A stretch of DNA of 64,000 nucleotides from Oscillospiraceae bacterium NTUH-002-81. GTDB taxonomy: Bacteria; Bacillota; Clostridia; Lachnospirales; Lachnospiraceae. Made by a program: the position numbers and the translations under genes. Location: the NCBI GenBank assembly GCA_032620915.1, contig CP136052.1:1216501-1280500 (forward strand). The letters are read 5' to 3'. This document shows positions 1 to 64,000 of the stretch, one piece after another. The stretch's first letter is position 1, and each line of letters starts with the position of its first letter. The notes below the pieces were generated by a model. That model saw only the letters and a program-made list of their open reading frames with translations, was not told where the DNA came from and made no database searches.

Positions 1-32
1 ACAGTGTAGTTAGTTATTGCTAACTACACTGT
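1..32. promoter_or_regulatory. Perfect palindrome, candidate DtxR-type operator
   Basis: Two perfect 13-base arms (ACAGTGTAGTTAG and its reverse complement) surround a 6-base centre. The site lies 26 bases before the start codon of the first uptake gene. The inner TTAG...CTAA halves resemble the DtxR/IdeR box (TTAGGTTAG-type half sites), and the operon ends with a DtxR-family gene. There is no T-run after it, so an operator is more likely than a terminator. The pairing with the regulator is inferred. Confidence 0.6.
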
Positions 33-58
33 CATTTTATTTTAAGGAGGTTTCAAAA

Positions 59-670
59 ATGGAACAAACGGTAAAGAAAAAAATTGGCGTTCGAGATATT
101 ATGACGATTGCCGCAATGATGGTCATCAATTTTGCAATTGCAATGGTGATTGGTATGGTTACATTGCCTTTCCCAGCAGTATATTTATACGGCTCTGCTG
201 GTATTGATGCCTTTATTGGAGCAACATTTTATTTGGTTGCGGCAAATCGCATTAACAAACACGGATTGTTGTTTGCTTGGGCTACGGTTTATGGACTAAT
301 CCAAGGTGTTATGGGTTATATGTTCTTGGTTCCCTATTTCTTGATTGTAGCCCTCATTGCCGAGTTATGCATGGTTGGCAAGAATACATACCGAAGTGCA
401 GTTCGCAACCGAATTGGCTGGATGGTCAACTCAATCGGAAATTTTGTAGGCTGTGCCGTACCGCTGTGGTGGTCTTGGGACAGCTATCAGGAAATGGCAG
501 CAAGTAGTGGCTTTGATGCAAATACTTTGAATATGCAGTTTTCTATGGTAACTTCTCCAGCACTGATGCTTCTGGGTGTTGTCATTACTGCGGTTCTTGC
601 AATTCTCGGTACATTGTTCGGCCAGCGCCTGCTCAGAAAGCATTTCCAAAAAGCTGGCATTGTAGGATGA
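59..670 (+). CDS. ECF transporter S component, MptD-like family
   Basis: This is a predicted substrate-binding membrane subunit of an energy-coupling factor importer. After a short basic N-terminus the 203-residue protein is almost entirely hydrophobic, with about five to six membrane segments and a basic C-terminal tail, as in S components. The start at 59 is chosen because AAGGAGG lies eight bases upstream; an in-frame codon at 17 falls inside the operator palindrome. The T and A components follow directly, and the stop overlaps the next start. The substrate is unknown. The neighbouring YbtPQ-like exporters-turned-importers and the DtxR regulator suggest a metal or metallophore. Confidence 0.8.
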   Translation: MEQTVKKKIGVRDIMTIAAMMVINFAIAMVIGMVTLPFPAVYLYGSAGIDAFIGATFYLVAANRINKHGLLFAWATVYGLIQGVMGYMFLVPYFLIVALIAELCMVGKNTYRSAVRNRIGWMVNSIGNFVGCAVPLWWSWDSYQEMAASSGFDANTLNMQFSMVTSPALMLLGVVITAVLAILGTLFGQRLLRKHFQKAGIVG

Positions 671-1369
671 TGGCCGGAGAAAAAAAGCAAAGGCGGATTG
701 ACCAGATTGACGGGCGCACAGTTCTTCTCCTGACACTGTGCGCCTGCCTTGTGACTTTCTTGACGACAAGCTTTTTGGGGACATGGGATTTTTACCTTTT
801 GCATTTTTTTAATTCTGTGCTGGTTTGGCTTATATAAACAGGCTCTGGGATGCTTTGTGGTCTATCTGGTGGCGATTGTATGGCTGATGATCGAGACAAA
901 GTATCAAATCAGCATCCCCTCTCCGCTGTTACTCAGTATGATTTACAAGCTGTTACTGCCCGCTATGCCAGCCTATCTTCTGGCGAAAATCCCGTCCGGG
1001 AAGCTGACAGCCAGCTTGAGGAAAATGCCGATCCCCACCCGTATCATGCTTGTTTTGATCGTCATGCTCCGCTTTGCTCCGACTGTGCTGCATGAATTTG
1101 GAGAAGTCAGGGAAGCCATGAAAATCCGTGGCTTCTTAAAATCGGTTGGCAATGTTTTGAGGCATCCAATGGACACATTGGAATACGCCATTGTTCCGAT
1201 GGTGTTCCGCTCCTTAAAGATCGCGGACGAGTTAGCCGCTTCTGCCATTGTCAGGGGAATTGAAAGCCCCTACAAGAAAGAAAGCTACTATGTCAGCCGG
1301 ATCGCTGCGCTGGATTACTTTTTGATTGTTGTCAGCGTGGGAGCTGCCGTGTGCTGCTGTCTTTTATAG
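670..1369 (+). CDS. ECF transporter T component (CbiQ-like), frameshifted
   Basis: This is the transmembrane coupling subunit that would link the S component to the ATPases. Reading from 670 gives a membrane N-terminus that stops at 836. The rest, including the conserved cytoplasmic stretch with RFAPTVLHEFGEVREAMKIRG, is in the +1 frame to 1369. The junction lies at a run of seven T (804-810). Six T would give one continuous protein of about 232 residues, in which LLHFLILCWFGLY bridges the break. ARG-type coupling motifs (EAMKIRG) are visible. The break is either a homopolymer sequencing error or true inactivation; I favour error because the same kind of break recurs in this window. Confidence 0.75.
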
Positions 1370-1379
1370 GAGGAATGGA

Positions 1380-2859
1380 ATGGGAAAAGAAATTATGATC
1401 CGTGACCTGACCTTTTCCTATGGCGGGAACGGAAATCAACTGGAACACATATCGTTAGACATTGCCGCTGGGGAGGTCATTGTTATGACCGGCCCATCAG
1501 GGAGCGGGAAAAAGCTCTTTGACGAGAGTGATTAACGGCCTGATCCCCTACTTTTACGAGGGGGAATTAAGCGGAGAGGTTTTTGTGGACGGAAAACCGC
1601 TGAAAGAGATTCCGTCCTGGGAGCGCGGCAAAATCGCAGGGAATGTATTTCAAGACCCCAGGAGCCAGTTTTTTGCCAATGAGGTAGCTGGTGAGATTGC
1701 TTTCGGCTGTGAGAACTATGGGTATTCCCATGAGGAAATTCGGAACCATGTTCACCGGGCAGCGGCAGACATCAAAATTCAGGACATTCTGGATCACAGT
1801 CTGCACAGCCTGTCTTATGGGATGCGCCAGAAAGTTGCGATTGCATCGGCAGAGGCGATTGACCCGGAAATCTATGTCATGGATGAACCGTCCGCCAATC
1901 TGGATATTGCATCTACCTACCGCTTTGCAGACATTATCCGCGCTTTGAAGCAGCAGGGAAAAACCATCATTATAGCGGAACACCGGCTTTACTATCTGAT
2001 GGATCTGGCAGACCGCTTCCTGTGTATGCAGAAAGGGAAAATTGTGCGGGAATTTACCGCGCAGCAGATGAAAGCCCTGTCCAATGAGGAAATCCGAGCG
2101 CTGGGGCTTCGCACTCCTGACCTGCACCAGATCGAGCAGGCAGAAATCCCGTCTGCGGCAACCAGCGAGGTTGTTCTGGAAGTGAAAAAGCTGAACCACT
2201 CTTTTGGTGAGACGATTGTGGCAAAGGATATTGACTTTCAATGCCGCAAGGGAGAAGTGGTAGCCCTGATTGGCCCTAACGGGACGGGCAAAAGCACCAT
2301 AGGACGAATCCTGGCAGGGCTATTGAAAGAGAAATCCGGCGAAGTCGTTTTGTTCGGAAAGCATTGCAGACCGAAAGGCCGCTTGGGAAAGGTCTGGTAC
2401 ATTCCCCAGGATTTAGACAGCCAGCTTTTCGGTGAGGACTTGCTGGACGAACTGACTACCGGCGCAGAAGTCAACCCGGAGCGGAAACAAGCGGCGGAAG
2501 AAATCCTGGAGGCCCTGGAACTGACGCCATTCATCAAACAGCATCCCTCTACGCTGTCAGGAGGGCAAAAGCAGCGACTGGCTCTTGGCGTGGCGCTGAT
2601 GCACGAAGCGCCGATTATCGTACTGGATGAACCGACAAGCGGGCTGGACGGTACAAATATGCGGAATGTCAGCCGGATGATCCGCAAGCTGGCAAAGATG
2701 GGGCGCACCATTATCGTCATTACCCATGACGCGGAGTGTGCGCTTGCCTGCTGTGAGCGGGCAATACGCCTGGAGAACGGCTGCATTACCGATGATTTTC
2801 AAATCAGAGGCGCAGAGCTTCTTTTAGACAAAATTGGATATGACAAAAAGGAGGGTTAG
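1380..2859 (+). CDS. ECF/CbiO-type double ATPase, frameshifted in first Walker A
   Basis: Two fused ABC ATPase domains energise the ECF importer. Domain 1 has GPSGSGK at its Walker A, then a break: a run of five A (1509-1513) shifts the frame. With four A the text reads GKSSLTRVINGL and joins the long downstream frame, giving about 492 residues. Domain 1 continues with a LSYGMRQK signature and a YVMDEPSANLD Walker B. Domain 2 has GPNGTGKST, LSGGQKQR and IIVLDEPTSGLDG. The start at 1380 follows TAGGAGG. The gene lies directly after the T component and before the ABC pair, so it is probably cotranscribed with both. Confidence 0.82.
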
Positions 2860-2861
2860 AA

Positions 2862-4676
2862 ATGGCACAGCAAAACGAGAAGCAGCCGAAAGCGAAAACC
2901 GGACTGGCACGCTGCCTGGAGCTGGCTTCCGGCCATAAAGGGCTGGTGTTCCTGGCAGGGTTTCTGGCGGCGCTGGCTGCGATCTGTTCTTTTGTACCGT
3001 ACTTATCAATCTACTACATCGTTCGGGAAATCCTGTTTGTTTACCCGGATATGTCGCTCTTGAATGTTTCCACAATCTCGACCTGGGGATGGCTGGCCCT
3101 GGCCGGAATTTTGGGGAACATCGTATTTTACTTTTTTGCCCTGTTGTGTTCCCACGTTGCGGCGTTTGGAACGCTTTATGAATTGAAGGTGGCCTTTGCC
3201 GACCACATCATGCAGATTCCCCTTGGGTATCATCTGACCTTGGGCAGCGGCAAAATGAGAAAGATCATGGACGAAAACATCGAAAGCGTTGAGAAATTCA
3301 TCGCTCACCAGCTCCCGGATTTTGTGGCCTCGCTGGTCGCACCGCTTGTTCTGGTCATCATTCTTCTTGGAATTGACTGGCGGTATGGTGTGGTTTGTCT
3401 GGTCGGTATTGTTCTGGCCTTTATCGTGCAGTTTGCGGGTTTCAACGGAGAGGCAAAGGAAAAAATGCACCGTTTCCAGACCTCCCAGGAAAACATGAAC
3501 AGCGCCTCCGTGGAATATGTGCGCGGTATGTCGGAGATCAAAGCATTTAATCAGACCGCCGATTCCTTTAAGCGGTTGAGCAAATCCATTACAGACTATA
3601 CCTCTTTCGTGCTGGAGTACGCATTGGGCTGGCAGAACTGTATGCCTGCTTTTACCACGATCATCAACAATATTTATCTGCTTTTGATTCCCGTGGGCGT
3701 TCTGATTGGGATGCACACCACGGATTTCAGGGAGTATTCGCTGACATTCATTTTCTACCTGATTATTGTCCATGCGATTTCGGGCATCCTGAATAAGATC
3801 ATGTATATCTCGGAGTCCTTCACGCAGATTGACGGCAGCGTGGAACGTATGGATGAAATCCTGCGTATCCCGACCCTGCCCGAAAAGAGTACGGCGGCAA
3901 CAATTAAAAACTATGGGATTGCTTTTCAGGATGTCAGCTTTTCCTACGAAGCCGATTCCCAGGTCAAGGCCCTGTCTCATGTTTCCTTCCTTGCGGATCA
4001 GGGCAAGGTGACAGCCATTGTCGGCCCTTCCGGTGGCGGCAAGAGTACCATCGCCAGCTTGATCTCCCGGTTTTATGATGTGACGGACGGAAGTATTCAA
4101 ATCGGCGGCGTTGACATTCGGGACATTCCGCTGGATGCGCTGATGGATAAGGTCAGCTTCGTATTTCAGGATACGTTCCTGTTCAAACAGAGCATCCTGG
4201 ATAACATCCGCATGGGAAATTCAGATGCTACGGAGGAACAGGTGATTGCGGCGGCAAAGGCGGCAAGATGCCACGAATTTATCGAGCAACTTCCAAACGG
4301 TTATCAGACTGTGATTGGAAGCACCGGCATTCATCTCTCAGGTGGTGAACGCCAACGGATTGCCATTGCAAGGGCTATCGTAAAGGATGCCCCTATCATC
4401 GTACTGGACGAAGCAACCGCATTCAGCGACCCGGAAAATGAGTACCTGATTCAAAAAGCCTTTGAAAAGCTAATCCAGAATAAAACGGTTGTAATGATTG
4501 CCCATCGTCTGTCTACGATTCGCAACGCTGGCCAGATCCTTGTCATGGAAAAAGGACACCTGATTGAATCTGGCACCCATGACGAGTTGCTGAAGAAGGG
4601 TGGAAAATACGCGCAGATGTGGAGCAGCTATACGGAGTCGATCAACTGGAAAATCAGTACGGGAAAGGCGGTGTGA
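2862..4676 (+). CDS. ABC half-transporter, IrtA/YbtP-like
   Basis: This 604-residue half-transporter has six membrane segments in the first 320 residues, then an ATPase domain with Walker A GPSGGGKST near residue 388, signature LSGGERQR near 493 and Walker B IIVLDEATAFSDPE near 510. It starts three bases after the previous stop and is followed by a second half-transporter four bases later, so the two probably form a heterodimer. Pairs of exporter-fold half-transporters next to iron-type regulators are known from siderophore uptake (YbtPQ, IrtAB, and EqbKL of S. equi). The substrate is not shown by the sequence; import of a ferric chelate is inferred from context. Confidence 0.8.
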   Translation: MAQQNEKQPKAKTGLARCLELASGHKGLVFLAGFLAALAAICSFVPYLSIYYIVREILFVYPDMSLLNVSTISTWGWLALAGILGNIVFYFFALLCSHVAAFGTLYELKVAFADHIMQIPLGYHLTLGSGKMRKIMDENIESVEKFIAHQLPDFVASLVAPLVLVIILLGIDWRYGVVCLVGIVLAFIVQFAGFNGEAKEKMHRFQTSQENMNSASVEYVRGMSEIKAFNQTADSFKRLSKSITDYTSFVLEYALGWQNCMPAFTTIINNIYLLLIPVGVLIGMHTTDFREYSLTFIFYLIIVHAISGILNKIMYISESFTQIDGSVERMDEILRIPTLPEKSTAATIKNYGIAFQDVSFSYEADSQVKALSHVSFLADQGKVTAIVGPSGGGKSTIASLISRFYDVTDGSIQIGGVDIRDIPLDALMDKVSFVFQDTFLFKQSILDNIRMGNSDATEEQVIAAAKAARCHEFIEQLPNGYQTVIGSTGIHLSGGERQRIAIARAIVKDAPIIVLDEATAFSDPENEYLIQKAFEKLIQNKTVVMIAHRLSTIRNAGQILVMEKGHLIESGTHDELLKKGGKYAQMWSSYTESINWKISTGKAV

Positions 4677-4679
4677 TCT

Positions 4680-6413
4680 ATGAGTAAGCTGAAAGAAAAG
4701 TTAATGCTGTCGGAGAAAGGCTACTCCGACCTAAAAAAAGCAATTACAGCCTGCACAATAACCAATATTGTGCTGCTGCTTCCTTCAATGGTGGCCTGCC
4801 TACTCTTTTGGGAACTGCTGAAACCGTTCACCGGAGAGGCAATTTCATGGGACGCACTGTGGAAGCTGCTGGGACTGGGGGTGGTTGCGGCTATTCTGGT
4901 ATTCCTGGCTGCAAAAAATGATTATAGAAAAACCTACATTGCTTCTTATAAAGAGGCCAGCACGACCAGACTTCGGATCGCAGAACATCTTCGCAAGCTC
5001 CCAATGAGCTTCTTTAACACAAAAGATTTATCTGATATTACCACAAACATGATGGCGGATTGCAGCAGCATGGAATCCATGCTCAGCAGTACCATTCCGC
5101 CGCTGATCGCAAATATTATCTCTGTCACCCTGATCTGTATTTGTCTGGCATTTTTTGACTGGAGAATGGCCCTTGCGATTTTCTGCACGATGCCGATCAC
5201 ATTTCTTATCATCTTGGGCGGGCGCAAGCTGCAACTTCATCTGTTTGACAAACAGGTGGATGTGAAACTGGAGGCGTCCAGCCAGATTCAGGAATACCTG
5301 GAAGGTATTAAGATCATCAAATCTTGTGGTCTTGGCGGTTCCCGCTTTGATGCGTTGGATAAAGCACTCCAAGACATGAGAAAAATCGCCATCAGGGTGG
5401 AACTGGCCTCTGGTATTCTGGTTCAGGGAGCCAGCCTGGTTCTGCAAGCAGGTCTTGGTATCACCATTTTTATCGGGACGGTACTGATAACTGGCGGTCA
5501 AATTGAACTGCTTCCTTTGCTGGTGCTGTTCATGTTCTCCACGCAGATTTACGGCCCAATCCTTGCCATTCTCTCACAGTTGACCTCTCTGTTTCATTTG
5601 GGGACTGTCACCAACCGTATGCGTACCCTGCTGACCACGCCAGCTATGGAGGGGGAGGATAAGGATGTATCCAAGTATGACATTGAACTGAAAAATGTCA
5701 CTTTCGGATATAACCAGGACGATGTTATCAAGGATGTGTCTTTCTCTATTCCTGCTGGCAGCGTAACGGCCTTGGTAGGGCCTTCCGGCAGCGGCAAAAG
5801 TACGATTTCCAAACTGATCGCCCGCTTTTGGGATGTGAGAAAAGGCCAGATCACCATCGGCGGTATAGATGTCAGCACCATTGAACCGGAACACCTGATG
5901 CGCTGTATGTCCTTTGTATTCCAGGATGTGACCCTGTTCAACGATACTGTTTTTAACAATATCCGTGTAGGCAACATGAACGCTACCGAGGAGCAGGTCA
6001 TGGCGGCGGCAAAGGCGGCATACTGTGACGAATTTATCCAGAGATTGCCGGATGGTTATCAGACTGTCCTTGGAGAGAACGGCAGCACTCTTTCCGGTGG
6101 TGAACGTCAGAGGATTTCCATTGCCCGTGCGCTGCTGAAAGATGCCCCGATCATTCTTCTGGACGAGGCAACCGCATCCCTTGACCCGGAGAACGAGGTT
6201 TTGATCCAGCGGGCTATTGCAAAGCTGGTGGAGGGCAAGACGGTCATTATGATTGCTCACCGGCTTCGTACCGTTGTGGATGCCGACCAAATTCTCGTTC
6301 TTGATAACGGTAGACTGGTGGAACACGGTACACATGATGAATTGATGAAAAAGAACGGATTGTACCATAAACTGTTCCATATCCAACAGGAGAGTCTTGG
6401 TTGGGCTGTGTAA
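4680..6413 (+). CDS. ABC half-transporter, IrtB/YbtQ-like
   Basis: This 577-residue partner of the preceding half-transporter has an exporter-type membrane domain (about residues 20-310) and a nucleotide-binding domain with Walker [10 protein letters not shown] near residue 370, signature LSGGERQR near 470 and Walker B IILLDEATASLDPE near 490. The spacing of three bases from the upstream gene supports translational coupling. Both ATP sites look complete in this subunit. Its context (ECF importer upstream, DtxR-type regulator downstream) matches metallophore uptake loci. A multidrug exporter is the main alternative, since the fold alone does not give direction. Confidence 0.8.
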   Translation: MSKLKEKLMLSEKGYSDLKKAITACTITNIVLLLPSMVACLLFWELLKPFTGEAISWDALWKLLGLGVVAAILVFLAAKNDYRKTYIASYKEASTTRLRIAEHLRKLPMSFFNTKDLSDITTNMMADCSSMESMLSSTIPPLIANIISVTLICICLAFFDWRMALAIFCTMPITFLIILGGRKLQLHLFDKQVDVKLEASSQIQEYLEGIKIIKSCGLGGSRFDALDKALQDMRKIAIRVELASGILVQGASLVLQAGLGITIFIGTVLITGGQIELLPLLVLFMFSTQIYGPILAILSQLTSLFHLGTVTNRMRTLLTTPAMEGEDKDVSKYDIELKNVTFGYNQDDVIKDVSFSIPAGSVTALVGPSGSGKSTISKLIARFWDVRKGQITIGGIDVSTIEPEHLMRCMSFVFQDVTLFNDTVFNNIRVGNMNATEEQVMAAAKAAYCDEFIQRLPDGYQTVLGENGSTLSGGERQRISIARALLKDAPIILLDEATASLDPENEVLIQRAIAKLVEGKTVIMIAHRLRTVVDADQILVLDNGRLVEHGTHDELMKKNGLYHKLFHIQQESLGWAV

Positions 6414-6437
6414 ATTGTTTTAGAAGGGAGATGTTCC

Positions 6438-6809
6438 ATGAAACTTCATGCGTCCGGGGAGGACTACCTGGAAACCATCCTTGTTCTCCAAAAGAAACGC
6501 GGTATGGTGCGCTCCGTAGATGTGGCCCGGCACATGGAGGTGTCAAAGCCCAGCGTGTGCCATGCAGTGGCTACCTTGCGGGACGGCGGCTTTCTTATGA
6601 TGGACGAAGATCACTTTCTCCATCTGACCGATGTGGGCCGCGAGGTGGCTGAAAAAATCTATAAGCGTCACTGCTTCTTTACCGAGCAGCTTATCACCGC
6701 AGGCGTTGACCCCAAAACTGCGGAGGCCGATGCCTGTCGTATTGAACACATCATCAGCGATGAGAGTTTTGACCGGCTGAAAGAGGCAGCCGAACAAGAG
6801 CAAAACTAA
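6438..6809 (+). CDS. DtxR-family iron-type metalloregulator
   Basis: This 123-residue winged-helix repressor has the DtxR/MntR layout but no SH3-like C-terminal domain. Candidate metal ligands are visible: D9 and E12 in GEDYLETI, H78 in KRH, and C100-E103-H104 in ACRIEH. Having Cys at position 100 matches DtxR (EACRWEHVMS) rather than Mn-sensing MntR, which has Glu there, so Fe(II) sensing is favoured. The recognition helix region reads VSKPSVCHAVATL. The start follows AGAAGGGAG. It closes the uptake operon, and its likely target is the palindrome at 1-32. Base composition matches the mobile genes to its right. Confidence 0.85.
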   Translation: MKLHASGEDYLETILVLQKKRGMVRSVDVARHMEVSKPSVCHAVATLRDGGFLMMDEDHFLHLTDVGREVAEKIYKRHCFFTEQLITAGVDPKTAEADACRIEHIISDESFDRLKEAAEQEQN

Positions 6810-7009
6810 AACCGAATAAGCCAAGCGATCCTGCCCCGCAAGACGGGGAAAGAAAAAAAACCGTTGCAGGGCAGGCAGCTTTGTGCGCCCAAAATGGATT
6901 TTCCGGGTACTGCGGCGGTTTTGAGTAACATCAAGGCCGCCGTTCCTTATGCCCTCGACAAAGGAGTGACGACTACACGCTGACACGGCGGCTTTAGGAG
7001 GGAACCGCC
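6810..7009 (+). other. Structured intergenic region with no clear gene
   Basis: No convincing reading frame is present. Several potential RNA stems are: CCTGCCC paired with GGGCAGG (about 6831-6881), and a longer stem at 6920-6951 in which GCGGCGG-TTTTGA pairs with TCAAGG-CCGCCG. The stretch ends in AGGAGG, serving the short frame at 7010. Leader or regulatory RNA is possible. Confidence 0.35.
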
Positions 7010-7096
7010 ATGAAGCACATTGACCGCCGACAAATTCTGACGATATTTCACTACCGTCAAAAAAAGCCCAGTCAACGAACAGGCCCCGTCTGGTAG
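7010..7096 (+). CDS. Possible 28-residue small protein
   Basis: A short frame (begins MKHIDRRQIL, ends GPVW) is preceded by AGGAGG with eight bases of spacing, which is the main evidence for translation. It follows the structured stretch 6810-7009 and precedes the sigma-like gene at 7289. The product is basic, has no signal or membrane segment, and is not recognised. It could be a leader peptide or a small element protein. Confidence 0.35.
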   Translation: MKHIDRRQILTIFHYRQKKPSQRTGPVW

Positions 7097-7247
7097 CCGG
7101 TGCGAAAATTGTCATTCTGTAAGTGAATATTGGAGTTTTTGCGCTCGAATAGCTTTTTGCTGTCCGGGCGCTTTTTTGTCCCTATGGAGCCGGAACATCG
7201 GGTCAGCATGGCCCGAACTTTATCCCCGGAGCCGCGCCCCGCCGCCT

Positions 7248-7276
7248 CATTCAGATTTACCCAAAAAATCTGAATG
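7248..7276 (+). promoter_or_regulatory. Perfect 11-bp hairpin just before a ribosome binding site
   Basis: CATTCAGATTT and AAATCTGAATG form a perfect stem with a 7-base loop, and GGAGG starts on the next base. No T-run follows. The position suggests translational control or RNA stability of the gene at 7289. Confidence 0.45.
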
Positions 7277-7288
7277 GAGGAAAGGCAG

Positions 7289-7702
7289 ATGGAAGTTACC
7301 ATCAATTATAACGGACAAGCTGTGGCTGTGGAGGTCACGCTGGAAGTCTATGAATTTCTTGACCGGGCCGATCATAAAACGGAGAACCTGTTCCATGAAC
7401 AGCGGCGGCATTGGGATGGCCGGGAGTTTGACGAGTACATCATTACCACCGAGGGTGTAGGGGTCTACGGCGAAACGCCGGAGGAATACCTTTGCCGCAT
7501 GGAAACGCTGCATGAGCTGATGGCGGTTCTGGACACCTGTACCGAGGTCCAGCGCCGCCGGTTCCTGCTCTATGCGCTTGACGGGCTGAGCCTTGCAGAG
7601 ATCGGTGTGCTGTGCGGCTGCTCCAAAGTGGCTGTTTATCAAAGTGTGGAGGCGGTCAGAAAAAAATTTATAAATTTCTTTGAGAACAGGCTTAACGAAT
7701 GA
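7289..7702 (+). CDS. Small sigma-70 region 4-like HTH protein
   Basis: This is a 137-residue protein with a beta-rich N-terminal half (VTINYNGQAVAVEVTLEVYEFL) and a C-terminal helix-turn-helix (LDGLSLAEIGVLCGCSKVAVYQSVEAVRKKF) like sigma region 4. Such proteins sit at the start of many Firmicute mobilizable and conjugative elements and are thought to control their genes. The start at 7289 is chosen over 7274 because GGAGGAAAGG then has proper spacing. Two related HTH proteins follow, and all three point toward the relaxase. A DNA target is not visible. Confidence 0.7.
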   Translation: MEVTINYNGQAVAVEVTLEVYEFLDRADHKTENLFHEQRRHWDGREFDEYIITTEGVGVYGETPEEYLCRMETLHELMAVLDTCTEVQRRRFLLYALDGLSLAEIGVLCGCSKVAVYQSVEAVRKKFINFFENRLNE

Positions 7703-7805
7703 CCTGTTTTCTGGCTACCAAGTGAAAGGGATCATTTCCCTTATCTCAGCGAGGGGCGGACAGCGGACGAGCTGCCCGCCTCTCCGATTTTCAGGAGGTA
7801 AGCCT

Positions 7806-8258
7806 ATGAAAACAATCAATTTGCGGTGGATGTATCCCCACTACCGGCATGACGAGTTTGTGGATGTTACGGACGAGGTATGGGCAGCGATGTATCAGGC
7901 CAAGCGGGAGATGGAGAACTATGAGCGTCGGAAAGTCTACCACCGCGCCTACTACTCTCTGGACGCATACAGCTGGCTGGAAAATTACGCACTGGAACAC
8001 AGCAGATCGCCGGAAGATATTTTGCTGGAACGAGAAGAAATGACCACCCGCCTATACCTGATAGCAGCTCTTCCGGTGGCTCTGGCTCATGCCACTCCGA
8101 CACAGGCCCGCCGTGTTCACGCCTACTACATTGCCGGTATCAAGCAGCCGGAAATCGCCCGGAGAGAGGGTATCCATAGCAGTAAGGTCAGCGTTGCCAT
8201 CCGCCGGGGGCTGCGGAATATGCGCCGCTGCTATGATGGCCTTTTCCAAACAGAGTGA
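7806..8258 (+). CDS. Sigma-70-like element regulator (paralogue 1)
   Basis: This 150-residue protein begins MKTINLRWMYPHYRHDEF and has a central R-x-x-Y-H-R-A-Y-Y-S-L-D motif typical of a mobile-element sigma-like family. Its C-terminal HTH is PTQARRVHAYYIAGIKQPEIARREGIHSS. AGGAGG at proper spacing supports the start at 7806. It is a tandem paralogue of the next gene: both share the MxTINL start, the DEF/DIF-V-V-D-E block, the SLD motif, SPED-L-E and the ARRVHA HTH. The role is inferred to be transcription control of element genes. Confidence 0.72.
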   Translation: MKTINLRWMYPHYRHDEFVDVTDEVWAAMYQAKREMENYERRKVYHRAYYSLDAYSWLENYALEHSRSPEDILLEREEMTTRLYLIAALPVALAHATPTQARRVHAYYIAGIKQPEIARREGIHSSKVSVAIRRGLRNMRRCYDGLFQTE

Positions 8259-8268
8259 GGGCATGCCT

Positions 8269-8730
8269 ATGCAGACCATCAATCTCAAACAATATTATCC
8301 ATTTTGCAAAGAGGACATTTTTGTGGAGGTGTCCGATGAGATCGTCGAAGCGTTTCTTCTGGACAAGAGAGCCGAGGCCGCCAGAGATCGCAAGATGTTC
8401 CGGTATAAGGCGTTTTATTCCCTCGATTGTAACGATGGAATCGAAAATGCCGCCATCGGCTGGGCGCAGCCATCGCCAGAGGACTACCTGATAGAAAAAG
8501 AAGAATTAGCCGAATACGAAGAACTGATACGGCGATTGTATGAAGCCATTTCCTCCCTGCCGCCTATGCAGGCTCGCCGTGTTCACGCCCGCTATATGCT
8601 GGGTATGAAAGTGAAAGATATTGCCGCAATGGAGGGTATCACGCCATCACAGGCGGGAAAATCCATCCACGCTGCACTGCGGGGGCTGCGCCGGTACTTT
8701 GCGCGTCAGAAATGGACGGTCAATCTATGA
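8269..8730 (+). CDS. Sigma-70-like element regulator (paralogue 2)
   Basis: This is a 153-residue tandem paralogue of the preceding gene, separated by ten bases. The start at 8269 aligns with the paralogue (MQTINLKQYYP) and follows GAGG at good spacing; an in-frame ATG at 8263 is possible. A FYSLD motif, SPEDYLIEKEEL and the C-terminal HTH (LPPMQARRVHARYMLGMKVKDIAAMEGITPSQ) are visible. Sequence identity to paralogue 1 is modest, so the duplication is old, or the two came from different elements. Confidence 0.72.
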   Translation: MQTINLKQYYPFCKEDIFVEVSDEIVEAFLLDKRAEAARDRKMFRYKAFYSLDCNDGIENAAIGWAQPSPEDYLIEKEELAEYEELIRRLYEAISSLPPMQARRVHARYMLGMKVKDIAAMEGITPSQAGKSIHAALRGLRRYFARQKWTVNL

Positions 8731-8758
8731 GCGTTTCCAAAGAAAAGAGGTGCCTGAC

Positions 8759-9049
8759 ATGAACGAAAAAATTACAGCTCACCCCTCAAAAGAAGAACGG
8801 GAGAAAGTCCTGAAGGAGATCCGGCAGCTTGAGAACCGTCAGAAGATTTTGGAGAACAAGCAGCGGAACGAAGAACGCAGGGTTCGCACCCGCCGCCTGA
8901 TTGAGCGCGGAGCAGTTTTGGAGGGGATTTTCCCGCTGGCTCCCGACCTTTCCGGCGCGGAGGTCAAAGCATTTCTGATTGCCCTGTCCCATCTTCCGGG
9001 GGCTGCGGAATTGACTGCAAACCTGCCAAAATCCGGGGACACGCCATAA
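8759..9049 (+). CDS. DUF3847 family protein beside the relaxase
   Basis: This is a 96-residue protein. Residues 10-50 form a highly charged helix likely to be a coiled coil (KEEREKVLKEIRQLENRQ, then RNEERRVRTRRLIERGAVLE). The C-terminal part is EVKAFLIALSHLPG. Proteins of this type (DUF3847, formerly called MobC-like) commonly sit between the sigma-like genes and MobA/L and may assist the relaxosome. AAGAGG precedes the start. The family assignment is from memory of the pattern. Confidence 0.65.
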   Translation: MNEKITAHPSKEEREKVLKEIRQLENRQKILENKQRNEERRVRTRRLIERGAVLEGIFPLAPDLSGAEVKAFLIALSHLPGAAELTANLPKSGDTP

Positions 9050-9051
9050 GT

Positions 9052-9080
9052 CCCTTGTTTACAAGGGCGCACTTATACAC
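9052..9080 (-). other. oriT: Candidate oriT with IncQ/MOBQ-type nic core
   Basis: On the minus strand the sequence TAAGTGCGCCCT (9075 down to 9064) matches the nic core of IncQ (RSF1010-type) origins, where nicking falls between the G and the CCC, here between 9068 and 9067. Directly next to it are arms CCCTTGT and ACAAGGG with a two-base loop (9052-9067). The MobA/L (MOBQ) relaxase gene starts 270 bases downstream. Further stems fill 9090-9340, for example CCCCACA paired with TGTGGGG near 9174-9209. Confidence 0.7.
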
Positions 9081-9357
9081 CGTTGCCGGTGCTGTGCGCG
9101 CGTCGTCGCAAAGTCCGCTCTGTTTCGTTCCCGCCTTGCGGCGAAAACTGCACACGCTCCCTTGCTCCTCCTTTCCCCACAAAAACCGCTCCGCTGGGTT
9201 TCTGTGGGGACCCCATATTCGGGCGTTGCGTACTTCGTCCACGATGGGAAGCTACGCTCCCCAAACCCCTTGTGCGCTCTGCGCAGCCAGACACCCGCTT
9301 TGCGTTTGTTCGGCTCCACAGAGCCTGTTATCCCCTCACTGAAAGGAGGTGTTCCCC

Positions 9358-10794
9358 ATAGATTTCTGTCATATCCCCGTCAGTATTATCAAGCGCAGCG
9401 CAGGCCGTTCTGCCGTTGCCGCAGCTGCTTACCGCAGCGGAACCAAGCTGACAAATGAATGGGACGGCATGACCCACGACTACACCCGGAAAGGCGGCAT
9501 TGTCCATGCGGAGATCATGCTGCCTGCCCACGCCCCGCCGGAATTTGCAGACCGTTCTATCCTCTGGAACAGCGTGGAGCAAATCGAGAAAGCAAGGGAC
9601 AGCCAGCTTGCCCGCGAGATCGAAGCAGCCCTGCCCCGTGAACTATCCGGCGAACAACAGCTTGCCCTTGTGCGTGCCTATGTGAAGGACAACTTTGTAG
9701 ACAAAGGAATGTGCGCCGACTTTGCCATCCATGACAAGGGAACCGGCAACCCTCATGTCCATATCATGCTGACGCTCCGGCCTCTGAAAGAAAATGGACA
9801 GTGGGGCGCAAAGTGCCGCAAGGCATACGATCTGGACGAGAACGGACAGCGTATCCCGGGTGGGAAAGGCGGCTGGAAAAATCATCGGGAGGATACGACC
9901 GACTGGAACGATAAAGGAAATGTGGAGATTTGGCGGGCGGCATGGGCGGCTTATACCAACCGTGCATTGGAGGCCGCCGGTCAGCCCGCCCTGGTAGACC
10001 ACCGCAGTTACAAGCGGCAGGGCATTGATAAGATTCCCTCTGTCCATCTGGGGCCAGCCGCCAGCCAAATGGAAAAGCGCGGCATCCGCACCGACAAGGG
10101 CGAAGTAAACCGGCAGATCGCCGCCGACAACAAGCTGCTGAAAGAAATCAAAGCCCGCATTACCCGTCTTTATTGCTGGTCGAAAGCCGAAGCGGAAAAA
10201 CCACAAACACAGCAAAGCAGCTTGACCGCCTTGTGGGAGGCCCAGCAGCAGTTGGACGCTCCCCGCACCCGTACCGGAAAAATCCGGGCTTTGCAGGAAA
10301 GCGCTGCACTATTCAGCTTTTTGCAGGCAAACGGCATCCAGTCTATGCAGCAGCTTCATGAAAAAATCGCTGATATGAACAGTCATTACTATGACTTGCG
10401 TGGAAAGATCGTCAAGGCCGAGCGCCGGATCACTACCCTTACCGAGCGCGGGGAGATGTGGGAACAGTACAACCAGTACAAGTCCATCCACAAGCAGCTT
10501 GCCAAAGTAAAGCCGGAAAAACGGGAACAGTTTGAACAGCGCTACAGCCGGGAACTGATTCTGTATGACGCAGCGGCCCGGTATCTGAAAGAACTGAAAG
10601 ACAGCGGCGAGGCAATCACCCCAAAGGCATGGCAGCGGGAAATCGACCAGCTGGCCGCTGGAAAGCAGACGGACACGCTTGCCATGAAATCCATGCGGAA
10701 GGATTTGAAAGCAGTGGAACGGCTCCGCAAAACCGCCGAGCAGCTGTCCAGACAGGAACGGGACAAGTCTCACGACCGGGAGCCGGAGCGGTAA
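9358..10794 (+). CDS. mobA: MobA/MobL (MOBQ) relaxase
   Basis: This is the DNA-nicking transesterase that starts conjugative transfer. The N-terminal relaxase domain shows the presumed catalytic Tyr in AAAYRSG, a conserved FAIHD and the metal-binding NPHVHIM (HxH). The C-terminal third is a charged coiled coil ending in RQERDKSHDREPER. The start is odd. A GTG at 9349 touches the ribosome binding site AAAGGAG with no spacing, whereas the codon with ideal spacing, just before the conserved IDFCHIP, is ATA at 9358. It pairs with the oriT-like site just upstream. A non-replicative mobilizable element is inferred. Confidence 0.88.
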   Translation: MDFCHIPVSIIKRSAGRSAVAAAAYRSGTKLTNEWDGMTHDYTRKGGIVHAEIMLPAHAPPEFADRSILWNSVEQIEKARDSQLAREIEAALPRELSGEQQLALVRAYVKDNFVDKGMCADFAIHDKGTGNPHVHIMLTLRPLKENGQWGAKCRKAYDLDENGQRIPGGKGGWKNHREDTTDWNDKGNVEIWRAAWAAYTNRALEAAGQPALVDHRSYKRQGIDKIPSVHLGPAASQMEKRGIRTDKGEVNRQIAADNKLLKEIKARITRLYCWSKAEAEKPQTQQSSLTALWEAQQQLDAPRTRTGKIRALQESAALFSFLQANGIQSMQQLHEKIADMNSHYYDLRGKIVKAERRITTLTERGEMWEQYNQYKSIHKQLAKVKPEKREQFEQRYSRELILYDAAARYLKELKDSGEAITPKAWQREIDQLAAGKQTDTLAMKSMRKDLKAVERLRKTAEQLSRQERDKSHDREPER

Positions 10795-10835
10795 GGGCTA
10801 CCGCGTTTCACGACATGCTTTTGCACACAGAAAAA

Positions 10836-10863
10836 CCGCCGTACAGGTTTCCCCATACGGCGG
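10836..10863. terminator. Bidirectional hairpin between relaxase and toxin genes
   Basis: CCGCCGTA and TACGGCGG pair perfectly around a 12-base loop. The stem lies between the converging relaxase and toxin genes, and AAAAA precedes it, which serves as a T-run on the minus strand. Confidence 0.65.
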
Positions 10864-10871
10864 CAGACTGT

Positions 10872-11162
10872 TTATTTGCCGAACAAGTCGCTGTGTGTGC
10901 CGGTGCGGGCCAGCGTCAGCACCAGAACATCATCTTCTATGCGGTAGACAAGCAGCCAGTCCGGGAGAATGTGACATTCCCGATGGCCTGCCCAATCGCC
11001 GGACAGGTCATGGTCACGGTTCTTATCCGGCAGCGGTTCGCCCATTGCCAGCAACGCTACGACCTGCTCCAGCACCTCGATCTTCAAGCCACGCTTGATG
11101 GCTCGTTTGTAGTCTTTTTTGAAACTGGTCGTGTACTTGACGGTATATTTGGTTTCTTTCAT
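10872..11162 (-). CDS. RelE/YafQ-type mRNA interferase toxin
   Basis: This 96-residue basic protein of the RelE/ParE superfamily contains FKKDYKRAIKRG, LSGDWAGHRECHILPDWLLVYRI and a C-terminal LTLARTGTHSDLFGK. This matches the YafQ branch, which cuts mRNA on the ribosome; the His residues in HREC-H and the C-terminal TGTHSDLF are typical. Its start overlaps the stop of the antitoxin by four bases, so they are translated together from the antitoxin promoter. It probably stabilises the mobile element. Confidence 0.87.
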   Translation of the reverse strand: MKETKYTVKYTTSFKKDYKRAIKRGLKIEVLEQVVALLAMGEPLPDKNRDHDLSGDWAGHRECHILPDWLLVYRIEDDVLVLTLARTGTHSDLFGK

Positions 11163-11437
11163 CTTTTCAGGTCAGCAAACAACTCGTCAAGGTCATTGTA
11201 GCCCTTTACAGACGGGTCTTTTGCAATCCTTTCCGCTTCCAGCATGGCAGCAACCGTTTCTTTGTTCGGCTGTTCCAGCCTTACTTCAAAGGGAATGCCG
11301 CCTTCACGAAGCGACTGGCGCACAAAGATGTTAAACGCCGTAGTCAGGTTCATGCCAAGTTCAGTAAACAGTGCGTCCGCCTGCGCTTTCAAATCTGCGT
11401 CCATGCGGATACTGATGTTTGTGGTATTTCCAGCCAT
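11159..11437 (-). CDS. RelB/DinJ-family antitoxin
   Basis: This 92-residue partner of the YafQ-like toxin has an N-terminal ribbon-helix-helix (NISIRMDADLKAQADALFTELGMNLTTAFNIFVRQSL) and a C-terminal tail ending NDLDELFADLKR that should wrap the toxin. The start at 11437 is chosen because AAAGGGG precedes it on the minus strand; the longer frame upstream has no ribosome binding site. The A/T-rich stretch 11440-11530 probably holds the promoter, autoregulated by the RHH domain. Confidence 0.87.
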   Translation of the reverse strand: MAGNTTNISIRMDADLKAQADALFTELGMNLTTAFNIFVRQSLREGGIPFEVRLEQPNKETVAAMLEAERIAKDPSVKGYNDLDELFADLKR

Positions 11438-11547
11438 ACGATCAACCCCTTTCTGCTGGCAATTATAGTATATGCCATTTGCACGAAAAAAACAATACTT
11501 TGCACGAATATTTAACAATAAATTCATTCAAGGAGGTTACCGGCTTT

Positions 11548-11962
11548 ATGAAAGAAATCATTTATGAAGAACAACAAGACTGAACCTATCCCTGTCATGG
11601 ATTACCGCCAGTATCGCAGAGCGCGGAGGCTGGTGCATGAGTGCTGTAACTACATCGACGGAAACTGTATCGCCCTGGACGATGGGGAGGAATGTGTCTG
11701 TGTCCAGTCTATTTCCTACTCCCTGTTGTGCAGGTGGTTTCGGGCGGCGGTATTACCGCAGGATAAGGAACTGGAAACGGCGCTGTTCCACCGGCTGAAT
11801 GCGAAGAAATGCTCCGTATGTAGGGCGCTGTTTACCCCCGGTTCCAACCGGGCCAAATACTGCCCGGAATGTGCCGCACGCATGAAGCGGATCAACGCCG
11901 CAAAGCGCAAGCGGAAACAACGGGAGAAATGTCACGCTTTAGGGGCTGAAAAACCCTTGTAA
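11548..11962 (+). CDS. Cysteine-rich VLP-type protein, start possibly frameshifted
   Basis: This protein has about 130 residues and resembles the Cys_rich_VLP family of mobile elements. Visible features are ECCNYIDGNCIALDDGEECVCVQ and a second cluster CSVCRALFTPGSNRAKYCPECAARMKR, likely to bind zinc, followed by a basic tail. AAGGAGG supports an ATG at 11548, but that frame ends after 11 codons; the main frame can start at 11564 without its own binding site. Removing one T from TTT at 11561-11563 would join them (MKEIIMKNNKTEPIP). The gene lies between the toxin-antitoxin pair and the replication genes. Confidence 0.7.
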
Positions 11963-12075
11963 ATCAAGGATTTTTTCGAGGGTGTCAAAGGCAGGCTGAT
12001 AGATTTATCCTCTGACCCCTAAAACGGCCTTAAAATGCGTACAGAATCCCAAGAGAAACCCCAAGGAGGAACCCT

Positions 12076-12804
12076 ATGTCAGACAACCGAAAATATTATT
12101 ACCTGAAACTCAAAGAAAACTATTTTGATGATGATTCCATCGTGCTGCTGGAAAGTATGCAGGACGGTGTGCTGTATTCCAACATTCTGCTCAAACTGTA
12201 TCTGAAATCGCTGAAACACGGCGGGCGGCTCCAGCTTGACGAGAATATCCCCTACACGGCGCAGATGATCGCCACCATCACCCGCCAGCAGATCGGCACT
12301 GTGGAGAGGGCCTTGCAAATCTTCCTGAAGCTGGGCCTTGTGGAAGTGCTGGACAGCGGCACATTCTACATGAGCAACATCGAACTTTTAATTGGCCAGT
12401 CCTCTACCGAGGCTGAGCGAAAGCGGGCTGCGAGGCTCCAAAATAAGGCGCTTTCCGCGCCCCGGACAAACGGCGGACATTTGTCCGACATTCGTCCACC
12501 AGAGATAGAGATAGAGAAAGAGATAGAGATAAAGAGAGAGATAGAGAAGGAACGCTCCGCCCACACCTATGGCCGTTACCAGAATGTTTTCCTGACGGAT
12601 GAAGAACTGGCAGACTTGCAGGCCAGCTTTCCTGCTGTATGGGAACAGTACATCGAAAAACTGTCCGAGTACATGGCTTCTACCGGCAAGCGTTATCAGA
12701 GCCATGTAGCGACCATCCGGCGCTGGGCCGGTGAGGACGCGAAGAAAGCAGCCCCGCCCACCCGCAACCGGGATTACAGCGTAAAGGAGGATGAAACCGT
12801 ATGA
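12076..12804 (+). CDS. Phage replisome organizer-like protein
   Basis: This 242-residue protein matches the N-terminal domain of phage replisome organizers (KYYYLKLKENYFDDDSIVLLESMQDGVLYSNILLKLYLKSL), with a winged-helix-like region to about residue 115. A low-complexity charged linker made of repeated EIEKEIE follows (residues about 150-165), then a C-terminal domain. The linker is coded by a GA-rich repeat near 12505-12550. The stop overlaps the start of the DnaC-like gene by four bases, so together they probably form an initiator and helicase-loader pair for element replication. Confidence 0.8.
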   Translation: MSDNRKYYYLKLKENYFDDDSIVLLESMQDGVLYSNILLKLYLKSLKHGGRLQLDENIPYTAQMIATITRQQIGTVERALQIFLKLGLVEVLDSGTFYMSNIELLIGQSSTEAERKRAARLQNKALSAPRTNGGHLSDIRPPEIEIEKEIEIKREIEKERSAHTYGRYQNVFLTDEELADLQASFPAVWEQYIEKLSEYMASTGKRYQSHVATIRRWAGEDAKKAAPPTRNRDYSVKEDETV

Positions 12805-13664
12805 CCCCGATTACCGCAGAAATCCGGGCGCTGATCGACAAGGCAGCCGCCGGTGTGGAACTGGCCGGGGACGAGTACATAGACCCGGCAGACGGCCTCA
12901 TTCACTGTAAGAAGTGCGGCGGCCAGAGGCAGACCGTTGTGCCATGCTTTGGAAAACCAGGCTACTTCATGCCCCGCTGTATCTGCCAGTGCCAGCGGGA
13001 GGCTGAGGAGCAGCGCAAGGCCGCCGAGGAACGGCAGCGCCGCATGGAGCGTATCAAATGCCGAAAGGCACAGGGTTTGCAAGACCGTTATCTGTACGAC
13101 TACACATTTTCCAATGACAACGGCCAAAATCCCCTGATGGACAAGGCCCGCGCCTATGTGGAGAACTGGAAGGAGGCATATAAAAACAACACCGGCCTGC
13201 TGTTGTTCGGGGATGTGGGAACCGGCAAGTCTTTTTTCGCCGGATGTATTGCCAATGCCTTACTTGACCAGGATGTGCCTGTGCTGATGACGAACTTCCC
13301 CACCATCCTGAACCGCCTGACCGGGATGTTTTCCGAGGACAAGGCCGACTTTATCGCCAGCTTTGACGAGTACGACCTGCTTATCATTGACGATCTGGGT
13401 GTAGAGCGCAGTACCGAATATGCTATGGAGCAGATGTTTTTCGTCATCGACAGCCGCTATCGCAGCCGCAGGCCCATGATTATCACAACAAACTTGAAAC
13501 TGTCCGAGCTGAAAAACCCGCCTGATCTGGCCCACGCCCGTATCTATGACCGTATTTTGGAACGGTGTGCGCCGATCCTCTTTGACGGGAAGAATTTCCG
13601 GGAAGAAAATGCCGGTGCTACCCGACAGGCAGCAAAAGACATTGTAAACAGTAAGCACGACTGA
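12801..13664 (+). CDS. DnaC-like helicase loader ATPase
   Basis: This is a 287-residue AAA+ ATPase. The N-terminal part has a Cys cluster (CKKCGGQRQ ... RCICQCQ, residues about 35-65), likely a zinc site. Walker A is GDVGTGKSFF near residue 136 and Walker B is LLIIDDLGVE near 195, followed by ITTNLKLSEL (sensor 1). The layout is that of phage and element DnaC proteins that load a replicative helicase. The gene is translationally coupled to the replisome organizer upstream. Confidence 0.85.
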   Translation: MTPITAEIRALIDKAAAGVELAGDEYIDPADGLIHCKKCGGQRQTVVPCFGKPGYFMPRCICQCQREAEEQRKAAEERQRRMERIKCRKAQGLQDRYLYDYTFSNDNGQNPLMDKARAYVENWKEAYKNNTGLLLFGDVGTGKSFFAGCIANALLDQDVPVLMTNFPTILNRLTGMFSEDKADFIASFDEYDLLIIDDLGVERSTEYAMEQMFFVIDSRYRSRRPMIITTNLKLSELKNPPDLAHARIYDRILERCAPILFDGKNFREENAGATRQAAKDIVNSKHD

Positions 13665-13707
13665 TTTTTTACCGGGCGGCACAGACCCGTTCGGAGAAAG
13701 GAGCGCC

Positions 13708-13902
13708 ATGAACAAAGAACCCCGTACTATGCAGGCGGCAGACGCCGCTACTGTGTCCAGAGCGCCGGAAAACACGCCAGCGATGGTAAAGAAAATCGGC
13801 AAGACAACCTACAAGGTTCATGTCCATTTCAGCAATACCAGCACAGAAACCATGAGCGATAAAATCAAGCGTATGCTCAAAAATGAAATTCAGCAAATGT
13901 GA
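13708..13902 (+). CDS. tnpW: Transposon-encoded protein TnpW
   Basis: This is a 64-residue protein with the TnpW core (KIGKTTYKVHVHFSNTSTETMSDKIKRML) known from Tn4451-type elements. Its biochemical role is not known. AGAAAGGAG precedes the start. In Tn4451-like elements a large serine recombinase usually follows nearby; here only a small gene and then cotH sequence follow. Confidence 0.78.
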   Translation: MNKEPRTMQAADAATVSRAPENTPAMVKKIGKTTYKVHVHFSNTSTETMSDKIKRMLKNEIQQM

Positions 13903-13979
13903 CAGACTGATAAACGAAGCCGCCTTGTGCTAAACTGATGATGGTACGCACCAAAATTTTTGTCAAGGAGGACACGAAA

Positions 13980-14346
13980 ATGCTTTACACAGAAAAAAGA
14001 GAAAACTGAAATCGAGCGCGTCCGCAAAGTGTTCGAGAAACACATCCAACAAATGACCGCTTATGATTTGGTTTGGTCGGACAAGGTCGGCTATGTGTGG
14101 CTGGCAATATCTATCGACCCAGTCTATATTGATACCGGCAACTGGATAGAGTCCGCTGCTGGCCTTTGTTATGAGTGCTTGAATGATATAGCACTGGATG
14201 TTTTTGGAATGACCGGAAACGACCATGACTTCGAGGACGCCGATCCGCTGGAACTGGCCGAGATTAAGCGGCGCTGGAAACCCTATATCGGCCAACTGCC
14301 GAAATATGCGTACCTTTGCGACGAACTGTTAAGCAGGAGCAAATAA
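13980..14346 (+). CDS. Uncharacterised element protein, frameshifted at codon 6
   Basis: AAGGAGG and the start at 13980 give MLYTEK, then a run of six A (13993-13998) shifts the frame. With five A the protein continues EKTEIERVRKVFEKHIQ and runs to 14346, about 121 residues. It is an acidic, probably cytosolic protein with a conserved-looking core DLVWSDKVGYVWLAISID and a C-terminal EIKRRWKPYIGQLPKYAYLCDELL. I do not recognise the family. It is the last mobile-element gene before the cotH remnant. Confidence 0.6.
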
Positions 14347-14356
14347 CCCATCCGCA

Positions 14357-14398
14357 AAAGTGTCAGGAGCTAAAATCTGCTTCTGGCACTTTTTTTTT
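14357..14398 (+). terminator. Rho-independent terminator ending the mobile block
   Basis: AAAGTG-CAG-AGC pairs with GCT-CTG-CACTTT around an 8-base loop, followed by eight T. It closes the 7-14 kb gene block and also marks its right limit, since cotH-like coding sequence begins within 50 bases. Confidence 0.8.
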
Positions 14399-14439
14399 GT
14401 GGCTTTTTTGTGAATTTGATGAAAAAGTCCTTGACAATT

Positions 14440-14883
14440 TGTCTCTGGATATGCGGATCAGTGATTCCTGGAACCTGACGGCATTGTATGCAGATGATCT
14501 GAAAATCCGGGATAAGGTGTCCATTGACCTGTGGCAGCAGCTGATGGCGGAGGAAGATGCCTACGGAACAGAGGCGGCTTTTGGTGCCAACATGGAGTAT
14601 GTGGAGGTGCTGCGGGACGGGGATCACCTGGGTCTGTATGGCCTGTTTGATGACATGGCGCCGGAATTGCTGAATCTGACCAATACGGCGGACTTCTGGA
14701 TTTTTCTGCAGTCCATCGGTGGTGTGGATAATGCTGTCAAAAATATGTACTATGCGGCCCGCTTTGAGAACGGTGCGTACCGGCTTTATTTTGTGCCCTG
14801 GGACATGGATATGAGCTGGGCAGATGGAGACTTTTGCCAGAGAACGGATGCAGGCACTGGATGAATATATCAAAGAACTGTAA
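14440..14883 (+). pseudogene. Truncated cotH-like pseudogene
   Basis: The translation (RISDSWNLTALYADDLKIRDKVSIDLW, then MEYVEVLRDGDHLGLYGL, then FVPWDMDMSW) closely parallels the middle and end of the intact CotH protein downstream. The 5' half is missing, and about 100 residues are deleted between LLNL and TNTADFW. Another stretch is lost after DMDMSW, with a frame change; the original C-terminus (MQALDEYIKEL) ends at 14883. The missing 5' part borders the mobile block, so insertion or deletion linked to that element is likely. Confidence 0.82.
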
Positions 14884-15061
14884 AATTGTGGACGGATAAT
14901 GAGGCAGATGTTCAATAAAATACATATGAAAATAAAATTGTTCATTGATGAAGGGCGGTCAGTTTCTTATAATATAGGATGTCAGGATTGCGGGGGCAAT
15001 CCGCAGGTATGCGAATATTCAGACTTACGATGATAAGATAACGAATGATAGGACAAGATCA

Positions 15062-16717
15062 ATGACAGACAGACGGAAACGGAGATGGCTGTTTGCGGCA
15101 AGTCTGCTGCTTTTGCTTGCACTGACTGCGCTGGCACTGCGAAGACAGCCGAAGATTTACAGCAATGAGGCCCGGGTACTGGACGCGGAGGCGATCAGCG
15201 GGCTTTTGGATACCCGGCAGGAAGCCGGAACTGAAGACGATGAAAAATCAGGGGAGCTTTATCGGAAAGAAGAGAAGCTCCCTTATTGTGCGTATGAGAG
15301 AACCTTTTATGTGCCGGTGCTTTCCGGGAAAATGCCCCGGGCAGCAGATTTTCAGGTAGAATCCACGGGCAGGGAGCAGCAGGTGGTATTTGCGGATTTT
15401 CCGGCGGATGAAGAAGCGCTGGTCCGGGCGGTGAAGGCAGGGGAAGGCTTTTCTCTCTACATTTACGATGATGAGGTATTTCGGAAATATCAGGTGGTAT
15501 TTACCGGAACGCCGGTGCTGGACATTACGTTTTCTGACGAGACGGACGGGGAGTATACCATTGTCCATATCGACATGCACAGCGGGCCGAAGGACAATGG
15601 AAAAGTGGTATCCTCCGAGGCAAAAATGCGGGTGCGGGGCGGTGTCAGCCGGAATTATCCGAAACTGGGCTTCAAGCTGAAACTGTTTGAAGAGGACGCC
15701 CAGGGCAACCGGCAGAAGCGCAACGCCAGTCTTCTGGGGCTGCGCAGGGACAGTAAATGGAATCTGGCAGCGCTTTATGCGGATGATACGAAGATCCGGG
15801 ATAAGGTGGCCATTGATCTGTGGGCGGATATGTCTGCAGATACCATTCCGTTTTCTGAGACGTTCGGTACCCGGATGGAATATGTGGAAGTTATTATGAA
15901 TGGGGAATATATGGGACTGTACGGTCTGATGGAGCCCATTGACGAGAAACAGCTGGGCATTACAGACGGCGGTTCCCAGGGGCTTCATGAGTATTATTAT
16001 AAAAAGGAAGGAGAGGATATCGGTCAGGACAGTGATTTTGTATTCCCGTCCGTGGACGAGCGGGTACCGGAGAAGGAAGAAGGCCTGCCGGACATGATCC
16101 TGGCCGGACTGGAGCTGAAAAACGGCAACGGACATGCGGCACAGAATGCCTGGGCGCCCATCCGGGAATATATGAGGATGGTTCGGGAGGAGACGTTTGC
16201 CGAGGATGCCGGGACTCTTCTTGACCTGGAAAATGTGGCGGACGTGTGGATCTACATCCAGGCTATCATGGGTGTGGATAACCGGGCGAAAAATCTGTAT
16301 TATTGTGCGAAAGTGGTGGATGGCGCCTATAAGATCTATTTTGTTCCCTGGGATATGGATATGACCTGGGGGAATGAGACGGATGAGACGTCACCGACGC
16401 TGCAGAGCTATTACACATATCCGGTGGACAAGATCCTGAGCTGGAGCCCGGGCACACAGCTCATTGAAAGAAATGTGGGAAATATCCGGCAGATCATCAA
16501 GGAACGCTGGGAAGAACTGTACGATGGCGGTGTGCTCTCGCCGGAAGTGCTTACCGGACAGATGAAGCAGCAGAGCAGCTATCTTCTGGACAGCGGCGCC
16601 TTCGCAAGAGATGCTGAGTGTTGGGAGGACAGTCCCCATACCGATGATTTTACCCGGATTACCGATTATGCAGAAAAGCGGCTGCAGGTGCTGGACGAAT
16701 ACATCCGAGGGTTGTAG
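15062..16717 (+). CDS. CotH kinase-family surface protein
   Basis: This is a 551-residue protein with an N-terminal membrane anchor or uncleaved signal (RWLFAASLLLLLALTALAL). The CotH domain spans about residues 160-540 with KMRVRGGVSRNYPKLGFKLKL, KWNLAALYADDTKIRDKVAIDLW, MEYVEVIMNGEYMGLYGL and FVPWDMDMTWGN. CotH of Bacillus is a protein kinase of spore coat proteins; homologues in non-spore contexts are exported, with unknown targets. The intact gene stands directly after a decayed paralogue, showing a former tandem pair. No strong ribosome binding site is seen (AGGACAAG). Spore coat function is possible but not shown. Confidence 0.82.
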   Translation: MTDRRKRRWLFAASLLLLLALTALALRRQPKIYSNEARVLDAEAISGLLDTRQEAGTEDDEKSGELYRKEEKLPYCAYERTFYVPVLSGKMPRAADFQVESTGREQQVVFADFPADEEALVRAVKAGEGFSLYIYDDEVFRKYQVVFTGTPVLDITFSDETDGEYTIVHIDMHSGPKDNGKVVSSEAKMRVRGGVSRNYPKLGFKLKLFEEDAQGNRQKRNASLLGLRRDSKWNLAALYADDTKIRDKVAIDLWADMSADTIPFSETFGTRMEYVEVIMNGEYMGLYGLMEPIDEKQLGITDGGSQGLHEYYYKKEGEDIGQDSDFVFPSVDERVPEKEEGLPDMILAGLELKNGNGHAAQNAWAPIREYMRMVREETFAEDAGTLLDLENVADVWIYIQAIMGVDNRAKNLYYCAKVVDGAYKIYFVPWDMDMTWGNETDETSPTLQSYYTYPVDKILSWSPGTQLIERNVGNIRQIIKERWEELYDGGVLSPEVLTGQMKQQSSYLLDSGAFARDAECWEDSPHTDDFTRITDYAEKRLQVLDEYIRGL

Positions 16718-16730
16718 AATCCATCCGAGA

Positions 16731-16885
16731 CAGTTCAGACGCGCCGTTCGCAGAACCGCGCCTGACGGCACTCTCCGCTGCTTCGCAGCTCATTTCTGCT
16801 CATACGTGGCGCTCATCTCATCCTTTTATACAGACATCTTTTCGTGCAAGCCCGAAAGCTGTCCGCATAAAGGATGGCTGAACTG
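16731..16885. repeat. Intergenic palindrome-ended repeat, copy 1
   Basis: The element starts with CAGTTCAG and ends with CTGAACTG. Internal text such as TTCGCAGAACCGCGCCTGACGG (shortened here to the CGCGCCTG core) and a later GCTCAT...GGCGCTC closely resembles 37756-37930. An inner stem CATCCTTTTAT/ATAAAGGATG precedes the right end. It fills the gap between cotH and the amino-acid transporter and is non-coding. Confidence 0.65.
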
Positions 16886-16896
16886 TTAGGTTGGCA

Positions 16897-16926
16897 TTGA
16901 CACTCTTTTTCTTTCTATGGTATTCT
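16897..16926 (+). promoter_or_regulatory. Sigma-A-type promoter for the amino-acid transporter
   Basis: TTGACA (16897-16902) and TATTCT (16921-16926) are separated by 18 bases, 73 bases before the binding-protein gene. The -35 box lies just after repeat copy 1. Confidence 0.6.
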
Positions 16927-16998
16927 GTCAATACGAGGAACACTTTGCTGTGGCAGAGTGATAGTATACTAGTAAAGCAAAGAGGAGGAACTTGTATT

Positions 16999-17886
16999 AT
17001 GAAAAAGAAATTGGCAGTTGCACTGGCAGCGGCAATGGTAGCGGGCATGACCGGGTGCGGATCCGGTGACAATGCAGCATCTACGACAGACGGTTCACCG
17101 GAGGCTACAGTGAAAGAGTCTGAGGAAGCAGCAGAGGACGCAGCAGGGGATACGGCGGATGCAGCTGCATCCACAGAGGGAGAGCGCACCACGTTTACAG
17201 TAGGGTTTGATGCAGAATATCCGCCTTACGGATATATGGATGAGAACGGAGAGTACACAGGATTTGACCTGGAGCTGGCACAGGCAGTCTGCGACCTGAA
17301 GGGCTGGGAGCTGGTGAAGACACCGATCAACTGGGATTCCAAGGATATGGAGCTGAATTCCGGATCGATCGACTGTATCTGGAACGGATTTACGATTGAC
17401 GGAAGAGAAGATGACTATACCTGGTCTGAGCCTTATATCAACAACAGCCAGGTGATCGTAACCGCTGAGGATTCCGGCATCAATGCCCTGTCTGATCTGG
17501 CAGGCAAGATCGTCGGTGTACAGGCTGCTTCCGCAGCACTGGACGTGCTCAACAGTGATGATCACAAGGATCTGACTGCATCTTTCGGACAGCTGCAGGA
17601 GTTTGGTGATTACAATAACGCATTTGTAGAGCTGAAGGCAGGTGCCATCGATGCCATTGCCATGGATATCGGTGTGGCACAGTATCAGCTGACATCCAGA
17701 GGAGAGGGCTTCAAGATGCTGGATGAGTACCTGAACAGCGAGCAGTACGGTATCGGCTTCAAGAAGGGCAACACCGAACTGCGTGATGAGGTGCAGGAGG
17801 CTCTGGACGAGCTGGTTGGCGATGGTACTTTCACCGCACTGGCTGAGAAATATGAGCTGACAGACTATACAACTCTGGATAAATAA
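16999..17886 (+). CDS. Amino-acid ABC transporter substrate-binding lipoprotein
   Basis: This 295-residue periplasmic-binding-type protein (SBP_bac_3 family) has a lipoprotein signal with lipobox MTGC at residues 17-20 and a low-complexity acidic linker of about 40 residues. The binding domain starts at FTVGFDAEYPPYGYMDENGEYTGFDLELA. Motifs typical of polar amino-acid binders are WNGFTIDGRED and the SEPYINNSQVIV strand. A permease and an ATPase follow, making a complete importer. The substrate class (polar or glutamine-like amino acid, or cystine) is inferred from family resemblance. Confidence 0.9.
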   Translation: MKKKLAVALAAAMVAGMTGCGSGDNAASTTDGSPEATVKESEEAAEDAAGDTADAAASTEGERTTFTVGFDAEYPPYGYMDENGEYTGFDLELAQAVCDLKGWELVKTPINWDSKDMELNSGSIDCIWNGFTIDGREDDYTWSEPYINNSQVIVTAEDSGINALSDLAGKIVGVQAASAALDVLNSDDHKDLTASFGQLQEFGDYNNAFVELKAGAIDAIAMDIGVAQYQLTSRGEGFKMLDEYLNSEQYGIGFKKGNTELRDEVQEALDELVGDGTFTALAEKYELTDYTTLDK

Positions 17887-17920
17887 TTTGGCCCGCAGAC
17901 TGTAGAAGAATTGCTTTTGT

Positions 17921-17972
17921 GAGGGTGCTTTCTGCCGGGAAAGGTTCTGGCCTTTCCCGGCAGGACACCCTC
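17921..17972 (+). terminator. Strong hairpin between binding protein and permease genes
   Basis: GAGGGTG pairs with CACCCTC, and inside it TCTGCCGGGAAAGG pairs with CCTTTCCCGGCAGGA around a 6-base loop. Only a weak T-run (CATTTTGCT) follows, so partial termination or 3'-end protection is likely, giving more binding protein than permease. Confidence 0.7.
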
Positions 17973-18089
17973 GCATTTTGCTGTTCTGTCACCCGGCTGC
18001 TTTATGGCCGGAGAAAATATCGGTTGATGTTTTTTCCGGCGATGCGGCAGCACAAATGATGAAAATGCCGTAAGAACGGAGGAAATGCC

Positions 18090-18741
18090 ATGACCCTGAA
18101 TACGATGCTGGTGCAGCTTTCCACAGGAATGATGAAATCTGTGGGGATTTTTTGCTGGACGCTGATTTTTTCCCTTCCGCTGGGACTGCTTGTCTCCTTT
18201 GGACGGATGTCAAAAAATCCGGTGATCCGGTTCCTGTTTAAAATCTATATTTCCATCATGAGAGGAACGCCGCTGATGCTGCAGCTGCTGGTGGTGTTCT
18301 ATGGACCGTATTATCTGTTTGGCATGTCCATCGGCGGTGCCTATCGGTATATTGCCATTCTCATCGGCTTTTCTGTCAACTATGCGGCTTATTTTGCAGA
18401 GATCTACCGCTCCGGTATCGAATCCATGCCGGCGGGGCAGGTATGAGGCGGCCCGGATTCTCGGCTACAATAAGGTACAGACCTTCGGCAAGATCATCCT
18501 GCCTCAGGTCATCAAGCGGATCCTTCCGGCGGTCACCAACGAGGTGATCACGCTGGTCAAGGACACGTCCCTGGCCTTTGCACTGGTTTACATGGAGATG
18601 TTTTCCATCGCCAAGCAGATCGCTGCAGCCGAGACAACCATGATGCCGTTCGCCATTGCCGGTATTTTCTACTATGTTTTCAACCTTCTCGTTGCCACCA
18701 TCATGGAGTGGCTGGAGAAGAAGCTCAGCTATTACCGTTAG
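18090..18741 (+). CDS. Amino-acid ABC transporter permease (HisM-like), frameshifted
   Basis: This is the membrane subunit of the polar amino-acid importer. The first frame covers membrane segments and RGTPLMLQLLVVFYG, and breaks at GIESMPAGQ (codon at about 18438). The EAA loop continues in the next frame as YEAARILGYNKVQTFGKIILPQVIKRILPAVTNE to 18741. The usual family text is PAGQYEAA, so one G too many at 18440-18441 (or in GGGG 18434-18437) explains the break. The restored length is about 216 residues. Homopolymer error is favoured because the flanking genes of the operon are intact. Confidence 0.85.
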
Positions 18742-18753
18742 GAGGGATGGACA

Positions 18754-19518
18754 ATGAAACTTCTGGAAATGAATCATATCAGAAAATCCTTCGGAGACAC
18801 GGAAGTCTTAAAGGACATTTCTTTTTCTGTGGAAGAGGGCGAGGTCATCTCCATCATTGGGCCTTCCGGTTCGGGGAAATCCACGCTGCTGCGGTGCGCC
18901 ACCCTGCTGGAGCAGATGGACGGCGGCGAACTGATCTATCTGGGAGAAAAGGCAGCCTGGAACGATGCCAATGGACACAGTGTTTATGCAAAACAGGGAG
19001 ATCTGAAAAAAATCCAGCAGTATTTCAGTCTGGTGTTCCAGAACTTTAATCTGTTTCCCCACTATTCGGTGCTGAAAAACATCATGGATGCACCGATCTG
19101 TGTGCAGAAACGGAATAAGGATGAGGTGCAGAAAGAGGCGGAAGCCCTTCTGGCGAAAATGGGACTGGAGCACAGGGGAACTGCATATCCCTGTGAACTC
19201 TCCGGCGGACAGCAGCAGCGGGTATCCATTGCCCGGGCGCTGGCCATGAAGCCGAAGATCCTGTTTTTCGATGAGCCCACATCTGCGCTGGATCCGGAAC
19301 TGACACTGGAGATCCTCAAAGTCATCCGGGAACTGGCGAAGGAGAAGATGACCATGGTCATCGTCACCCACGAGATGAATTTTGCCAGAGAGGTATCCAA
19401 CCGGATGATTTTCATGGACAAGGGTGTGATCGTAGAGGAGACTACACCGGAAGAGATGTTCAAGTCCACCAACGAGCGGACGAGAGAATTCCTGGGGAGA
19501 TATCATGAGCTGGGATAA
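18754..19518 (+). CDS. Amino-acid ABC transporter ATP-binding protein (GlnQ-like)
   Basis: This 254-residue ATPase of the polar amino-acid family has Walker [10 protein letters not shown] near residue 36, Q-loop [16 protein letters not shown], signature [16 protein letters not shown] and Walker [15 protein letters not shown]. It ends with the family's [20 protein letters not shown] tail. AGGAGG precedes the start, and 12 bases separate it from the permease stop. It completes the three-gene importer. Confidence 0.93.
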
Positions 19519-19539
19519 AGCGCTTTTATAGTTTCGTAG

Positions 19540-19605
19540 AAAAGTCCCGAAAGAAGGCATAATTATAGCACTCTTCGGGGCGGTCCAATAAAACAGTATA
19601 ATAAT
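19540..19605 (+). repeat. Left inverted flank of the 19.5-30.1 kb island
   Basis: AAAAGTCCCGAAAG (19540-19553) and, about 32 bases further, CCAATAAAACAGTAT are found again on the opposite strand at the other side of the island. The first block matches 14 of 14 and the second 14 of 15, with the gap shortened to 8 bases there. The stretch lies between the amino-acid transporter and a recombinase remnant. Confidence 0.55.
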
Positions 19606-19630
19606 GTTTTCGGGAAGGCGGCATGAGTAA

Positions 19631-19852
19631 TCATGCCGCTTTTCCGTTCATAACGTCATAGAGTAAATTGGCGGGGAGTATGCCGATATAGTTGTAGCTG
19701 ATGGTCACATCTTGCACTCGGTGTCCGCTGGACTTGTCCGGTGCATGAACATATACGGCGTTGACCATATCGTTCAGAATAGTGGGTGTCAGTTTCTCCG
19801 AGCCTGTGAAACTTTTTCTACTTCGTACCACCGTATTTCCCCCTCTACCCAT
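19631..19852 (-). pseudogene. C-terminal remnant of a large serine recombinase
   Basis: The minus strand codes KLTPTILNDMVNAVYVHAPDKSSGHR and then VQDVTISYNYIGILPANLL, matching the C-terminal DUF4368 region of Tn4451/TnpX-type serine recombinases. Only about 55 of more than 500 residues remain; the catalytic domain is gone. Just past its stop a stem AAGCGGCATGA/TCATGCCGCTT (about 19614-19644) could end transcription. It is evidence that the island arrived or was remodelled with a mobile element. Confidence 0.78.
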
Positions 19853-19951
19853 ACTACAATCCGAACAGGGCGTTTTGGCCAGTTTTGGAGGACTTTTTCA
19901 AAAAATGTCGCTCCTATCCGTAACTTTTCGCTGCCCACTTCACCAGACGCC

Positions 19952-19980
19952 TTGTGTTTCTTCGGATATTCGTATATAAT
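19952..19980 (+). promoter_or_regulatory. Sigma-A-type promoter of the island
   Basis: TTGTGT (19952-19957) and a consensus TATAAT (19975-19980) are separated by 17 bases, 37 bases ahead of the HTH gene at 20017. Confidence 0.6.
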
Positions 19981-20016
19981 GTATCGTGTTGAGTATTATC
20001 CATGCGGAGGTGCGGT

Positions 20017-20226
20017 ATGAACGGGATCAAGGGCTATATCTCCATTCGGGAGGCGTCCTACCGTTGGGGCGTGTCAGAGCGGCGGGTCAACCAATATTGC
20101 GCCGAGGGGCGGATCCCCGGTGCGTCCCGGTTCGGGCGATCATGGGCGATCCCGGAAAACGCGGAAAAGCCGTCCGACCCGCGCTTTCAGGAACAGCGCC
20201 GCGATCCCGGCAGGACAAGCACCTGA
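20017..20226 (+). CDS. Excisionase-like helix-turn-helix protein
   Basis: This 69-residue protein has a MerR/Xis-type HTH (YISIREASYRWGVSERRVNQYCAEGRIPGASRFGRSWAIP), as in excisionases and mobile-element regulators. The start follows GCGGAGG at good spacing. It is the first gene of the surface-protein island and could be a leftover excisionase or a regulator of the sigma-factor operon. Confidence 0.7.
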   Translation: MNGIKGYISIREASYRWGVSERRVNQYCAEGRIPGASRFGRSWAIPENAEKPSDPRFQEQRRDPGRTST

Positions 20227-20274
20227 CGGATACCCCTCTGCATTTGAAGCATCCGCAAAAAGGAAGTGAACGAT

Positions 20275-20823
20275 ATGGTCTGCGACGAGGCTTTCTACCG
20301 GCAATATCTGAACGGCGACGACGCGGGGCTGGAGGCCCTGATGAAGAAATACGGCGCCCCCCTGACCCTGTATATTGACGGCTATCTGCACGACGTTCAC
20401 GAGTCTGAGGAGCTGATGCTGGACGTTTTCGCCTATCTGTTCACGAAAAAGCCGAAGATACGGGACGGCGGCTTCAAGGCGTATCTCTATAAGGCGGCAC
20501 GGCACATGGCGCTGCGCCATAAGAGCAAGCGGAAGCCCCTGTTCAGCCTCGACGAGCTGACCGGCGAGCCGGACGGGCGGCTGCTGACGGAGGAGGTTAT
20601 CCGGACGGAGGAGCGAAACCGCATTCTGCATTTCTGCATGAGCGAAATGAACCCGGACTATCGGGAGGTTTTATATCTCACCTATTTTGAGGATATGAGC
20701 TACGCGCAGGCGGCGGAGGTCACGGGGAAAACGGTAAAACAGATCACCAACATGGTGTATCGCGGAAAAGAGAGTCTGCGAAGGCTGCTGGAACGGGAGG
20801 GAATCACAAATGCGGAGTCATGA
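20275..20823 (+). CDS. ECF-like sigma-70 factor
   Basis: This is a sigma factor of about 182 residues. Region 2 is seen in FYRQYLNGDDAGLEALMKKYG, then VHESEELMLDVFAYLF and FKAYLYKAARHMALRHKSK. Region 4 is EMNPDYREVLYLTYFEDMSYAQAAEVTGKTVKQITNMVYRGKESLRRLL. There is no region 3, as in ECF sigmas. ATG 20275 is preferred over GTG 20266 because AAAGGAAG then has room. The stop overlaps the next gene (20810), which codes a two-TM protein, so tight coupling suggests a sigma and anti-sigma-like pair. Confidence 0.85.
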   Translation: MVCDEAFYRQYLNGDDAGLEALMKKYGAPLTLYIDGYLHDVHESEELMLDVFAYLFTKKPKIRDGGFKAYLYKAARHMALRHKSKRKPLFSLDELTGEPDGRLLTEEVIRTEERNRILHFCMSEMNPDYREVLYLTYFEDMSYAQAAEVTGKTVKQITNMVYRGKESLRRLLEREGITNAES

Positions 20824-21172
20824 GGAACGTGTCGCGGAGACCAAGCGGCGCATCGCCAAAATTGAGCGGGAGAAACGGCGGCGGCGCAATACGATCACCA
20901 TGGCTTCCGCTGTGGCGGCGTGCCTTGCGCTGCTTGTAGGCGCGTCCCTCGCCATGCCTGGTATTGCCGCAAACCTCCAGACCGGCGATTATTCCGGCTT
21001 TGAAACGGCAGCCAGCATCTTTCACGGCGGCGCTGCCTTGGGATACATCGTCATCGGGCTGCTGGCGTTTTTGCTTGGCGTGTGCGTGACCATCCTGTGC
21101 TTTCGCATCCGGCAGATGAACCGGGAGGACGATCAGAACGAGGAAAGCGAGGGGATTCATGGAGCTGATTGA
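20810..21172 (+). CDS. Small two-TM protein, possible anti-sigma-like partner
   Basis: The 120-residue protein has a highly basic cytosolic helix (residues 5-28, RVAETKRRIAKIEREKRRRRN), one membrane segment (about 31-52), a short outside loop, a second membrane segment (about 78-101) and an acidic tail. It overlaps the sigma gene by 14 bases and the next gene by 14 bases. It resembles the protein at 22568 in layout. No known anti-sigma domain is recognised; the anti-sigma role is inferred from position and from the PrsW-like gene two genes downstream. Confidence 0.6.
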   Translation: MRSHEERVAETKRRIAKIEREKRRRRNTITMASAVAACLALLVGASLAMPGIAANLQTGDYSGFETAASIFHGGAALGYIVIGLLAFLLGVCVTILCFRIRQMNREDDQNEESEGIHGAD

Positions 21173-21785
21173 GAACCTGCTGCAATTACTGACCACGTTC
21201 GTCGGCGCACTGCTTTCGGGCATATCCTACCGGAAAAGCCACCGGCAGGCGTACTTTCTGCTGCTGTGCTTCTACGGCTGCTTCGCCTTCGGCGCGCTTT
21301 ACTGGACGCTGTATCTGCTGCTGTTCGATACCACACCGCGGGTCTTTTATGTATCGGAGTTCGGCTGGGTGGCCAGCGTAATTTTCCTGCGCATTTTGCA
21401 GGCCACGCTCACCAGTCAGGACGAGCGCAGCTTCCGCTGCCGCAGGGCATGGCTTGCGCCTGCGTTCGGCCTTCCGCTGCTGGCGTTCTACTGCGCCTTT
21501 GGAGACATCCTCTCCAATCTGATCTGGTGCGGCATGATGATGAACCTCTCCTTCTGTGCCATACGCGGTCTTTCCTATGCGAAAACGCAGACGGGCGCGG
21601 CGCGGAATGTGCGGCACTTCCACATCGGCGTGCTGTGCTTTGCGTTCGCGGAGTATCTGCTCTGGACGGCGGGCTGCTTCTGGCCGAACACCTCTCCGGA
21701 AAGCCCCACCTTCTGGTGCGATATGCTGCTGACGCTCGCCATTCTCGGCCTGCTGCCTGCCACGAGAAAGGCGGTGGAAGCATGA
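21159..21785 (+). CDS. Multi-spanning membrane protein of unknown function
   Basis: This 208-residue protein has about seven predicted membrane segments spaced evenly along its length, with short loops (for example SYRKSHRQAYFLLLCFYG near the start and LPATRKAVEA at the end). No catalytic motif is recognised. It overlaps its neighbours on both sides (14 bases upstream, 4 downstream), so it belongs to the sigma-factor operon. A sensor or partner of the PrsW-like protease is possible. Confidence 0.6.
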   Translation: MELIENLLQLLTTFVGALLSGISYRKSHRQAYFLLLCFYGCFAFGALYWTLYLLLFDTTPRVFYVSEFGWVASVIFLRILQATLTSQDERSFRCRRAWLAPAFGLPLLAFYCAFGDILSNLIWCGMMMNLSFCAIRGLSYAKTQTGAARNVRHFHIGVLCFAFAEYLLWTAGCFWPNTSPESPTFWCDMLLTLAILGLLPATRKAVEA

Positions 21786-22411
21786 CCTACATCGAGAATA
21801 TTTTTATCTGCATGGTGTCCCCGCTGCTGGTGGCCGCTTTGTGCATGGGCAGGCGGCAGCTCCGCTTCTTCCTGTTCTGCATTGCCGGGATGGGGGTGTG
21901 CCTGCTTTCGGCCTATATCAACACCTTCCTTGCGGCGGTGTGTCAGGCGGACGCCCTTGCCGCCACGGCGGAGATTGCGCCGGTGGTGGAGGAAATGATG
22001 AAGCTGCTGCCGCTGGTGTTCTATCTTCTGGTGTTCGAGCCGGAGGGGGATAAGATCAAGACTGCCGCAATAACGCTCGCCCTGAGCTTTGCCACCTTTG
22101 AAAACGTCTGCTATCTGATCCAGAACGGCGCGGACCGCTTCTCCTTCATCTTCTTCCGGGGCTTCGGCACGGGAGCGATGCACGTCCTCTGCGGACTGAT
22201 CGTGGGCGGCGGGCTTGCATACACGTGGCAGCGGACGTGGCTGAAGATCGCAGGCACCTGCGGCCTGCTGGGCGCGGCCATTACCCTCCACGCCATCTAT
22301 AATCTGCTCATTGTCCACGGCGGCGCGGCGCAGTACATCGCCTACGCCCTGCCGGTGCTGCTGGTGGCGGCGGGAAAGCTGTCCGCTTTCCGCTTGTCGC
22401 AGAGGGAATAA
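21782..22411 (+). CDS. PrsW-like intramembrane metalloprotease
   Basis: The 209-residue multi-TM protein has the three PrsW-type signature sites: EExxK (E70-E71-M-M-K74 in APVVEEMMKLLP), FxxxEN (FATFEN, 103-108), and His residues in membrane segments (H134 in GAMHVLCG and a later LHAIYN). PrsW of Bacillus makes the site-1 cut in anti-sigma RsiW. Here the gene shares an operon with an ECF-like sigma and a small two-TM protein, which fits the same logic. It overlaps the upstream gene by four bases, and a terminator follows. Confidence 0.8.
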   Translation: MTYIENIFICMVSPLLVAALCMGRRQLRFFLFCIAGMGVCLLSAYINTFLAAVCQADALAATAEIAPVVEEMMKLLPLVFYLLVFEPEGDKIKTAAITLALSFATFENVCYLIQNGADRFSFIFFRGFGTGAMHVLCGLIVGGGLAYTWQRTWLKIAGTCGLLGAAITLHAIYNLLIVHGGAAQYIAYALPVLLVAAGKLSAFRLSQRE

Positions 22412-22427
22412 CCGAACATTCACCCAT

Positions 22428-22461
22428 TGAGAGCTGCTTTTTGGCAGCTCTCAAATTTTTT
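22428..22461 (+). terminator. Terminator of the sigma/PrsW operon
   Basis: TGAGAGCTGC and GCAGCTCTCA form a perfect 10-bp stem with a 6-base loop, followed by AATTTTTT. An A/T-rich stretch of about 70 bases then precedes the next gene and probably holds its promoter (TATATAAG near 22508), perhaps read by the island sigma factor. Confidence 0.82.
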
Positions 22462-22567
22462 GAAAAATTTTTCGTTTTGGGTGAGAGTTTTTTCGTTTTT
22501 TTGTACCTATATAAGTGAAAGGGTTTTTATCACAGTTCCAGACAAACCGGAAAGGGGTTCAAACAAT

Positions 22568-22922
22568 ATGTACGATACCGCAAGACGGGTCGCACTCGTC
22601 AAGCAGCGGGTGCGGGAAAACACCCGCCGGAGGCAGCGGCGCGGCATTTATGGACTGAGCGCTATGTGTATGCTGCTGTTCGCGGCACTGATGCAGGCGG
22701 CGGGCACGGTCGCCGGGCGGGGACAGACCGCCGCATGGGGCAGCTTCGGCGCGATGCTGCTGCGGGAGGACGCGGGCGGCTATGTGCTGGTGGCCGTCGT
22801 CTCCCTTTGCCGCGGCAGCGGCGATCACCGCGCTGTGCTTCCGGCTCAGAAACAGAGAAAACCAGAAAAAAGACGGGGCGGACAAACCGAACCGACACGA
22901 ACAGGAGGAGAAAAGCCAATGA
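22568..22922 (+). CDS. Second small two-TM protein, frameshifted
   Basis: The N-terminus is basic (MYDTARRVALVKQRVRENTRRRQRRG), followed by a membrane segment, a Gly-rich outside loop and the start of a second membrane segment, where the frame breaks. Removing one T from TTT at 22806-22808 restores AAAAAITALCFRLRNRENQKKDG and an end at 22922, whose TGA overlaps the ATG of the next gene. The layout and the LCFRLRNRE ending match the protein at 20810 (LCFRIRQMNRE). As given, the frame runs on and falsely fuses with the surface protein. The function is unknown. Confidence 0.6.
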
Positions 22923-24478
22923 AGAAACAAATACTCAGCATCCTGCTCCTATGCTGCATGGTGCTGACCATGCAGCCTGCGCCTGCCTTCGCGGCGGAGG
23001 GAGAGACCGGCGCACGCGCATCGAACCCGGGCGGTCTGTGCGAACACCACCCGGAGCATGACGAGGCCTGCGGCTATACCGAAGGGGCAGAAGATGCCCC
23101 GGGGACACCCTGTGGCCATGTGTGCGAAATCCGTGAATCCGGAGACGGCGGCGCAGACCCGGTTGACTCGGCAGAAGCATCCGGCGTTACAGCACCAAAG
23201 GTTTCGAGCAATATAGCCAGTCCTGCTACCACACAATACACCTATGTGCTGCATTACGACGGATATGGCGGAGCCAATGTGCCTCCGGATCAGGTTGTGT
23301 ACAGCTCAGAGAGAAGTGTATGGATTCCCGTATCAAGTATGATTCCGGTTCGTGACGGATATATATTCGAGGGGTGGGGAAACAGTCCAAATGGTACGGC
23401 GTTATATAAGTACGGCGTTGCCGGGGCTTATCATAGCGTCCTGGTCCCATATAACTTTACACCCGTTACCACCTCGACTATCTATGCTATATGGAAAGAG
23501 AATCCGGAGCCGCCGACCAGCGCAGCCGCGCCGAAGTTTCGCATCAATACCAGAACAAACGAGTGGGAGGTCTCCTATGACGACGGCGCAACCTGGACGT
23601 CTCTCGGCGTGAGGGCAACCGGTGAAAAGGGCGAGCAGGGCGCCGACGGTCAGGACGGCAAGGACGGTGCAGACGGCATAACACCGCAGCTCAGAATCGG
23701 CAGTGATAGCATCTGGGAGATTTCCTATGACGGCGGACAGACCTGGGCTTCCCTCAACGTGAAGGCAACCGGGGATAAAGGTGAGCAGGGCGCCGACGGT
23801 CAGGACGGCAAGGACGGTGCAGACGGCATAACACCGCAGCTCAGAATCGGCAGTGATAACATCTGGGAGATTTCCTATGACGGCAGACAGACCTGGACTT
23901 CCCTCAACGTGAAGGCAACCGGGGATAAAGGTGATACCGGAACAGCAGGCAAAGACGGCAGGGATGGTGCCAATGGCAAGGACGGCACGGACGGGCTTGC
24001 CCCATACATAGGCACAAACGGCAACTGGTGGCTGGGCGACACCGACACCGGCGTGCGGGCTTCCGTCAAGGGCGACAAGGGCAGCCCCGGCAGAAGCGGA
24101 GCGACCGGTTCTGACGGCAAAAGCGGTAAGGATGGGGTCGGGATCTCCAAAGCGGAGATCAATGCGGCCGGCGAGCTTGTCCTCAGCTATACCGACGGCA
24201 CGACAGTCAATCTCGGCAAGGTGGTCGGCGCGGATGGTAAGGACGGTCTGACCCCATTCATCGGTGAAAACGGCCACTGGTGGATCGGTGAAGCCGATAC
24301 CGGCGTAAGTGCCGCAGCGGATTCAGCCGCTCCCGCAAGCTCTGACAGCGTCTGTGTGACTTCACCCGTTCTGATTGTCATCGGTTTCGCCGCCGGCCTT
24401 GCGCTGCTCGGCAACATCGGCTTGATTCTGTATATTGTACTGAAAAAGAAAAAAGCCCCGTTTGATACTATTTCCTGA
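22919..24478 (+). CDS. Exported surface protein with collagen-like repeats
   Basis: This protein of about 519 residues starts with a Sec signal (MKKQILSILLLCCMVLTMQPAPAFAAEG), then a His/Cys block (CEHHPEHDEACGYTEG). An InlB-type repeat follows (YVLHYDGYGGANVPP to IYAIW). Three copies of a DUF4988-like unit (RIGSDxIWEISYDGGQTWxSL) alternate with collagen-like GXY runs (KGEQGADGQDGKDGADG). Two NWWxGDTDTG-type units come next, and a C-terminal membrane segment before KKKKAPFDTIS anchors it. A stalk-like adhesin is inferred. Its signal region is nearly identical to that of the next gene. Confidence 0.8.
   Translation: MKKQILSILLLCCMVLTMQPAPAFAAEGETGARASNPGGLCEHHPEHDEACGYTEGAEDAPGTPCGHVCEIRESGDGGADPVDSAEASGVTAPKVSSNIASPATTQYTYVLHYDGYGGANVPPDQVVYSSERSVWIPVSSMIPVRDGYIFEGWGNSPNGTALYKYGVAGAYHSVLVPYNFTPVTTSTIYAIWKENPEPPTSAAAPKFRINTRTNEWEVSYDDGATWTSLGVRATGEKGEQGADGQDGKDGADGITPQLRIGSDSIWEISYDGGQTWASLNVKATGDKGEQGADGQDGKDGADGITPQLRIGSDNIWEISYDGRQTWTSLNVKATGDKGDTGTAGKDGRDGANGKDGTDGLAPYIGTNGNWWLGDTDTGVRASVKGDKGSPGRSGATGSDGKSGKDGVGISKAEINAAGELVLSYTDGTTVNLGKVVGADGKDGLTPFIGENGHWWIGEADTGVSAAADSAAPASSDSVCVTSPVLIVIGFAAGLALLGNIGLILYIVLKKKKAPFDTIS
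22956..23090 (+). repeat. 135-bp direct repeat, copy A (surface protein leader)
   Basis: This stretch codes the second half of the signal peptide and the CEHHPEHDEACGYTEG block. It differs from 24617-24751 at about two positions over 135 bases, while the flanking coding sequence is quite different. Recent duplication or gene conversion is implied. Confidence 0.8.
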
Positions 24479-24579
24479 TTAAAAGCCTGATTTTACTCAG
24501 GAAGGCAGCGCTTGACAACTATTTTCGGGCGGCTGCATGAGAAGAACAGACAAAACGAAGGTTCTAAGGAGGAAACGAC

Positions 24580-27500
24580 ATGAAGCGAACGCTATTATCG
24601 CTGCTGCTCTGCCTCAGCATGGTGCTGACCATGCTGCCTGCGCCTGCCTTCGCGGCGGAGGGAGAGACCGGCGCACGCGCATCGAACCCGGGCGGTCTGT
24701 GCGAACACCACCCGGAGCATGACGAGGCCTGCGGCTATACCGAAGGGACAGCGGAAATTCCCTGTTCTCATGAGCACACGGAGGAATGTCATAGTCTCAT
24801 AACCCGGTGCGTCCATGCGCATACGGCGGAATGCTACCCGGCGGAAAGCGTGTCGGAGAATGCCGACGGCTTATCAGAGGCCGAAAACGCAGCACCGACG
24901 GAATGCGTCCATGAGTGCACCGAGAAAAGCGGCTGCATCCTTCAAGCATCAGACTGCAAGCACGCGCATGGCAAGGATTGCGGCTACGCACCGGCTGCCA
25001 TGGGAAAACCCTGCACCTATGTATGTGAGATTTGCGATTCCAAGGACGGCAAAACGCCAATGCCTCTGCTCGGCGCAGTCCGTCCCGCTGCCACCCAATA
25101 CACCTATACGCTGCATTACGATGCCAACGGCGGCAGCGGCGCGCCGCCAAGTGAGAGCAAGATCAGCTCGGAATTATCTGTATGGATCCCCATATCAGAA
25201 AAAATTCCAACCCGTGACGGATATACCTTCAAGGGTTGGGCAGATAGTCCGAATGGGGAACCAAGGTATCTTCGCGAAGAGGGATATTATTGGAATTACC
25301 TGATGGTACATCCGTCTTTGAGCGAAACCATCTACGCCATATGGGAGGTGCACAATCATAGCTGGGGCGAATGGACCTCCAACGGCAACGGAACGCACAC
25401 ACGCACCTGCGCCACGGACAGCAGCCATACCGAAACAGGCAGCTGCTCCGGCGGCAAGGCCACCGGCACGGAGAAGGCCATTTGCGAAACCTGTCATACG
25501 GCCTACGGAGAGCTTTTGCAGCTCACCAAAACGGTCATCACCACCCCGCCCACGCTGCCCTCCAAGGGGTATGTCGGCGATCAGTACCTTGATGGAGATC
25601 TCAAAGGCGGCGAAGCAAAGGTCGATGGTACGGACACTGTTGTTCCCGGCTCGTTCCGCTTCAAGCACAATTGGGGCGGCGTAGTAGACCCGGGCGAAAA
25701 CCGCATGGAAATCCTCTTTACCCCCGACGACGCGGAGACATACGCCACAGCGGAATGTATCGTCATCGTGACGGGGATCAAGTACACGATCACAAGCGTC
25801 ATAGAGGAAGACCTCCCCGACGTGCCGTTGGGCACGGCGTTTGAGGATCTGTGGCTTCCTCACTTCGTCGAGGTAAAGACCAACACCGGCAGGATCTTCT
25901 TTCCCATCCCCGTGACATGGGACAGCTCCTCCTATGACCCGAACGCTCGTGGCGAGCAGATCATTACCGGCCAGCTGCATGTTGAAGAAAGCCGCTACGA
26001 GGATGAGCTGGAGCCGACAAGCACGGTCAAGGCCATCGCCAGAATCACACTCATTGGCGACGGAGCCATTGTGCCAACGCTTGAGCCGCCCACCTACTCC
26101 AGGCAGATATACAGCGGTGATTTTTGCCAGCTCGCCTTTTCCGACGAGTATCTTTCCGGCGGAAAAGCCACGGCAGATGGCGAAACGGTTCCCGGCGTGT
26201 TCACTCTGAACGAGGAGCAGGAAAAATACGGCTACTGGAACAGAGGCGGCGGGCTTGTTCAGGTGGGGTTGCTGGCGCTCAAGGTCACCTTCACCCCCTA
26301 TGACCGGCTGAGGTTCAGCACGGCGGAATGTACCGTCAACGTGGACGTCATTCCCCGCAAATTCAGGCAAGCCAATACATCGTATATTGACAATAAAAAG
26401 ATTGGAACAGCCTTTGAAGATCTCGGTCTGCCGAACGCGTTCTATTTCTTCGCGGCGGCCGATGAACCAAACCACGAGGGAAGCGGGCTGAACGGCAATG
26501 TGCCCGGCATCATCAAGTGGGACGATTCAAACTACGACCCCAATTCGTATGAGGAGCAGACCATCTACGGTACAGTCAACCGCGCCGAATTTGAGAAGTA
26601 CTACATCGTACCCGAGGGCGCCGACCTCAGAGGCGTGGTAAAGGTCACGCTGCAGGCCGACCCGGTGGAGACGGAGATCACGCAGCCGCCCGTCTTCCGG
26701 TGGAAAAACGGCGATTTTACGCTGCCCGACAATACCATGTTCGTCAATCGGATCTTCGAGATGGGAGCCACAGGCGGGGCAAGCGCCGTTTTTGCGGACG
26801 GCGTGGCAAAGGTCAAGGGGACGGATACCGTCGTCCCCGGCACGTTCTCCTTCCAGGAGGGCACGCCCGGATGGTTTGACGAGCTGGGCGAGAACGTTGT
26901 GACGGTGGTATTCACGCCGACTGACCAGCGCGGCTACCGGAAGGCGGAGACCACGATCAAGGTCAACGTCATCAAAAATACCTTCAAGCGCTGCGAGGAG
27001 CCGGATCCCATTACGGAGAAGAAACTCGGTACGACCTTTGCAGGGCTTAATCTGCCGGAAATTGTGGTCGTCGAGGCCATCGACGGTCTCAGGGTTGGCA
27101 TAGAGGTTTCGTGGGAGGAATCGTCCTATGACGCGCAGTCCACGGCTTGGCAGACCATCCCCGGTACGCTGGTATTCGACGCTAACGACGAGCACAGATA
27201 TCAGCAGCCGGAGCCTGCGGTAACAGCCGCGATCCGGGTGAAGCTCCTGGGTTCGGAGAATGCGCCGGCGATTACTACCACGACGCTGCCCGGCGGCACG
27301 GTCGGCACGCCGTACCACCATCAGCTTCAGGCAACTGGGGGAGGCTTCATTCTGTGGGAACTTTTCAGCGGCGAGCTGCCCGATGGCTTGACGCTGAAAC
27401 AAACCACCGGCGAGATCAGCGGCACGCCCACTGCGGAACAGACCGCCCAATTTACCGTTCGAGCTCTCAACAGCGTGGGCAACGATAAGAAGGAGCTGTC

Positions 27501-29739
27501 TATTACGATAACCAACACCCCCGCAGTCGAGCACACCGTCACCGTCAGCAATGACGGCAACGGCACCGGTGCCGCAACTCCTTCCACCGCTACCGCCGGT
27601 ACGACGATCACCCTGACCGCAACGCCCGACGAGGGATACCACTTCAAGGAGTGGCAGGTCATGCGCGGCAATGTGACTATCAAGGACGATAAGTTCACCA
27701 TGCCGGACAGCGAGGTGGAGATCAAGGCCATCTTCGAGAAAGACGCGCCTTCCGCAGGGGATCTGGTAGACCCTGTGGTTCGGATCATTCCGACCAGAGG
27801 AGGTATGTATTTTGCGCAGCAAGGCACACGGACGGCGGCGGATTTCTTCAAGCCGGGGGAGGTGCCCAAGGGTGCAAAGATCACGGCCATCACACCGCCC
27901 GCGTCTCCATCTATTCTGGACAGCATCAGCGTAGATAATGACGGGCTTCTGAGCTATGCTAAAAATGAGGCGGGTGGCGAGCAGCTGAAAACAGACGTCT
28001 ACACCGTCACCATCACCAGCGATGACTACGCGCCCATTACCGCTCCGCTGACCGTGCGCCAGTATCTCTTTGCAGGCTTCAGAGCACCACTCGATGTAAG
28101 CGACTGGGTCTACGGAGATACCCGCACTTACAAGTGGAAGGCGATAAATCCCGGCGAAAACGGCACCTGGTCGGCGATTATGCGAGAGCAGGGAATCTTT
28201 GAAATTTACGAGGAAACCGTCGATACGACCAGCGAGCCGGGGGTGTCCCACTATACGACGAAGGTCAGGGCGATCAAGGCGGGCCGGACCTATATCGATA
28301 TTCTCTATGTATCCGATACCACGGCGTCGTGGTCGCCATGGACGCATAGTTCTGTTTTCGCCGGTGGCACGGTCGTTGTGCGAGGTCTCACCGTGACGGC
28401 AGGCAGCGCAACCATCACCAAGGGCGATGCGCTGCCAACAGACCTTGTGAGTTGTACCGGCCTGCTGGATAGCGAAGGACGCACGGATGACCAGGATACG
28501 GTGCTGGACAACGCCCTTTCCTATCGGCTGCTTGACGCAGACGGCGCGGAGGTCACGGTGGATACGGCGAGGAATACCCCCGGGACCTACACCGTTGTCC
28601 CCGCTGCCATCCTCAAATCCGGCTGGGACGAGCGGTATTCGCTCAACAGGGTCAACGGCACGCTGACGGTGGAGGATAAGGTCGAGGAGCTGTTCACCGT
28701 CACTGTGACCAGCGGCGGCAACGGCACGGCGTCCGCATCTCAAGCAAAGGCCGTGGCCGGCACAGAGATCACCCTGACCGCCACGCCCAACAAGGGCTAC
28801 CACTTCAAGGAGTGGCAGGTCATGAGCGGCAGCGTGACCATCAAGGACAATAAGTTCACCATGCCGAACGACAACGTGGAGGTCAAGGCTGTCTTCGAGG
28901 AGGACGTTCCTGCACCTACTGAGTTTACCATCACCGTGAAAACGGACGGAAACGGAACGGCTTCCGTCTCTCATGCAAAAGCCGTGGTCGGTACGGAGAT
29001 CACCCTGACCGCCAAGCCAAACACCGGCTACCACTTCAAGGAGTGGCAGGTCATGAGCGGCGGCGTGACCATCAAGGACAATAAGTTCACCATGCCGAAC
29101 GCCAACGTGGAGATCAAGGCAATCTTCGAGGAGGACGTGTCTGCACCCACCGAGTTCATCGTCACCTTTGACGCGGGCGATGGTACGCCCTCTGTCGGCA
29201 GCATGACCACCACCAATCAGAAGCTAAGTTCGCTGCCCAGTGCCTCCCGGAGCAAGCACAACTTCGATGGCTGGTACACCGAAAAGAGCGGCGGTACGAA
29301 GGTTACGACGGATACCGTATTCTCTGCAAATACCACCGTCTACGCCCACTGGACGTACATCGGCGGCGGCTACAACCCGCCCGTCTATTACACGCTGACC
29401 TTTGAAACGAACGGCGGGGATAAGCTTTCTCCCGTCAGCGGCAGCTACAACGCCCTCATTGACCTGTCGAAGTATGTGCCGAAAAGAAGCGGCTATGCCT
29501 TTACGGGCTGGTACAGCGAACGCAGCCTGACAAACAAGGTTTCCGGCGTTTATCTGACGAAGGATATGACCGTGTATGCAGGCTGGCGCGTGACCATAGT
29601 CCCGCAGACCGACGACAGCAGCGTGTTAGGCTTGTGGGGGATCTCCCTCTGCACATCTCTTGCCGGATGCCTTGCGCTGATCACATGGCAGATCAGGCGG
29701 CGGCGTGAGGAAAAATCGCTGCAAAGCATCGAAAAGTAA
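24580..29739 (+). CDS. Giant cell-wall surface protein with Ig-like and InlB repeats
   Basis: The 1719-residue exported protein has a signal peptide (ends APAFAAEG). Residues 30-150 hold His/Cys-rich units (EHTEECH, CVHAHTAECY, CKHAHGKDCGY). An InlB-type unit, a HSWGEW unit and three Ig-like units with GTxFEDLxLP and WDxSSYD motifs follow, then a putative Ig domain (GTPYHHQLQATGG). There are three divergent InlB repeats (GYHFKEWQVM) and two further InlB repeats. The C-terminus VPQTDDSS, a membrane segment and RRRREEK look like a sortase signal of NPQTN type. It is probably an adhesin, and it follows AAGGAGG. Confidence 0.85.
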   Translation: MKRTLLSLLLCLSMVLTMLPAPAFAAEGETGARASNPGGLCEHHPEHDEACGYTEGTAEIPCSHEHTEECHSLITRCVHAHTAECYPAESVSENADGLSEAENAAPTECVHECTEKSGCILQASDCKHAHGKDCGYAPAAMGKPCTYVCEICDSKDGKTPMPLLGAVRPAATQYTYTLHYDANGGSGAPPSESKISSELSVWIPISEKIPTRDGYTFKGWADSPNGEPRYLREEGYYWNYLMVHPSLSETIYAIWEVHNHSWGEWTSNGNGTHTRTCATDSSHTETGSCSGGKATGTEKAICETCHTAYGELLQLTKTVITTPPTLPSKGYVGDQYLDGDLKGGEAKVDGTDTVVPGSFRFKHNWGGVVDPGENRMEILFTPDDAETYATAECIVIVTGIKYTITSVIEEDLPDVPLGTAFEDLWLPHFVEVKTNTGRIFFPIPVTWDSSSYDPNARGEQIITGQLHVEESRYEDELEPTSTVKAIARITLIGDGAIVPTLEPPTYSRQIYSGDFCQLAFSDEYLSGGKATADGETVPGVFTLNEEQEKYGYWNRGGGLVQVGLLALKVTFTPYDRLRFSTAECTVNVDVIPRKFRQANTSYIDNKKIGTAFEDLGLPNAFYFFAAADEPNHEGSGLNGNVPGIIKWDDSNYDPNSYEEQTIYGTVNRAEFEKYYIVPEGADLRGVVKVTLQADPVETEITQPPVFRWKNGDFTLPDNTMFVNRIFEMGATGGASAVFADGVAKVKGTDTVVPGTFSFQEGTPGWFDELGENVVTVVFTPTDQRGYRKAETTIKVNVIKNTFKRCEEPDPITEKKLGTTFAGLNLPEIVVVEAIDGLRVGIEVSWEESSYDAQSTAWQTIPGTLVFDANDEHRYQQPEPAVTAAIRVKLLGSENAPAITTTTLPGGTVGTPYHHQLQATGGGFILWELFSGELPDGLTLKQTTGEISGTPTAEQTAQFTVRALNSVGNDKKELSITITNTPAVEHTVTVSNDGNGTGAATPSTATAGTTITLTATPDEGYHFKEWQVMRGNVTIKDDKFTMPDSEVEIKAIFEKDAPSAGDLVDPVVRIIPTRGGMYFAQQGTRTAADFFKPGEVPKGAKITAITPPASPSILDSISVDNDGLLSYAKNEAGGEQLKTDVYTVTITSDDYAPITAPLTVRQYLFAGFRAPLDVSDWVYGDTRTYKWKAINPGENGTWSAIMREQGIFEIYEETVDTTSEPGVSHYTTKVRAIKAGRTYIDILYVSDTTASWSPWTHSSVFAGGTVVVRGLTVTAGSATITKGDALPTDLVSCTGLLDSEGRTDDQDTVLDNALSYRLLDADGAEVTVDTARNTPGTYTVVPAAILKSGWDERYSLNRVNGTLTVEDKVEELFTVTVTSGGNGTASASQAKAVAGTEITLTATPNKGYHFKEWQVMSGSVTIKDNKFTMPNDNVEVKAVFEEDVPAPTEFTITVKTDGNGTASVSHAKAVVGTEITLTAKPNTGYHFKEWQVMSGGVTIKDNKFTMPNANVEIKAIFEEDVSAPTEFIVTFDAGDGTPSVGSMTTTNQKLSSLPSASRSKHNFDGWYTEKSGGTKVTTDTVFSANTTVYAHWTYIGGGYNPPVYYTLTFETNGGDKLSPVSGSYNALIDLSKYVPKRSGYAFTGWYSERSLTNKVSGVYLTKDMTVYAGWRVTIVPQTDDSSVLGLWGISLCTSLAGCLALITWQIRRRREEKSLQSIEK
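24617..24751 (+). repeat. 135-bp direct repeat, copy B (surface protein leader)
   Basis: This is the partner of 22956-23090, with about two differences over 135 bases. It includes signal-peptide and first His/Cys-block codons of the giant surface protein. Confidence 0.8.
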
Positions 29740-29754
29740 ACAGGCTCACCTTTA

Positions 29755-29787
29755 GGGGCGCGGGCAAATAGCCCCGCGCCCCTTTTT
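29755..29787 (+). terminator. Terminator of the giant surface protein gene
   Basis: GGGGCGCGGGC pairs with GCCCCGCGCCCC around a short A/T loop, followed by TTTTT, 16 bases after the stop codon. Confidence 0.9.
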
Positions 29788-29799
29788 CGGCTTCATTCG

Positions 29800-29913
29800 T
29801 CAGGAATCTCTGTGCATACGTCCCCACCGACCAATAGGTCTGGATTCCTCCGATAAGCGAATGTCGGGAATATAGTAATCACCACAACGAATATAGTTCA
29901 GTTCCTGCATCAT
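29800..29913 (-). pseudogene. tnpV: Truncated TnpV-like transposon protein
   Basis: The minus strand reads MMQELNYIRCGDYYIPDIRL and ends ESRPIGRWGRMHRDS after 37 codons, matching the N-terminus of TnpV (CGDYYIPxLxL and PIGxxGRMR), which is normally about three times longer. GGAGG precedes its start. With the recombinase remnant at 19631-19852 on the same strand, it frames the surface-protein island. Confidence 0.72.
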
Positions 29914-29958
29914 ATGTACCTCCAATAAGATTCAAACATTCTGTTAAAGATAGAAAAA

Positions 29959-29998
29959 GGCGATACCTGGTTGTGAAAACCAAGTATCGCCAATTTTT
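29959..29998 (+). terminator. Strong hairpin terminator
   Basis: GGCGATAC-TGGTT pairs with AACCA-GTATCGCC, with one mismatch and a 5-base loop, followed by TTTTTCTTGTT. It stands at the right edge of the island. The rest of 29740-30098 holds only the TnpV remnant and the flank repeat. Confidence 0.78.
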
Positions 29999-30029
29999 CT
30001 TGTTGCACTCCTGTACGGCAGCTACCCTA

Positions 30030-30082
30030 TGTCAGTAATGTCCTCATACTGTCTTATTGGAAACTACCCTTTCGGGACTTTT
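30030..30082 (-). repeat. Right inverted flank of the 19.5-30.1 kb island
   Basis: On the minus strand AAAAGTCCCGAAAG (30082-30069) is followed after 8 bases by CCAATAAGACAGTAT, mirroring 19540-19605. It ends 17 bases before the MBL gene stop. Confidence 0.55.
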
Positions 30083-30098
30083 TTTGTTTTTTGGATAA

Positions 30099-31073
30099 TT
30101 ACTGCCAGTAGATCAGTGCCCCGTGCCGGTCTGTGTCTCTATGCAATTTTCCTTCATCGTACAGCGCTTCCAGGCAGGTGAGTACCTTCTGGGCCATGAG
30201 ATATTGCCGCAGCCCCAGTACCGGGCGTAGCTCTGTACGGGTGCGGTGATAGATCTTGCAGGTGATCTCATAGGCGGTGAGGGGATGCCGGGAGGCTTTC
30301 AGCACCAGCTGGGCGGTGCCGCACAGATGCCGGTAGGAAATGCGGATGTCCTCAATGGCCTTCCGAATGTCTGCTTCCCCGCAAATCGCGTCATTGTGGG
30401 CGGGAAAGAGCCAGTGCAGGTGCAGGTCAGCCACCTGCTGCAGGGCATCCTCGTAAATGTGCAGAAAATGCTGATCCCGGGTTTCGGTGAGGATGACCGG
30501 GGCCAGGCGGCGGATGATATGGTCGCCGCAGAACAGGATGCCGTGGGCCGCCTCGTACAGCCCCAGCTGTCCCGGGGTGTGGCCGGGCAGCGCCATGGCC
30601 TGCAGCCGGTAGGGGCCGATGGCCAGCACGTCCCCGGGAGAGAGAACTTTCACATCGTGGAAAAAGGGACGGTAATCTCTCGGATCAAATACCCGCTGGC
30701 CGATGATGGAAATTTCTGCATCGTGGAAGCCACAGGTGTAGCCGATATCCGTGCGGATGCGGGTCAGACCGGTGCGGGCGTCCTCGTACTCCGGCGCACT
30801 CATGTAGATGGCAGCACCTTTTTGCCGGAACCACCACACCATGCCCACGTGGTCAATGTGGTAATGGGTGAGCAGCAGGGCAGTTTTCTCCGGCTGCAGA
30901 TGAAAGGTCTCAAATACATGCTCAAAAAAGGCCAGCGAGGAGGTAGTGTCATAACCGCAGTCGATGAACAGCGTCTGTTCTCCCTGGTGGATCATATAAA
31001 TATTCACGTCATTCTGGGTGGATTTCTCCGCCGGGATCGTGCCCATATAGATATGGGGAAGAATTTCTTTCAT
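30099..31073 (-). CDS. MBL-fold metallohydrolase
   Basis: This is a 324-residue metallo-beta-lactamase-fold hydrolase. The metal site THYHIDH is seen near residue 90, and further ligands are PGHTPGQ near 185 and CGDH near 205, with PAHND later, so a two-zinc site looks complete. The C-terminal 100 residues form a helical domain (TAYEITCKIYHRTRTEL), as in glyoxalase II or LACTB2-like proteins. The start at 31073 follows GAGG at good spacing; an upstream in-frame ATG at 31085 has none. It is divergent from ispG. The substrate is unknown; thioester or phosphodiester hydrolysis is possible. Confidence 0.85.
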   Translation of the reverse strand: MKEILPHIYMGTIPAEKSTQNDVNIYMIHQGEQTLFIDCGYDTTSSLAFFEHVFETFHLQPEKTALLLTHYHIDHVGMVWWFRQKGAAIYMSAPEYEDARTGLTRIRTDIGYTCGFHDAEISIIGQRVFDPRDYRPFFHDVKVLSPGDVLAIGPYRLQAMALPGHTPGQLGLYEAAHGILFCGDHIIRRLAPVILTETRDQHFLHIYEDALQQVADLHLHWLFPAHNDAICGEADIRKAIEDIRISYRHLCGTAQLVLKASRHPLTAYEITCKIYHRTRTELRPVLGLRQYLMAQKVLTCLEALYDEGKLHRDTDRHGALIYWQ

Positions 31074-31095
31074 AAAAAACCTCATTTGTCATTTG

Positions 31096-31124
31096 TTGTA
31101 CATTTAGTATACCCGTGTTAGAAT
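31096..31124 (+). promoter_or_regulatory. Promoter for ispG-polC
   Basis: TTGTAC (31096-31101) and TAGAAT (31119-31124) have 17-base spacing, 34 bases before the ispG start. Confidence 0.55.
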
Positions 31125-31158
31125 AAGAAGGAAAGTAAAAAATGAGGAGGAAATACAC

Positions 31159-32214
31159 ATGTTTCGTTCCAATACCAAAGTGATCAGAATCGGAGACCGG
31201 GTCATTGGCGGGGGCAATCCCATCCTGATCCAGTCCATGACCAATACAAGAACCGAGGATGTGGCCGCCACGGTGGCCCAGATTCAGGAGCTGGAGGCGG
31301 CGGGCTGCGAGATCATCCGCTGCACCGTGCCTACCATGGAGGCGGCGAAAGCACTGCCCGAGATCAAAAAACAGATCCATATCCCGCTGGTGGCGGACAT
31401 TCATTTTGACTACCGGCTGGCCATTGCCGCCATGGAAAACGGCGCGGATAAGATCCGCATCAATCCTGGTAATATTGGAAGCCGGGAACGGGTGCAGGCA
31501 GTGGTGGATGTGGCCAGGGAGCGGAACATTCCCATTCGTGTGGGTGTCAACAGTGGTTCTCTGGAAAAGGAACTGGTGGTGAAATATCACGGTGTGACGG
31601 CAGAGGGCATTGTGGAGAGCGCCCTGGACAAGGTACACCTGATTGAGGATATGGGTTATGACAATTTGGTCATCAGCATCAAGTCTTCCGACGTGCTCAT
31701 GTGCGTCCGGGCCCATGAGCTGCTGGCGGGAAAGACGCCCTATCCGCTTCATGTGGGGATTACTGAGGCGGGCACGGTGCTTTCCGGCAACATCAAGTCG
31801 TCGGTGGGGCTGGGCATCATTTTGTATCAGGGCATCGGCGACACCATCCGGGTATCCCTGACCGGCAATCCGGTGGAGGAGATCAAGTCGGCCAAGCTGA
31901 TCCTGCGGACGCTGGGCCTTCGAAAGGGCGGCATCGAGGTGGTATCATGTCCCACCTGCGGGCGCACCAGCATTGACCTTATTGGCCTGGCAAACCAGGT
32001 GGAGAATCTGGTGCAGCGCTATCCGCTGGACATCAAGGTGGCAGTCATGGGCTGCGTGGTCAACGGCCCGGGCGAGGCAAAAGAGGCAGACATCGGTATT
32101 GCAGGCGGCATCGGGGAGGGACTGCTCATCCGTAAGGGGGAAGTCATCCGCAAGGTGCCGGAGGATCAGCTTCTGTCCACATTAAAGGACGAGCTGGATC
32201 ACTGGGAGGCGTAA
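31159..32214 (+). CDS. ispG: 4-hydroxy-3-methylbut-2-en-1-yl diphosphate synthase
   Basis: IspG (GcpE) reductively converts MEcPP to HMBPP in the MEP isoprenoid pathway. The 351-residue bacterial short form shows the N-terminal TIM-barrel start (VIGGGNPILIQSMTNTRTED) and the iron-sulfur ligands SCPTCGRT and GCVVNGPGE in the C-terminal domain. AGGAGG precedes the start. polC follows after six bases, so they are probably cotranscribed, an arrangement seen in several Clostridia. Confidence 0.96.
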   Translation: MFRSNTKVIRIGDRVIGGGNPILIQSMTNTRTEDVAATVAQIQELEAAGCEIIRCTVPTMEAAKALPEIKKQIHIPLVADIHFDYRLAIAAMENGADKIRINPGNIGSRERVQAVVDVARERNIPIRVGVNSGSLEKELVVKYHGVTAEGIVESALDKVHLIEDMGYDNLVISIKSSDVLMCVRAHELLAGKTPYPLHVGITEAGTVLSGNIKSSVGLGIILYQGIGDTIRVSLTGNPVEEIKSAKLILRTLGLRKGGIEVVSCPTCGRTSIDLIGLANQVENLVQRYPLDIKVAVMGCVVNGPGEAKEADIGIAGGIGEGLLIRKGEVIRKVPEDQLLSTLKDELDHWEA

Positions 32215-32220
32215 AAATAC

Positions 32221-35200
32221 ATGGCAAAAGCGTTCATGGAAGTATTTCCGGGACTGAAATTAAGTGAAGATATCCAGGATCTGTTTGCACAGACAGAGGT
32301 GGAGCGGGTGGCGACCACCCGCAACCGGGACATTCTGCGCATTTATATGAACAGTGAGCGGCTCATCCAGAAGCCCCAGATCTACAAGGCAGAGCAGACT
32401 ATCCGGCAGCAGCTGTTTCCGCGGATGCGCATGTCCATTAAGATCATTGAAAAATTCCGGCTGTCGGAGCAGTATTCCCCCCGGACGCTGATGGATGTGT
32501 ATTATGACAGTATCCTGACGGAGTTCAAAAATTACAGCCGGGTGGAGTATAATCTGTTTTCCCAGGCCAAATGGGAGTTTACCGAGGATCGGAAGCTGAC
32601 ATTACACATCCCGGACAGTGTCATTGCCCGGGAAAAAAGTGACGAGATCGTCCGGGTGCTGGAAAAGATTTTCTGCGAGCGCTGCGGCATGGATCTGATC
32701 ACCGCCGTGGAGTATGAGGCGCCCAAGGAGAGCAAATACCGGAAAAACAGTGAGGAGCAGATCGCAAGGGAGATCCAGGAGATCGTGCGCCACACGAAGG
32801 GAGCCGGGGAAGGGCCGCTGCTGGAAGCCAAGGGGGCAGACCTGCCCTGGGACGATGCGCCAAAGGCGGAGAAGCCGGCGGAAAAAGCGGAGAACAGGGA
32901 CAAAGAAACAAAAGAAAAAGCTGCCGGGCAGACCGGCGCGTCCAGGGACAAGGGCGGCCAGAACGGACAGGCAGCAGGCGGCAGAACGTTCCAGAAGAAG
33001 GAGTTCCGCAAAGGCGGCTTCCAGAAAAACGGCGGCGGCTTTGCCGGTGGCTACAAGCGCTCCGATAATCCCGATGTTTTATATGGAAGAGATTTTGAAG
33101 ACAACGCCATCCCCATGGATCAGATTCTGGGTGAGATGGGCGAGGTGACCGTCCGGGGCCAGATCAGCAGTCTGGAAACCCGGGAGATCCGGGGCGAGAA
33201 GACCATCATCATCATGAATGTGACGGATTTCACCGACACCATGAGCATCAAGATTTTTACAAAAAACGAGTTTTTAAGTGACATTCTGGGTGGACTGAAG
33301 CAGGGTGGCTTCATTAAGCTGAAGGGTGTCACCACCATTGATAAATTTGACAGTGAGCTGACCATCGGTTCCGTGGTGGGCATCAAGAAGATCCCGGATT
33401 TCCGGGTGCGGCGGATGGACACCAGCGCCCAGAAACGGGTGGAGCTGCACTGCCACACGAAGATGAGCGATATGGACGGTGTGTCCGATGTGAAGGATCT
33501 CATCGGCACGGCCATTTCCTGGGGACACAAGGCGCTGGCGGTCACCGACCACGGCATTGTCCAGGCGTTCCCGGACGCCAATCACGCGGTGCCCAAAGGC
33601 AGCGATTTCAAGGTGATCTACGGCGTGGAGGCGTACCTGGTGGACGACTTAAAACAGATCGTGCAGCACGCCAAAGGCCAGAAGCTGGACGACACCTATG
33701 TGGTGTTCGATATCGAGACGACCGGTTTTTCCAATCTGAAAAACAAGATCATCGAGATCGGCGCCGTGAAGGTGGTGGGCGGCGTCATCACGGAGAAGTT
33801 CAGCACCTTCGTCAACCCCCAAGTGCCCATTCCCTTTGAGATCGAGCATCTGACGGGTATCAATGACAACATGGTGCTGGATGCGCCCACCATCGACAAG
33901 GTGCTGCCGGAATTCATGGCATTCTGTCAGGACGCCGTCATGGTGGCCCACAATGCGGATTTCGATATGGGATTTATCAAGCGGAATTTAAGCCTTCTTG
34001 GCATGGAACGGGATTTTACCATCGTGGACACGGTGGCCATTGCCCGGATCCTGCTGCCCAACCTGAACCGGTTCAAGCTGGACACGGTGGCGAAGGCGCT
34101 GAATATTTCGCTGGAAAATCATCACCGGGCCGTGGACGATGCGGGCTGTACGGCGGAGATTTTTGTAAAATTTGTGGAAATGCTGAAAAAGATGGACGTC
34201 TACACGCTGGACGATCTGAACCGGATCGGCAAACTTTCCGACGATGCCATCCGCAAGCTGCATTCCTACCATGCCATCATTCTGGCGAAAAACGAGACGG
34301 GGCGGCTGAATCTGTACCGGCTGATCTCCGCCTCTCATCTGAAATATTTCCAGCGGCAGCCCAAGATCCCCAAATCCCTGCTTATGCAGTACCGGGAGGG
34401 ACTGATCCTGGGGTCTGCCTGCGAGGCCGGAGAGCTGTTCCGGGCGCTGGTGCGGGACAGCACCGAGGAAGACATTGCCCGGATCGTGAATTTTTATGAT
34501 TATCTGGAAATCCAGCCCATCGGCAACAACATGTTCATGCTGCGGGACAACGAGTCGGCGGCCCAGACCGAGGAGGATCTGCGGGACTACAACCGGCGGA
34601 TCGTGGCGCTGGGCGAGCAGTTCAACAAGCCGGTGGTTGCCACCTGCGATGTGCATTTCCTGAACCCGGAGGACGAGATTTACCGCCGGATCATCATGGC
34701 CAGCAAGGGCTTCAAGGACGCGGACGATCAGGCACCCCTGTTTTTGCGCACCACCGAGGAAATGTTGAAGGAATTCGAGTATCTGGGCAGCCGGAAAGCG
34801 GAAGAGGTGGTCATCACCAACACCAACCGGATCGCGGACGCCATCGAGCCCCTGTCCCCGGTGCGGCCCGACAAATGCCCGCCGGTCATCCCGGATTCGG
34901 ACAAAATGCTCCGGGAAATCTGCTACACCAAGGCCCATGAGATTTACGGAGAAAATCTGCCGGACATCGTTACCGAGCGGCTGGAGCGGGAACTGAACTC
35001 CATCATTTCCAACGGGTTCGCCGTAATGTACATCATCGCCCAGAAGCTGGTGTGGAAATCCAACGAGGACGGCTATCTGGTGGGCTCCCGTGGTTCCGTC
35101 GGTTCCTCCTTCGTAGCAACCATGGCCGGTATCACGGAGGTCAATCCGTTAAGCCCTCATTATTACTGCGCCTCCTGCCACTACAGCGATTTTGATTCCG

Positions 35201-36795
35201 AGGAGGTCAAAGCCTTTGGCGGCCGTTCCGGCTGTGATATGCCGGATAAAACGTGTCCGGTGTGCGGCGCACCGCTGAAAAAGGACGGGTTCGACATCCC
35301 CTTTGAAACGTTCCTGGGATTCAAGGGAAACAAGGAGCCGGATATCGACCTGAACTTCTCCGGGGAATACCAGAGTAATGCCCACAAATACACGGAGGTC
35401 ATTTTCGGTGCCGGGCAGACGTTCCGGGCGGGCACCATCGGTACCGTGGCGGAGAAGACAGCCTTTGGCTATGTCCGGGGGTATTTTGAGGATAAAGGCA
35501 TCCGAAAACGAAGCTGTGAGATCGAGCGGATCGCGTCGGGCTGTGTGGGCATCCACCGGACGACGGGCCAGCACCCCGGCGGCATCATCGTTCTGCCTCT
35601 GGGCGAGGAGATCAACAGCTTTACGCCGGTACAGCATCCGGCCAACGATATGACCACGGACATCATCACCACCCATTTTGACTATCACTCCATTGACCAC
35701 AACCTGCTGAAGCTGGACATTCTGGGGCACGATGATCCCACCATGATCCGTATGCTGGAAGACCTCATTGGATTTGATGCGAAAAAAATCCCGCTGGACG
35801 ACCGGAAGGTGATGACGCTGTTCCAGAACACCAGCGCCCTGGGCATCACGCCGGAGGACATCGGCGGCACCCGGCTGGGTTCCCTTGGCATCCCGGAGTT
35901 TGGTACGGAATTTGCTATGCAGATGCTGATTGATACCAAACCCACGTCCTTTTCTGATCTGGTGCGAATCGCCGGACTAGCCCACGGAACGGACGTATGG
36001 CTGGGCAATGCCCAGACGCTGATCCTGGAAGGAAAAGCCACCATTTCCACGGCCATCTGTACCCGTGACGATATCATGATCTACCTGATCAGCAAGGGGC
36101 TGGATTCCGAGGAATCCTTCAAGATCATGGAGGCTGTCCGAAAGGGTACCGTGGCCAAAGGAAAGTGTGATAACTGGCCGGAGTGGAAGGCGGATATGAT
36201 CGCCCATGACGTGCCGGACTGGTATATCTGGTCCTGCGAGAAGATCAAGTACATGTTCCCCAAGGCCCATGCGGCGGCTTATGTCATGATGGCCTGGCGG
36301 ATCGCCTACTGTAAGGTGTACCATCCGCTGGCCTATTATGCGGCCTATTTCAGTATCCGTGCTACCAGCTTTAACTATGAGCTCATGTGCCTGGGAAAGG
36401 AGCGGCTGGAATATCATATGAAGGATTACGAGGCCAGACGAAAAGCCAAACAGCTCAGCAACAAAGAGGAAGATACGTTAAAGGACATGAAGCTGGTACA
36501 GGAAATGTACGCCAGAGGCTTTGATTTTGTGCCCATTGATATTTTCCGGGCGGAAGCGTCCCGGTTCCAGATCATCGACGGAAAGCTGATGCCTGCCCTG
36601 GCAACCATCGACGGCATGGGAGACAAGGCGGCGGAGGCCATTGTGGATGCGGCCAAGGACGGCCCGTTCCTGTCCAAAGACGACTTCCGGCAGCGCACCA
36701 AGGTGCCCAAGACCGTGGTGGATCTCATGGACGATCTGAACCTGCTGGGCGACCTGCCCGAGTCCAACCAGCTGTCACTGTTTGATTTTACGTAG
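32221..36795 (+). CDS. polC: DNA polymerase III alpha subunit, PolC type
   Basis: This is the replicative polymerase of low-GC Gram-positives. The 1524-residue protein has an N-terminal domain and a charged, Gly/Lys-rich linker (about 200-280). An OB-fold region follows (VTVRGQISSLETREIRGEKTI). The PHP domain (VELHCHTKMSDMDG) is split by an inserted DnaQ-like exonuclease (VFDIETTGFSNLKNKIIEIG, with AVDDAGCT). The zinc module is CASCHYSDF and CPVCGAP. The polymerase core has GSRGSVGSS and PDIDLNFSGEYQ, and it ends with a helix-hairpin region and LPESNQLSLFDF, which resembles a clamp-binding tail. Confidence 0.97.
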   Translation: MAKAFMEVFPGLKLSEDIQDLFAQTEVERVATTRNRDILRIYMNSERLIQKPQIYKAEQTIRQQLFPRMRMSIKIIEKFRLSEQYSPRTLMDVYYDSILTEFKNYSRVEYNLFSQAKWEFTEDRKLTLHIPDSVIAREKSDEIVRVLEKIFCERCGMDLITAVEYEAPKESKYRKNSEEQIAREIQEIVRHTKGAGEGPLLEAKGADLPWDDAPKAEKPAEKAENRDKETKEKAAGQTGASRDKGGQNGQAAGGRTFQKKEFRKGGFQKNGGGFAGGYKRSDNPDVLYGRDFEDNAIPMDQILGEMGEVTVRGQISSLETREIRGEKTIIIMNVTDFTDTMSIKIFTKNEFLSDILGGLKQGGFIKLKGVTTIDKFDSELTIGSVVGIKKIPDFRVRRMDTSAQKRVELHCHTKMSDMDGVSDVKDLIGTAISWGHKALAVTDHGIVQAFPDANHAVPKGSDFKVIYGVEAYLVDDLKQIVQHAKGQKLDDTYVVFDIETTGFSNLKNKIIEIGAVKVVGGVITEKFSTFVNPQVPIPFEIEHLTGINDNMVLDAPTIDKVLPEFMAFCQDAVMVAHNADFDMGFIKRNLSLLGMERDFTIVDTVAIARILLPNLNRFKLDTVAKALNISLENHHRAVDDAGCTAEIFVKFVEMLKKMDVYTLDDLNRIGKLSDDAIRKLHSYHAIILAKNETGRLNLYRLISASHLKYFQRQPKIPKSLLMQYREGLILGSACEAGELFRALVRDSTEEDIARIVNFYDYLEIQPIGNNMFMLRDNESAAQTEEDLRDYNRRIVALGEQFNKPVVATCDVHFLNPEDEIYRRIIMASKGFKDADDQAPLFLRTTEEMLKEFEYLGSRKAEEVVITNTNRIADAIEPLSPVRPDKCPPVIPDSDKMLREICYTKAHEIYGENLPDIVTERLERELNSIISNGFAVMYIIAQKLVWKSNEDGYLVGSRGSVGSSFVATMAGITEVNPLSPHYYCASCHYSDFDSEEVKAFGGRSGCDMPDKTCPVCGAPLKKDGFDIPFETFLGFKGNKEPDIDLNFSGEYQSNAHKYTEVIFGAGQTFRAGTIGTVAEKTAFGYVRGYFEDKGIRKRSCEIERIASGCVGIHRTTGQHPGGIIVLPLGEEINSFTPVQHPANDMTTDIITTHFDYHSIDHNLLKLDILGHDDPTMIRMLEDLIGFDAKKIPLDDRKVMTLFQNTSALGITPEDIGGTRLGSLGIPEFGTEFAMQMLIDTKPTSFSDLVRIAGLAHGTDVWLGNAQTLILEGKATISTAICTRDDIMIYLISKGLDSEESFKIMEAVRKGTVAKGKCDNWPEWKADMIAHDVPDWYIWSCEKIKYMFPKAHAAAYVMMAWRIAYCKVYHPLAYYAAYFSIRATSFNYELMCLGKERLEYHMKDYEARRKAKQLSNKEEDTLKDMKLVQEMYARGFDFVPIDIFRAEASRFQIIDGKLMPALATIDGMGDKAAEAIVDAAKDGPFLSKDDFRQRTKVPKTVVDLMDDLNLLGDLPESNQLSLFDFT

Positions 36796-37000
36796 ACAGT
36801 TTGCAGCATCAGATTGTATCGGTGTGTGCCTGGTTCGCGCCGGCTTGCGGCAACAGATGGTATTGTTGTGTGGATGGTTTCCGAGAGTCTGTGGTGTTAG
36901 CTTGTATTGACGGATAGATGTGTTGTGAAGGCAGGCGTTTTGGATGCATAATTGTAAAATCGGTTTTGAAAAATAAATGGAAGATATAGAAAGGATTCAC

Positions 37001-37700
37001 ATGGCTATAGAAGCAATCTTCTTTGATTTAGATAATACGTTGCTGGATTTTAACCGGGCAGAGCGGGCGGCACTGCAAAAGGTGCTGCCCGGCTACGGCA
37101 TTACCCCCACACCGGAGGTGCTGGCCCGGTATCATGAGCTCAATGACTACCACTGGAAACAGCTGGAGCTGGGAAATCTTACGAGAGAACAGGTTATGCA
37201 GTACCGGTTTGACCGGCTGCTGGAAGAACTGGGGGTGTCCGGTGACGGCGCCCGGCTCTCGGATGCGTATGAAAATCAGCTGGCCGCAGGGGAAAACTTC
37301 TATATAGAAGGGGCAAGAGAACTGCTGGACGACCTGAAAGAAAAGTATGTGCTTTGCTTGGCCACCAATGGCGCTGCCCATGTGCAGCGGCAGCGGCTGC
37401 ACAACAGCGGGCTGGACAAAGATTTCGCTCATATCTTCATATCAGAGAAACTGCAGGCGGACAAGCCATCGGCCGCTTTTTACGATGCCTGCTTTGCGGC
37501 ATTGCCGGGCATCAAAAGAGAAGAGACCGTCATGGTGGGCGACAGCCTCACTTCTGATATCAAAGGAGGAAAAAGCGGCCGGGATGCGGACCGTGTGGTA
37601 TTGCCCGAAAGGGCATCCGAGGCCGGCACGGGCACAGATGGCAGCGGTGCCGGATAAGATCATAGAAACACTGGGAGAACTGAAAACGGCTCTGGGGTGA
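37001..37700 (+). CDS. HAD hydrolase, YjjG-like nucleotidase, frameshifted
   Basis: This is a haloacid-dehalogenase phosphatase of the YjjG (noncanonical pyrimidine nucleotidase) branch. Motif I is FFDLDNTLLDF (residues 6-16), motif II is LATNG, and motif III/IV is DKPSAAFYD and MVGDSLTSDIKGG. A run of five A (37570-37574) then shifts the frame. With four A the text continues KAAGMRTVWYCPKGHP and ends at 37700, about 232 residues. The start at 37001 follows AAAGGA. It lies alone between polC and the heat-shock operon; nothing is recognised in 36796-37000. Confidence 0.85.
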
Positions 37701-37717
37701 CCCCGGAGCCGTTTTCA
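37681..37717 (+). terminator. Terminator overlapping the end of the HAD gene
   Basis: TGAAAACGGCTC pairs with GAGCCGTTTTCA around a GGGG/CCCC-closed loop. The restored stop codon of the HAD gene lies inside the hairpin. Confidence 0.75.
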
Positions 37718-38005
37718 GTTCAGCCGCGCATATCCCGGGCTTTCAGTTCAGCCGCACCCATTCGCAAAATCGCGCCTGTCGGCGCTTTTCGCTGCTGACG
37801 CAGCTGGCTTTTGCTCATTACCGGGCGCTCTGCCCTGGGTTTTCAGTTCAGCCGCGCCCATTCGCAAAATCGCGCCTGTCGGCGCTTTTCGCTGCTGACG
37901 CAGCTGGTTTTTGCTCATTAGCGGGCGCTCTGCCCAAGCTTTCTCCCGCCCGGATTTTTATGCGAGCATAAAATCCGTCCGAAAGCAAGCTTGGCTGAAC
38001 TGAAA
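37712..38005. repeat. Intergenic palindrome-ended repeat, copy 2, with tandem unit
   Basis: The left end TTTCAGTTCAGCCGC occurs three times (from 37712, 37741 and 37841), and the right end GGCTGAACTGAAA (37993-38005) is its inverse. Between them a 95-base unit is repeated with a 100-base period (37741-37835 and 37841-37935) with three mismatches. An inner nest AAGCTT, then CGGATTTTTATG/CATAAAATCCG, then AAGCTT follows. It is related to 16731-16885. No reading frame is supported. Confidence 0.75.
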
Positions 38006-38035
38006 TTATAAAATTATAAAATCTTTATAAACCTA

Positions 38036-38064
38036 TTGACAAAGAATAGGGGAAGTGTTAGTTT
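38036..38064 (+). promoter_or_regulatory. Sigma-A promoter of the hrcA operon
   Basis: TTGACA (38036-38041) and TAGTTT (38059-38064) have 17-base spacing. The CIRCE operator begins 15 bases downstream. Confidence 0.7.
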
Positions 38065-38078
38065 ATCTACATAAGATA

Positions 38079-38105
38079 TTAGCACTCCTAAGTAATGAGT
38101 GCTAA
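38079..38105. promoter_or_regulatory. CIRCE operator
   Basis: This is a perfect TTAGCACTC-N9-GAGTGCTAA, the HrcA binding site. It lies between the promoter and hrcA, giving autoregulated heat-shock control of the four-gene chaperone cluster. Confidence 0.98.
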
Positions 38106-38127
38106 CAAATCAAAAGGAGGGAGCAGA

Positions 38128-39186
38128 ATGGAACTGGATGACAGGAAGAAGAAAATCCTGACAGCGATCATCCGCAATTATCTGGAGACAGGTGAGCCGG
38201 TGGGATCGAGAACGATTTCCAAATATTCCGATCTGAATTTAAGTTCTGCGACCATCCGCAATGAGATGTCGGACCTGGAAGAGATGGGTCTGATTCTCCA
38301 GCCCCATACGTCGGCGGGCCGGATTCCTTCGGATAAAGGATATCGCCTGTATGTGGACACGATGATGGAGGAGAAGCAGCGGGAGATCACAGAGATGAAA
38401 GAGCTGATGATCGAGAAGGCTGACAAGATGGAGCAGGTGCTGCAGCAGGTAGCTAAGGTGCTTGCGGACAATACCCATTATACCTCCATTATTTCTTCCC
38501 CGAGATATCACAGGAGCAAGCTGAAGTTCATCCAGCTGTCTCTTGTGGACGAACGCCAGCTTCTGGCGGTTATTGTCGTGGAGGGAAACATTGTCAAGAA
38601 CAAGATCATTGACCTGGACGAGGCCATGGACAATGAGATGCTTCTGAAATTAAACATCCTCCTGAACACAAGCCTGAACGGGCTGACGCTGGAGGAGATC
38701 AACCTGGATATGATTTCCCGGTTGAAGAAACAGGCCGGGATCCACACGAACGTGGTGAGCAGCGTCATTGATGCTGTGGCGGAGGCCATACAGGTCAGCA
38801 CCGAGGACATGGAGATTTACACCAGCGGTGCGACGAACATTTTGAAATATCCGGAGCTCAGTGATAATGACCGGGCAACGGAGCTGATCGGCACCCTGGA
38901 GGAGAAGCAGGAGCTGGCGAACCTCATCGACGATACGATGGAAAACAACAGCAACACCGGCATTCAGGTGTATATCGGTCAGGAGACGCCGGTAAAGGCG
39001 ATGAAGGATTGCAGTGTGGTGACTGCCACCTACGATCTGGGAGACGGCATGCAGGGAACGGTTGGCATCATCGGGCCGAAGCGAATGGATTACGACAAGG
39101 TGATCCAGACGATGCGGACACTGATGGTACAGCTGGATGGAATTTATAAACGATCTGGGACACCAGAGGAAAGTGGTGATCAGTAA
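38128..39186 (+). CDS. hrcA: Heat-inducible transcription repressor HrcA
   Basis: This is a 352-residue repressor of class I heat-shock genes. The N-terminal winged helix (ILTAIIRNYLETGEPVGSRTISKYSDLNLSSATIRNEMSDLEEMG) is followed by a GAF-like domain and the characteristic ending (TVGIIGPKRMDYDKVIQTMRTL). The start at 38128 follows GGAGGGAG. The gene lies directly after the CIRCE element, and its stop codon shares one base with the grpE start. Confidence 0.97.
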   Translation: MELDDRKKKILTAIIRNYLETGEPVGSRTISKYSDLNLSSATIRNEMSDLEEMGLILQPHTSAGRIPSDKGYRLYVDTMMEEKQREITEMKELMIEKADKMEQVLQQVAKVLADNTHYTSIISSPRYHRSKLKFIQLSLVDERQLLAVIVVEGNIVKNKIIDLDEAMDNEMLLKLNILLNTSLNGLTLEEINLDMISRLKKQAGIHTNVVSSVIDAVAEAIQVSTEDMEIYTSGATNILKYPELSDNDRATELIGTLEEKQELANLIDDTMENNSNTGIQVYIGQETPVKAMKDCSVVTATYDLGDGMQGTVGIIGPKRMDYDKVIQTMRTLMVQLDGIYKRSGTPEESGDQ

Positions 39187-39857
39187 TGGGAAACGAAGAA
39201 TTCAAGAATGAAGATGCGGTAAAACAGGCAGTGGAAGAGGCGAAACGCCAGGCGGAAGCAGCTGCGGAGGAAGCCGCAGAAGAAGAGACAGCAGAAGCTG
39301 CAGAGGCGGAAGAGGCAGACGCACAGGATGCGGAAGAGCCCGAAGAGGATGCGGAAGCTGCCGCAGAGGACGGCCAGGAGAAGAAGGGGCTGTTCGGTAA
39401 GAAAAAGAAGGACAAAAAAGACAAGAAAGATATCCAGATAGAGGAGCTCACCGACCGGGTGAAGCGCCAGATGGCGGAGTTTGATAACTTCCGCAAGAGA
39501 ACCGAGAAAGAGAAAGCAGCCATGTTTGAGGTGGGAGCCAAGAGCGTGGTGGAGAAGATCCTTCCGGTCATTGATAACTTCGAGCGAGGTCTGGCAGGTC
39601 TGACCGAGGAGCAGAAGGCAGAGCCTTTTGCCCAAGGCGTAGAGATGACCTACAAGCAGCTGATGACGACGCTGGAGAGCATCGAAGTGAAGCCCATTGA
39701 GGCGGTTGGAAAGGAATTCGATCCGAACCTCCACAATGCCGTGATGCATGTGGAAGATGAGAACCTGGGCGAGAATGTCGTCGCAGAGGAATTCCAGAAA
39801 GGTTACACCTACCGTGATTCCGTGATCCGTCACAGCATGGTAAAGGTAGCCAACTAA
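39186..39857 (+). CDS. grpE: Nucleotide exchange factor GrpE
   Basis: GrpE releases ADP from DnaK. This 223-residue protein has a long acidic, Ala/Glu-rich N-terminus (about 80 residues, then KKGLFGKKKKDKKDKKD), longer than usual. The coiled coil and GrpE core (RQMAEFDNFRKRTEKEKA; ILPVIDNFERGL) and the beta-wing (GKEFDPNLHNAVMHVEDEN; GYTYRDSVIRHSMVKVAN) follow. It overlaps hrcA by one base. dnaK follows after 83 bases. Confidence 0.96.
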   Translation: MGNEEFKNEDAVKQAVEEAKRQAEAAAEEAAEEETAEAAEAEEADAQDAEEPEEDAEAAAEDGQEKKGLFGKKKKDKKDKKDIQIEELTDRVKRQMAEFDNFRKRTEKEKAAMFEVGAKSVVEKILPVIDNFERGLAGLTEEQKAEPFAQGVEMTYKQLMTTLESIEVKPIEAVGKEFDPNLHNAVMHVEDENLGENVVAEEFQKGYTYRDSVIRHSMVKVAN

Positions 39858-39928
39858 AAAGCTTTCAGGACGCGTCAGCGTTTTGATATAAAGACAGGTA
39901 ATCAGCAACAGAGAGATAGATTTGATAG

Positions 39929-41821
<1,893 letters not shown>

Positions 41822-41858
41822 AACGCAAGGGGCGGCCTGCACGGACAGGGTCGCTTAA

Positions 41859-41909
41859 GCACCGGAAGTCCGGCTGCGGAGGACATCTCCTGCAGCCGGA
41901 CTTTGGTGC
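41859..41909 (+). terminator. Long hairpin between dnaK and dnaJ
   Basis: GCACCGGAAGTCCGGCTGC pairs almost fully with the reverse-complement text ending TTGGTGC (41892-41909), with a 14-base top loop. No T-run follows (GTTGCATACGG), so attenuation or 3'-end protection is more likely than full termination, lowering dnaJ relative to dnaK. Confidence 0.65.
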
Positions 41910-41954
41910 GTTGCATACGGTATATCATGAGAAACAAGATGAAAGGTGAATAAA

Positions 41955-43142
41955 ATGGCGGAGAGCAAGAGAGATTACTATGAGGTGCTTGGCGTAGACC
42001 GGAGTGCGGACGAGGCAGCCATTAAAAAAGCATATCGTGTACTGGCAAAAAAATACCATCCCGATGCCAATCCGGGAGACAAGGAAGCGGAGAAGAAGTT
42101 CAAGGAGGCTTCCGAGGCTTACGCGGTGCTGAGTGATCCGGAGAAGAGAAAACAGTACGATCAGTTCGGCCATGCTGCTTTTGACGGAAGTGCGGGGGCA
42201 GGCGGCTTTGATTTCAACAATATGGATATGGGAGACATTTTCGGAGATATTTTCGGAGATTTCTTCGGCGGCGGCAGAAGCCGCAGTGCGAACAGTGGCC
42301 CGATGAAGGGTGCCAACGTGCGCGCCAGTGTTCGCATTACCTTTGATGAAGCCATTTCCGGCTGCGAGAAGGAGCTGGAGCTGACGCTGAAAGATGAGTG
42401 CCCGACCTGCCACGGATCCGGCGCCAAGGCGGGAACCTCCCCGGTTACCTGCTCCAAGTGCGGCGGAAAAGGCCAGGTGGTATTTACACAGCAGTCATTG
42501 TTTGGTATGGTAAGAAATGTACAGACCTGTCCGGACTGCCACGGCACCGGTAAGGTCATCAAGGACAAATGTCCGGACTGCTACGGAACCGGCTATATTG
42601 CCAGCAAGAAGAAGATCCAGGTGTCCATTCCGGCCGGTATCGACAACGGCCAGAGCATCCGTATCCGGGACAAAGGAGAACCCGGCGTCAACGGCGGCCC
42701 CAGAGGCGATCTGCTGGTGGAGGTTGTGGTTTCCAGACATCCGGTATTCCAGCGGCAGGATATGAACATTTTCTCCACCGTGCCCATCAGCTTTGCACAG
42801 GCAGCACTGGGCGGCGAGCTGCGGATCAATACCGTGGACGGCCCCGTCATTTATGATGTGAAGCCCGGCACCCAGACCGACACCAAAGTGCGTCTGAAAG
42901 GCAAGGGTGTGCCTTCCCTGCGGAACAAATCTGTCCGCGGCGACCACTATGTCACTCTGGTGGTGAAGACACCGGAGCGGCTGAGCAATGAGGCCAAGGA
43001 GCTGTTAAAGCAGTTTGACATGGCCAGCGGCAACAGCCTGAACCAGTCGGAAGAGGCGGCAGGCAAGGACAAGGAGAAAGGCAAGGATAAGCCGAAGAAG
43101 AAGGGTTTCATGGATAAGCTAAAGGAGACCTTCGAGGAATAG
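41955..43142 (+). CDS. dnaJ: Chaperone DnaJ (Hsp40)
   Basis: The 395-residue co-chaperone stimulates DnaK ATPase. The J domain (residues 4-70, with the HPDAN form of the HPD motif) is followed by a Gly/Phe-rich region and four CxxCxGxG zinc repeats ([37 protein letters not shown]). The C-terminal substrate domain follows. An extra Lys-rich tail ([23 protein letters not shown]) is present. The start at 41955 follows GAAAGGTG. Confidence 0.96.
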
Positions 43143-43196
43143 CAGTGCGGCAGTTGCAACCAGACAATCAGTTTTGAAGAACAGGAAGGGATTAAC

Positions 43197-44360
43197 ATGA
43201 CAAAGATAGACATTATTTCAGGGTTCCTCGGAGCCGGAAAGACCACATTGATCAGAAAATTGCTGGACGAGGCGCTGAAAGGCCAGAAGATCGTCCTCAT
43301 CGAGAATGAGTTCGGTGAGATCGGTATCGACGGCGGCTTCTTAAAAGATGCCGGTGTGCAGATCACAGAGATGAACTCCGGTTGCATCTGCTGCTCTCTG
43401 GTGGGCGATTTTGGCACCGCTCTGCAGGATGTATTAAAGCAGTTCGCCCCTGACCGGATCATCATCGAGCCCTCCGGCGTGGGCAAGCTGTCTGACGTCA
43501 TGAAGGCTGTGCTGAAAGTGGCAGATGAGGCAGATATCGAGCTTTCCACTTACACTGCTGTGGCAGATGCCATGAAGTGCAAAATGTTTATGAAAAACTT
43601 CGGCGAATTCTACAACAATCAGATCGAGAGCGCCAAGTGTATCGTGCTGAGCAGAACCCAGAAGCTCTCCGAGAAGAAGCTGGATGAGGTTGTTGCTATG
43701 ATCCGGGAGAAAAATCCGGAGGCAACCATTGTCACTACTCCTTGGGATGATATTTCCGGCGCACAGATCATGGATGCCATGGAGAAAAAGAACGATTTCG
43801 TTATGCAGCTGATGGAAGAGGAAGAGCATGACCACGATCACTGCGGCTGCGATCATGACCATGATCACGAGCATCATCATCACGATCATGACCATGACCA
43901 TGAAGAGCATGACCACCACGATCACGACCATGACCATGAGGAGCATGATCACCACGATCATGACCATGACCACGAGGAGCATGATCACCATGATCACGAA
44001 CATCATGAGCATCACTACGATGAGCACGGTAACTGCAGCTGCGGCCACCATCATCATGACCATGAGGGCCATCATCACGCAGATGATGTATTTACCAGTT
44101 GGGGCACCGAGACCCATCATAAATACACCGACGACGAGGTACAGGAAGTGCTGGAGCGCATGGCCAACAGTCAGGAATTCGGCATGGTACTGCGTGCAAA
44201 GGGCATGATCCAGGCAACAGACGGCACATGGATCTACTTTGACCTTGTGCCCGGCGAATACGAGATCCGTAAGGGAGAGCCGGAAGTGACCGGCCGCCTG
44301 TGCGTGATCGGTACAGAACTGAAAACAGAAGAGATCGAGCGGGCATTCCGTTTGAAGTAA
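43197..44360 (+). CDS. COG0523 (CobW-like) GTPase with long His-rich region
   Basis: This 387-residue G3E GTPase is of the zinc/cobalt chaperone type. The P-loop is GFLGAGKTT, the metal motif is CICC in NSGCICCSL, and Walker B/G3 is EPSGVGK; SRTQ stands at the position of the usual NKxD. Residues about 208-300 are mostly His, Asp and Glu, a strong metal-binding tract built from near-identical units, and the CobW C-terminal domain follows. A metal store or chaperone role, probably zinc or nickel, is inferred. The next gene is a second G3E-like protein. Confidence 0.85.
   Translation: MTKIDIISGFLGAGKTTLIRKLLDEALKGQKIVLIENEFGEIGIDGGFLKDAGVQITEMNSGCICCSLVGDFGTALQDVLKQFAPDRIIIEPSGVGKLSDVMKAVLKVADEADIELSTYTAVADAMKCKMFMKNFGEFYNNQIESAKCIVLSRTQKLSEKKLDEVVAMIREKNPEATIVTTPWDDISGAQIMDAMEKKNDFVMQLMEEEEHDHDHCGCDHDHDHEHHHHDHDHDHEEHDHHDHDHDHEEHDHHDHDHDHEEHDHHDHEHHEHHYDEHGNCSCGHHHHDHEGHHHADDVFTSWGTETHHKYTDDEVQEVLERMANSQEFGMVLRAKGMIQATDGTWIYFDLVPGEYEIRKGEPEVTGRLCVIGTELKTEEIERAFRLK
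43828..44080 (+). repeat. His/Asp-coding tandem repeat
   Basis: Near-identical units of about 42 bases code (DHDHDHEEHDHH)n. The array could expand or contract by slippage, changing the length of the His tract. Confidence 0.7.
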
Positions 44361-44372
44361 GGATGTGAAGAA

Positions 44373-45314
44373 ATGCTGGAGATACCGGTATATATTGCGA
44401 CAGGCTTTCTGGAAAGCGGAAAGACCTCTTTTATCAAAGAAATCCTGGAAGACCATGAATTCACAGAGGGCAAGAAAGTGCTTGTCATCTGCTGTGAGGA
44501 AGGCGTAGAGGAATACGAGGAAGAAGTGCTGGCCGACGGCAACGCCGTACTTGTCACCGTGGAAAGCCCGGAAGAACTCACCACCGATTTCCTCAAACAG
44601 CTGCAGCGCCAGCACCGCCAGAAGCTGACCATCTTCGAGTACAACGGCATGTGGAAAATCGAGAAGCTGCTGGAAGTACTGCCGAAAAACTGGCCGGTGG
44701 TACAGACCTTCACCATGATCGATGCCAGCACCTTTGAAATGTACTTAAGCAACATGCGTTCCATCATGATGGAGCTGGTGAAGCTGTCCGATGTGGTCAT
44801 TTTCAACCGCTGTACCAAGGACACGAAGAAGGGAAGCCTGCGCCGTTCCGTGAAGGCTGCCAACCGACAGGTACAGATCATTTACGAGTCCATTGACGGC
44901 AGCGATGAGGATGACGATGACGATGATCTGCCCTTCGACCTGACGGCGGACACCATCGAGATTGAGGACGACGACTACGGTCTGTGGTATCTGGATGCCA
45001 TGGACCACCCGGAAAAATATGACGGCAAGACCGTACATTTCACGGCTATGGTATACCGGGGCGACAAGCTGCCCAAGGGCTATTTCGTGCCGGGCCGCTT
45101 TGCCATGACCTGTTGCGCGGAAGATGTCACCTTCGTGGGCTTCCTGTGCAAATCCCAGTTCGCGGACAAACTGCGGCAGAAGGAATTCATCAAGCTCACC
45201 GCCACGGTGAAAACCGAGATGCGAAAAGAATACCAGGGCCCCGGCCCGGTGCTCACAGCGGTGAAGATCGAGAAAGCCGAGAAGCCGGAAGAAGAGCTCG
45301 TATACTTTACGTAA
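44373..45314 (+). CDS. G3E GTPase-like protein fused to a DUF1980/YcgQ-like domain
   Basis: The 313-residue protein starts with a short P-loop domain (YIATGFLESGKTSFIKEIL) that lacks the CxCC metal motif; a FNRCTK sequence stands where NKxD is expected. An acidic linker (DEDDDDDDLPFDL) follows. The C-terminal domain (PEKYDGKTVHFTAMVYRGDKLPKGYFVPGRFAMTCCAEDVTFVGFLCKS) resembles YcgQ/DUF1980 proteins, which in Bacillus pair with a permease and zinc-linked G3E proteins. It starts 12 bases after the His-rich GTPase, so joint metal handling is inferred. Confidence 0.75.
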   Translation: MLEIPVYIATGFLESGKTSFIKEILEDHEFTEGKKVLVICCEEGVEEYEEEVLADGNAVLVTVESPEELTTDFLKQLQRQHRQKLTIFEYNGMWKIEKLLEVLPKNWPVVQTFTMIDASTFEMYLSNMRSIMMELVKLSDVVIFNRCTKDTKKGSLRRSVKAANRQVQIIYESIDGSDEDDDDDDLPFDLTADTIEIEDDDYGLWYLDAMDHPEKYDGKTVHFTAMVYRGDKLPKGYFVPGRFAMTCCAEDVTFVGFLCKSQFADKLRQKEFIKLTATVKTEMRKEYQGPGPVLTAVKIEKAEKPEEELVYFT

Positions 45315-45346
45315 AAAACAGCGAAAGATATTGAATAAAAGAAACA

Positions 45347-45403
45347 AGAGAATCGACAACGCCTGTGAAGGATGAACACATGGTGTGTCGGTTCTCTTTT
45401 TTT
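45347..45403 (+). terminator. Terminator after the metal GTPase pair
   Basis: AGAGAATCGACA pairs with TGTCGGTTCTCT (one G-T pair), and seven T follow. Confidence 0.82.
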
Positions 45404-45424
45404 GTAATTTAAGTAAATTACATA

Positions 45425-45453
45425 TTGACGAAACTGGAAAGTGGATGTATTAT
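45425..45453 (+). promoter_or_regulatory. Promoter of the type I restriction locus
   Basis: TTGACG (45425-45430) and TATTAT (45448-45453) have 17-base spacing in an A/T-rich stretch, 55 bases before the first gene. An AGTATAGTATAGTGTAG run lies between. Confidence 0.6.
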
Positions 45454-45508
45454 GATATTGTAATTTAATTAAAGTACAGTATAGTATAGTGTAGAAAGCG
45501 GTGATGTA

Positions 45509-46051
45509 ATGGCCGAAATGAGACAACTAAACGAAATTATGAGTTTTTCCCTGGGCAAAAATCCTACGAGAATTCATGCACAGGAATTGCGCTTATATTC
45601 CCCTGAGAATTTTGAAAATGATTTATCGTGTGTGAATGTACATGACAAAAGATCGGAATGCATTATCAATCTGATGAAGACGAAAGCGGCACCTGTTTCG
45701 ACAGCGAATGCAGATAAATGCCTCACGTCGAATTTTTTGCGATGCAAATTCGATTCTAAGATACTGGATAAATGGTATTTCTGTTTTCAATTTAACGAGG
45801 GGAAGGATTTTGAGCAGCAGATAGCGATGTTCCATCAGGGGACAACCTTGAGTGTGAAAAAATTGAATGTGAAAACCATCGGTGAGTTAAAAATAAGACT
45901 GCCAGAGATCGAAAAGCAGCGGGTAATCGGCGAGCTTTATCGGCGATCATTGATAGAAAATCGGCTGAGAATCAAACAGGCGGAAGATATGAACCATCTG
46001 ACGCTTGCGCTGATCCGAAAAATAGAGGAGGATGAAAAGGATGGAGAGTAA
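45509..46051 (+). CDS. HsdS-like half specificity protein
   Basis: This is a 180-residue protein with the shape of one target-recognition domain plus a conserved helix. The beta-rich first part is followed by KLNVKTIGELKIRLPEIEKQRVIGELYRRSLIENRLRIKQ, as in HsdS. Full HsdS has two such halves. It overlaps hsdM by 11 bases and is the first gene of the operon. Small HsdS-like proteins placed before hsdM occur in other Clostridia. A role in modulating specificity or in assembly is possible, but its own DNA target is unknown. Confidence 0.65.
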   Translation: MAEMRQLNEIMSFSLGKNPTRIHAQELRLYSPENFENDLSCVNVHDKRSECIINLMKTKAAPVSTANADKCLTSNFLRCKFDSKILDKWYFCFQFNEGKDFEQQIAMFHQGTTLSVKKLNVKTIGELKIRLPEIEKQRVIGELYRRSLIENRLRIKQAEDMNHLTLALIRKIEEDEKDGE

Positions 46052-47633
46052 AGACTTATTGCAGGTATTATGGAATGGAGCAGATGTGCTGAGGGGGAAA
46101 ATGGATGCCAACGAATATAAAACATATTTGTTAGGACTGGTTTTCTATAAATATCTGTCAGATGCTTACCTGGCAAAAGTATATGATTTGCTGAATGATG
46201 AAACACCGGACGATTTACAGGAGGCGCAGAAGCAATATGAAGAAATCATGAAGACTGCTGATGCCAAAGAATTGCTTCAGGAACTGAAACATTCTTTGCA
46301 TTATACCCTTGACCCGGATATGACATATGTCAGCATGCTGAATGCGGCAAAGGACAATGCATTTAACAGAGAAAAATTGCAGGCTGCATTTAACCGGATC
46401 CAGGAATCTGATGCATTATTCAATGGGCTATTTGCTGACGTAGATTTATATTCCAACAGATTGGGAACGGGAGACCAGAAGCAGAGTGCAACGGTGGCAG
46501 AAGTCATCAAAGTGTTGGATGGAGCTGATTTAATCCATGCCAAAGGAGATGTCCTGGGAAATGCATATGAATATCTGATTGGTCAGTTCGCATCTGAGAC
46601 AGGAAAAAAAGCAGGGGAGTTTTATACGCCGCATGGCCCGGCACAGATTCTTTGCAGAATTGCGATGACCGGGCAGGAGAACAAAAAAGGCCTGCAGGTA
46701 TATGACCCGTGTATGGGCTCTGGTTCTCTGATGCTCAGCTGCAAAAATTATTCAAGCGAACCGGATTATATCAAGTATTATGGACAGGAACTGATGCCAT
46801 CGACCTACAATCTGGCGAGAATGAATATGTTCCTTCACGGGGTGCTTCCGGAAAACCAGCATCTTCGAAATGGAGATACGCTGGATGCAGACTGGCCGAC
46901 AGACGAAGATACAGAATTTGATGTAGTTACCATGAATCCGCCCTATTCAGCTCACTGGTCTGCGGCCGAGGGTTTTAAACAGGACGAAAGATTTATGGAT
47001 TATGGAGGAAAGCTTGCACCGAAATCAAAAGCGGATTATGCATTCCTACTGCACGGATTTTATCATTTGAAACAAACAGGAACCATGGCAATCGTATTGC
47101 CGCATGGCGTTCTTTTCAGAGGTGCAGCAGAAGGGGCAATCAGGGAAACCCTGCTGAAAAACGGTTCCATTTATGCGGTTATTGGATTACCGTCCAATAT
47201 GTTTTATAATACGTCCATTCCCACATGTATTATTGTTCTCAAAAAACACAGAGAAGGCAGAGATGTGTTATTTATCGATGCATCCAGCCTTTATACAAAA
47301 GAAAAGAAACAGAATGTGATGCATGAAGAGCATATTAACAAGGTGCTGGAGCTGTATCGAGACAGAAAAACTGTAGATAAACTGGCGTATGTGGCATCCT
47401 TTGATGACATCCGGGCCAATGACTATAACCTCAATATTCCCAGATATGTAGATACCAGTGAGGAAGAAGAAGAGATTGACTTAAAGCAGCTGACGCAGGA
47501 TATCAGAGAGACAAATAAGGCGATCAAAGAAGAGAATCATACCTTATTGTCCATGCTTCGGGAACTTACTTTCCGTTCCGAAGAAACCAAAGAGGCTGTT
47601 GAGGATTTTATCAAGATATTTGAGGAGGTGTAG
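46041..47633 (+). CDS. hsdM: Type I restriction-modification methyltransferase HsdM
   Basis: This is an N6-adenine methyltransferase subunit of about 530 residues. The helical N-terminal domain (WNGADVLRGKMDANEYKTYLLGLVFYKYLSD) is followed by AdoMet motif I YDPCMGSGSL and catalytic NPPY (MNPPYSAHW), with the FYTP motif before motif I. ATG 46041 is preferred over 46032 because GAGGAGG then has nine bases of spacing. hsdS follows after two bases. Confidence 0.95.
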   Translation: MESKDLLQVLWNGADVLRGKMDANEYKTYLLGLVFYKYLSDAYLAKVYDLLNDETPDDLQEAQKQYEEIMKTADAKELLQELKHSLHYTLDPDMTYVSMLNAAKDNAFNREKLQAAFNRIQESDALFNGLFADVDLYSNRLGTGDQKQSATVAEVIKVLDGADLIHAKGDVLGNAYEYLIGQFASETGKKAGEFYTPHGPAQILCRIAMTGQENKKGLQVYDPCMGSGSLMLSCKNYSSEPDYIKYYGQELMPSTYNLARMNMFLHGVLPENQHLRNGDTLDADWPTDEDTEFDVVTMNPPYSAHWSAAEGFKQDERFMDYGGKLAPKSKADYAFLLHGFYHLKQTGTMAIVLPHGVLFRGAAEGAIRETLLKNGSIYAVIGLPSNMFYNTSIPTCIIVLKKHREGRDVLFIDASSLYTKEKKQNVMHEEHINKVLELYRDRKTVDKLAYVASFDDIRANDYNLNIPRYVDTSEEEEEIDLKQLTQDIRETNKAIKEENHTLLSMLRELTFRSEETKEAVEDFIKIFEEV

Positions 47634-47635
47634 AC

Positions 47636-48829
47636 ATGGGGAATACACCGGAAATCAGGTTTAAAGGATACACGGATGATTGGGAACAGCGTAAGTTGGG
47701 AGATGTCGTTCAGATAACTATGGGACAATCACCTGATGGTAGTACCTATTCCGATGAGCCGAGTGATTATATTCTTGTCCAAGGTAATGCCGATTTGCAA
47801 AACGGTTGGGTTTGTCCTCGTATTTGGACAACACAGATTACTAAGAAAGCGGATGCAGGCGACTTGATAATGAGCGTTCGTGCTCCAGCTGGAGCAATGG
47901 GAAAAACCGCTTATAACGCTGTAATTGGGCGTGGTGTTGCAGCAATCAAAGGAAATGAATTCATATATCAACTGCTCGTAAAAATGGATATGGACGGCTT
48001 TTGGAAAACACTTTCCTGCGGCTCAACATTCGAATCACTCAACTCGGACAATATAAAAAATGCTGAAGTTAAAGTGCCAATAACAGCGGAACAAGTACAA
48101 ATCGGTAACTTCTTTCGGCAACTCGACAACCTTATCACCCTTCATCAGCGTAAGTGTAATGAAACAAAAAAACTGAAAAAATACATGCTTCAAAAAATGT
48201 TTCCGAAAAATGGTGAAAAAAAACCGGAAATAAGATTTGAAGGATTTACGGACGATTGGGAACAGCGTAAGGTTACAGAATTAGGTGAAATATATATTGG
48301 TTTAGTCACGACAATGACTGAACACTATACAGATCAGGGTCATTTATTGATTAGAAATTCAGATATAAAAGATGGGTATTTTGAATTTGGGGAAAATCCA
48401 ATTTATCTTGATGAGGAATTTTCTAAACAAAATAAATCAAGAATGCACCAGCTAGGGGATGTAATAACGGTACATACAGGTGATATAGGAACATCTGCTG
48501 TAATAGGCGAAAATGAAGTGAATTCAATAGGTTTCGCAACAATTGTAACTCGACCAAATCAAGAAATATTAGACTCAGGTTATTTTGCAACGTATTTGAA
48601 TACTGATACTCATAAACAATGGGCTATTTCAATAGCAACGGGTGATGGACGCTCGAATTATAATCTGAAAGATTATACAAAACTTATGGTTCCGATACCT
48701 CAAATTGAGGAACAAAAGAAAATTGCAGCTTGTATTGGCAATTTGAATAACCTTATCACCCTTCATCAGCGTAAACTGGAAGAGTTACAAACAATGAAAA
48801 AATTTATGCTGAGTAAGATGTTTGTCTAG
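47636..48829 (+). CDS. hsdS: Type I specificity subunit HsdS
   Basis: This is a 397-residue protein with two target-recognition domains (about residues 15-165 and 210-365). Each starts with DDWEQRK and ends with LITLHQRK followed by a conserved helix (MLQKMFP and MLSKMF). It sets the DNA sequence recognised by HsdM and HsdR. The same boundary words flank a third domain at 50436-50986, so domains could be exchanged by recombination. The coding sequence inside the recognition domains is A/T-richer than hsdM and hsdR, typical of imported variable domains. Confidence 0.93.
   Translation: MGNTPEIRFKGYTDDWEQRKLGDVVQITMGQSPDGSTYSDEPSDYILVQGNADLQNGWVCPRIWTTQITKKADAGDLIMSVRAPAGAMGKTAYNAVIGRGVAAIKGNEFIYQLLVKMDMDGFWKTLSCGSTFESLNSDNIKNAEVKVPITAEQVQIGNFFRQLDNLITLHQRKCNETKKLKKYMLQKMFPKNGEKKPEIRFEGFTDDWEQRKVTELGEIYIGLVTTMTEHYTDQGHLLIRNSDIKDGYFEFGENPIYLDEEFSKQNKSRMHQLGDVITVHTGDIGTSAVIGENEVNSIGFATIVTRPNQEILDSGYFATYLNTDTHKQWAISIATGDGRSNYNLKDYTKLMVPIPQIEEQKKIAACIGNLNNLITLHQRKLEELQTMKKFMLSKMFV
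47681..47695 (+). repeat. TRD start repeat (three copies in the locus)
   Basis: TGGGAACAGCGTAAG occurs here, at 48257-48271 and at 50438-50452. A TRD end repeat beginning TTATCACCCTTCATCAGCG occurs at 48132-48153, 48753-48774 and 50901-50922. All are in the same direction and bracket the three recognition domains. Confidence 0.9.
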
Positions 48830-48843
48830 GAAGGAGGGCCAAA

Positions 48844-49491
48844 ATGGGAAAAATCACTTTATTTCACGGAACTCCAGATAAAATTGTTATGCCGGTATTC
48901 GGTGGCGGGAATGATAAACATGATTATGGACGTGGATTTTATTTGACAGAAAATATGGAACTGGCAAAAGAATGGGCGGTGTGCAGACCAAATGATACAA
49001 ACGGCTGGGTGCATCAATTTGAATTGGATTGTTCCGGGTTGAAAATTTTGGACTTTCAGGAAGAAAATCTTCTTAGCTGGCTGGCAGAACTGATGAAACA
49101 TCGGGATGCGGCAGATTCCAGGCGATATCGAATGCTTTCTGCTCGATTCATCGAAAAATATGGGATTGATACCAGTGGATATGATGTGATCAAAGGCTGG
49201 CGTGCGGATGCCTCGTATTTTTACATTGCAAAAGAGTTTGTGAGAGATAATATTGATGTGGATATTTTGCAGGAATTGCTTTCTCTTGGTGGATTGGGCA
49301 TTCAGTATTGCTTGAAATCCAAGCGGGCATACGCGCAGTTAAAGGAAATAGAGAATGGACTGACTGCTGTTGATTATGCAGAATTTAACGACAGGTATAA
49401 TCAGCGTGATATTGTAGCAAGAAGAAATATGCGAGCACTGGTTGATTCAGATGCAAATAAAGTAACAAAAGTGTTCAGTACGTTGCTTTAA
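48844..49491 (+). CDS. DUF3990 protein, ADP-ribosyltransferase-like
   Basis: The 215-residue protein starts ITLFHGTPDKIVMPVFGGG and has DYGRGFYLTEN. These resemble the His (FHGT, H8) and Tyr (GFYLT, Y33) sites of PARP-like transferases, and Q154 in GIQYCLKSKRA may be the third site. DUF3990 is, to my knowledge, placed in the ADP-ribosyl superfamily. It starts 14 bases after hsdS with AAGGAGG, and an unknown gene and a NADAR gene follow. A toxin or defence effector that modifies nucleic acid or protein, reversed by NADAR, is inferred, not shown. Confidence 0.75.
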   Translation: MGKITLFHGTPDKIVMPVFGGGNDKHDYGRGFYLTENMELAKEWAVCRPNDTNGWVHQFELDCSGLKILDFQEENLLSWLAELMKHRDAADSRRYRMLSARFIEKYGIDTSGYDVIKGWRADASYFYIAKEFVRDNIDVDILQELLSLGGLGIQYCLKSKRAYAQLKEIENGLTAVDYAEFNDRYNQRDIVARRNMRALVDSDANKVTKVFSTLL

Positions 49492-49506
49492 AGGATGGTG
49501 ATGGTG

Positions 49507-49923
49507 ATGCGGGCTTATGCAGATGCCTATTTGGAGGATGTGGTAGAAAATCAGGGGAAACTGTTTGATTTGGTGTCACAGGAATTCCCGGATAAAGATA
49601 CAGAGGATTTCATCAATGCTTACATGACAAGTAAAACCAGGTTAAGCATTGATGAGGCGAAGGCGTATGTGAATACGATGGATGCAAAAGAGCTTTGGAA
49701 TTATTTCGTTGAAACAGAAAAGTATGTATTGAAACCGGGGAAAGCACTGGAAGGGTTTATGCCGGATTGGATCGGAGAATTCTATGCATACTATCAGTGG
49801 TATTATAATATGCCAAGTGCGGAAATTATAAAAAAGATTCCATTAAATTTTCTGAAAAAAGCATATTATGGGCTTCATGATCTGGAATTGGATCTGGCAG
49901 TGCAGAAAGTAGGCATGGTGTGA
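49507..49923 (+). CDS. Uncharacterised helical protein between DUF3990 and NADAR genes
   Basis: This acidic, probably all-helical protein has about 138 residues. The first half (AYLEDVVENQGKLFDLVSQEFPDKDTEDFINAYMTSKTRLSIDEAKAY) could bind DNA or a partner. The second half holds KALEGFMPDWIGEFYAYYQWYYN and ends HDLELDLAVQKVGMV. There are three possible starts (49495, 49501, 49507); the last gives the best distance from AAAGG. It overlaps the NADAR gene by one base. The family is not recognised; a companion antitoxin or adaptor to DUF3990 is likely from its position. Confidence 0.6.
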   Translation: MRAYADAYLEDVVENQGKLFDLVSQEFPDKDTEDFINAYMTSKTRLSIDEAKAYVNTMDAKELWNYFVETEKYVLKPGKALEGFMPDWIGEFYAYYQWYYNMPSAEIIKKIPLNFLKKAYYGLHDLELDLAVQKVGMV

Positions 49924-50435
49924 TGCATGTGATTGGCTTTCATAACCCGGAAGAAGAATACGGATTTTTGAGTAACTGGTATCCTTCTGCATTTTGCTGG
50001 AACGATATTCAGTTTGCCTCTGTAGAGCAATACATGATGTATCGAAAGGCGTTGTATTTTGATGATCAGGAAATTGCTGCGCAGATTTTGAAAACGGAGG
50101 ATGTGGCAAGAATCAAAGAACTGGGCCGGATGGTGTCTGGATATGATGATCGGTTGTGGGGTGGAATCCGTCAGCTGATTGTGTACGAGGGCTTGAAGGA
50201 GAAATTTTCACAAAATCCACGTCTTAGGGAGCAATTACTGGAAACCGGAGATGCGATACTGGCAGAGTGTGCGGTGAAAGACCGCATTTGGGGCATTGGA
50301 TTGTCCATGACAGACCCGAATCGCTTTGATTTAAATTTGTGGAAGGGACAAAATCTGTTGGGGTATGCACTGATGATGGCGCGTTATGAACAGAAAAGGC
50401 TGTTGACGGGGAAACAGGGGTATAAAATACTCTAG
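49923..50435 (+). CDS. NADAR (DUF1768/YbiA-like) domain protein
   Basis: This 170-residue NADAR-family protein has IGFHNPEEEYGFLSNWYPSAFCWNDIQFASVEQYMMYRKALYF, with the typical FLSNWY and ASVEQYMMY-KA motifs, and later KDRIWGIGLSMTDPNRFDLNLWKGQNLLGYALMMAR. NADAR proteins process ADP-ribose-linked compounds, and some remove ADP-ribose from guanine bases in DNA or RNA. Here it follows a DUF3990 transferase-like gene, so reversal of that modification is inferred. The next bases after its stop are the HsdS recognition-domain fragment. Confidence 0.88.
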   Translation: MHVIGFHNPEEEYGFLSNWYPSAFCWNDIQFASVEQYMMYRKALYFDDQEIAAQILKTEDVARIKELGRMVSGYDDRLWGGIRQLIVYEGLKEKFSQNPRLREQLLETGDAILAECAVKDRIWGIGLSMTDPNRFDLNLWKGQNLLGYALMMARYEQKRLLTGKQGYKIL

Positions 50436-50986
50436 CTTGGGAACAGCGTAAGTTTGGCGATATTGGCTCAATTGCTATGTGTAAGCGAATTTTTAAAGAG
50501 CAGACATCAGATGAGGGTGAAGTGCCTTTTTATAAGATAGGCACATTTGGTGTTGAACCAGACGCATTCATTTCAAAAGAGTTATTTGACGAGTATAAAA
50601 CTAAATATCCATATCCGAACAAGGGCGATATATTGATTTCTGCTTCTGGTAGCATTGGCAGAACCGTTGAATTTACTGGAAAAGATGAATATTTTCAAGA
50701 TTCAAATATCGTGTGGCTTAAACATGGAAATGAGATAGACAACAGCTTTTTAAAAGTTTTATATAGCGTCGTAGAGTGGTCTTGTGAAGGTTCTACTATC
50801 AAGAGATTATATAATGATAATTTCTTAAAAACGGAGTTTATGCTTCCACAAATTGATGAGCAAATCAAATTAGGAACATATTTTTCTAATCTGGAACACT
50901 TTATCACCCTTCATCAGCGTAAGTGTGACCAACTAAAATTATTGAAAAATTATATGCTGCAAAATATGTTCCCGCAGAAAGGAAAA
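50436..50986 (+). pseudogene. Extra HsdS target-recognition domain cassette
   Basis: From 50438 the text reads WEQRKFGDIGSIAMCKRIF ..., then a full recognition domain (ISASGSIGRTVEFTGKDEYF; FMLPQIDEQIKLGTYF), LHQRKCDQLKLLKNYMLQNMFPQKGK, with no start codon of its own type at the conserved word and no stop before hsdR. It looks like the 3' half of a second hsdS whose 5' part was lost or replaced by the DUF3990/NADAR block. It can serve as a donor of recognition sequence. In frame it would read through into HsdR. Confidence 0.8.
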
Positions 50987-53950
50987 ATGACGATGGCAGA
51001 ATTGGAATCGGTAATCGAAAAACGTCTCGTAGATCAGCTTTGCGGCGGAGAGTCCCAGTGGACATACAGGCCTGATCTTAAGACGGAAGCGGATTTATGG
51101 AACAATTTTAAATACATATTGGAACAGAATAATAAGGCAAAGCTGGATGATCAGCCACTGAGTGAATCCGAATTCGCCAAGGTGAAGAATGATCTCTCCC
51201 ATGCGTCATTTTATGATGCCGGGAAATGGCTGGTTGGAGAGAATGGAAAAGTATATGTTCATGTGCAGAGGGGAAATGAGACGCTTCACCTGGTTGTTAT
51301 GAATAATGAGCATATTGCAGGCGGATCCAGTGTTTATGAGGTGATTAATCAGTATCAGGCATTTCAGGAAGATGGGGATGGGCAGGGAAGAGACCGTAGG
51401 TTCGATGTGACGCTTCTCATCAATGGAATTCCAATGATCCATATAGAATTAAAAAATAAAGAGCATTCCTATATGGATGGATACCGGCAGATCAAGAAAT
51501 ATATTGCCGAGGGAAAATTTCATGGAATATTTTCCAATGTGCAGATGTTTGTGGTCAGCAATGTGGTGGATACAAAATATTTTTCGGCAGCCAAGGACAC
51601 GGAATTAAACAAGAAATTTCTGACGGGCTGGATCGACAATGAAAATTTGCCGGTATGCGATTACATTGATTTCGCGCAGGCAGTTTTGAGAATCCCGCAG
51701 GCCCATGAGATGGTGACAAAGTATACGGTGCTTGATAATGATAAGAGAAAATTGCTTATTTTAAGACCATATCAGATTCATGCCATTGAGGCGATGAGAG
51801 CGGCTTCCAAAGTGGGAAAGTCTGGATTTATCTGGCACACAACGGGCTCTGGAAAAACAATGACATCCTATAAAGCAACCAGAAATCTTCTGATGGATAT
51901 TCCTTCAATCCAAAAGACGGTATTTCTGATTGACAGGAAAGACTTGGATTTACAGACGAAGGGCGCTTTTCAGTCCTATGCGGACAATGATACCATTGAT
52001 GTGGATGATACCGAGCATGTGGGAAGCCTGATCAAAAAGCTGGCGGACGATAACCGTCAGATGATTGTAACGACCAGACAGAAAATGCAGGTGATGATTC
52101 ACCGGCGTTTGAAGGAGGGGAGCAGGGAGTACAACAAAATAAAATCCCTGAAAATTGCGTTTGTGGTAGATGAGTGCCACCGGGCAGTTACGCCGCAGAC
52201 CAAAAGAGATATGGAACGGTTTTTCAATCAATCCATTTGGTTCGGATTTACGGGGACACCCATATTTGAAGAAAATAAGTATGAGCAAAAAGGGGACTTG
52301 CCGCAGACGACAGAAGAATTATATGGCCCGTGTCTCCACAACTACACAATAAAAGAAGCCATTCATGATGGCGCGGTATTGGGCTTCAATGTGGAGAATC
52401 TGGGGCCTAAGGATGTCTCAAAAGACGATGAGGAAAAGTATTATCACAGTGAAGGGCATATGAGAAATGTCCTGAATATTGTGTTGAATCACTCTCTTTC
52501 CAAGTTTGGCATGCAAAATGGAAAGGGGAAGACATATGAGGCAATGCTTACGGTAGAGTCCATTGCAGTGGCACAAAAATATTATGATATGATTCTGAAA
52601 ATCAAAGCAGGAGAGGATAAACTGAAAATCAGTGAGGATGTCAGGAAGGCGCTTCCTGATTTTCCCAAAGTGGCAATCACTTTTTCTGTATCTGAAAACG
52701 ATGAGGCATCAAAGGCAAACCAGGATGCGATGAAGAGATATCTGGCTTATTATAATAAACTTTTCGGCACAAAGTATGAATTAAGTGGCCTGGGTGCGTA
52801 CAACGGAAATCTGAATGACAGATTGGCCAGAAAGGAAAAACGGTATATAGACAGAGAGCAGCAGGTGGATCTTGTGATTGTGGTAGACCGCTTACTGACA
52901 GGATTTGATGCCCCGTGTCTCTCGACGCTTTTTATCGACAGACCGCCGATGAGCCCACAGGGACTGATTCAGGCATTTTCAAGAACCAACCGTTTGTTTG
53001 ACCAGAATAAAGAATACGGACAGATTGTGACATTTAGAGACCCGAAGGATTTCAGGGAAAAGATTAATGAAGCGCTTGTATTGTATTCGAAAGGTGGCAT
53101 CGGACAGGCAATCGCAGAAGGCTGGGAAACGGTGCTGGAGAATTTCAGCCTGTCTTTAAGAACAATACGCACATTTGCGCCTGAGCCCAAAGATGTCATG
53201 GAATTGTCCAAAAAGCAGAAGAAAACCTTTATCAAGCTATTCAGAGACCTGGATCATGATTATGCGCATCTGAAATCATTTTCCACATTTGAACCGGAAA
53301 TACTGGAGGAATATCATTTCAGCCAGGATATCTATGAAAATTATGCGGCGGTATATAAGAATGTGCTGGAGGAACTGCGAAAAGATCCGCCGGATGATAC
53401 AGATGATCCCATCCGGGATGACTATGATTTGGTGGCTTACAGCAAATTCAGAATTGATTTTGAATACATCATGGAACTGTTGCAGGGATTTGTGGATTCA
53501 CTAAATCAGAAGGATGATGATTTTGATGAGGTTGAGTTTGAACGTAGGTTTTTTAGATTAAAAGCGCTTATAAAAGAGTATTGTGCAGATAATCCAAAAT
53601 TGAGTGATTTGCTGATGCAGGTGTTAAATGAGATTAAACAGGATAAGGCAAGATTTCTTGGACAGGATGTCTCTGTTATGATCAATCAAATGCGTTATGC
53701 AGCAGTTGACAAAGAAATAAAGCGATTTGCAGAGCAGTGGTTTATCCCATTTGATGATGTGAAATACGAGGTGTTCAATTTTAAGGACGGAGAGCTTGCC
53801 AACGAAAATAAGCTGAAGGAGCAGGCGGATTATGCGGCATATAAGGAACAGACACCAAGTGCCCTTCCAAAGTTCAAATTTAACAGTGCACTGATACGGG
53901 AGTTTAAGGAAGTGCTTATGCCTGAAATTGAACTTTGGATTGAACAGTAG
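50987..53950 (+). CDS. hsdR: Type I restriction endonuclease subunit HsdR
   Basis: This 987-residue translocase-nuclease has an N-terminal PD-(D/E)xK nuclease (DVTLLINGIPMIHIELKNKE). The SF2 motor has Walker A HTTGSGKTM, DECH box VVDECHRAV, GFTGTPIF, and motif VI QAFSRTNRLF, followed by a helical C-terminal domain that contacts HsdM. The start at 50987 has AGAAAGGA upstream; an open frame continues upstream through the recognition-domain fragment, but a real HsdS-HsdR fusion is unlikely. It completes a type I R-M system together with hsdM and hsdS. Confidence 0.95.
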   Translation: MTMAELESVIEKRLVDQLCGGESQWTYRPDLKTEADLWNNFKYILEQNNKAKLDDQPLSESEFAKVKNDLSHASFYDAGKWLVGENGKVYVHVQRGNETLHLVVMNNEHIAGGSSVYEVINQYQAFQEDGDGQGRDRRFDVTLLINGIPMIHIELKNKEHSYMDGYRQIKKYIAEGKFHGIFSNVQMFVVSNVVDTKYFSAAKDTELNKKFLTGWIDNENLPVCDYIDFAQAVLRIPQAHEMVTKYTVLDNDKRKLLILRPYQIHAIEAMRAASKVGKSGFIWHTTGSGKTMTSYKATRNLLMDIPSIQKTVFLIDRKDLDLQTKGAFQSYADNDTIDVDDTEHVGSLIKKLADDNRQMIVTTRQKMQVMIHRRLKEGSREYNKIKSLKIAFVVDECHRAVTPQTKRDMERFFNQSIWFGFTGTPIFEENKYEQKGDLPQTTEELYGPCLHNYTIKEAIHDGAVLGFNVENLGPKDVSKDDEEKYYHSEGHMRNVLNIVLNHSLSKFGMQNGKGKTYEAMLTVESIAVAQKYYDMILKIKAGEDKLKISEDVRKALPDFPKVAITFSVSENDEASKANQDAMKRYLAYYNKLFGTKYELSGLGAYNGNLNDRLARKEKRYIDREQQVDLVIVVDRLLTGFDAPCLSTLFIDRPPMSPQGLIQAFSRTNRLFDQNKEYGQIVTFRDPKDFREKINEALVLYSKGGIGQAIAEGWETVLENFSLSLRTIRTFAPEPKDVMELSKKQKKTFIKLFRDLDHDYAHLKSFSTFEPEILEEYHFSQDIYENYAAVYKNVLEELRKDPPDDTDDPIRDDYDLVAYSKFRIDFEYIMELLQGFVDSLNQKDDDFDEVEFERRFFRLKALIKEYCADNPKLSDLLMQVLNEIKQDKARFLGQDVSVMINQMRYAAVDKEIKRFAEQWFIPFDDVKYEVFNFKDGELANENKLKEQADYAAYKEQTPSALPKFKFNSALIREFKEVLMPEIELWIEQ

Positions 53951-53956
53951 AAATAT

Positions 53957-54015
53957 GAAAGCTTGCAGTAATAAGATGAGACTTTAGAGGGTCATGTATT
54001 TGCTGCAAGCTTTTC
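53957..54015 (+). terminator. Hairpin after hsdR
   Basis: GAAAGCTTGCAG pairs with CTGCAAGCTTTTC (one bulged T) around a 34-base loop. No clear T-run is present beyond CTTTTC. Confidence 0.5.
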
Positions 54016-54040
54016 AGGGATTCATCGGCGCATGTTGTGT

Positions 54041-54217
54041 TTACGAGTTTAGATTAGACAAAGACCGCATGATGATATCAATGTCTTTGCTTTCCAGTTC
54101 CTGAATAATGTGCAAGTATGTTTTTTGCGTGGTGGTCATATTGGAGTGTCCTAATCTGCGCGCCACGCTTGCGATGGATACACCGGCAAACAGCAATAGG
54201 GAAGCGTGTGTGTGCCG
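54041..54217 (-). pseudogene. C-terminal remnant of a tyrosine recombinase
   Basis: The minus strand reads RHTHASLLFAGVSIASVARRLGHSNMTTTQKTYLHIIQ and ends SLSNLNS. This contains the conserved RHTHAS, LGHS and the catalytic-Tyr position (KTYLH) of XerC/Tn916-type integrases. An in-frame stop at 54218-54220 cuts off everything upstream, so only 58 residues remain. It may be the remains of a recombinase that shuffled hsdS, or the cut edge of the conjugative element to the right. Confidence 0.82.
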
Positions 54218-54474
54218 TTACGGTATAATAACGACAAACAGAAAAAGCCTTTATTTTCAAGGGGTTTGAGCGTTTGTCGTCTTTTATTCAATTCCTTTTC
54301 CAAGTTGAAAATTGACGAAAACTATAAAGAAAAAAGGAGGCTGTTTTATTAACGACAAAATTTAATAGTGCCAGCGGTCCGGCTTTATGTCTGACCGCTG
54401 GTTGCCGTGGGCGTTTCACTTTTATAGGTGGACGCCCTTTTTTCATACTCATTTTCGAGAGAAAGGAGATCCAC
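54218..54474. other. Structured non-coding end region of the conjugative element
   Basis: There is no gene. ACGACAAAC and GTTTGTCGT face each other about 40 bases apart (54230-54285), and ACGACAAA recurs at 54352. Two hairpins precede the first gene: CCAGCGGTC/GACCGCTGG (54371-54402) and GGGCGT/ACGCCC with a following T-run (54409-54443). They may form the element end or its leader with attenuation. Confidence 0.45.
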
Positions 54475-54996
54475 ATGGAATTAAACGAAATGGAAAAAAA
54501 GCTGCTCTTTCAAGTGGAGGGCGATTATCAGACAAAGATCCTGAATGAACTTTATATGACCGTGCGGTATTCAAATAATTCCGAACAGCGGGAGGCGGCA
54601 GAAGGTCTTATGGCAAAACTTCGTGTTCTGTCAAATGCAGAGTGCATGGACTTGGTAAAAGATATTCAGAAGAATTACCGTCTGCCCTATCCAGCCCGGA
54701 CGATTGGAGAAAAGATCGCCGAGGCCAGACAACAATCAGGGGCAGAAAAATTGAAGGGGCATGACATCATGGCACTTGAACGCTTTGATCCAGAAGTAAA
54801 GCACATGATCGTCTTTGATGTATTGTCTTACGATTCCCCTGTTGGCGACAAAGGCGATAAGATGCGCTTGTTCCTTACAGATGCCGGCTATCAGAAATTT
54901 TTAGAGAGCCAGGAACGGGGCGAAGTGAAACTGAAAAACCATGCGAAGGTCTCTGACGGTCATCTCCATTATGACCGCAGGGATCATGCCTTGTAA
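54475..54996 (+). CDS. Conserved conjugative-element protein, function unknown
   Basis: This is a 173-residue soluble protein. The N-terminal half is helical (MELNEMEKKLLFQVEGDYQTKILNELYMTVRYSN), and the C-terminal half has IMALERFDPEVKHMIVFDVLSYDSPVGDKGDKMRLFLTDAGYQKF. GAAAGGAG precedes the start. Proteins of this kind open the gene series of Tn1549-like elements, ahead of the replication-initiator gene. No catalytic motif is recognised. Confidence 0.65.
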   Translation: MELNEMEKKLLFQVEGDYQTKILNELYMTVRYSNNSEQREAAEGLMAKLRVLSNAECMDLVKDIQKNYRLPYPARTIGEKIAEARQQSGAEKLKGHDIMALERFDPEVKHMIVFDVLSYDSPVGDKGDKMRLFLTDAGYQKFLESQERGEVKLKNHAKVSDGHLHYDRRDHAL

Positions 54997-55025
54997 CGGA
55001 ATAGTCGAAGAAAGGAGGCGGTACA

Positions 55026-55898
55026 ATGGCAGTATTCCGTGTAGAGAAAACAAAGGACTTTACGATAATGAGCAATCACCATCTGCGCAATACGGAGTTG
55101 TCCTTAAAGGCAAAGGGGCTTTTATCACTTATGTTGTCGCTGCCGGAAGATTGGGATTATACCACAAAGGGACTCGCCCATATCTGCAAGGATGGTGTGG
55201 ATTCTATCACTACTGCCCTGAAGGAACTGGAGCGGCATGGTTATCTCACCAGACAGCGCCTCCGCTATGATAACGGGCAGTTGGGAGACATTGAATATAC
55301 GATCCATGAGCAGCCTGTAAGTACCGAAAACACAGGGCTTTCACCTAAACGGGAAAATCCAAGACAGGTAAAACCAGAACAGGCAAAACCTAAACAGGCG
55401 GAACCTGAACAGGAAAATCCGGCACAATTAAATACTAATCCATTAAAAACAAAAAAATCAAAAAAAGATAAATCAATAACTTATCCATCAATCTATCCGG
55501 CAGAGCCGGAAGCGGCAAACCGCACGGATGGGATGGATCGGATAGAGCTGATAGAAGCCTATCGTGAAATCATCAAAGAAAATATTGAATATGACTTACT
55601 GGTCTTACGGTATGGCAGGGAACGTTTGGATGAAGCCCTTGAACTTATGCTTGAAGTGATTTTGTCGAAACGCCCTTACATTCGCATTGCCGGAGATGAT
55701 TTTCCGAGGGAGATCGTCAAGAGCCGGTTCCTGAAGATCAATTCCGGCCACTTAGAGTATGTCTTTGACTGTATCGACAAGAACACAACGAAGGTCGGAA
55801 ACATCAAAGCGTATCTGCTGGCGGCGCTGTATAATGCCCCGGCTACAATGGACAGCTATTACCGTGCCGAGGTCAATCACGACCTGTACGGCTGTTAG
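55026..55898 (+). CDS. HTH replication-initiator-like protein (DUF6017 type)
   Basis: The 290-residue protein has an N-terminal winged helix (FTIMSNHHLRNTELSLKAKGLLSLMLSLPEDWDYTTKGLAHICKDGVDSITTALKELERHGYL), a Pro/Gln/Lys-rich linker with repeated KPEQA units (about residues 105-150), and a helical C-terminal domain (DRIELIEAYREIIKENIEYDLL). This is the layout of element replication initiators. AAAGGAGG precedes the start. The next gene is a toprim protein. Confidence 0.75.
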   Translation: MAVFRVEKTKDFTIMSNHHLRNTELSLKAKGLLSLMLSLPEDWDYTTKGLAHICKDGVDSITTALKELERHGYLTRQRLRYDNGQLGDIEYTIHEQPVSTENTGLSPKRENPRQVKPEQAKPKQAEPEQENPAQLNTNPLKTKKSKKDKSITYPSIYPAEPEAANRTDGMDRIELIEAYREIIKENIEYDLLVLRYGRERLDEALELMLEVILSKRPYIRIAGDDFPREIVKSRFLKINSGHLEYVFDCIDKNTTKVGNIKAYLLAALYNAPATMDSYYRAEVNHDLYGC

Positions 55899-55975
55899 GC
55901 ACCTTTGGGTGTCTTTTTTCATTTCATCACAGGAAGGAGGCAAAGCACAATGAAAAGAAACACTGTGCCGGTACT

Positions 55976-56956
55976 ATGCCCGGCGTAACCAAAGAACAGA
56001 TTCAGGCAGCGCGGGAAGCTGACTTGTTTACTTACCTGCAATTCCATGAACCCGGCGTGCTGAAACAGGATGGACCTAATTTCCGGCATAAGGAGCATGA
56101 CAGTCTGGTATATGTGACCGGGAAAAGGTACTGGTACTGGAACAGCCGCGGACGGAGTATCAATGCGCTGGACTACCTGATCCAGATTCGGGGATATGGT
56201 CTTGTGGATGCGGTTCATGCTCTGGTAGGTGGCGAAATCCCACAGGAACCGGCTTACCGAAGTACGGCAGAAATACAGGTATCAAAAGAGCCGGAAAAGA
56301 AAACATTCGCTCTCCCCTGGGCCAGACGTTGCGCGACCGCTGCGGTCTCCTATTTGCAGAAACGGGGGATCAGCTCAGAAGTCATTCGCCAGTGTTTACA
56401 AGCCGGGATTTTTTACGAAGCCCGGTATCATGGAGAACCGGTTTGTGTGTTTGTTGGGAAAGATGATTCCGGGAAAGCGAAGTTTGCCTGTATGCGCAGT
56501 ATCAGCGGCAATCTCAAAAAGGATGTCTATGGCAGCGACAAAGGATATAACTTTTGTTATCCCCCGCAAAGTCCGGGCAGCCGGCATGTGGCAGTCTTTG
56601 AAGCTCCTATTGATGCGCTTTCCCATGCGACACTTCAAGAGCTGGAGGGATGGAAATGGAATGGTTATCGCTTGTCTTTGGGCGGTACTTCCCATGTGGC
56701 GCTGACTTCTTTCCTGGAACGCCACCCGGAGATACGGCGTGTTACCCTTTATATGGACCACGACCTTGCCGGATTTGTCAATGCCCGGAAAATCAAGACC
56801 ATGCTTCACGAGGATAAACGTTTCCGTCATATCCGGGTAAGTGTCAACCCTCCCCGGATGGGAAAAGATTACAATGAGAAATTGCTGCTGGTTCGGGAAC
56901 AACTGCAAACCAGCCAGCACCAACGCCGCCCAAAAGAGGCGGCTGTTTCAATTTAG
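55976..56956 (+). CDS. DUF3991/Toprim domain protein
   Basis: This 326-residue protein starts MPGVTKEQIQAAREADLFTYLQFHEPG and has a zinc-less primase-like part (YVTGKRYWYWNSRGRSINALDYLIQIRGYG). The Toprim region includes VFEAPIDALSHATL and VTLYMDHDLAGFVNARKI, with the DxD-type acidic pair MDHD. It probably takes part in element DNA processing or priming. An ATG with AGGAGG at 55951 opens a 13-codon frame that stops just before; the real start may be disturbed there by a small indel. Confidence 0.82.
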   Translation: MPGVTKEQIQAAREADLFTYLQFHEPGVLKQDGPNFRHKEHDSLVYVTGKRYWYWNSRGRSINALDYLIQIRGYGLVDAVHALVGGEIPQEPAYRSTAEIQVSKEPEKKTFALPWARRCATAAVSYLQKRGISSEVIRQCLQAGIFYEARYHGEPVCVFVGKDDSGKAKFACMRSISGNLKKDVYGSDKGYNFCYPPQSPGSRHVAVFEAPIDALSHATLQELEGWKWNGYRLSLGGTSHVALTSFLERHPEIRRVTLYMDHDLAGFVNARKIKTMLHEDKRFRHIRVSVNPPRMGKDYNEKLLLVREQLQTSQHQRRPKEAAVSI

Positions 56957-56969
56957 GGAGGATTTCAAC

Positions 56970-57194
56970 ATGAATGGATCTCAACATATCTGCTTTACAG
57001 ACAGCGCCGGAAAAGCGCTGTTTTCCATTCCCGACAATGGTTTACTCTGCCTGTTCTATGGAAACGGGGACAGGCACTTTGCTGTTTGTCATCGTCTGGA
57101 TGACACCCATGCAGAAATTGACGGGGTAAATTATTCGCTGCCGGATTTTGCCAAAAGGATGAAACACAACCAGATCAGCTTTGCTCCGGCATAA
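56970..57194 (+). CDS. Small conserved conjugative-element protein
   Basis: This 74-residue protein is likely beta-rich (ICFTDSAGKALFSIPDNGLLCLFYGNGDRHFAVCHRLDDTHAEIDGVNYSLPDFAKRM). GGGAGG at good spacing supports the start. The gene lies between the toprim and XRE-like genes. The function is not known. Confidence 0.65.
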   Translation: MNGSQHICFTDSAGKALFSIPDNGLLCLFYGNGDRHFAVCHRLDDTHAEIDGVNYSLPDFAKRMKHNQISFAPA

Positions 57195-57226
57195 GGCTGG
57201 AAAACAAATAACAGGAGGATTTGAAA

Positions 57227-57508
57227 ATGAAAAAAATTGAAAATACCGCTTTGCAGATGATTGCCGAGGCTTCCCGGTGTCCAGACTACGGCCCCGATAT
57301 GGTTAAATCGCTGATGAAAAAGCTGGACATGAACGAAAAGGGCTTTGCTCTTTTGATGAATGTTGCCCCATCCACAGTGCGTCTTTGGACCAGCGGAGCT
57401 GCACAGCCCTGCGGCACAGCAAAACGCCTCATGCAGATTTATGAAACCGGTCCGGAGATTGTCGGCAAGATTGCCGGCGGGCAGCTACCGGCAGATGGGA
57501 GGGATTGA
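57227..57508 (+). CDS. XRE-like HTH regulator
   Basis: This 93-residue protein has an antitoxin-like or XRE-type HTH in MVKSLMKKLDMNEKGFALLMNVAPSTVRLWTSGAAQPCGTAKRLMQIYE, resembling HigA/NadS-type regulators. AGGAGG supports the start at 57227. No toxin gene is adjacent, so a regulator of element genes is likely. Confidence 0.75.
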   Translation: MKKIENTALQMIAEASRCPDYGPDMVKSLMKKLDMNEKGFALLMNVAPSTVRLWTSGAAQPCGTAKRLMQIYETGPEIVGKIAGGQLPADGRD

Positions 57509-57512
57509 TTAA

Positions 57513-57590
57513 ATGGCGGAGACAGATAGCCAGCCGTTTGCGGAAAATGAGCAGGTCAAAGAGCTGCTTCACATGAAAGGAGGAATTTGA
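57513..57590 (+). pseudogene. Short N-terminal remnant, perhaps of a DUF6674-type gene
   Basis: The frame gives 25 residues (MAETDSQPFAENEQVKELLH, then MKGGI), matching only the start of proteins that begin NExVKELL in related elements. The stop overlaps the ribosome binding site region of the next gene. A deletion probably removed the rest. Confidence 0.4.
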
Positions 57591-58494
57591 TTGAATCAGG
57601 AACCACTACCGCAGATTCATTTGATCCGTGATACAGACTTATCCGTCTTTGCGTATGAGCTCCATATTTTTGCCGGAGATTTTCTTAGGGAATGCGAATT
57701 TAATATGCGTTCTCTGGCGACAAATACCGGGGCTGATTCCATTGCCATCATGGGAAAAAATCACATATGGCTTTCCGACGCTTTGTTTGCTTATTGTTCT
57801 ACGGCGGATCTTTATCAAATGATCTCAACAACGGAGTTTATCGGAGCGAGGGCTTTCCTGTTTCATACGGATCGCAGAGAGGGCGGTCACTTGTACGGAG
57901 ATGTCCTGATGATGGATTTAGACACGCTGCGGCAGGATATAAAAAGAAATATCCTCTATCCTTGCGGCGTCAATATCGAACGCAAAGATGGTTCAGCGGC
58001 TACGGTCAGCCTGAAAGAATGGACTGAAATGGAGCTTTACGAAAAAGATGCTCTGAAAAGTTGGGGGTTTTCTTATGCCCCGAATCAAGTTACGGAATGG
58101 CAGTACCACTATTCCACGATGTTCAGACAGTGGATGGATCAGGCATTTCGTTATATGCCCCAGGATTTAGAAGAACGCCTGAATATGCAATATATGGAGG
58201 CAGCCCAGAACCCGGATATGGATAAGTACCGCATACCACAGGGAACGGCAAAGCAGATGCTTCTTTATGACGAAGCCCCTGTGTATCGCCTTCTTCCATC
58301 CGGTTCGGAGAAAAATTGCGCCCATCGCGGCAATCTCTACGGGCCTGTGGTATGAAAATTACCGGGAGTTTGCCATTGCACCGGAGGATTTAGGCGCTCT
58401 GGACAAACTGATCCGCAGGGAAACTGACCGGCTCACAGGAAACCTCCCACAACTTCACAAAAACGAAGAACGTCGCCCTGCCCCGGAGCGATAA
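57591..58494 (+). CDS. Uncharacterised conjugative-element protein, frameshifted
   Basis: A TTG start with AAAGGAGG opens a frame read to GSEK, where five A (58311-58315) shift it. With four A the protein continues IAPIAAISTGLWYENYREFAIAPEDLGALDKLI and ends at 58494, about 300 residues. The body (LSVFAYELHIFAGDFLRECEFNMRSLA; LYGDVLMMDLDTLRQDI) is soluble, with no signal or membrane segment. I do not recognise the family. Neighbours are element-maintenance genes. Confidence 0.6.
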
Positions 58495-58524
58495 GAATTT
58501 TACACTGACTGGAGGTGATGAAGA

Positions 58525-60551
58525 TTGGCAGGAGTGCATGAAGATTTCGGTGAAAAGATCGGCGGTGCGAAAAAAGACCTGTGGAAAGACCGCGGGCTGT
58601 ATGCGGATGATCTGGAAGCCATGAATGAGCGCGAAGCCGAAAAATTTGTGAAAAAGGATAATGTCTGGAAAAAGCCGGACTATGCAGCCATGCTGGAGGA
58701 AGGGATTCCTCTTGGCGTGGTCTATTTTATCAAAAAAGCAAGGGACGGCTTAAACGCCTCTCCTCAGTATTACCGCACGGATGACACCCCGGAAAAACGG
58801 ACTGCGAGGCAAAAGGAGTATATAAAAACAGTCCGGGAATTGCAGACAGTGCTTTCAGATGTCCGTACTGTGGAGGATGCCATGAGAGCCTATGACCGCT
58901 TTTTTCGTCGACAATGGATATTTAGAAAAGGTACAGGGCTGGGGAAGCGGAATCCATTACCGGGCAACGAAAAAGGGTCAGGACAATCCCGTGATTACAA
59001 ACAAATTATCCAATACTATGCTGATCCGCTCGGCTGAATATTTTGAGCGCAACTTTACTCAGAAAGCAAAAAAGGAACAGTTTTGTGTTTCCAAAGAGCA
59101 GAAAATACCGAAAGGTTATGCGATCCACTTCAACGACGGGAAACATACCTATTCTAAAAATGAGGACTGGAAACCCGGTACCTACTATGTGACAAAAGGC
59201 TATTCGATCCTGCGGACCAATTTTGAGACCAAAGAAGCTGCCCTGAAATGGGTGCAGGAACTTGCCAAAGGCAGGAACAAAAATGGGAAGATCCGGTTTG
59301 TCCCTCCCCCAGCTCGCCCATGTCAAACGTACCGGCCCGGATTATCGGAATGGCGTGGAGATCACCGGACAGCATTATCTTGATACATTTGGATTCCGCG
59401 GCGGCGAGTTTGGAAACTGGATGAACCAGAACGACCGTCAGACCTCCCTTAACATGGGATTTGAAGCACTAAAGGATCTGGCGTCAGCCCTTAAGATCAG
59501 CGATAAAGATATTGCTTATCAGGGAACGCTTGCTATCGCTTTTGGTGCAAGAGGCAGCGGCAATGCTGCGGCTCATTATGAACCTTTGCGTACAGTCATC
59601 AATCTTACGAAAATGCACGGGGCCGGTTCGCTGGCACATGAATGGTGGCATGGACTTGACGATTATCTTGGTACAAAGATGGGCGCAAAAGGGATGCTGT
59701 CAGAACAGCCCCGCCTCTATGCGCCGTTCCAAAAACTCATTGACACCATGAAGTATAAACCGGAAACACCGGAACAGGCAGCAAAGCGCACGGAAGCACA
59801 AACAGAACGCACCCGGAAAAATGCGGCAAGCTGGCTGGATTCCTCGGTTCTTGCCTCTCTGAAACGGTATGGCAATGAGGAACAGATGGAAACCTACGCA
59901 GTCTTGCGGGAAGCATTTTTGTCCGGCGAACCCGGCTCTGTGGGACAGATCAGCGCATTTAAGAAGAATGTTACCGGCCGGGTAATTCCCAAAAGTGAAC
60001 GGGAACGGCTGGAAATTTTTGAGCGTATGCTTTCCAGGATGCAGGCGCAGGAAGCTCCGCAGATTGGACGGACGGAAACTGATTTTTACCGTAATTCGGT
60101 ACGCATGGGAAAAGAATGTGAAAAAGACGGCGGTTATTGGGACAGCAATGTGGAAATGACAGCCAGAGCCTTTGCCTGTTATATCAAGGACAAACTGCCC
60201 TACACATCGGATTATCTGGCAGGCCATGCCGACTGTGCCCTTACCCTGGTTTCCGGTAAAGACGGAGAAATGGAGGTATTGAAAGCCTTTCCTGTGGGGG
60301 AAGAACGCCGTGCGATCAACGCTGTTTTTGACGAGATCATTCAGGATTTGAAACGGGAACAGCTATTGACCCATGCCGATGTAACGCTTCCTCTCTCTGT
60401 TTCTGAACTTCGTGAGGCAGCGGACGGTCAGCTATCCATGTTCGGCGTCGGCCGTCCTTCCGTGATGGATCAGCTTGCGGCAAACAGACCGGCAGATAAA
60501 AAATCACCGGCACAGACGATTTTCAGAAAAAACCATGAGCCGGAAATATAG
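58525..60551 (+). CDS. LPD-type protein with HEWWH metallopeptidase motif, two frameshifts
   Basis: The restored protein has about 674 residues. The frame from TTG 58525 (GGAGG upstream) shifts at six T (58900-58905; five restores RFFVDNGYLEKVQGWGSG). It shifts again at five C (59306-59310; four restores FVPPQLAHVKRTGPDYRNG). The middle holds large-polyvalent-protein type text and GAGSLAHEWWHGLDDYLG, a zincin HExxH site, then a domain with EMTARAFACYIKDKL. Such proteins in mobile elements may act as anti-restriction or host-modifying proteases carried along during transfer. As given, it appears as three overlapping fragments. Confidence 0.7.
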
Positions 60552-60569
60552 CAGGAGGTGAACAGCATT

Positions 60570-61400
60570 TTGGAAGAAAACAGGGATTACCATGCCTACC
60601 GGTATGGCGACCACTTGACGCCGGGATCAGAGCTTAAAATTGAACACAGCGTAGTTTGTGAAAATGTGGATATTTCTACTCTGATCACAATGGGAACCGA
60701 TAGCCTGGAAGCCATGCGCCAGGGAAGTATTGACGGGGAGCAGAAAGCCTATGAAATCGTGGTGGCTGCTGCAAAACAGTGGGAACAGCAGGCAGCGGCA
60801 ACACAGACGATCAACCGGGCTTTGGAATATCTTCGTACACCGGAGATCGAACATACCGGCAACCAGTGGAAAGACACCGATAACTGGAGGGCGGATCAGA
60901 AAATCAGCAACCGGGTCTATCAGATGACCTGCAGTATTTGGGAAGATACGAAATATGACAGAGAAACCAAACAGAGTGTTCCGATTGCCTGGTATGTGAC
61001 ATGGGAAGTCCGTATTCATTCCCCGAAGCAGGGATATGGAGCAAAGATTGCCGGACAAAACCAGAAACGATATACAGATAAGAACGCAGCCATAAAATAC
61101 CTGGACGGGCGAAAGAAAGCCTATTCCCATTTATTCACGGAAATTTCCCCGCCGATCCCGAAAGAATATGAGCACCATTTTATGGTTCACGGTACTCTTT
61201 TACCTGGCTATACGGTTGAAGGACTGGAACAGGCCAAAACGGAACATGCCGCCGCCGAGGTTTCGGAGGGCGGTATTTTTACACCCGAAAACCAGGAGAA
61301 GCCTTCCGTCCTGGGGAAGCTCTCTGTGGCAAAAACTCAGGAAAAAACGCCAACCACTCCCGGTACGGCAATGAAAAAGAAGGAGGATATACAATTATGA
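60570..61400 (+). CDS. Uncharacterised conjugative-element protein
   Basis: The 276-residue soluble protein begins LEENRDYHAYRYGDHLTPGSELKIEHSVVCENVDISTLI, with a central KQSVPIAWYVTWEVRIHSPKQGYGAKI and a Pro/Thr-rich tail. TTG 60570 is preferred over GTG 60558 because AGGAGG needs spacing. The stop overlaps the DUF3846 gene by four bases. It resembles LPD-associated proteins of Tn1549-type elements in place and size, but no domain is certain. Confidence 0.6.
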   Translation: MEENRDYHAYRYGDHLTPGSELKIEHSVVCENVDISTLITMGTDSLEAMRQGSIDGEQKAYEIVVAAAKQWEQQAAATQTINRALEYLRTPEIEHTGNQWKDTDNWRADQKISNRVYQMTCSIWEDTKYDRETKQSVPIAWYVTWEVRIHSPKQGYGAKIAGQNQKRYTDKNAAIKYLDGRKKAYSHLFTEISPPIPKEYEHHFMVHGTLLPGYTVEGLEQAKTEHAAAEVSEGGIFTPENQEKPSVLGKLSVAKTQEKTPTTPGTAMKKKEDIQL

Positions 61401-61813
61401 AAGTGTTAATGGTAGAGCCGGGCAAGTCCCCTTATGCTGCGGAGATCGAAAGTGGTCTGAAATCCTTGCAGGCGGCAGTGGGCGGAGATATTCAGGCGGT
61501 CTATCCGTATGAGGACCCGGTGGCTCTGATCTGCAATGAAGAAGGCAAGCTGATGGGGCTGCCTTTGAACCGAGCTCTCTTTGACGATGACGGCCACATC
61601 TATGATATTGTGTCCGGGAATTTTCTGATCGTTGGTCTTGGCGAGGAAAATTTTACAGACCTTTCCCCGGATCTGATGGAGAAATATGGGGAGCAATTCA
61701 AGTACCCTGAAAAATTTGCAAGGCTTGCCGGCGAGATCATTGCAGTCAAGCAGCCTGCAACCAATGAACACCGGGAAAAACCGATGATGCACCATTCCGG
61801 CCCGGATTTGTAG
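61397..61813 (+). CDS. DUF3846 family protein
   Basis: This is a 138-residue protein with the DUF3846 pattern: MKVLMVEPGKSPYAAEIESGLKSLQAAVGGDIQAVYPYEDPVALICNEEGKLMGLPLNRAL, then a DIVSGNFLIVG block. The family occurs widely in Firmicute conjugative elements and phages; its function is unknown. It overlaps the upstream gene by four bases. Confidence 0.85.
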   Translation: MKVLMVEPGKSPYAAEIESGLKSLQAAVGGDIQAVYPYEDPVALICNEEGKLMGLPLNRALFDDDGHIYDIVSGNFLIVGLGEENFTDLSPDLMEKYGEQFKYPEKFARLAGEIIAVKQPATNEHREKPMMHHSGPDL

Positions 61814-61830
61814 AAAGAAAGGAGCCAATT

Positions 61831-62646
61831 ATGTTAATGGCAGTAAATGAACCTTATGCCCTTATGGTGCAGCCGGACGATATTCTGATCTCTCCCCGTG
61901 AGGTAGATGAACATTTTGGGACGATGGTATGCTTCCATCCCCGCTATGCGCTGGGCGACCATCACAACTATATGGACAAAGACGACTTCCTGCGGGAAAT
62001 GTATTTAGATACCGTAGGACATGATGAAGCCGGCATGAAACGCTATGAACGGATGGTAAACATTGTAAGCAGCCGTTTCCGGCATGGACCAAAGACAGAG
62101 GAACGGGCGATCGATGAAGCAATGCAGAAAGTAATTTCGGAAAAGTATCTGATGCTCCCCCTCTATCTCTACGACCACTCAGGTCTTGCCATGAGTACAG
62201 AAAGTTTCTCAGGCAGGGCCCCTCATGCAGAATGGGACAGCGGACAGGTCGGCTGGATCTATGTTTCCAAAGAAGATGCCCTAAAGGAATTTGACGCTGA
62301 CAAGATGACCGGCGCCATCCGGCAGAAAGCGGACGCACTGATGCGCAGTGAAGTCGCCGCTTACGATTCCTATCTGCATGGCGAATGTTATGGGTTTGAG
62401 CTTTATAAAAACGGGGAGCTGTCGGATAGCTGCTGGGGCTTTATGGGTAACTTTTCCGATGTGTTGAAAGATATGGCGGAATACCTCCCGGATGAGTGCA
62501 AAGGGATGGTCGATCATCTGGAGGAACAGGAACGCCCGGCTACGATCATCAAGACGCTTTTGAAACATGCTAAAATTCAGGTCGATCAGGCAGCAAAAGC
62601 CTTTGAACACGCTTCCCGACAGCAGGTTCTTGGGGAAAGCCGGTAA
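61831..62646 (+). CDS. Conserved conjugative-element protein
   Basis: This 271-residue protein has VNEPYALMVQPDDILISPREVDEHFGTMVCFHPRYALGDHHNY, a central LPLYLYDHSGLAMSTESFSGRAPHAEWDSGQVGWIYVS, and a C-terminal helical part. The central block is typical of a protein found in Tn1549/CTn-type elements and some phages, with no assigned activity. AAAGGAG precedes the start with six-base spacing. The gene lies between DUF3846 and pcfB. Confidence 0.7.
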   Translation: MLMAVNEPYALMVQPDDILISPREVDEHFGTMVCFHPRYALGDHHNYMDKDDFLREMYLDTVGHDEAGMKRYERMVNIVSSRFRHGPKTEERAIDEAMQKVISEKYLMLPLYLYDHSGLAMSTESFSGRAPHAEWDSGQVGWIYVSKEDALKEFDADKMTGAIRQKADALMRSEVAAYDSYLHGECYGFELYKNGELSDSCWGFMGNFSDVLKDMAEYLPDECKGMVDHLEEQERPATIIKTLLKHAKIQVDQAAKAFEHASRQQVLGESR

Positions 62647-62697
62647 AAAGTTATTTCCATATTATAAATACCGATTTTATCAGAAAGGAGGATGCTC

Positions 62698-63168
62698 TTG
62701 CAGGAAGATCTCGAACAACGAACGGTTTCTGTTTCTATACAGGCAGCAAAACTGTCAGGGCGGGTACTGCGTGCGGCTATTGCTGCGGTACTCCAAAAGA
62801 TGGAACAGGAACGCACAATGCCAAAAGTCGGGCGCAACAGCATGAAGCGGCTGACTTATAAAGACCCCGGAGCCAATACCATTGAAGTTTCAGGGCGAAT
62901 CCGCTCTTTTGAACGGTATGCCAGGAAACATCAGGTACGCTACCATATAGAAAAGGAACTTGGGACCGATCCCCCAAAATGGACGGTATATTTCAAGGCA
63001 AACCAGGCGGATGCACTGACGGCAGCTTTTAAGGAATATACGAAGAAAGACCTTACACGCAGCACCAGACCGTCGCTGCTTACACAGCTTCATAAGTTCA
63101 AAGAACTGGCGCAGTCGCTTGGCCGTGACCGTGTAAAGAACAAAGAACACGGAGGACCGGAACGATGA
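62698..63168 (+). CDS. PcfB-family protein (DUF3801)
   Basis: This 156-residue protein starts TTG (MQEDLEQRTVSVSIQAAKLSGRVLRAAIAAVL); TTG 62698 gives the correct distance from AAAGGAGG, while ATG 62692 touches it. Similarity to PcfB of pCF10 lies in the N-terminal half; the C-terminal part is basic (TKKDLTRSTRPSLLTQLHKFKELAQSLGRDRVKNKE). PcfB-like proteins work with the coupling protein at the conjugation channel. The stop overlaps the virD4 start by four bases. Confidence 0.85.
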   Translation: MQEDLEQRTVSVSIQAAKLSGRVLRAAIAAVLQKMEQERTMPKVGRNSMKRLTYKDPGANTIEVSGRIRSFERYARKHQVRYHIEKELGTDPPKWTVYFKANQADALTAAFKEYTKKDLTRSTRPSLLTQLHKFKELAQSLGRDRVKNKEHGGPER

Positions 63169-63957
63169 AGATTGATGCAGAAACACTGAAAAAACAGGTC
63201 ATTCTCCATCTGCCTTATATTCTGTTCCTTCTGGTATTTGCCAAGCTGGGCGAGGCGGTGCGTCTGGCTCCCGGAGCAGACGCTTCCCAAAAGCTGTTAG
63301 GACTGTCCGAAGGCTTTGCCCTTGCGTTTCAGAGTATGTGGCCGGGAGCGGCAATGGACTGGCTGATTGGTTTATGCGGTGCAGCCATTATGCGGCTGGC
63401 AGTCTATCTTAGAGGGAAAGACGCTAAGAAATACCGCAAAAATGTGGAATATGGTTCTGCAAGATGGGGAAATAAAGCCGATATTGCCCCATTTATGGAC
63501 CCAAAGCCGGAAAACAATATCATTCTTACCCAAAGTGAAGGACTGATGTTAAACGGACGGCCCAAAAATCCGGCCAATGCAAGAAATAAAAATGTACTGG
63601 TAGTCGGAGGATCAGGTTCGGGAAAAACGCGCTTTTTCATCAAGCCCAATCTGATGCAAATGCACAGTTCCTACGTCGTCACCGATCCGAAAGGTACAGT
63701 CCTTGTGGAATGCGGAAAGATGTTGCAGCGAGGCACACCAAAGCTGGACAAGGACGGAAAGCCTATGCGTAATGAAAAAGGAAAGATTATCTATGAGCCC
63801 TATAAAATACGGGTATTCAATACGATCAATTTTCAGAAAAGTATGCACTTTAACCCATTCGCCTACATTCATTCCGAGAAAGATATTCTGAAGATCGTCA
63901 CTACCCTGATCGCCAATACCAAAGGCGAAGGAAAAGCCGGAGACGATTTCTGGGTCA
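63165..63957 (+). CDS. virD4: VirD4-type coupling protein, interrupted
   Basis: This is the conjugation ATPase that links the relaxosome to the type IV channel. Two N-terminal membrane segments (HLPYILFLLVFAKLG; AAIMRLAVYL) precede the Walker A motif (VVGGSGSGKTRFFIKPNL, near residue 148) and VVTDPKGTV. The expected text around GDDFWVKAE breaks at GDDFWV: after 63957 the frame continues as an unrelated SATRSQAV to the window edge. The downstream part, including Walker B, lies beyond the window or beyond an intron. The gene is coupled to pcfB. Confidence 0.88.
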
Positions 63958-64000
63958 GTGCGACACGTTCGCAGGCGGTAAAAAGTCTGCGCACAGTGTT
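63958..64000 (+). mobile_element. Possible 5' end of a group II intron in virD4
   Basis: The sequence from 63958 starts GTGCGACACGTTCGC, fitting the GUGYG 5' boundary of group II introns. It sits exactly where the conserved VirD4 text is lost, and the A left before it is the first base of the expected Lys codon. A stem GCAG...CTGC follows at 63971-63990. Only 43 bases are in the window. Confidence 0.55.

What the first reader, a model, noticed from the sequence alone, without database searches (positions are those of the whole stretch)
48844..50435. ADP-ribosylation-type cassette (DUF3990, unknown, NADAR) inside a restriction locus
A PARP-like DUF3990 protein (FHGT and GFYLT sites), an unknown helical protein and a NADAR protein are packed between hsdS and hsdR with 15-base gaps or overlaps. 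NADAR enzymes can remove ADP-ribose from guanine, and transferase-NADAR pairs act as toxin-antitoxin systems. Inside a type I locus, the cassette could act as a second defence layer if restriction is beaten, or as an addiction module that protects the R-M locus. The middle protein, with no known family, may be the sensor or a second antitoxin.
Basis: partly seen in the sequence, partly recalled or inferred. Interest (0 to 1): 0.75.

Follow-up and report, generated by a model that had tools for sequence, protein, structure and literature searches.

The report
Toxin–antitoxin cassette inside restriction operon
Three genes between the recognition and cutting subunits of a bacterial DNA-restriction system look like a built-in toxin with two safety catches, of a type already catalogued as a possible virus defence but not known to have been tested; the comparison suggests which partner holds the toxin and where such cassettes slot in.

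Summary
Between hsdS and hsdR lie a DUF3990 ADP-ribosyltransferase-like gene (A), a helical protein (B) and a NADAR hydrolase (C). All three match PADLOC's defence candidate PDC-M42, so the set is already catalogued. Comparison changes the reading. (1) B, not NADAR, is the fixed partner of A: of 87 M42A-like genes in 397 related genomes, 83 have B beside them, 1 a B fragment, 2 end at contig edges, 1 lacks it; by my reading of two hit lists only 17 have an M42C-type NADAR. (2) Relatives without NADAR look like two-gene toxin–antitoxin operons: 42 of 61 carry a DNA-binding HTH on B or A, against 0 of 50 M42 rows. (3) B's C-terminus resembles DUF3791, the small partner of other DUF3990 genes. 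(4) The cassette sits at a boundary of the hsdS TRD array, between repeated END and START motifs; other toxin-like cassettes use that slot. Restriction genes lie within 6 kb of 20 of 49 M42 loci: linkage is common, not obligatory. Toxicity, substrate and phage defence are untested.

The parts
48844..49491 (+). Gene A: DUF3990 ADP-ribosyltransferase-like protein, PDC-M42A; putative toxin with H8-Y33-Q154
   Evidence: Pfam 8e-37; PADLOC 1.5e-124; conservation
49495..49923 (+). Gene B: all-helical PDC-M42B; C-terminal part resembles DUF3791; putative primary antitoxin or partner of A
   Evidence: PADLOC 4.7e-78; profile comparison; AlphaFold model, best of five pLDDT 94.3; adjacency to A
49920..50435 (+). 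Gene C: NADAR of the YbiA class, PDC-M42C; putative guanine-ADP-ribose hydrolase
   Evidence: Pfam 1.6e-46; PADLOC 4.6e-81; 11 ADP-ribose-site residues present
46032..47633 (+). hsdM, type I methyltransferase subunit
   Evidence: Pfam N6_Mtase 6e-104
47636..48829 (+). hsdS, full two-TRD specificity subunit
   Evidence: Pfam Methylase_S 2e-30, 2 stretches
50436..50985 (+). Headless half-hsdS (third TRD) after the cassette; likely a silent TRD donor or remnant (upper limit approximate)
   Evidence: Methylase_S in residues 2-154 of the ORF; START/END map
50477..53950 (+). hsdR ORF; the N-terminal ~170 aa are the read-through TRD
   Evidence: HSDR_N, SWI2_SNF2, EcoR124_C
47680..47694 (+). START motif copy 1 (TTGGGAACAGCGTAA, encodes WEQRK), start of TRD1
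48256..48270 (+). START motif copy 2, start of TRD2
50437..50451 (+). START motif copy 3, one base after the NADAR stop codon
48757..48774 (+). END motif (CACCCTTCATCAGCGTAA, within ITLHQRK) near the 3' end of hsdS, left border of the slot
50905..50922 (+). END motif of the third TRD; with 48757 it forms a direct repeat around the cassette
45403..45478 (+). Two palindromic operator-like sites (45403-45422, 45459-45478) around a sigma-70-like promoter match (-35 at 45425, -10 ending 45453)
45509..46051 (+). First ORF of the operon, 180 aa, half-HsdS-like
   Evidence: PADLOC Specificity_I 4e-07; Pfam Methylase_S only 0.016, below cut-off

Best explanation
The cassette is a copy of PADLOC candidate PDC-M42, a toxin-antitoxin-like defence module with a double lock. 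Gene A is a mono-ADP-ribosyltransferase toxin. Gene B is its near-obligatory partner and primary antitoxin, most likely by binding. Gene C is a NADAR hydrolase that strips ADP-ribose, probably from guanine in DNA or RNA, and so clears leakage. The module is transcribed with hsdMSR. When a phage disturbs B, A is freed, modifies nucleic acid faster than C can reverse it, and growth or phage replication stops. Its kin are two-gene A-B operons that usually carry an autorepressor-like HTH; in the M42 clade the HTH is absent and NADAR is present. It sits in a slot of the hsdS TRD array flanked by direct repeats, through which it can plausibly be exchanged or lost by homologous recombination. Shown here: families, conserved residues, co-occurrence, decay pattern and slot. 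Inferred: toxicity, binding of A by B, guanine as substrate, the phage trigger, recombination as the route.
For: Family and PADLOC matches. H-Y-Q conserved in A. In C, all 11 residues checked against those named for ADP-ribose binding or catalysis in P. nicotianae NADAR are identical, including the Glu of the YbiA class; this assumes PDB 8bau is that protein, with a constant 2-residue offset. A with B: 83 of 87, 1 with a B fragment at a contig edge, 2 cut by contig ends, 1 without; 19 of 19 for M42A proper. M42C-type NADAR beside 16 of those 19 and, by my reading of the lists, 17 of 87. In 48 M42 loci away from contig edges, A is missing or broken in 17; B is still intact in 12 of these and C in 11. 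HTH on B or A in 42 of 61 relatives against 0 of 50. M42 is one clade, support 91/90. B-DUF3791: probability 85%, E 7e-6; reversed B, A and C controls 0.1-0.2%. START without mismatch near the NADAR end in 15 of 50 M42 rows, 0 of 61 relatives.
Against: No toxicity, binding or phage data. Two loci (L063, L068) have intact A, frameshifted B and no C, though both are draft sequences. B could instead be needed for A to fold or act, as CmdA is for CmdT (PMC11445053). M42 loci were mostly found through B, so their A and C frequencies are conditional on B. The split 'NADAR only with M42-type B' has an exception outside the counted set: L199 has an M42C-type NADAR (280 bits) beside a divergent B (70 bits) and a shortened A. 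L231 has a weak NADAR-like fragment (32 bits) by a relative's A. The DUF3791 link covers about 40 residues and is weak with the M42 profile alone (7.5%; 3.2% with a smaller DUF3791 set). Seven M42C-type NADARs, one of them broken, occur without A or B.
Confidence: 0.5

Rival explanations
1. DarTG1- or YarT-like logic: A is the toxin and NADAR is the true antitoxin; B is a folding partner, activator or sensor, as in the CmdTAC arrangement where CmdA is needed for CmdT.
For: YarT-YbiA is an ART rescued by a YbiA-class NADAR (PMC11125620 section 6). CmdT needs CmdA (PMC11445053). NADAR beside 38 of 49 M42 loci, with a complete ADP-ribose site. L063 and L068 keep A without an intact B, though they also lack C.
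Against: A-B pairs without an M42C-type NADAR are the commoner form in the family, so tolerance of A cannot depend on it in general. 3 of 19 M42A genes lack C. A Treponema plasmid carries DUF3990 plus B with no NADAR annotated beside it.
Confidence: 0.22
2. Addiction or selfish module: the cassette mainly stabilises the R-M locus or its mobile element and is not an anti-phage device.
For: TA-like decay pattern. The locus has lower G+C (hsd and cassette parts 34.5-45.0%) than the window (51.0%) or dnaK (52.4%), so looks acquired.
Against: 29 of 49 M42 loci have no hsd gene found within 6 kb. The cassette is flanked by direct repeats that would let it be lost without the R-M genes.
Confidence: 0.13
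3. Regulatory or guard module: A modifies a specific host or phage target reversibly, tuned by C, with little toxicity.
For: NADARs are erasers of a reversible mark (PMC11543638), and M42C-type NADARs occur alone in 7 loci.
Against: A is lost while B and C stay in several loci, as expected of a toxin; autorepressor-like HTH forms in relatives.
Confidence: 0.1

Closest known systems
PDC-M42 (PADLOC-DB 2.0.0 phage defence candidate)
   Same: All three proteins match the M42A, M42B and M42C models over nearly their whole length.
   Different: A catalogued candidate; none of the 14 papers listed holds its name. This work adds the two-gene kin, the DUF3791 link and the TRD slot.
[quoted passage not shown]
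   Same: ART toxin with an ADP-ribose hydrolase antitoxin in the same gap of a type I operon, with repeated palindromes at the promoter.
   Different: DarT and a macrodomain antitoxin, two genes; here DUF3990, B and NADAR. I did not search for an RptR homologue.
DarTG1 (DarT1-NADAR, PMC11543638; section 12 and passages seen)
   Same: ART plus NADAR in one operon.
   Different: DarT family ART and an Asp-type NADAR; here DUF3990, a Glu-type NADAR and a third protein.
YarT-YbiA of myxobacteria (PMC11125620; section 6 and passages seen)
   Same: Small ART with a YbiA-class NADAR.
   Different: H-Y-E ART of the HYD1 group; no B protein mentioned in the section read.
CmdTAC (PMC11618068 abstract; correction PMC11445053 whole text)
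   Same: Three-gene ART defence system.
   Different: The third component is a chaperone that senses capsid; no hydrolase named in the abstract.
DUF3791-DUF3990 pairs and PDC-M10
   Same: DUF3990 with a small partner; L037 and L035/L205 carry such sets in the same hsdS slot.
   Different: Other partner proteins than B and no adjoining NADAR; function unknown to me.

Membership tests
PDC-M42 | Matches to the M42A, M42B and M42C profiles in adjacent genes on one strand | tested here: met
   1.5e-124, 4.7e-78, 4.6e-81
PDC-M42 | Lies within a type I R-M operon | tested here: met
   in the wider set 20 of 49 loci have hsd genes within 6 kb. That embedding defines the candidate is recalled.
PDC-M42 | Anti-phage activity | not testable with these tools
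DarTG1 | Toxin belongs to the DarT family | tested here: not met
   only DUF3990 and a weak ART-PolyVal hit at E up to 1
DarTG1 | NADAR with Asp at the third catalytic position | tested here: not met
   Glu E116, aligned to E125 of the YbiA class
YarT-YbiA | YbiA-class NADAR beside an ART | tested here: met
YarT-YbiA | Two-gene pair with H-Y-E ART | tested here: not met
   three genes; H-Y-Q
Toxin-antitoxin module | Toxin gene kept only together with its antitoxin gene | tested here: met
   A with B 83 of 87, 1 B fragment at an edge, 2 cut by contig ends, 1 without; not met for NADAR; two B-frameshift loci tell against
Toxin-antitoxin module | Autorepressing DNA-binding domain | tested here: not met
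   0 of 50 M42 rows; 42 of 61 relatives have an HTH; not universal in TA systems (recalled)
Toxin-antitoxin module | Toxicity of A and rescue by partner | not testable with these tools
   needs expression tests
CmdTAC | SecB-like chaperone component | tested here: not met
   B has no Pfam chaperone match and an all-helical model; that CmdC is SecB-like and SecB beta-rich is recalled

The most novel reading that the evidence does not exclude
The hsdS TRD array of these gut bacteria works as a recombination-driven cassette slot. Repeated START and END motifs that shuffle DNA-recognition domains also let toxin modules (PDC-M42, PDC-M10, DUF3791-DUF3990, Fic proteins) enter, leave or be swapped without breaking the R-M system. 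In this setting a DUF3990 toxin-antitoxin pair whose kin carry an autorepressor instead has an ADP-ribose eraser: damage repair in place of transcriptional self-control.
Probability: 0.3. Interest if true: 0.68.

Novelty: new member of a known kind. Interest (0 to 1): 0.48.

Why it matters
DUF3990 genes are common in this family of gut bacteria and little studied (4 papers of the searched library hold the word; DUF3791: 1). The comparison turns a three-gene candidate into a specific model: A toxin, B antitoxin, C eraser, each step open to a plate assay. It also gives a concrete reason why defence genes collect between hsdS and hsdR: the site is a boundary of the TRD array flanked by repeats. 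If the double lock is real, it would show how a toxin-antitoxin pair can trade self-repression for enzymatic clean-up, and how such modules move into another defence operon.

Tried and rejected
Considered and dropped: (i) B as a DUF3791 protein outright: no Pfam match, and only the C-terminal ~40 residues align. (ii) The TRD-HsdR ORF as a true fusion protein: the same in-frame reading occurs in L034, L046, L057 and L209, but hsdR keeps an ATG with a purine-rich stretch before it, so I treat it as read-through of an orphan TRD. (iii) Inverted-repeat phase variation around the cassette: the long repeats found there are direct; the inverted pairs were short. (iv) The cassette in E. coli genomes: no match; the R-M locus on plasmids by near search: no match. 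(v) M10B as a B homologue: 0.3%; to DUF3791 16.7%, too weak with few sequences.

Not obtained: a model of A, and any fold search of B's model. Payne et al. 2024, which I recall as the source of embedded candidates, is not held; I saw only citations of it. So I cannot say what that preprint reports on M42.

Limits and rows dropped before counts: short loci L001-L032 and L110-L116 were left out; identical B proteins were counted once; L067 and L069 (B remnants) are not among the counted rows. L064 and L068 were first put with the relatives and moved to M42; L068 gives two rows. The Fisher tests use the earlier 47/64 split (50/61 for START). Rows are related by descent, so those P values overstate independence. 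The A, B, C, Hsd and HTH profiles were built from my own loci and may miss distant members. The 17-of-87 count sees only NADARs that match the M42C model at E up to 1e-30. One search checked distance on a contig, not strand. Outside the counted relatives, L215 holds an A-B-HTH pair beside hsdR/hsdS remnants with a START nearby, so relatives are not wholly absent from R-M surroundings. One search gave a quick tree; the finished one, whose bootstrap had not fully settled. One search ended in a script error after printing the sequences.

Full report
WHAT IS THERE. The window lies in a 3.62 Mb single-contig genome at C1:1216501-1280500. The named contigs nearest to its B are mostly Lachnospiraceae. 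The hsd operon runs half-hsdS-like ORF (45509-46051), hsdM, hsdS, A (48844-49491), B (49495-49923), C (49920-50435), then a headless half-hsdS reading in frame into hsdR (50477-53950). Pfam names A DUF3990 and C NADAR and finds nothing over its cut-off for B. PADLOC names all three: PDC-M42A, B and C at 1.5e-124, 4.7e-78 and 4.6e-81. So the three-gene set is a catalogued candidate. A search of the open library for PDC-M42 and related terms listed 14 papers, none with that name; it is one library without preprints.

CATALYTIC COMPETENCE. In 63 A rows, H8, Y33 and Q154 are each identical in 59; the rest are gaps save one P and one E at 154. H-Y-[E/D/Q] is given as the ARTD motif in PMC11125620 (section 6 read). 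In C, the alignment to PDB 8bau places E36, K43, K66, R70, Y75, D77, W80, R84, E116, D121 and W124 on identical residues that PMC11543638 section 12 (read) names as E43, K50, K75, R79, Y84, D86, W89, R93, E125, D130 and W133 of P. nicotianae NADAR. That 8bau is this protein is my inference from the constant offset. The Glu at 116 makes C a YbiA-class NADAR, not the Asp class of DarTG1. That paper and PMC11833690 (passages) report that NADARs remove ADP-ribose from guanine in DNA and RNA, so guanine is the best guess for the mark left by A, but it is a guess.

WHICH PARTNER HOLDS THE TOXIN. I searched 397 genomes of the same family with each of the three PADLOC models. Of 87 A places (E up to 1e-30), 78 have a listed B within 700 bp. 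Of the other nine, five have a B found with a broader model, one has a truncated B-like piece (24 bits) at a contig edge, two A genes end at a contig edge, and one (L224) has none. For M42A proper (E below 1e-50, some partial) it is 19 of 19. An M42C-type NADAR stands beside 16 of these 19 and, by my reading of the two lists, 17 of all 87. Conversely, of 34 strong C places (E below 1e-65) I fetched seven that lacked A and B in the lists; all seven are NADARs without A or B nearby, one of them broken. Among 54 distinct M42 loci, 48 are away from contig edges: A is intact in 31 (B intact in 29 of these, C in 24) and missing or broken in 17 (B intact in 12, C in 11). Against my reading, two loci have intact A with frameshifted B and no C (L063, L068). 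The loci were found through B, so only the A-first search is unbiased on the A-B link.

ORIGIN. Relatives of B (E up to 0.001) occur in 118 of 397 genomes of this family but in 7 of 398 spread across the phylum. I fetched 60 weaker places. In the final count, 61 relative rows include 51 with A adjacent, 0 with NADAR, 42 with an HTH on B or on A, and 1 with hsd genes within 6 kb. In the M42 group (50 rows, 49 loci) 38 loci have NADAR, 0 rows have the HTH and 20 loci have hsd genes. Two findings outside these counts blur the line: L199 has an M42C-type NADAR beside a divergent B (70 bits) and a shortened A, and L215 has an A-B-HTH pair beside hsd remnants. Pfam confirms HTH_3 domains on a B relative (L071, 3.7e-10) and on an A relative (L082, 1.1e-9). 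On the finished tree of 109 B rows M42 is one clade (91/90; one side in 91% of 200 bootstrap trees), while the hsd label needs 16 changes, at least 6 forced by well-supported branches. So NADAR goes mainly with one clade that lacks the HTH, and R-M linkage was gained or lost repeatedly. The tree does not show direction.

WHAT B IS. The AlphaFold2 model of B is confident (best of five: pLDDT 94.3, pTM 0.89; a second 92.2, the other three 45-54) and all-helical apart from isolated bridges. A fold search could not be run. The combined B profile matches a DUF3791 profile over ~40 residues at probability 85% (E 7e-6); reversed B, A and C give 0.1-0.2%; the M42 profile alone gives only 7.5%. Of 48 DUF3791 domains, 34 have DUF3990 within 200 bp (five of the 35 loci had been fetched for other reasons and already held DUF3990). 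B therefore may belong to a wider group of small DUF3990 partners.

WHERE IT SITS. Two motifs tile these hsdS genes: START (TTGGGAACAGCGTAA, coding WEQRK) and END (CACCCTTCATCAGCGTAA, coding part of ITLHQRK). Inside full-length hsdS ORFs where both were found, END and the next START are 120 nt apart. The cassette lies between the END of the full hsdS and the START of a further half-hsdS. START is present without mismatch near the end of the cassette in 15 of 50 M42 rows and 0 of 61 relatives. In the window genome START occurs three times, all in this locus. Among 299 family genomes 33 hold START. I fetched 20 further START places. Seven show other genes at the hsdS end: PDC-M10 with DUF3990 (L205), a DUF3990 gene (L219), Fic-type PDC-S04 (L206, L207, L212), a Schlafen AlbA_2 protein (L204) and a set with DUF4238 and DUF4869 matches (L220); the other 13 show none there or are cut or rearranged. 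[quoted passage not shown] the TRD-boundary detail is what I add. That recombination uses these repeats is inferred. Of 12 neighbours scanned at M42 loci without a clear R-M system, most were housekeeping or mixed genes; one lone B lies beside Cas9 and one cassette beside a RhuM gene. A phage-collection contig from human faeces (L233) carries hsdM, hsdS, A, B, C, half-hsdS and hsdR homologues in this order, with START and END in place. A Treponema plasmid has DUF3990 and B with no NADAR annotated beside them, near ToxN/AbiQ and HEPN genes.

REGULATION. The best-scoring promoter-like match on the + strand before A is that of the hsd operon (45425-45453); such matches are no more frequent in the region than in shuffles (22 against 25.1). 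It is flanked by two palindromes found nowhere else in the genome at two mismatches. So the cassette probably shares the hsd promoter; the repressor is unknown.

VERDICT. A real, recurrent, catalogued candidate. The added value is a testable assignment of roles (A toxin, B antitoxin, C eraser) and of the insertion slot. Function remains inferred.

Noticed in passing
window 45403-45422 and 45459-45478: Two 20-bp palindromes (TGTAATTTA..TAAATTACA type) bracket the hsd promoter match and occur nowhere else in the genome at 2 mismatches; the cognate repressor is unknown.
   Followed up: partly
window 50477-53950; L034, L046, L057, L209: A headless TRD reads in frame into hsdR in five loci; probably read-through, but the recurrence is odd.
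   Followed up: partly
window 45509-46051; L103: A half-HsdS-like ORF is the first gene of the operon, before hsdM.
   Followed up: no
L204, L205, L206, L207, L212, L219, L220: Other cassettes at the hsdS end: Schlafen AlbA_2 protein, PDC-M10, Fic-type PDC-S04, DUF3990 gene, a DUF4238/DUF4869 set.
   Followed up: partly
L192-L198: M42C-type NADAR genes without A or B (L198 broken): orphan erasers of unknown role.
   Followed up: partly
L199 5482-6842: An M42C-type NADAR beside a divergent B and a shortened A: either an early branch or a second pairing of NADAR with an A-B module.
   Followed up: no
L215 4501-6970: An A-B pair with HTH on B lies on the opposite strand beside hsdR/hsdS remnants and a START motif.
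   Followed up: no
L233 (MT837160.1): A contig filed as phage carries the hsdM-hsdS-A-B-C-half hsdS-hsdR order; phage origin unverified.
   Followed up: partly
L066 9980-14301: An M42-type B gene without A or C lies next to a Cas9 gene in a contig titled Spirochaetia.
   Followed up: no
window 43197-44360 and 44373-45314: Two ORFs before the hsd operon look like a CobW-type GTPase with a long His/Asp-rich tract and a second such protein (recognised by eye, not searched).
   Followed up: no
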